From Amphibalanus amphitrite (lineage: Eukaryota > Arthropoda > Thecostraca > Balanomorpha > Balanidae): a DNA stretch of 64,000 bases. Positions 1 through 64,000 of the stretch are shown piece after piece (the stretch's first letter is position 1; the number at the start of each line of letters is the position of its first letter). Position numbers and translations under genes: made by a program. Location: positions 248,001 to 312,000 of the forward strand of contig NW_024881532.1 in assembly GCF_019059575.1 (NCBI RefSeq). Direction: 5' to 3'. Under the pieces are notes generated by a model. That model was not told the origin of the DNA, did not search any database, and was given only the letters and a program-made list of their open reading frames with translations.

Positions 1-862
1 TCGTACAGCGTCTGCTGAGGACCGTCCTGGAAAGGCGGCCGGCGGGCGGGGGCGTCTCGGGTCGCCGCGGCGGGGGTTAGAATCATGACTGGATCAGCGC
101 TACGATCTGTGAGACCCACGGAGTGTGCAGAGGTGCCCTCCGCCTCACTCTAGGTCGGACGGACCCTGCGGACACCACTGGTGCTGAGCGAAGCTAGGAA
201 CACCGACTCCCAACTGGATCCAAGCGCGCACCGCTCAAACCTCCCGTGCGACCTTTGGGTATTTGCTCGTGTCTGTGAACTTTTGCGGTGACCGATGCGT
301 TTTAGTTGCCGCCTTGGCGCTGGACATCGTCTCAATAATGGCGGCGTCGCGGTCCATCGGAGGCGTGTCCCGTGTGGCGGCCGCGCCGCTACGCTCTACA
401 TCGCTAAACAAACCTTCCTTTCATCGGAGACTCCGGGTTGTGACGGGCCGATCAAAGACTGCACCAACGCGCCCCGCGTGCCGAACGGCAGGGGAGCGTT
501 TGAGGGGGAGAGGGCACCCTAGCGGTCCGCACCGTCCTATTGACTGGTATGCTATTGGTGTTCTGTGTTGACTTGACCGAGAAAGATATTAGATGGTCAT
601 ATGTTCATCAGTGTTGGCGATAATTTTCCTCAAGAAAAGCAGCACTAGAAAATTTACCAAACAAAGCAGACAATGTACGTTGTAGTGTAAACATTTCTTT
701 CTGTTGTAACTTGCGCATTAATTGATGGTCTGACATTTCGGAAATATTGATCACCTGATGTTTACTACCATATTTATCGGTTTGACACGGCAAAATGAGA
801 CGATCAGTCGTGGTAAAAAATTCGGCTACGGCAGGGCAACACAGACAGTATACAAACGGCTA
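1..862. other. No gene recognised (left edge)
   Basis: The first ~560 bases are GC-rich with only short, unconvincing open frames; the rest is AT-richer. I see no domain, splice-bounded exon or repeat with clear borders here. Confidence 0.5.
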
Positions 863-870
863 AAATAGCT

Positions 871-2954
871 CACTGGCGGTCGCAGGGGGGGGGGGGCCAC
901 GGGGGCCATGGCCCCCCCTTTGGTGCTGAAAGGTGGGGCCATACTATCTTTTGGCCCCACCTTTCAGATCGAACAAAAGTCCTAGAAAAGCTTTTCGTAT
1001 GTTTCATTTTCTTTCTTGCGCCATCAAAGGACGTAAATTTCACTCATAAGTGGGCTCAGTTTCGCATTCTGTCAATTTGGCGGTCAGCGTCGCTGGCACC
1101 GGTTCACGAGTATGGCCGGATCTTATATGGAATATCAGCGTGGGTTTACTTGAGGCTCTCGTAGGCCCAGCATTCAGCAATGGCTGGCATGAGACCCTCT
1201 TCGGCAGTGGCGGGTGGGCCCTGCTAAAGGAGATTGGCTCCAAGACACTAAAGTAAGACCTCATGGGTTGGTGCTGTGCACCTCAGAAGCCCGGTGGTGA
1301 CGCCGTATGCCGGCTTGGTTTCTTAAGGATTAGCGTGGGACCTCCGGGGCCTGCATAGAGTTTGCATGAGCTAGTATGTAATCTCAGAGGCATGTGTGTA
1401 ATGTGTACACAGTGGCGGTCGCGGGGGCCGGGGGGGGGGGGGCATCAGGGCCATGCCCCCAAAGGTCAATAAAGGGGGCCATCATATCATTTGCCCCCCC
1501 CCCCTCAAACAACCAATGGGCCCCCATATAAGTGTATGGGGCCCTGGCAATTATTCGATCGTCACGAGGCTAAAAAAAACCACGCCCAGCTATTAATATA
1601 GCTCCCACACCGGTCTTTGAACGTCCTACACTGACCTCTGAGGGAACTTCAGTGGCGGTCAAGCGCCCACGTTGACCGCTAAGAGCCTACATCAACCTCT
1701 CTGAGGCCCCACATCTGGCCTATGAGGGCCCCTAACCGGCCTCAGGGGTCCCAACCGGCGTCTGAGGGTCTCACACCGGTCTCTGGTGGCCTTATTTCTG
1801 TCTCTGGTGTCCCAAGACGAACATTTAGGTGCCAATAAGGGCCCCGCACTGGCTGCTGAAGACCCGATGCCGGTCTCTAAGGGTCTGCATTGGCCTCTGA
1901 GGAGGGCCCATCTTGGCCTTTGAGGGCCCTCTGCTGGCCTCTGGGGTCCAACGACGGCTCATGCCGGTCTTTTAGGGCCCTACGTTGACCTCTGAGGGCC
2001 CATGCTGGCCTGTAATGAGTAAGGACCCACATTAGCCTCTGAGAGCCCAACTCGGTCTCTGATGGTCTCAAACTACTGGCCTTTGTAGTTTGCAGGCCCT
2101 GTACTGGTCTCTGAGGGCCCTAAACTAGCCTCTACATGAAAACATACATGGGCGGGTTTCTGAAGATCAGAGGGCTCACGCAGTCTCCGGCACAGCCTTA
2201 CGTTGGTCCTGATCGAGATTGCTTTACGTTCTGATGGTCCCGCGCTGATTCCCTCATATTTCGAGGTCGGGACCCCATGAGCCGGTGTGGGTCCTGGGGC
2301 TGGCAGAGACTGATGAAGTCATTAGGGCTCAGGGCCAGTCTTTTTAGCAGTAGGACTAGGCAGGTTGAGTGAGCCCCAACAGAGCCGTTGCGAAGCCCCG
2401 CAGGAGTCGCGCGCGGCCCTCAGATGCCAATTCTGAAAGCTCGGAACCTGTGGGGGTCTCCAGAGGCCGGTGTATGTACCTACTCTCTCCCGCCGCCACA
2501 CAACTAGGTACCTATATGGGTAAATGTCATAGTCTAAAAATGCTCTCTGGGTTTCACATGCTTGTTCAAAGCAAGAGGTATCTGTACTTTTTAGCAAGAT
2601 GTATCTGTACTTTTCCGAATTGTTTTATAGTGGTAAGGTCATGAATCCGCGTGCCTGACCTTCCAGTATAGGTACCTATGCTACACCGATCCGTCGTCAT
2701 GGACGGTGCAGCGGCCCGACCGGTGGGCACACCGTGAGACGGTAAATGGAACTGGTGATTTTGCCTTAAATTGAGCTCAAAGGTTTCACGCAAGAATGAG
2801 ATGGATGAAGCATAAGTAATGCCAACTGTGCGGCGCCTCGCGGACGTAAAAAAATTAGCCGATCACCCCCCCCCCCTCCCGGTGACGGATAAATGTTATG
2901 TCCCGCGAGTGTGACTTTGGCCCCCCCTTTTGCTAGCGGCTGCGACCGCCAGTG
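871..2954. mobile_element. hAT-like DNA element, non-autonomous, with 8-bp target duplication
   Basis: The left end CACTGGCGGTCGCAG (871-885) is repeated as its exact reverse complement at the right end (2940-2954). The element is flanked by the direct repeat AAATAGCT (863-870 and 2955-2962). An 8-bp duplication and CA..GGCGG ends fit the hAT superfamily. No transposase frame is visible in the 2.08 kb. The interior holds G/C homopolymer runs, a second partial copy of the left end starting near 1413 (AGTGGCGGTCGCGGGGG), a third near 1652, and a degenerate minisatellite, so it is probably a composite of several insertions. Confidence 0.75.
1610..2130. repeat. Degenerate minisatellite, CTCTGAGGGCCC-type units
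   Basis: About twenty imperfect units of roughly 25-30 bases share a core like GGCCTCTGAGGGCCC. They lie inside the hAT-like element. Several open frames here are produced by the repeat and show no domain. Confidence 0.6.
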
Positions 2955-3254
2955 AAATAGCTCGGATATCTAGGCACGACACATGCTAATGGACTCACGA
3001 TAGGGACAAATTAGGTACATACAAACAACGAGAAAAGCAAACAACTAAGCCTCTTTAATTCATTACGGTCGATGTGATACCGATGGCCGCTTAGCTCAAT
3101 GTGTCTGACTGTGTGGATACAAGGTTTCACCTATTGCTGAAGGTCAAACAATACGACTCGTCTTGAATGCACGTCTGTGAGTTGTCGTTTTCTGTGGAAC
3201 TAACAAGCATTGAACCGGACCTCAAATTTCTCCGAAGTGTTTTGTGGTCGAGGT

Positions 3255-3576
3255 CGACCCGTCTCCTGTCAGGGTCACTGACCTGTGACTTGCCCCCACC
3301 GAACTGCGTCCCTTTTTCACTGACTCATCTTTACTGACCTTTGACCCATCTTCACTGACTTGTGACCCGTCTCCAATGACCTTTGGTGCCGGCAGCATTC
3401 CCCGCCCCTCAACGACCTATCCATCACTGACCTATGATCCGTCTATCACTGACTTGTGACCCGTCTACTGGTAGCCTACGACCCGTCTACTACTGACCTG
3501 TGACTGGTAGTAGCTGCCTCGCAGTGACCTGTTATCTCTGACCTGTAACCCGTCCCTGATTTCCCTGTGACCCGCC

Positions 3577-3600
<24 letters not shown>
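3255..3600. repeat. Degenerate minisatellite, TGACCTGTGACCCGTC units
   Basis: Imperfect ~20-base units with a core ACTGACCTGTGACCCGTCT repeat from about 3255 to 3600. They overlap the last codons and stop of the protease gene on the minus strand, so the repeat lies in its 3' untranslated region and may have reshaped the C-terminal tail. Confidence 0.6.
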
Positions 3601-39905
<36,305 letters not shown>

Positions 39906-41261
39906 GCGTTCGAGCTCACGCGTCTATCACACGGGTTCACGGCCACGCCAGGTCCTCTGCCGGTCTCGTCCGGCGTCTGCAATTATCCGATGTCCTTCGC
40001 CGCTTCTCACGACCACGCGCGGAGAGCAGCTGCAGCCTTCCCAGCGTCCCGGGAGCCTCCCGTCGCTGCGGGGCCTCAGACCCGGGAGATGGGGCGGAGA
40101 AGATCGGCCCTGAGGCCGGACGGGCGCCGTGCAGAGCCCATGGCTCAGACCTGGACACAGAGGGCCACAGTAAGATTCTGGACACAAACACAGGGTCAAA
40201 TTTAGCATTCTGAACACAAGGACACACTCAGTCTCCACTGCCGTCCAACACTACATCCCCACGGGCGTGTCGCAACCCCGGGCGGCCCGGTACGATATTA
40301 TTCACGGCCGTGTGTGGTGGCCTGTGCGGTAACCCATGCGCGCCGACCGCCGGTTTAAGCAGGCGAGCACGCAATGCCGGCCGGCTGGCAGTGACCGTGA
40401 GTCGCCTTGATCTCGGTCAGTGGTCACAAGCCGACGGCTGCGGCCGGCCGGCCGGTCGGACCGACAGGTGGTCACGGGCCGGGCCGGCACAGTGTGCAGG
40501 TACGCGGTGAGAACGCGGGGTGGATTTGGGTGAGCTGGAACTGTTATGAGGTGCCATGGGAATGGAATGGGCTTGCCTTGTGACGTGTGAAGGATACTGG
40601 GCAAGAGGCTCGTTTTATGTCAAACTGAGGCTTGTAGATTTTGATTGGCATTGTAGGGATATAAAGTGACGACAAATCAAATGAACTTAAATTGTCGAAC
40701 ACAAGCGCAATTCAAGCAAGTTCCACGGTTGACCGAGCGCCCAGCTCGATAGTATTCACGACATTACCTAATGTCGCTAACTCCCTACTGATAAAGGCAT
40801 GCACAGAGTGAGATATTACAGGCCAGTGAGACCGAGTGATCCGACAACAGCCGACGGTCGTGGTAGTTTGGCAACCCGTGCTTTCATGAAATACCAAGCA
40901 GCGAACAGAGGATGCATCCCATTACACGTCGAAACGACACGTTCCCATTGCCTTTCCCATTTATATCAATACGTCTATGAAATAATAATAATGCATCCCA
41001 TTGTCGTCTGGAGATATGCGCCGGGTACCCGCCCAGTTAAGCATTTATTATTTGTTCACCTTAGCAAACAATATACCAGTCGACTGTATAGACGTTCACG
41101 AGTAAAACTCCAATATTAATGTAATAAATGCAAGCTACAGCACATGCTATCATATTGAATCTTAATTCCAAGGTAAAATGTAGCTGAAAACTGATACATT
41201 TATCTATATAAAGCACCACACGAGCAAAGTTAAAACAAGTTCTGGTTGCCTACCCGTGCTT
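39906..41261. other. Upstream flank of the protease; promoter not identified
   Basis: GC-rich between 39950 and 40510, which could be a promoter region, then AT-rich. No TATA box or initiator can be placed with confidence. Confidence 0.4.
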
Positions 41262-41270
41262 GTCCCGTAC

Positions 41271-42773
41271 GCGAGTTACCTAAGTGTGGAACTACCCAGC
41301 GCCGAGCCGGCCGGATGACGTCACACCACGGCCAGTGCCGGCGCAGCGGCAGACTGGCCGAGATTGGCATGGTCTTAACTTGGCGAAGAGGCATCCAACG
41401 CCAAACTTCTGCTGCAGCTATAAATCACATTTCATGTGTTTTTTCCATGTGTATGAGCTATTAAGTCCTTCGAATACCTAATGTGTAAGTGAGCATGCCT
41501 GCATTTAGCAGTGTGTGCTATGCTATGTGGATTGAAAACTGGGGGCACATCCGACACACTGCGCAATGGATTCCGATATTGCTTGGCTGATTCTGGCTTT
41601 GTGTCTTCGCACGAACCATTGAAAGGGAGGACGTCATTTTTAAAGGTTGTCAGGTGCACTCAAACGTTTTAATAAGCAACTGCTGATTGAATTTCTGGCG
41701 AGGGGTGGTGGAACGTTCTGTTCACAAATGAGTATCTACCTACCTAGTGCCTACCTGCATTGGCAAATAACTTGGTCGCGACTCGCGGTCAATTAGGCAT
41801 GATTCACGAAGTCCCTTATCTTTTATTAGACTTATTAAGCCCAATGTGCAATATTTGCGTCTTTTCGCGTTGCATCGGGTAGCAAATGAGAAAATCTGCC
41901 TCTTCTCCACAGCCCTCAATTCAAGAAACCGTCCTTTTCCTTATCACACCATTCCATAACATAATTTTCAAACATGGGTATCCTCCCCACAAAAAAAAAA
42001 ACTGAAGCAGTTTCCTTCGGCTCCAATGCGCCGCTCGCCCAGGGAGACGGAAGTGTTATATTCTCGGCGGTCCAGTCTGCATTCTGCAGCACAATTAAAC
42101 TTGGCGGACCCCCAGCGCACGACTGAACGATTCGTATTGTTGCGAGTGACTGTGACGACAGCAAATGAGTGCCTCTTACAATGAATTACAGTGGCGAATG
42201 CACTATTGCAGAGAAGAAATGGATTGAGCAGATGCCCAACCTCGCTGTATTATCAACTAAACATTAGATACGCTTTACATTTTAATCAGGCAATCATGGA
42301 AACAAACGACTTGCGAGTTGCGACCCTTCCGCCTTACATAACTCGGCAGAATGCCCCTGAGTCGGCTAAACTACACTGCATCTCTTCAAACCCTAAGTAT
42401 TTTACAATTTACCACTCAGCTATGCCACAGGCTTATAATTCACTGATAAAGTCTCAACTCCTTTTCCCCTATCATCTTTTTGGCACCGTCAATCGCCATC
42501 TGCGCTGCCCACTGTCCAGCAAATAATCCGGCCGTCTCCAGTCCTCTGGCAGGGGCTTCCAAACTCAAGCGAACTCGCCGAAGTTTCGCCATTCAATGCG
42601 CAGGATCTGTACAATTGAGTTTGAGAGCCTCTGGGTTGGCTCGGCGCGCCTGCGCTGCGCCGTTGGTCCGGCCAAGTACGCGAGTGACGTCATGCTATAA
42701 GCGTCATCCCCCGACCAAAGTCACCAATCAGAGCCCTAGAATCGACTTGTAGTTCCACACTTAGGTAACTCGC
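41271..42773. mobile_element. 1.5-kb TIR element, copy 2 (uninterrupted), 9-bp target duplication
   Basis: Inverted copy of the element at 15100-17591. Ends GCGAGTTACCTAAGTGTGGA and inverse; flanking direct repeat GTCCCGTAC (41262-41270, 42774-42782). At 42187-42188 it preserves the empty TA target that is filled in copy 1. No transposase is visible. Confidence 0.92.
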
Positions 42774-42782
42774 GTCCCGTAC

Positions 42783-45700
42783 ATTACCAGTCTACCAACC
42801 ATGACGGTTTTATATAATCTTGTCGTTTATTCCCCAAGGTTACTGGACAGGGTAGGTAGCACAGGATAATATCCGTTTCGGTCTGGAACAAGACACAATA
42901 TTATCGAACCTTTGTGTTGTAAACGAACAGCAGTGGAAAGACAATGGAGTATGGATTCAGTCAAATCACATCTCATGCCAAAATGTTGAACGGTGACACA
43001 AGCTGATATGGTTCGCTATAGCGGCACCCCTTTGATCTGCAAAAAATGCTAAATACTGCAAATTATAAGTGAACGTCATTTATGATAGAAAATTTGATTT
43101 ATAAGTTGAAAACCAAGAAAATAATCCTAAAGGACGATCGAAAAACCTTGCAATTTGCCGCGGGTAAATTCGTTATGTAAAAGTAGTAAGCACCCAACAT
43201 AAGGGATAAAACTTATATTTCTATACAAAACGATGATTTTCCATGAAGAGCTCAATTCTCATCGCAACGTTTTATAACATTTAGTAATCAGTTGATGAGT
43301 AGGTGTGCAGTAAGCACAGGGCTACAATCGAAGGATAATGATGTCGCTCTTATTTTCCGCAGTTCAATCCAAACAAACAATTAACGGTCTCATTCCGATA
43401 AGCCGCACTTGCTCTCAGCTCACTAGGGATCATCCTCACGCATAACAACATCACGGACATCACGGACGCATAACCCTTCACGGACAGAACAATGCAGGAG
43501 ATAATAAAGCCGTAAACATTACGGCGTCTTACGGCCACGCAGACAAATGAAATGCCCAGCGCTGAGCATCGCAACAAAACACGAACGTGGCTGTGCCGTC
43601 AAAACAAACTGTTGCAGCTCCGCACGAGCAAACAAATGGGCCCCCGAGCACGCCACGAGTGTATGGTCAGGGGTCAGAACGGTCATGTTACACCGACTGT
43701 AACTGTCCACTCGTCTGTCAGCCTGGTCCACTACGGTTTACGAAATATGGTGGCAATTAATTAACTATCAATTCTACATTTTCCCTGTTCTATCGGAGCA
43801 TTTTCGTCTATTTGCTAGTCAAAGGGGCTGAGACGACTATTTTAACGAGATACTTTTTGGCAACAGGAGAAATTAACGGGAAACAACATTCCGGTGTTAT
43901 ATCCTCAATCCACTGTGATTATCAAAAGATATGGAATGTGATATATCGGTCCCATTACGGGTTCGTTTGCCCACCTGTCTGTATCCACCGCTCCCGATCC
44001 TCAGCCTGGCGACCGTTCCGTCTCCGTGGCGTGTCCACCGGCTCAGTGCTGTCCAGCGGCCACCGAGCGTCCCTCTCCGAACACCACACCCCGCACACCC
44101 TGTGTTCCGGGCGAGACTCCCCAAACCACCGTGTGTTCCGGGCGAGCGCCGCGGCCGCACTGACCGCCTCGCCGCCGTCGCCGCGGCCGTCGTCCAGTCG
44201 CGGCTGGGACCGGCCGTCAGCCACCGGTGCCGGCAGACTGGGGTGGTCGGATCACAGCTGACTGACACACGACACCGAGGACGAGCGTCGGGGATAGTCA
44301 GGCAGAGGAGGGGTAGTTGAGTCGGTCCGCAGTCGGGAGCAGATGAGGGACAGTCGGTCAGTAGAGAGGGACGGTCGGTCTGTCGGCAGGGGGAGATGGT
44401 TTGAGGCACGAACAGCCGGTTAGTTAGTCGTCGGGCACAGTTTACCGGAGGAGGGGACAGTCGGTAGGTCAAGGGGACGGTTGGTTGAAAAAGGGAGAGT
44501 GGAACAGTTGGTCTGTCAGGAGCAATGCCGTCGATCGGTCCGGTCAGTCGACGGAGAGGACAGTCTGTAGAGGGACGGTGGGCAGGGGTCGGTCAGAGGT
44601 GACCGATCAATCTCATTTAGTCCGAGAACAAGCAGCCATCCAACCGAACGATGATATATACCTGACCAGAAAACCAGTATGGAATGATCATTCTGACAAA
44701 ATCAGTGGAGCGGAAAGCAGTTCACAAGGCCAGCAAATCGGCCAAAAACGGCGGAGCCCACCGCTCATACAGGGACCAGGAAAGGCCTGTCGTTCATTTG
44801 GCAAGAAACCCAGTCGAATTGCGGGTGCGGAGTGACAGCCAGCAGGGTCAGACGGCAGTCGGCACGCAACCGGGAACAAGGAATAATGGGGAGCGATCGG
44901 GCAGGGTGATAAGTGCAGGGTAGTCTGTCGTCCAGCTGCGCACATGTGCGCACATGTTATTGCAATACGCGCATACCTTATACCAGCAGTTTATTGCCTA
45001 GTTGTGTTGAATCAATAAATCAAGAAATGAGAAGTCTTGAAAGAGACCGATACTACGCTAATTTGAGAATTTATGATGGATTAGATAATCGTTTCATTGA
45101 ATACAGTGCGATGCATAATGCCACTTAATTAACATTTTAATCATTCCATTTAAATGAAACAAGACAAAATGGTGAAACTGTCACAAAGCTTTGTACCGAT
45201 TAAAACGGTGTCACAACTCAAGTAAACCAATGTCACGGTATGCATTTGCTAACACTAGGAATGCTATCATAGGCCATAGCTGAGCTTATTTCCATCCCTG
45301 CTGCAGCATACGAGCTATAGAAATCCCACCAGACACTAGACAGTATGTCCACTCTATATCAACTGTGCAGATTCCATTGCTTGGTTTATATTCAATTCAC
45401 TAGCTTCATCTATCAGTCGGTATTCGATGTTTCACGTTGGGTAAGACATCTGTGTTCGGCTCCGTTCAGCACGAGTCAGCCGACCGTCTGGAGACCGGTG
45501 GATTCCTCCGACTAACGGCCCCTGCCGATGAGCGCGGCCGGCAGCTGGCCGATGACGGCTCGACGGTGGATGACGGTCCGTCAGCGGTGACGGGTGACGG
45601 TCCGATACGAATGACAAACGGTCAATGTCAGGGCGCACCACCGCTTTGCAAACGGCGCGTGGATTGCGTGCGGAATCAGATGTAGATCGCAATCGAAGTG

Positions 45701-47402
45701 CGCGATATGATGGCGTTATTGGCTCACAAAATCGTTATAAAAAGGTATTTAGAAAGCATAGTTAACTTAGAAATTATAGTTAAATATCGGTAGTAAGAAG
45801 CATAGAAAGTATAGCAAGGGCGACATGACATTGTGTAAGCACTAAGCAGCACATGCTAGCACTTCGATCATCGATGTAAGCTTGATACATAATTCGTGTA
45901 TGCACTATGCATATGAGAAGAGAAAGAGATGTATCCAATGCCTGTGGCTTACATAGGCCGCACAGTACCAGGGACAAGACCGTGGCGGTCGAAGGACCTC
46001 GCGATGCCACGATAGCGCCAGACAAGTATCTAAAATACCGCGGTGTGTCACCTACTCTCAAAACTCGTGTCCAAAGTGCCGCACCCCCATCTCCATACCA
46101 ACGGACGTGCCGTGGGGGATATGGGACGAATGGAACACCCATCTCCAGCCCCTCGGCGGCGGGCTCAAATCCCCACATCACGGCGCACGGGACCGTTGCC
46201 TTGTAGATGTAGAGCTAAGAGAGATTGTAGGGGGATAGAGGAGAGCACATTAGCAAGATGGTCACCTATCGGGCGGCCGAGGACAGAACCAGGATAGCAG
46301 TGACAAGTTGGTTAGTGACGGTTCAATAGGCTGATAATATGGGAACATGAGATACCTAGCCGTGCTTTTACTGAGCCTTCAGAACAATGGGAATTAGGAA
46401 TGTTCCACCATGAATCACCACTGAGAAGTCTTAAGAGTTTCGTTGGAAGAGAAATATTTAAGCGGCATTTTAGCAGACCCGGGGGTTAGACATAGCAATA
46501 TCATAGAAGAGTTTTTAACTAATTTAACATAAATAGCCCTTATTCACAATTGCAGCTGGGCTGTGTCCATGCGCACAGCGCTGACCGGGACGGAGTGATT
46601 AGCTCACGGGAGGTCCAGGGCCGCGGCTGATTGTCTGCGGCACACTCCGTCCGCGGCACGGCGCAGCGGCCCGTCGCTGCTGGAGTCGCCGTTCCACGCG
46701 GCCGACCGTGACACGAGCCGCCAGCCAGGCGCGCCGCAAACGGGGTGCCGACACAGGGAGCTATCGAGAAAAAAAAAAGCCAATACATTGGTGTAGTGTG
46801 CCACGGCGTCACACCAATACACTGGCGTAAAGTGCCTTGGTGTCACACCAATACACAGGCGTACCTACCTCGGTGACACGGGTAGGTACGCTGGCGTTCT
46901 GCAACACGCGGTGCCACGCCAACAAATAAACATATCAGTACACTGTGTGACCAGCAATTGGTCACCAATAGAGCGGAATAAGTTCTGAATTATGATATGC
47001 GTAGCTCTGGTAATACGTCACACATAAACACCGGTCTGTACGCCGGTCCGTCCGCGCGCTGGCCCGGCCGGCACCGCGACCCAGCTCGGCTACCCAATAC
47101 AGAGAACCGCCCGGTGTGCCGGGGGGCAAACAGCTGCCAGACAGCTGGGAGTCGCACGTTCATCTAACGGTGACAATCACATACCGGCGACCCACAGAGC
47201 CTATAGTGGTCACTGACTGGCAAAACGGCAGTTTCAGAGATTGGACAGGGAATAACTCACTGATAGGTATTTTCCGCGTAACGCGCATGCTGCTCTGCTC
47301 AGGAAAATGACATAGGCATACGGTACATACAGTAAGATAACTTTACCTGTAAGTTATGAGCGTCCCTGAACGCTAGTGGCACCCACGCTGACCTCCCCAT
47401 AC
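42783..47402. other. Intergenic; no gene recognised
   Basis: About 4.6 kb. Includes degenerate GGACGGTCGGT-type repeats at 44290-44620 and the 34-bp tandem repeat listed separately. Open frames in GC-rich patches (44000-44470, 45430-45690) lack domain character. Confidence 0.45.
46781..46882. repeat. Three 34-bp tandem units
   Basis: Units begin CAATACAYTGGYGTA at 46781, 46815 and 46849 and end in a GTCACAC-like stretch; the third has diverged. Confidence 0.8.
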
Positions 47403-48019
47403 ACCGGTACACTCGGGGGCAGATTGATGTTCTACAACTCTTTATCCACCGGGTTCCTATGGCTCAGCATTGGCAGCAGCCGCCTGGTACCGGTAGACTG
47501 TGCCGCTTCACTTACTTGTCAAGCGGCACAGCCTACCCACACCGTATGTCACCGGTCTGGGTCGGTGGCTGGAAGGCGATGTGGGCCGCCTGTGACGTCA
47601 GCGTAGCGGTGAGGGCCGAGCCCGGAGGCATGGCTCGGGTCGGCGCGGCGCGGCGGCTGGCGAGGGCTGGGGGGTGAGGTGGGGTGGGAGCACGGACCAT
47701 CGCGCGGCTGAGAGAGTGTAGTTAACTTTCGCGTCTCAAGGCGCCAATTATTCTACCTAACATTGCTCTACCTGGCATTGGGACAGCCGATAGAATTTAT
47801 ATCACACGTGCATCGAGTTGCGGAGCTACATTGTTTATAACAGATAAGTATTAAGGCCTTGATTGAGCTCATTGGTGTCTATTATTTCGCACAGCAATCG
47901 TCCAGAGACTGGGGTTTTTGGATAGCGCGGCGTCCCAACTTTAAGCAACTCTTACTGTTCCTCTAATGTGTGGTCGCAGCCACCAAAAGCAAACCGTTCC
48001 AACTAGGAACAAATAAGTC

Positions 48020-48125
48020 GCGCACCTGGGACGGTTCGAACCGGGCTTCTCGAACCGGTCACCCTACGACGCTAGCGTGTATCCACTGAGCTGCTGAGAC
48101 CAGCGACCACCCGCCGCGGTCAAAC
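48020..48125 (-). ncRNA. Degenerate tRNA-like block, left arm of palindrome
   Basis: On the minus strand an A-box-like CAGCTCAGTGGATAC is followed about 45 bases later by a B-box GGTTCGAACC. The T-arm pairs only partly and no full cloverleaf forms, so it is a tRNA-derived sequence, not a tRNA gene. Confidence 0.45.
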
Positions 48126-48199
48126 GCGATCAAATCCCACAATACTGTCATTGGCGGTCAGCGGGTTAATGTCATTTTGTTTTGTGCAGACGAGGACCA

Positions 48200-48285
48200 T
48201 TCTCGGTAGCACAGTGGATGAACGCTCGTGTCGTGAATTGGCCGGTTGGAGAAGCCCGGTTCGAATCCCCCTGAGTGGCCGGCTT
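48200..48285 (+). ncRNA. Degenerate tRNA-like block, right arm of palindrome
   Basis: A-box-like GTAGCACAGTGGATGAACGC is followed by B-box GGTTCGAATCC near 48258. It shares the core GAGAAGCCCGGTTCGAA with the opposite block at 48020-48125. T-arm pairing is poor. Confidence 0.45.
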
Positions 48286-48995
48286 TTTAGCTCCTAGTTA
48301 GAACAGTTTGCTATTGGGGGCTGCGACCACATTTAAGAGCAACAGTAATAATCGCTTTAAATTGAGGCGCTGGCTGCGGCACTACTCATAACCCCCAGTT
48401 CCCACGTCTCTGGACGATTGCCGTGCGAAACAATAGACACCAATCTGCTCAATCAAGGCCTTAATACTAATACGTGTATGATATACAAAATATAGCTCCG
48501 CACCTCGATGCACGAGTGACATATAAGTTCTATCGGCTGTCCCATTGCCACGCTTAAGTGTGTCGTATAATGTGCATGGCAAGTATGATGATAGGCGCTG
48601 TCTTGGGGATAGGATATTTTAACAACTGCTTTAGCACAATTGTTAGGTAGAATAATTGGCGCCTTGAGGCGCGAAAGTTAACTACACTCGCTCAGCCGCG
48701 CGATGGTCCGTGCTCCCACCCCACCTCACTCCCCAGCCCTCGCCAGCCGCCGCGCCGCGCCGACCCGAGCCATGCCTCCGGGCTCGGCCCTCACCACTGC
48801 GCTGACGTCACAGGCGGCCCACATCACCTTCCAGCCACCGACCCAGACCGGTGTCATACGGGTGGGTAGGCTGTGCCGCTTGACAAGTAAGTGAAGCGGC
48901 ACAGTCTACCGGTACCAGGCGGCTGCTGCCAATGCTGAGCCATAGGAACCCGGTGGATAAAGAGTTGTGGAACATCAATCTGCCCCCGAGTGTAC

Positions 48996-50298
48996 AATAT
49001 TAACGAGCAAGTGTGTCAATGCGTCGATTCGCGTGAGCAGCCACGCCGTGCCCGTTTCCAGCGGCGCCGAGCAGTGGCGCATGTCGACGCTGAGCGGTGA
49101 GCAGTGACACGCACTTCGCGCGGCGCGGCGATCGACGGCGCAGCAGGCTCGATCGCGGCGCTCTGTGGCCGCCGGGCAGATGGGCCGCCGACCGGACCCG
49201 TCGGCACAGCTGACCGGGCCACCAGCCGGGCTGGTTTCTCAGCCCCCGGGCGATGACAAACCGCGTCCGGTGCGTGGGTGAGTAAGCGGTAACTGGGCGT
49301 GTAAAAACCAGCGTCACCGGTTACTAAAAAGGGAGCACGAGACGAGGCGGGTGTGAGGAAGTTGGAGAGCTACACCGCACCGCCCGTCCGGAAGTGCAGT
49401 TCGCTCGGACGCCGGCGTCCGGACGGGCTGTGACTCGAACACAGAGCCGGTGGCGACTCGACCGGCAGCTGACGGCGGAAGACATAGCTAACTGTTCAGA
49501 CAATTATCGCTCCACATGATAACGAGGTCCGGGTGGGCGGAGCTGAGTGGCTGGCTTCCTCTGAGTGATCACGTTCGAGCCATGAAGTGGGCACTATAGG
49601 CATGCAACAGATATTGTGTGGAGAGCCGAAATACACCGTATGTACACTGTAGGCATTCGTCGTTTGAAGAAGTGTGATTGGTATGCATACCTAGCTTTCC
49701 GTCAAGCATCAGGACCTAACGTTTGCCGGTGAGATACTGCTTTTATCAGGAGTATGTTGTCGGCATGGCACATCGCCCTCTGCCACACTCAGATCAGCGA
49801 GGGTTATCTTTGTGTTCAGCGTCGACGTCTCCCAGGGAAATGTGACCAGTTTCGCCAGGAAATGCCGGGCACTGAGCCTCTCTTTGTAGGCTTATGAGAC
49901 AGTTCAGTCCAGCGGACATGCCGTCCACTGTCTTCTGGCTCCGAGAGAGCCGAGTGACGGCTGTGCTCTTCCATCCGAGAGAGCACGAATGTAGCAAGAC
50001 CGCTGTCCGGAAATATCATTTATATGTCATTGCTGTGAAGAATGTTGAAGGACGGTTTAACAAGTGAAGAATAATCGGATGACATAGTTGTAATGCCGAG
50101 CTAACCATAAACCAAGAAACAAGAGACTGCCGAATATTAAATAGTTATTCTTACAGTTTAATAAAAATGAGTTTACTCCATATATCAATATAAGAATCTG
50201 GACAAAAATAAGCAAAGTTGAATGGATTTACTCAAATAACGCATAAGCCCCCAGTAAACGGTGGTACAGGAAACTTTCAGTTACACCGTCCTTAAGGC
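48996..50298. other. Intergenic; no gene recognised
   Basis: GC-rich on the left (49030-49450) with an inverted CCGTCCGG/CCGGACGGGC pair at 49383-49428, AT-rich to the right. No supported gene. Confidence 0.45.
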
Positions 50299-50302
50299 TT
50301 AA

Positions 50303-51334
50303 CCCTCGCCGGCCGAGGGGGGGGGGCGGGTGCCGCCCCCCCCATAGGGTTTTTTCGCGATAGCTCCGAACACGCTGGCGATAGAGAGCTGAAACTTGGC
50401 ATACCTGACCTTTGATCCAAGCCGCATCTTTTGACACCAACCGCATTTTTGGGTCAGGTCAGGTCACTGACCTATGACGTCATAAGTGAACCTCTGCACG
50501 GTCTTCAGATGTCGCAGCTTCGCAACGCCCTCACTGCCAGAGGAGATGTCACAGGGAAATGAAACTTGCAGGATCTAGTATCCATTATGAGTCCCACAAT
50601 TTGTATATCTCGGATTTTTCCTAAAGGTCATATGAGGTCAGGTCATTTTCGTGACCTCACCATTATAAGTCAATGGGGAAAAATGAAAACTGCTATTCTG
50701 GCGCCGGGAACGATCTCCAACTATCTCAAGCACACAGAATCGTGATTTGATGCACTCCTTGCAAGGTTACATGCGTCACTTTTGCAATGTTGACCTTGCG
50801 TGACGTCATTTATGACGTCATCAAGGTCAAATTAGTTTTTCGTCAATAACTCTTGATCAAATTGAGCTAGCGAGTCGGGGAAGGCACCAATGGACTCAGG
50901 AAGGCCTGCCGAATCGAATGATATGCGACATGACCTCTTTCGACCAACTTCGTGACCTGGGGGTGCTGACCTGACCTTGACCTGAGGTCAACACCCCAAG
51001 TTGACCTGACCCGGACAAAAAGTATATCATTCGACGCGCCTGGTCGAGGCGAACACGATGCTGCCAAAATCGGCGCTCTGCGGCCGTTTTTTGCGAAGTT
51101 ATTCACCAAAAACTGAACCGTACCTTGGGGCACTTGACCTGACCTCAGAGGTCACCGGTTGACCTAGGACCTTAAAATCGGGTACCAATCTCTGCGTCTC
51201 GTAACGGCGCACACGCTCGTTTTTTCCGCGACGCGCTAGCTCCACCAGGGGCGAAACGGCGAGGGGGGGGGGTCGTACCCGCTCCCCCCCCCTCGGCCGG
51301 CGCGTATGTAGAAAACCAATAGGTCCGGCGAGGG
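50303..51334. mobile_element. piggyBac-like MITE with TTAA target
   Basis: Left TTAA|CCCTCGCCGG (50299 onwards) and right CCGGCGAGGG|TTAA (to 51338) give a TTAA duplication and ends starting CCCT, as in the piggyBac superfamily. Both subterminal regions have G/C runs. The 1,032-bp interior has no transposase but many AGGTCA/TGACCT half-sites and three TGACGTCA sites. Confidence 0.82.
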
Positions 51335-51357
51335 TTAAGCAATAAGTTTCGATAAAG

Positions 51358-54022
51358 TTGTATTGTATTGTATTGTATTGTACATAGACATAGACATAGA
51401 CGTGTATTGAAGCCATCCACGATACACTCGTGGCTATTACGGCCGCTCGTACAGGGCTAAAACTCTGCATGGGAGACATAACATAAAATAACGTGATAAA
51501 TACGCTCAAAGCCCGTACACACAAACAAACATACACATGCACTCATACAGACTCATGGCCGCTGTCTAAGTCACCTCGCCTCCCCGTAGGTGGGATTGGA
51601 GGTGCCGACCAAATAGGTGGGCCGGTAGACGCGTCAGTTCTGACGGGAGCTGGTTGTAGGCGAGGGGCGCCCGGCAGCAGAACCGGCGCTGCCCCATCGC
51701 TGACCGCGATCGTGGGACTGACAGATTGCGGTCCTGTCTGGTGGATCGCTGCCGCGTCTGCGATACCTGCACCAGCTGGGCAGCCAGGGTTTCTGGCTCG
51801 CCTGATCGCCGCACCTTGTGCAGCAGGCACAGAGAGTGATACTGAGCAAGCTGCTCAGCGCTGAGCCAGCCCAAGTTATCCAGCAGGTCCGATACATGGT
51901 CGTAGGGGAGAGCGGGGAGAGTTGTATCATGTCCAAGTTGTATCAGGGCGAATTGTGCCAAACTTATCCAATGGATGGCGCTCGCGACACGACCAGCCGA
52001 CGAGGTTTTCCGGGCGCCATCTTTCCCTGTTCTGTCTTGTGGCTGAGTGGACGCGTCTCGAGGTGAGAGCCGATTTTATGTTTTTTTAATGTCATTCTAA
52101 AAAAATAAGTTGCAAGAAAATGTGTGTTTTGGGCATTTAGATGTGCACGAATTTGAAAGATCTCCGTAACGGTGGTGAGGGTAGGTTCTAAGGCTGCGTG
52201 AGTGAAAACGGATTTCTCCAGCTGTCCGCTGTTTTTGAGCACGAGGATGTTTTTCCAAGATGGCGGCTAGGTACATGTTGTATCAGAGCCGGGTGGGGTA
52301 TGTTGTAACATGTATGTATGTATGTATGAATGGGTATGTTGCTTTTGATCGCGAAAGCTAAGCCCTGGCTCGCGTTTGTAGGTAGCTAGTCAATGCTCGT
52401 TCCATTTCGGCACAATGTGTTGGCTTTTTTGCTCTTAACGGGCCACTTTTGCGTCTAGTCTGTTGATGTTTCGTTCGGATTGCATTGACCTAAGTTTGGT
52501 CTAATAAAGTGAAGCCTTTGAGCATACCTATACATTGTATTAGCCCCATTTAATGTTGCTGTTATGTTCAAAACCAGTAGCAAGCGCACTCCCTGAAACG
52601 TGAAATAGTGATACAAATTACCCCACCATGTGATACAACTCACCCAAGCCATGGGGCAAGTTGTATCAAAAACATTGTTCTATTCGGAAGACCGTAGAAG
52701 AAAAACTGGTAGAGGTAGCGGAAAAGTTACTTTGCACAAAAAAGCAGAAGAATCAAGGAAGGGGATAGTATGGAAATAATGAGTTTATCACGGATAGTTA
52801 CGAGGTTATGGGTCTCGGAGTAAAAACTGATACAACCCACCCCACTCTCCCCTACTTTTTGCGGCCGAAAATCACCTTTGCAGCATTTTTTGGAGCCGAG
52901 AGAGGTTTGTCTGCGTGCAGTTGCCGTATACTGAGATGCAGTATCGGACCTGCGAGAGAACGAGGGCTTGGACGATGACGGTGACAGCCGATGGTGGGAG
53001 GTGGTTCCTTAGATGTGATAGACCATGAAGGGTTCCGAAACAGCGGTTTGTGAGAGAAGAAATGTGACTAGTCCAGCTGAGCGTGCTATCGAATGTTAAA
53101 CCGAGATTTCTAACTTCCGAGACAGGGAGTAAATCATGATCGCGGAATTTGACAGAGAGGCCGGGAACGTTGCGCAGATTTTGAGAGCTTCCCAACAACA
53201 TCAGCTGAGTTTTTCCTGCGTTAACTTTGAGGCCGTTGGCCTGGAACCAAAGGTCGATGGAAGTCAGCACTGCTTCCATCTTCCTGACCACGCTTTGCAT
53301 GTCAGATTTTTTGCCAGAGACCAGAATTTGTGTGTCATCGGCGTACTGTGCTACCACTGCGTCTCCGGTGAACAAGGATAAGTCGTTCGCGAAGACGCAG
53401 TAGAGCAGAGGGCCGAGAGCAGAACCTTGGAAGACGCCGATGTTGTTGGGAAGAGGAGATGACTTTTTGATGTTACCCAGATTGTCTGTGAAGCAGACGC
53501 TCTGGGTATGATTTTGAAGGTAGGCCGAAAACCATGTCGTTTCTACTCCGTGAAGTTGTAGTTTAGTGAGAAGTTTTTGATGGTCTATCACATCAAAGCA
53601 TTTGCTCAAGTCCAGCAGGCAGAGAAGGGAGAGGTCGCCGTGGTCGTTGGATGATAGGATTTGGTCGGTGATGGATATCAGCGCGGTTTCAGTCGAGTGA
53701 CGATGACGAAATCCGTGCTGAGTTGGGGATAGGAGATGGTTTTGTGAGAGGTAATTGAAGAGCTGCTGGTGGACGACACGCTCTACAATTTTGGCAAAGA
53801 CGGGAACGATGGAAATGGGTCGGAAGTTGGAAGGATCGGAGGGGTCGCCGGACTTGTGGATGGGATGGACGAGGGAATGTTTCCAGGGATCAGGAACGTC
53901 GGCGTTGGAGATGCTGGAATTGAGCAAATGGAGGAACACACCTCCGATGACATCAAAAGACAGGCGAATCATGTGCATGGTGATGCCGTCCTCGCCGCAG
54001 GCGGAGGATCCGTTCATGCCAA
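51358..54022 (-). mobile_element. L2/CR1-like non-LTR retrotransposon, 5'-truncated and split
   Basis: Minus strand. The reverse transcriptase begins at about 54022 (NGSSACGEDGITMHMIRLSF), with DLSKCFDVIDH, FQGSALGPLL and the active-site YADDTQ. It continues to RLQKMLQR, then a frameshift, and VIFGRKK at about 52860. There the element is interrupted (51905-52852). It resumes as YDHVSDLLDNLGWLSAEQLA down to a stop at 51566. The 3' region ends in short (TATGTC)n and (ACAAT)n repeats. There is no endonuclease domain, so it is 5'-truncated and inactive. The placement in L2/CR1 rests on the FGRKKYDHV..LL..LGWL tail. Confidence 0.9.
51905..52852. mobile_element. TA-target TIR element, GTTGTATCA subtype (948 bp)
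   Basis: Ends GGGGAGAGCGGGGAGAGTTG and, inverted, GGGGAGAGTGGGGTGGGTTG, flanked by TA (51903-51904, 52853-52854). Removing it plus one TA rejoins the retrotransposon as GRKK-YDHV in frame. About eight copies of GTTGTATCA or its inverse occur, including a cluster at 52609-52668. No transposase. Confidence 0.92.
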
Positions 54023-54044
54023 ATGTATTGTATTGTATTGCCAA
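52854..54044 (-). CDS. Reverse transcriptase fragment of the L2/CR1-like element
   Basis: About 385 residues of an RNA-templated DNA polymerase. Visible blocks in order: P-W-K-H-S-L-V-H-P-I-H-K-S-G, FRPISIVPVFAKIVERVV, QHGFRHRHSTETAL, DLSKCFDVIDH, FQGSALGPLLYCVFANDLSL, YADDTQILVSG, and a thumb region with FDSTLSWTSHI. The frame closes at a TGA (52872), one base out of phase with the continuation VIFGRKK. The start is inside simple (CAATA)n sequence, so no native start exists here. Confidence 0.9.
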
Positions 54045-54086
54045 ATGCCAAATGTATTGTCATGTATTGTATTGTATTGTATTGTA
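54023..54086. repeat. (TATTG)n microsatellite
   Basis: Pentanucleotide TATTG/CAATA units with GCCAAATG interruptions border the retrotransposon's 5' end. The neighbouring TA-type element is inserted at a TA within this tract. Confidence 0.85.
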
Positions 54087-54991
54087 GGGGAGAGTGGGGC
54101 AATGGCGGACGGTGGGTAATGCCGGCCACCGATCTCTAGTGAGTACTTTGTCCATCACTAATCAGCTGATGCTGTTTACATTTCAGTTGAGCGCCATTCT
54201 AGCACGTGGTGCAAGTTTGTCACGGTAGCTCCATTATTTTCATTTTTATAGCGTTAAATGTGTTTTTCGTATCTGATTTTTAATTTTTGTTGCATCTATT
54301 TGCTGATTGTGAAATATGTTAACGCATTTTCAGAAGTGCTGCTTTGCAATGACCTTCAATTAAGCCTTTCTTAGGCGACTTCTGGATATGAGGCGTTTGC
54401 GGCGCTATGCCTTTGACTGCTGCCTGCTTTCTTAATATAAAGCTGACCTCGGGGTAATACCGGACACGTGTCCGGAATGACTCCACGCGGTTTTGTTTGC
54501 GACTTCTGTCGTTAAAGCTCAACGTTTCGGGTTGCTGTGTTTACGGCTGTGTTAGTTTGCTTGCTGTGTTTACGGTTGTGTTAGTTTGCTGCTCTGTTGG
54601 CGCCGCGCTGTTGTGTTGCAGCGAGTGCATTGTTGTGTTGCAGTGCAGTGTACTGTTAACTGCTGAATACAGTTGTCGTTTCTTAATCCTCACTTAAATT
54701 TCCATCGAAAGAACGGTTTAAGGATGAATACCAGTGACGATATTTCGACTTTTGTGCTATTGCACTTAGTGGCCGGCATTACCCCTCGTTTTTTTGCACC
54801 TCCATTTTTCACCACATTTTCGCGTAGGCGCCTCTGAATCTGTCATCAGTGATCTGAGATACTAAAACTGGGTGCTATCTGAAAGCCTATTCCTTTGGCT
54901 ATAACCACAGTCAAAATCACCATAAAATAGCTTCAAATAGCTAAGCTATTGAGCAAAATGCTTATGGTGTCGCCATTGCCCCACTCTCCCC
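54087..54991. mobile_element. TA-target TIR element, AATGSCGG subtype (905 bp)
   Basis: Ends GGGGAGAGTGGGGCAATGGC and inverse, flanked by TA (54085-54086, 54992-54993) inside a TATTG microsatellite. Internal relatives of the inner motif occur at 54111-54130 (GGGTAATGCCGGCC), 54451-54475 (GGGGTAATACCGGAC) and 54771-54785 (GGCCGGCATTACCCC). No transposase. Confidence 0.9.
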
Positions 54992-54993
54992 TA

Positions 54994-55516
54994 TTGTATA
55001 TTTTGTAAGCCAATGTCGTAAAGCGTGCCGGATATGTGCTGTCGGCATCCTTCCGGCCATACATTAGGTACATGAGTGACAAGAACTTCAACACATTTTT
55101 GGAACCTTTGTTTCTTTGCTACAGTGCACCTTCTCACGCACCCACCCACAGCAATATAAATGGGGAAGCCATAAGGGCATCTACAAACGAAGGAGCCTCC
55201 GGATGCTTTCAAGTCCTCCCACCTCACTTGACCGTCTCACACGTGCCCTGTCCATGGCCAGTGATGTCGTTTGCTGCCTTGACCGGCTTCTTCCAAGACA
55301 CTAATCAAGATCAGTGGAATGAATACTGCATGAGCCAATCGAAAGCATCCGTATCATAAATTGAATTTCGGTGCTACCAGGCAGCTTCCGTACGGTTAAA
55401 GGATATTTAGCGTGTTAGAGCTGAAATGACGCACCTCTCTTCATGGCCGCCCCATGGAACGTGGGATCCGGCTTCTCAAGACTACGAGGTAATTGCCTGA
55501 TGTAAAGTGCCTGATG
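54994..55516. other. Intergenic; nothing recognised
   Basis: AT-rich spacer with no supported feature. Confidence 0.5.
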
Positions 55517-55831
55517 CAGGGCATATTTTAACAAATTTTTACTGCGTCCCAAAGTTGAGCAGAGGGCACGTGCTACCACTAAGGGCACAGGGCAAGGAAC
55601 AGAGTAGGGCACTGAGGAGGGCACAAAGTAGGGCACGGCAGGTTACAGGGCATGGCACAGGACATTTTAGAGGGAAGGGTACAGGTCAGGGCACACAGCA
55701 GGGCACAAGTCAGGGAACCGGACAGGGCACAGGGCAGGGACGCAGTGGGTCAAATCAGCAGGGGCTATGTCACAAGGCGAGGGGACTGCGTCCCAAAATG
55801 GGACGCAGTAAGTGCCTTAAAATATGCCCTG
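55517..55831. mobile_element. Small TIR element with internal GGGCACAG minisatellite
   Basis: CAGGGCATATTTTAA (55517-55531) and its inverse (55817-55831) bracket a second inverted block, TTACTGCGTCCC. Between them is a run of ~8-12 base GGGCACAG-like units, and near the right end a palindrome around ACTGCGTCCCA. The target duplication is unclear because CCTGATG occurs several times on both sides. Confidence 0.65.
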
Positions 55832-56881
55832 GGCCCTGATGCCTGATGCATACCATCGACCGTTGTGTAATAGGCTTGTCGATAATTCGTCATAATAGTG
55901 CTTTTATATGTATATTATAGGGTATGAGTAACAGGCATGCACTAAACAAGTACGAATGTGGCCAGATGGCCGATGGGTGACTATTTAGTCCTCTCTTTTT
56001 AAGCAATTGCAAAATAGATCACTGCGTCATGGACGAGATAATAGGTACGTATCTCATCCATGTATTATCTCTATTATCTCATCCATGACGAATTATCTCA
56101 TCCACATGACTGCGTTTAATAATATGCAAAGTCGAAGTACTATTGGTACTAAGCGTCTTCCGAACGTGTAAAACGTTAAACGTGTAATCGCATGTGTAAA
56201 ACAAGATTGAAAGCATTCTTAGCTGGCAGCGCTTACTTAATGTACATACATAGCCTCGAAAGAAGACAAACGAGGCTGACCGCTGAATAGTTCTTACAAG
56301 CAATAATGGTTGGTACCTAGTACCTACTACACGCAATCAATAAGTAAGTTGACAAATTAACACTTTGGGAAAACATGCGCAAGACAAGTGATTAAGGTCA
56401 AATTGACAAAGTGTGAAGGTTATATTCTCATGAAATTACAATGAGCCTCGTTGCAAACCCAGCGAGCGATGTCGGACGCCTCACCATCGTCCGTCATTCC
56501 GACACGCTGGTAGCTATACGAAAAACGGCGCTGGACACCAAAATCGATCTTCAGCTCGCTATTCACGCGTCATTTTCGCAGCACCAATGCCTACGCTCAA
56601 AGACCAACCGATCGTGCACTAACACTTAGCCATGAATCGCACATCAAGTGAGCTGAATGGCCACGAGTAAGAGTTTGTGGATAATGCTGACCGCTGCAAT
56701 CGATGCTCTAGTTAATAGTCATGGATCATGGATGAAAAGTTATGTGATGAATAAGGAGCTCAGGGCATACGTAGCAGCTTATCACCTACATACAGCTGGG
56801 TAACGATTAATGTCATTCATCATCTCTCAAAAGCCATGGCTTTCTGGGACATATTGGCAGCTCGAAGAACACCATTGATTT
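55832..56881. other. Upstream flank of the DEG/ENaC gene
   Basis: AT-rich. Holds an imperfect inverted repeat at 56027-56090 (CATGGACGAGATAATA against its inverse). No promoter can be named. Confidence 0.5.
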
Positions 56882-58225
56882 ATGCAGAACTGCGAACAGG
56901 ACGAGGCCGACCGTTTACACGGCCGCTCAGAGCCCGCCCGTTGCTCCCGGGGCGCAGCTGCTCGCCCGCTCAGCCCGTCTGACTGTTCGCGCGGCGCGGT
57001 CATGGCGCTGGTAGCGGGCCCGCGGCTGGCCCGGCTCGCGCTGGTCACCTGCTGCGCGCTGCTCTCCGGGTACCAGTGCTGGATGCTGGTACAGATGTTC
57101 GGCGAGGAGCCCGTCTCGGTCAGTACGTCCTACACACCGTGGGAGGACGTGGCTGTGCCCTCCGTCACCGTCTGCGACACGCCCTTCGAGTGGCACCTGT
57201 ACGACTTCATCTTCGGCCTGCCGCGCAACAGCACCGTGAGTCAGAAGCTCTGGAGGACCAGTGAACCACTCCACAAGGTGATTTACACCTGCGAGCCGGC
57301 CTGTCGCCCCCAGGAGAGCGTCCCCTACCCCGGAGGACGGGTCGAGGTCGGCATCGGCTGGTGGGAGTCGTGGCCGTCGCTGAGCGAGAGCACTCTCTGC
57401 CACACGCTCACACCGAACGTGACGTGGAGCCAGCTGGCTCAGGCCGCCGGCCAGAAGAGATTTGAGCTGGAGATGTGGGTGGGCGACAAGAGGCCCAACT
57501 GCGACCACCGGCTGTTTGTCCACCCGCACCGGAGGCCGGTGATGTCCAGTCCCGGCGTACGCGGCGTGCAGCAGGACCTGCGAGTCCGCTCGCTCTGCCA
57601 CGATGAGGTCACCTCTGACCTCGTCAGCGTGAAGCTCATCTCGCGCATCATCGACCGGGAGAGTCTGAACCGCGCCCCGTGCAACCCCGCCAAGGACTAC
57701 TACTACGAGTCCTGCATCATGGACTGCGCCCACCGCCAGTGGGCCGGGCGGAAGAACTGCTCTACGCCGGAGATGATCCGCGACTACCCGCAGCTCCCCG
57801 AGTGCTCCCGAGCTGTTCTGAGGCGAGCGCAGCGCGACGGCTCCCTGGCCGTCAACACGACCAACTGCCCCTGCCTGCCGGCCTGTCGGATCCGCAGCTT
57901 CGTCGCCGACACGGGAGTGGAAATGTTCCCAAAGCCCAACTCATGGAGCAGCAGCAAGCTGCTGGTGGCGCGCGTGGCGGCCGCCTCGATCGCCGAGGAG
58001 GTGACCACTGAGCGGCGCTCCTACCGGCTGCCCAGCCTGCTGAGCGAGATGGGCGGCTTCGTCAGCCTCGTGCTCGGCGTCTCTGTGCTCTCCGTGGTCG
58101 ACATGGTCACCGAGGCGATCGCCAACACTGGGTGCCAGTGTGTGGACCCAACTGCTGCGCCTACAAGCAAGCAACAGCTCAATTCACCTCCAATGGGTAC
58201 CGGCTCACTGCGGGCTCCCGGGTAA
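56882..58225 (+). CDS. DEG/ENaC (pickpocket-type) channel subunit, C-tail replaced by insertion
   Basis: A subunit of an amiloride-sensitive-type sodium channel; DEG/ENaC proteins assemble as trimers in the plasma membrane. In the 447-residue frame, TM1 is at about 48-73 (LARLALVTCCALLSGYQCWM), followed by the post-TM1 VAVPSVTVCDTPF, a Cys-rich extracellular domain with N-glycosylation sequons (NST, NVT, NCS, NTT), CPCLPAC at 329-335, and TM2 at about 390-409. TM2 contains GVS (399-401) in the position of the family's G-x-S filter. Residues 1-414 are the channel. Residues 415-447 are read from retrotransposon sequence and end at a premature TAA. The channel body has no intron. A possible acceptor (TTTATGCAG) ends at 56887, so an upstream exon may exist and the first Met is uncertain. 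Confidence 0.93.
   Translation: MQNCEQDEADRLHGRSEPARCSRGAAARPLSPSDCSRGAVMALVAGPRLARLALVTCCALLSGYQCWMLVQMFGEEPVSVSTSYTPWEDVAVPSVTVCDTPFEWHLYDFIFGLPRNSTVSQKLWRTSEPLHKVIYTCEPACRPQESVPYPGGRVEVGIGWWESWPSLSESTLCHTLTPNVTWSQLAQAAGQKRFELEMWVGDKRPNCDHRLFVHPHRRPVMSSPGVRGVQQDLRVRSLCHDEVTSDLVSVKLISRIIDRESLNRAPCNPAKDYYYESCIMDCAHRQWAGRKNCSTPEMIRDYPQLPECSRAVLRRAQRDGSLAVNTTNCPCLPACRIRSFVADTGVEMFPKPNSWSSSKLLVARVAAASIAEEVTTERRSYRLPSLLSEMGGFVSLVLGVSVLSVVDMVTEAIANTGCQCVDPTAAPTSKQQLNSPPMGTGSLRAPG
58113..58124. repeat. Target-site duplication, left copy
   Basis: AGGCGATCGCCA, identical to 58784-58795; contains the 10-bp palindrome GGCGATCGCC. Confidence 0.95.
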
Positions 58226-58748
58226 TGAGAGGGCGGACGCATTAGCGAAGGAGGCGGCCGGGATGTCCCAGCGGACGACGCCGGTCGACGCCCGCACCCT
58301 CACGCGGGCTGCTGCGCGGGTCGCCGGCAGGGAGTGGCGAGCGAGCCGGCCTGCGGGCTGGTACCGAGACGTCATGGCGGACCGCGCCCCCGACCCGGTC
58401 AGAGCCGCTACCAGGGAGGAGGCCATCGACATACACCAACTCCGATCGGGACACTGGGGACGATCGGAACAATATCTCCACCGCATTGGGCGCAGACCGA
58501 CACCCGAGTGCGCTCAGTGCAACGACATCACATGCCCGGCGGGCCGATGTCTCGTCTGTGGCGAGGCCGCGGACATCCCGGCGCACGTACTACTGGAGTG
58601 CCCGTGCCTGTTCGGCCCCCGCCTCCAAGCGCTGGGTAACATCACAGGCACGGCCCGAGACGTACAGCGCGACGACGTGGTGGCGGCCTTGGCCGCCGGC
58701 TACGCGGCCCACAAGAGCCGCGTGGCTCCGTCACCGCCTCGGCGGTGA
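58125..58748 (+). CDS. RNase H C-terminal fragment of retrotransposon ORF2 (partial)
   Basis: Open from the insertion border to TGA at 58746-58748, about 207 residues. It shows the end of an RNase H domain (IHLQWVPAHCGLPGNE, then RADALAKEA) and a C-terminal zinc-binding-like tail (CLVCGEAADIPAHVLLECP). No start codon of its own, so it is a fragment. The lack of stops or frameshifts suggests a recent insertion. Confidence 0.93.
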   Translation, partial: TLGASVWTQLLRLQASNSSIHLQWVPAHCGLPGNERADALAKEAAGMSQRTTPVDARTLTRAAARVAGREWRASRPAGWYRDVMADRAPDPVRAATREEAIDIHQLRSGHWGRSEQYLHRIGRRPTPECAQCNDITCPAGRCLVCGEAADIPAHVLLECPCLFGPRLQALGNITGTARDVQRDDVVAALAAGYAAHKSRVAPSPPRR

Positions 58749-58783
58749 CCGGGAGGAACAACAACAACAACAACAACAACAAC
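58125..58783 (+). mobile_element. 5'-truncated non-LTR retrotransposon fragment in the DEG/ENaC last exon
   Basis: A 659-bp insertion bounded by an identical 12-bp target duplication and ending in a (AAC)n tail (58755-58783). It has the polarity of a 5'-truncated reverse-transcribed copy in the same orientation as the channel gene. It carries only the C-terminal end of an element ORF2. The RNase H domain and CxxC...H....C tail point to the I/R1/LOA group of clades. Confidence 0.95.
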
Positions 58784-58795
58784 AGGCGATCGCCA
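58784..58795. repeat. Target-site duplication, right copy
   Basis: AGGCGATCGCCA directly after the (AAC)n tail; identical to 58113-58124. Confidence 0.95.
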
Positions 58796-59124
58796 GACGG
58801 ACCATCATACAGACCAACGAACCGAAGGGTAAAAAGACCAACGGACCGGACCGCAGACGGGCCACCGGACCGAGCCGCAGGGGGACCAGCAGACCGGACC
58901 GTGGATGGACCTCGCGATCAAACCGCAGGCCACGCGTCACCGTCACCGCCCCTTCAAGAAAATCCGCGAACGCCGACGGCAGTTCGAGCAACTCGGCCAA
59001 GATCAGAGCCCGAAGCGAATCACGGAACTCAGACGGCTTGGAGAGCTCACCTCAGCCTGCTGACAACTCGGCACAAGCCGAGCTTCGATCGGAGAAGGAT
59101 AGCATTTACACAATTAAGTTCTAA
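58786..59124 (+). pseudogene. Displaced native C-tail of the DEG/ENaC subunit
   Basis: From the right target copy the frame reads AIA, then RRTIIQTNEPKGKKTNGPDR and on to SEKDSIYTIKF and TAA at 59122-59124. The 109 codons after AIA follow exactly from TM2 if the insertion and one target copy are left out. The tail is basic, then Ser/Asn-rich, as expected for a cytosolic end. It has no start or promoter and cannot be reached by the present upstream frame. Confidence 0.9.
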
Positions 59125-59493
59125 TCAGTTCCATATGCACTACATACAAAGCCTTATTCGCATGGTCAAGAATATTAAATACGACACAGTTTCAATTCAA
59201 TAACGTAATGCCTAACGGCACGTTTGACAAACGTACACACTTAAATAATAATGAATCTCGTTATTAGTCTCGAAACCTAGGTTTATAAGGTACCGTCTTA
59301 TGCACATGTGCTCAGTGTTCACAACAGAGTTATCCTTCAGCATTAAAAACTCAATTCTACATAAAAAGCGTTCCGGTCTAAACACATGTCAGCACTCATA
59401 CACACTACGCATCAGAAAGCTGGCAGATTATATCCCTGTTCTGAGTTTAGACAGCGCGTGTTGTACAAGACATGATGCACTTCGCACATAGCT
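59125..59493. other. 3' flank of the DEG/ENaC gene
   Basis: AT-rich, probably the 3' untranslated region and beyond; AATAAT occurs at 59245 but no standard AATAAA is obvious close by. Confidence 0.4.
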
Positions 59494-59501
59494 CACTCAG
59501 A

Positions 59502-60087
59502 CAGGCGCGTAACCACGAGTCTGAAGTTACTGGGACCAATGGAGGGCCGCGAAGACCGAATATTATATTTTAGATGTGGGGCGAGATACGTGGGGTGGGT
59601 GGAATATTGCTATAGATAAAATCTATCCAAAAAAAATATTAAATTGATCTGTCGGTTAACTTCGGTTCCTTTGTATTTCAGGCCATAGGCGGCGGAACGG
59701 GGAGGGCACCGGGGCACCGTGCCCCACTTTGATTTTGGCATTTTAACATTAGCCCTATGGGCGTTGCATGGAAAGAATGGGCCCAAAAGTCGGCAGTGCC
59801 CCCCCCCCCCTTAATTGAAGGTGTTCCGCCGCTACTGTTTTAGGTGTCATAGAGGGAACTTGTTTTGCTGGCAAACACAAAGTCTAAATATGAACATAAA
59901 AATGTATGGTCGAAAGACAATCTTAAAATGTCTTCCCTTGCCTACACATCACTCTTCACGTCGATCTACAGACAATATTTGGCTATGCAAATTGAGGAGG
60001 TCGTCGGTTTTACTGGGGACGGTCCCCAGTAACCCAAAAGTTACTGGGGACCGGTCCCCAGTGTCCCCAGTGGTGGTTACGCGCCTG
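59502..60087. mobile_element. hAT-like MITE with 8-bp target duplication
   Basis: CAGGCGCGTAACCAC (59502-59516) and its exact inverse (60073-60087) are flanked by the direct repeat CACTCAGA (59494-59501, 60088-60095). The right part has nested palindromes of ACTGGGGACNGGTCCCCAGT type. No transposase. A smaller TIR element is nested at 59687-59833. Confidence 0.88.
59687..59833. mobile_element. Short nested MITE, AGGCGGCGGAAC ends
   Basis: AGGCGGCGGAAC near 59687 and GTTCCGCCGCTA near 59822 are inverted with one mismatch and bracket about 150 bp with a C-run at 59800-59812. It sits within the hAT-like MITE. Confidence 0.65.
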
Positions 60088-60095
60088 CACTCAGA

Positions 60096-61640
60096 AACAA
60101 CGGAGTGGAAATTTCCCTCCCATGGTTTTTGAGAATCTGGCATCGTGGTCATAATCTGCAATCAAGATCAACTGCCCTGATAATGTCGCACTGAACAATA
60201 TTTAGCGCTGTTAGCCGTCGCGTTGATGGTCCAGCATAAATGTCTGTGAATTTAATATCAAGGACAGGTTCTGTTAACGTGCTGTTAACCATTAACATGC
60301 ATATCTCAGTTCTGACTCATTAATCCACATCTCGGAGCGGGATTTATTCCGCTCCGAGATTTATTCGGATTTATTCGGAGTTTTATTCCGCCCGGACACC
60401 GAGCGAGTAGTTACGGTATATACGGAAGGGTCATAGCAGAATCGTCTTTGTGGTGTGTAGGCTAAGCGTAACTTTATTTCGCCCGGAGACGGACGGACAT
60501 TGGACAAGTTACAAGTGTAAACTATAAGGGAGACGGTAACAAGCTCATCGGTCGTTCTGTAGCATAGCGATCGCATCTATGGTCAACATTACAATGCACT
60601 GTTATACCTATTCAAGAATGATTTATTGAGAAGGGTTGTATATTGAAAGAGAACAGGAGCAAATACTACGTTAGGGCTCATGAAGTTGTGACCCAAAAAT
60701 GCCCTGAGATTATCCCTGAATGATAACCACCAATAGACAACCACTGGTGCCGGCCAAACCCAACAAAGTTTGTTTCGCTGAAGATCGCACATCAGTTTAA
60801 CGACTTTTCACGCGACCGGGAGTTTCAGTTATTGCCTCTATGTCCTTTGGATTCGAATCAAAGTGGTTTTCGAATGAAAGTGCCAACGTAGTGTGATAAG
60901 TGACTAATTTATTTCGCATAGATATTAGATATAGCCTATTGATAGCCTTCTTACCTAAAATACACTATGGCGTGGCACATTCAATTATATCACACCCAGC
61001 TATAATTATAACTCGATAGTCGTTATCCTTGTAATCACTACATTGTTATGTGGACATTGTTACAATGGACTTCCATTCCATAGCCTGAGCGACCACCGTA
61101 CCAGGCAAAAAGTGCTGGAATGTCAGCATATCAACCAATTGCCACGCTTCATCTGGCCTTCGCTAAGTGAAGGCGATGCATGTATTTCACCTTCGAAGCC
61201 GCTCTGACCTAAATCGCACCACTACACTACCGCATCGTTTTTCCTCCATGCTGGTGCAATGCTTTTAGGAACAACGTATGGAACATGAACATAAGGTAAG
61301 CTTTGCACTTCGTTAGCGAATGAAGTCATGTTGTCTGCGCATGGATGTGTTGGGCTTACTCGAGGCTCAGTCTGTGATCGTGTCTAATGAATTCAACTGA
61401 GGATCGCCGGTGGCGTCGAGATCTCAGATCGTCAAGTCGTGGCCGCGGATCTCCATTCTGATCAGAACACAGTCCTGCAGCTGATTGAGACTACTCCGCG
61501 GTAGACAAATCTGTCCTTGCATTTTTTTTTTTCTGGGACTCGGTGACTTTTATTCCTTATTTCTTTGTATTGCCTGTATTTTACTCTGATCAGATTCACT
61601 TAGGAAACTCGCACAAATATGCAAATGGAATTCCATTTAT
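60096..61640. other. Intergenic; no gene recognised
   Basis: Mostly AT-rich. Holds a perfect 12-bp stem hairpin (ATCTCGGAGCGG/CCGCTCCGAGAT, about 60329-60360). Confidence 0.5.
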
Positions 61641-61644
61641 TAAC

Positions 61645-61791
<147 letters not shown>

Positions 61792-62854
61792 ACCCTGCCC
61801 CTCAGCGCTGTGTGCTTGTTGTCATTACGAACCTATCTGCGTTTACGCTGCACTTGACGCTCGTGCGTGCTCGATAACAGGCGCGCAAATCCAGGGAAAA
61901 GCCTCCTTCACCCCAGTGTATGGCGACCAGGAACGGTCACGAGTCAGGGGTCAGACAGGCGTCACCACAGGCCCTAACATGGTATGACTATTACACGGTA
62001 AATGCCAATGCTCTTATTAAGTATAATCATGTGTAATGTGTGCTGTTAGCGATCGGTAGCGATAGGACCTGTACCTATGACATCGACAGCCTTAAACGGT
62101 TGGTATGCGAAAAATTAAGTTTTCCTCACAATAAGTTCCTGGTTTAACGGAACTCAAGACAAATGTAGGGCATAGCAGCTTCAAATAATTCATCCAATTT
62201 TAGTCAAGTCAAACCCGTACTTACCTATCATCAGATCGATCTCAATCGATAAAAATGCATCCCTACCGATCTCTCCCATTTATTGACATTTCTTCCTGAG
62301 TAGGTCTAAAAAAAAACTGTTCTAACTACGACACCAGATTGTCCTATCACGCCAGTATATTGACTGATGACGACGTTCCGGTACCAAACCCGGGACGAGC
62401 GGGCGAGGTTTTCTGGAATCTGTGGCGTTATCTGTCAACACCTGTCGATCGCCCGCCATGTTCGACATCGCTCGCCAGTGGGGCTCTATCGGTGCGCTCC
62501 CGGCATGGCCACTGCGCACACTGAGCCGTATATAGTGGCACGGGTACGGTGTTCGGCCATCAGGTCATTAGACAGGGAGCCCGCGGGGAGCAGCCGCCGA
62601 GATCAGTGCTGTGTGGTTAGAGGTCTGAGAAGTCACGAGACAAGCAGGCGAATCCTCAGTGTGGAGTGTGGACATTCGGACAGTGTGTAAGCGTAATGTA
62701 CAGAATCAGTGTCGATCTGGAGCTGCCGTTTCCTATATTGAAGCCGGACAGTTGATTATGGAGAGATCCATGAAAAGTGACCAGTGAGAGACCAGTGTGC
62801 CAGCAAAAGGAGATAAATAAGGATTGGAGAAGTGTCGCATCATCAGTGCCAATA
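61792..62854. other. Upstream flank of the GPCR exon
   Basis: No supported gene. An in-frame stop (TGA at 62771) precedes the GPCR start, so the untranslated leader probably lies here. Confidence 0.5.
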
Positions 62855-63937
62855 ATGCTTCCGAGGGCGACACTGCCTCATTCCCCACTCATCCCTTTTG
62901 TTCCCGTGCGACACTGCGACCACCTAGAAAACTGCAGCTGGTCCGACTCGGACGCACAGAGCCGCATCTCCATCATCAGCTACCGCTACTGCTACCCGAC
63001 CATCAGCGGCGTCGGCATCGTGGGCAGCCTGCTGCTGCTGCTGGTGCTGCGAGACGCGCGGTTCGGCGGCGCCGGCGTCTACACCTACCTGCGCTGTCTG
63101 ATGCTCTCCGACAGCGTCGCACTGACAGTGGGCGCCGCCTCCCTTCTGGTCGAGTCCTGGGATCCCACCGTCTTCTGCGCCGGCCGCCCCGTCAAGATGC
63201 GCTCCCACAGCGGCGCCGTCTGGTACAGCGTGGCCATGCCGCTGACCAACGCGCTGGTCGGGTTCAGCATGGGTGTCACGCTGTGGATGACGTACGACCG
63301 CTACCAGGCGGTCAGGGTGCCGCACGAGCTGTGGCGGCAGCGGCGGCCCGAGCGGCGCTGCGGCGGCCGGCCGCTCCGCATCGCCGCCACCCTGCTCGTC
63401 TCGCTGGCGCTGCACATGCCGCAGACGCTGGGCTTCAGGGTGGTGCACCACTGCCCGGCAGGTCTCCCGGAGTTCTACGAGCTGCTGCTGACCGACTTCG
63501 CCTCCGACAGCTGGGTGTGGTGCAGCTACCAGTGGTCTCTTCAGCTGCTGGTACGCTGGCTGCCCGCCGGAATCGTCCTCTACTGCAACAGCTACATCAT
63601 CTTCGCCATCAAACGCCGCGAGCGTCGCAAGAGCGCCGCGGACGCCGCCGCGGCCTCCTGCAGTCATGTGGACGTGGAGCGGGTCTCGGACCGGCTGGGC
63701 AGCTCGGCAGCTCGCCTCAGCTGGCTGGCCCCCGAGGGGCGCTCGTCGCAGGCCGGTCTGACGGCGGCCGGTGGACCGGACGAGCGCAGCCGCCGCCGCC
63801 GGCGCCGCCAGGAGACCGAGAACCGCCTGGAGCTGCTGCTGGTGGCCATGGCTGTGTCCTGCCTGGTGACCAACTGCCTCCAGTCGGTCGCCATCATACT
63901 GGATATGGTGTACGAGGACGACGGCATCGACTTCGAG
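62855..63937 (+). CDS. Rhodopsin-like (class A) GPCR, first exon, TM1-TM6 (partial)
   Basis: A seven-helix receptor, orphan or peptide-type; the ligand cannot be told. The ATG at 62855 is the first after an in-frame TGA at 62771. 361 residues are visible before a donor GAG|GTAGGC at 63938. The N-terminus has an NCS sequon. TM1 is GIVGSLLLLLVL (54-65), with Ser where the family usually has Asn. TM2 has LMLSD (Asp86 at the conserved position). C108 can pair with the Cys in WVWCSYQW. TM3 ends MTYDRYQAV with DRY at 148-150. TM5 is around LPAGIVLYCNSYIIFAI. A long Arg-rich third loop follows, then TM6 LLLVAMAVSCLVTNCLQSVA without the usual CWxP. TM7 would be in a later exon outside the window. The weak resemblance to arthropod FMRFamide-receptor-like proteins is an inference. 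Confidence 0.9.
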
Positions 63938-64000
63938 GTAGGCACGACGTTCGCCGTACGTACGGCCCTCCAGCAAAAGAGTGGTTGGTTGGTCTTTATG

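Follow-up and report, generated by a model that had tools for sequence, protein, structure and literature searches.

Insertions of LINE elements into coding exons typically show a 3′ element end with its tail, a target site duplication, a 5′ truncation and a premature stop; the LINE-1 insertion in RP1 is reportedly an example. DEG/ENaC channels carry a His-Gly motif N-terminal of TM1 and, in TM2, a G/S-x-S motif, which is the selectivity motif. The window analysed here, a stretch of 64,000 nucleotides from Amphibalanus amphitrite, contains a DEG/ENaC coding exon that is interrupted at the end of TM2 by the 3′ end of a retrotransposon. With a probability of roughly 0.85, a young 5′-truncated copy of a barnacle non-LTR element was inserted into this exon by target-primed reverse transcription, which likely left a hypomorphic or null channel. 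The features are listed below with the evidence for each.

57002..58124, plus strand: DEG/ENaC channel core from TM1 to the end of TM2, 374 codons and 1 base (Pfam ASC; identity to P0001; invariant columns)
58113..58124, plus strand: target site duplication, left copy, AGGCGATCGCCA (repeat search, shuffles)
58125..58225, plus strand: foreign 33-residue channel tail with the stop codon TAA at 58223-58225 (translation; no similarity to relatives)
58125..58783, plus strand: 3′ end of a 5′-truncated non-LTR retrotransposon (bounds of the duplication; 107 related proteins)
58125..58745, plus strand: C-terminal part of RNase H and cysteine motif, 207-codon frame (Pfam RNase_H, 6.2e-8; 77% identity to P0010)
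58757..58784, plus strand: (AAC)9.3 3′ tail of the element (tandem-repeat search)
58784..58795, plus strand: target site duplication, right copy (repeat search)
58795..59124, plus strand: ancestral C-terminal tail, 109 codons and stop (BLASTP against nine relatives)
59080..59121, plus strand: ancestral C-terminal end ELRSEKDSIYTIKF with the C-terminal motif as YTI (motif in 8/9 relatives and in the tail of the window)

The channel ORF (57002-58225) encodes 407 amino acids, 374 native and 33 foreign, and matched the Pfam profile ASC with an E value of 9.6e-22 (78.1 bits, cut-off 23.6). A search with this ORF as read, in which the 8000 candidates sharing most words were scored, returned at least nine related proteins at E values up to 1e-3, among them P0001 and P0004 from A. 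amphitrite. Between the core and P0001, 316/374 residues are identical. The core retains every one of the 88 columns in which the relatives do not vary, and the gene had thus probably been undamaged before the insertion. The coding stretch forms one exon in the window and aligns to P0001 without an intron-like gap. G359, V360 and S361 in TM2 are invariant across the 10 aligned sequences and agree with the G/S-x-S pattern; GVS is read as the putative pore filter of the channel. The insertion point is located 13 residues past GVS, at the inner end of TM2. In the aligned part, a run of 64 consecutive residues (185-248; 57554-57745) is identical to P0001, with 14/25 identical positions at residues 151-175, 19/25 at 251-275 and 13/25 at 301-325, and may reflect gene conversion between paralogues.

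At the N-terminus, no His-Gly motif was found between the ATG at 57002 and TM1, and none was seen on reading the N-terminal regions of the relatives, of which P0004 lacks its N-terminus. With an alternative start at the ATG at 56882, further upstream, the protein would gain 40 residues containing His-Gly; this start receives no support from the relatives. The cytosolic N-terminus is very short, with about 10 residues before TM1 (57002-57060), as in the group of barnacle relatives P0001-P0009. Judged by its profile match, the channel is an ASC member with an atypical N-terminus. A screen for channel relatives in viral contigs yielded 38 pattern matches, of which 0 were confirmed.

An exact 12-bp direct repeat of AGGCGATCGCCA (58113-58124 and 58784-58795) brackets the insert of 659 bp (58125-58783). 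On the plus strand of the window, even the leading 8 bases of the repeat are confined to these two sites, and the 12-mer itself appeared in one of 20,000 shuffles (mononucleotide) of the 857-nt stretch 57901-58757. The duplication is 11 or 12 bp long, as its outer A can also be assigned to the AAC tail. This tail is an (AAC)9.3 array of 28 bp with 100% matches, whose last A is common to the right copy of the duplication. The insert starts inside RNase H: its frame, open over 207 codons, covers profile positions 95-140 of 141, indicating a 5′ truncation. A single inverted pair near the insert ends (58103-58123 with 58785-58805, 76%) lies outside the insert and results from the near-palindromic duplication and its flanks. 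Duplication, adjoining 3′ tail, 5′ truncation and the lack of terminal repeats of its own, all found here, are the features of target-primed reverse transcription. The sequence-only reading had described a 12-bp duplication around a 659-bp 5′-truncated retrotransposon end with an (AAC)n tail, placed directly behind TM2 of a DEG/ENaC gene, and a change of frame that provides the channel with 33 foreign residues. Every coordinate of this description was confirmed, and its reading as a retrotransposon end that struck a DEG/ENaC gene directly behind TM2 is supported. Another plus-strand frame, at 58246-59124, is open over 292 codons; it contains no ATG and has no coding support. From its start in the insert it passes through the AAC array, translated as polyglutamine, and stays in frame on entering the ancestral tail.

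The RNase H frame of the insert has at least 107 related proteins at E values up to 1e-3 (6753 candidates scored), several of them from A. amphitrite, and all 107 matched the insert again in tblastn at E values up to 1e-4. The best element match among those listed, P0010, shares 77% identity over all 207 residues. With P0097 from A. amphitrite, 41 of the 44 residues at the C-terminal end of the insert are identical (93%), including all of the last 38, which speaks for recent activity of the element family. As an RNase-H-bearing non-LTR element it presumably belongs to the I-like group, the insert itself being without reverse transcriptase sequence. No second copy of the element or the channel was listed in the window at E values up to 1e-3 or 1e-4. 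Two A. amphitrite proteins named for host domains begin with an RNase H element piece joined to the host domain, P0080 (Pinin domain protein) with residues 1-90 and P0101 (splicing factor 3A subunit 1) with residues 1-44; either wrong annotation or exonisation of element copies could explain these fusions.

The window contains several other features. A 394-codon reverse transcriptase fragment of another retroelement is located on the minus strand at 52872-54056 (Pfam RVT_1, 9.6e-33). A multi-exon serine protease gene, annotated as nudel or atrial natriuretic peptide-converting enzyme, extends over 3589-30156 (minus strand). Its large exon (9807-13724, minus strand) is 99.4% identical over 1271 amino acids to A. 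amphitrite LOC122372436 (P0117). P0117 matched in 14 pieces between 3619 and 30156, 11 of them with at least 95% identity and three with 79-92%. The agreement with this named protein assigns the window to A. amphitrite or a species very close to it. P0119 and P0120, from the same protease gene in A. amphitrite, matched the large exon with about 84-97% in the better pieces and down to 39-76% in others, which suggests strongly diverged haplotypes or copies of the gene. The first 156 residues of P0120 match 39438-39905. Downstream of the channel gene, the inverted self-match of the flank corresponds to an imperfect palindrome at 60012-60062 (85% over 52), a second one lies at 60329-60360, and a (TC)71 microsatellite with 98% matches occupies 61648-61790.

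Downstream of the insert, a frame of 109 codons is open from 58795 to 59121 and ends with TAA at 59122-59124. It aligned with P0004 over 120 columns up to the last residue of that protein, with 52 identities (43%) and an E value of 6e-20 unfiltered against nine sequences, or 5e-13 when SEG and composition statistics were applied. For the proximal tail of P0001 there were 19/43 identities (44%, E 7e-8). Similarity to P0002, P0005 and P0006 was weak, with E values of 7e-4 to 5e-3 unfiltered and up to 0.07 with composition statistics. Since the composition of the tail is biased, 1000 shuffles of the tail per relative served as control. The real score was equalled by 0 or 1 shuffles for P0001, P0002, P0004 and P0005 (with the 109 residues, 0 for all but P0002) and by 1 or 2 for P0006 (with the 109 residues, 2). 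No similarity above the shuffles was found to P0003, P0007, P0008 and P0009, where 101, 915, 295 and 684 of 1000 shuffles were as good, and tblastn with default filters listed no separate match of the tail at E values up to 1e-4. These alignments support the view that the 109 codons represent the native, ancestral tail, with P0004 and P0001 carrying the argument among the five of nine relatives above the shuffles.

The tail also shares its end with the family. The motif [FYL][TS][IVL] is present within 12 residues of the C-terminus in 8/9 relatives and in the ancestral tail of the window; never more than 2 of the 10 tails carried it in 5000 shuffles, a control to be read with the pattern having been picked after viewing the tail ends and the sequences being mutually related. 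The exception is P0001, whose last 63 residues match the tail DNA of the window in another frame (54% identity, E 1.9e-17). A frameshift in this paralogue thus seems to have altered its tail, and since it is also without the motif, loss of the tail may be tolerated or recurrent. Tails in the family range from 54 to 148 residues, and that of the window holds 24-bp tandem repeats. P0001 is unlikely to be an allele of the window gene (core 84% identical, 32/106 aligned tail residues), its contig also differing in length from those that hold the relatives of the neighbouring protease gene, and no allele of this gene was present among the nine relatives found.

None of the nine related proteins carries the insertion; TM2 runs straight into a native tail in all of them, with the qualifications that they are predicted proteins, from which gene prediction may have removed an insert by splicing, that a one-to-one orthologue of a different species is probably not among them, and that P0001 and P0004 are probably paralogues. 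The sequence-only reading had taken the downstream tail as native and had named beforehand what would count against it, namely orthologues in related species with the same insertion or without similarity to this tail. Among these predicted proteins neither was encountered: the insertion was seen in 0/9 related proteins, and the tail resembles those of 5/9 above composition-preserving shuffles, with a best E value of 6e-20.

For an estimate of age, neutral decay of the 207-codon and the 109-codon frames was simulated jointly with assumed indel-to-substitution ratios of 0.15 to 0.05 (2000 runs per point). Both frames survived in a fraction of 0.21-0.51 of the runs at 1% divergence, 0.06-0.23 at 2%, 0.008-0.117 at 3% and 0.001-0.025 at 5%. 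Under these assumed indel rates the simulation suggests a divergence of less than about 2-3% since the insertion. The bound is soft because the stretch 57901-58757 has a GC content of 68%, at which stop codons are rare, and because the unrelated frame at 58246-59124 is open as well. The absence of the insertion from the nine relatives, the homology of the tail to five of them and the low survival in the simulation indicate that the insertion is derived and young. The earlier claim of a recent event is upheld in this respect, whereas the open frames turned out to be weaker evidence than had been assumed. For the congeneric A. improvisus, PMC8270832 gives a mean diversity of about 5% for coding sequence, with fourfold sites at about 20%. 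Given a young insertion and the very high diversity of the group, it is plausible that the insertion still segregates, if A. amphitrite is similarly diverse.

In the channel, the foreign tail starting with NTGCQCVDPTAAPTSK takes the place of the native ARRTIIQTNEPKGKK. The 33 residues derive from the element, read in a frame that is not its RNase H frame, and compared with the nine relatives they did not rise above their own shuffles, 142 to 990 of 1000 of which scored as well. The native residues lost include membrane-proximal arginines and the conserved C-terminal motif. Positive charges help to seat TM2 according to the positive-inside rule, and those of ARRTIIQTNEPKGKK would do so by this rule. 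The new stop extends the 3′ UTR by about 0.9 kb. As the coding stretch is without intron, no coding exon junction follows this stop. Loss of the C-terminal motif, by comparison with the relatives, argues rather for a damaged protein. We propose that element RNA was copied at the target in the coding exon, which would account for the 5′-truncated insert, the 12-bp duplication and the AAC-repeat tail. The message would then be read into the element and terminate after the 33 foreign residues, and without the arginines and the motif the product would most likely be a hypomorphic or null channel, whose loss would be buffered, and thereby tolerated, by the close paralogues that remain.

Other explanations differ in what became of the gene after the insertion. 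A possible though clearly less probable one is a fixed insertion in a gene that has simply become a pseudogene in this species. Among the matches listed from the 8000 candidates scored, in which two annotation sets of the species (FJT64 and LOC names) are seemingly represented, no protein reaches at least 90% identity to this gene. However, neither the 374-codon core nor the 109-codon tail shows another lesion, the invariant columns are complete (88/88), and divergence beyond about 3% fits the survival simulation poorly; these data would still agree with a fixed null of recent birth. Conversely, the interrupted gene might encode a functional new isoform with the pore kept, the tail exchanged and trafficking or regulation changed, in which a Cys-x-Cys (NTGCQC) just inside the membrane would be a possible lipid-anchor site. 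The intact core, the break 13 residues past GVS and the lack of a coding exon junction behind the new stop are in line with this proposal, as are the strongly varying tails of the family (54 to 148 residues) and the different end of P0001. We regard it as unlikely, as the C-terminal motif of 8/9 relatives is lost, the foreign residues are element sequence out of the RNase H frame and the 3′ UTR is about 0.9 kb longer. Less likely again is its most far-reaching version, a segregating and expressed allele in which a LINE end gave a sensory or epithelial DEG/ENaC channel a Cys-x-Cys tail replacing the conserved motif, in a family whose tails were repeatedly altered by frameshift, repeat expansion and insertion.

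Splicing across the insert would have a different consequence, since the ancestral tail would still be made and its frame kept by selection rather than by youth. The scan, with human weight matrices, covered every AG site in 58600-58860 and those donors in 58061-58224 whose score exceeded 2. A moderate donor-like site at 58222 (CGG|GTAATG) scored 5.1, compared with a 90th percentile of 4.4 in the window, and could pair with acceptors that restore the frame of the tail. These acceptors, however, are all poor, scoring between -2.0 and -6.9 where the window has a median of -2.3 and a 90th percentile of 3.6, so that splicing is disfavoured by these human matrices and its chance is slight. Finally, reads from a dispersed repeat might have been joined into the gene during assembly. 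The published A. amphitrite draft pooled two individuals and had about 30% dual-copy BUSCO genes, according to PMC8270832. An exact duplication adjoining an AAC tail is the signature of a real insertion and not expected from misjoining, which makes an artefact the least probable of these explanations. We therefore retain the young insertion with a hypomorphic or null product as the preferred reading.

Titles and opening lines of abstracts on barnacle ENaC, barnacle non-LTR retrotransposons, ENaC tail insertions and the A. amphitrite genome and its repeats mentioned neither this gene nor this insertion. PMC6497305 gave no hits for channel names, and PMC6712927, on barnacle osmoregulation, contains the term "ENaC" once. 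The locus represents an unusually clean natural tail swap, broken at the TM2 boundary, with an unaffected pore domain and the ancestral tail kept alongside. Should there be an empty allele, its comparison with the insertion allele would directly test the role of the conserved C-terminal motif in the barnacle channel family. Otherwise, the locus is a case of routine gene-copy loss through retrotransposition. The example is unusually clean, and the kind of event is ordinary and already known.

Among solved chains, the nearest by sequence is Broad-range thermal receptor 1 (8ymr), which the barnacle channel matches across the later extracellular part and TM2 with the G-x-S motif. In contrast to DEG/ENaC channels in general, the cytosolic N-terminus of the barnacle channel comprises only about 10 residues without His-Gly, and its C-terminal tail is replaced. 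The insert resembles RNase-H-bearing, presumably I-like, non-LTR elements in the order of RNase H and a cysteine motif at the C-terminus and in a short tandem-repeat 3′ tail; it differs in the (AAC)n composition of this tail. With coding-exon LINE insertions it shares all four class features, the 3′ end with tail, the duplication, the 5′ truncation and the premature stop. Unlike these, the barnacle insertion has an AAC-repeat tail and derives from an element with RNase H, and its target is a channel, cut where TM2 ends so that the pore domain remains complete.
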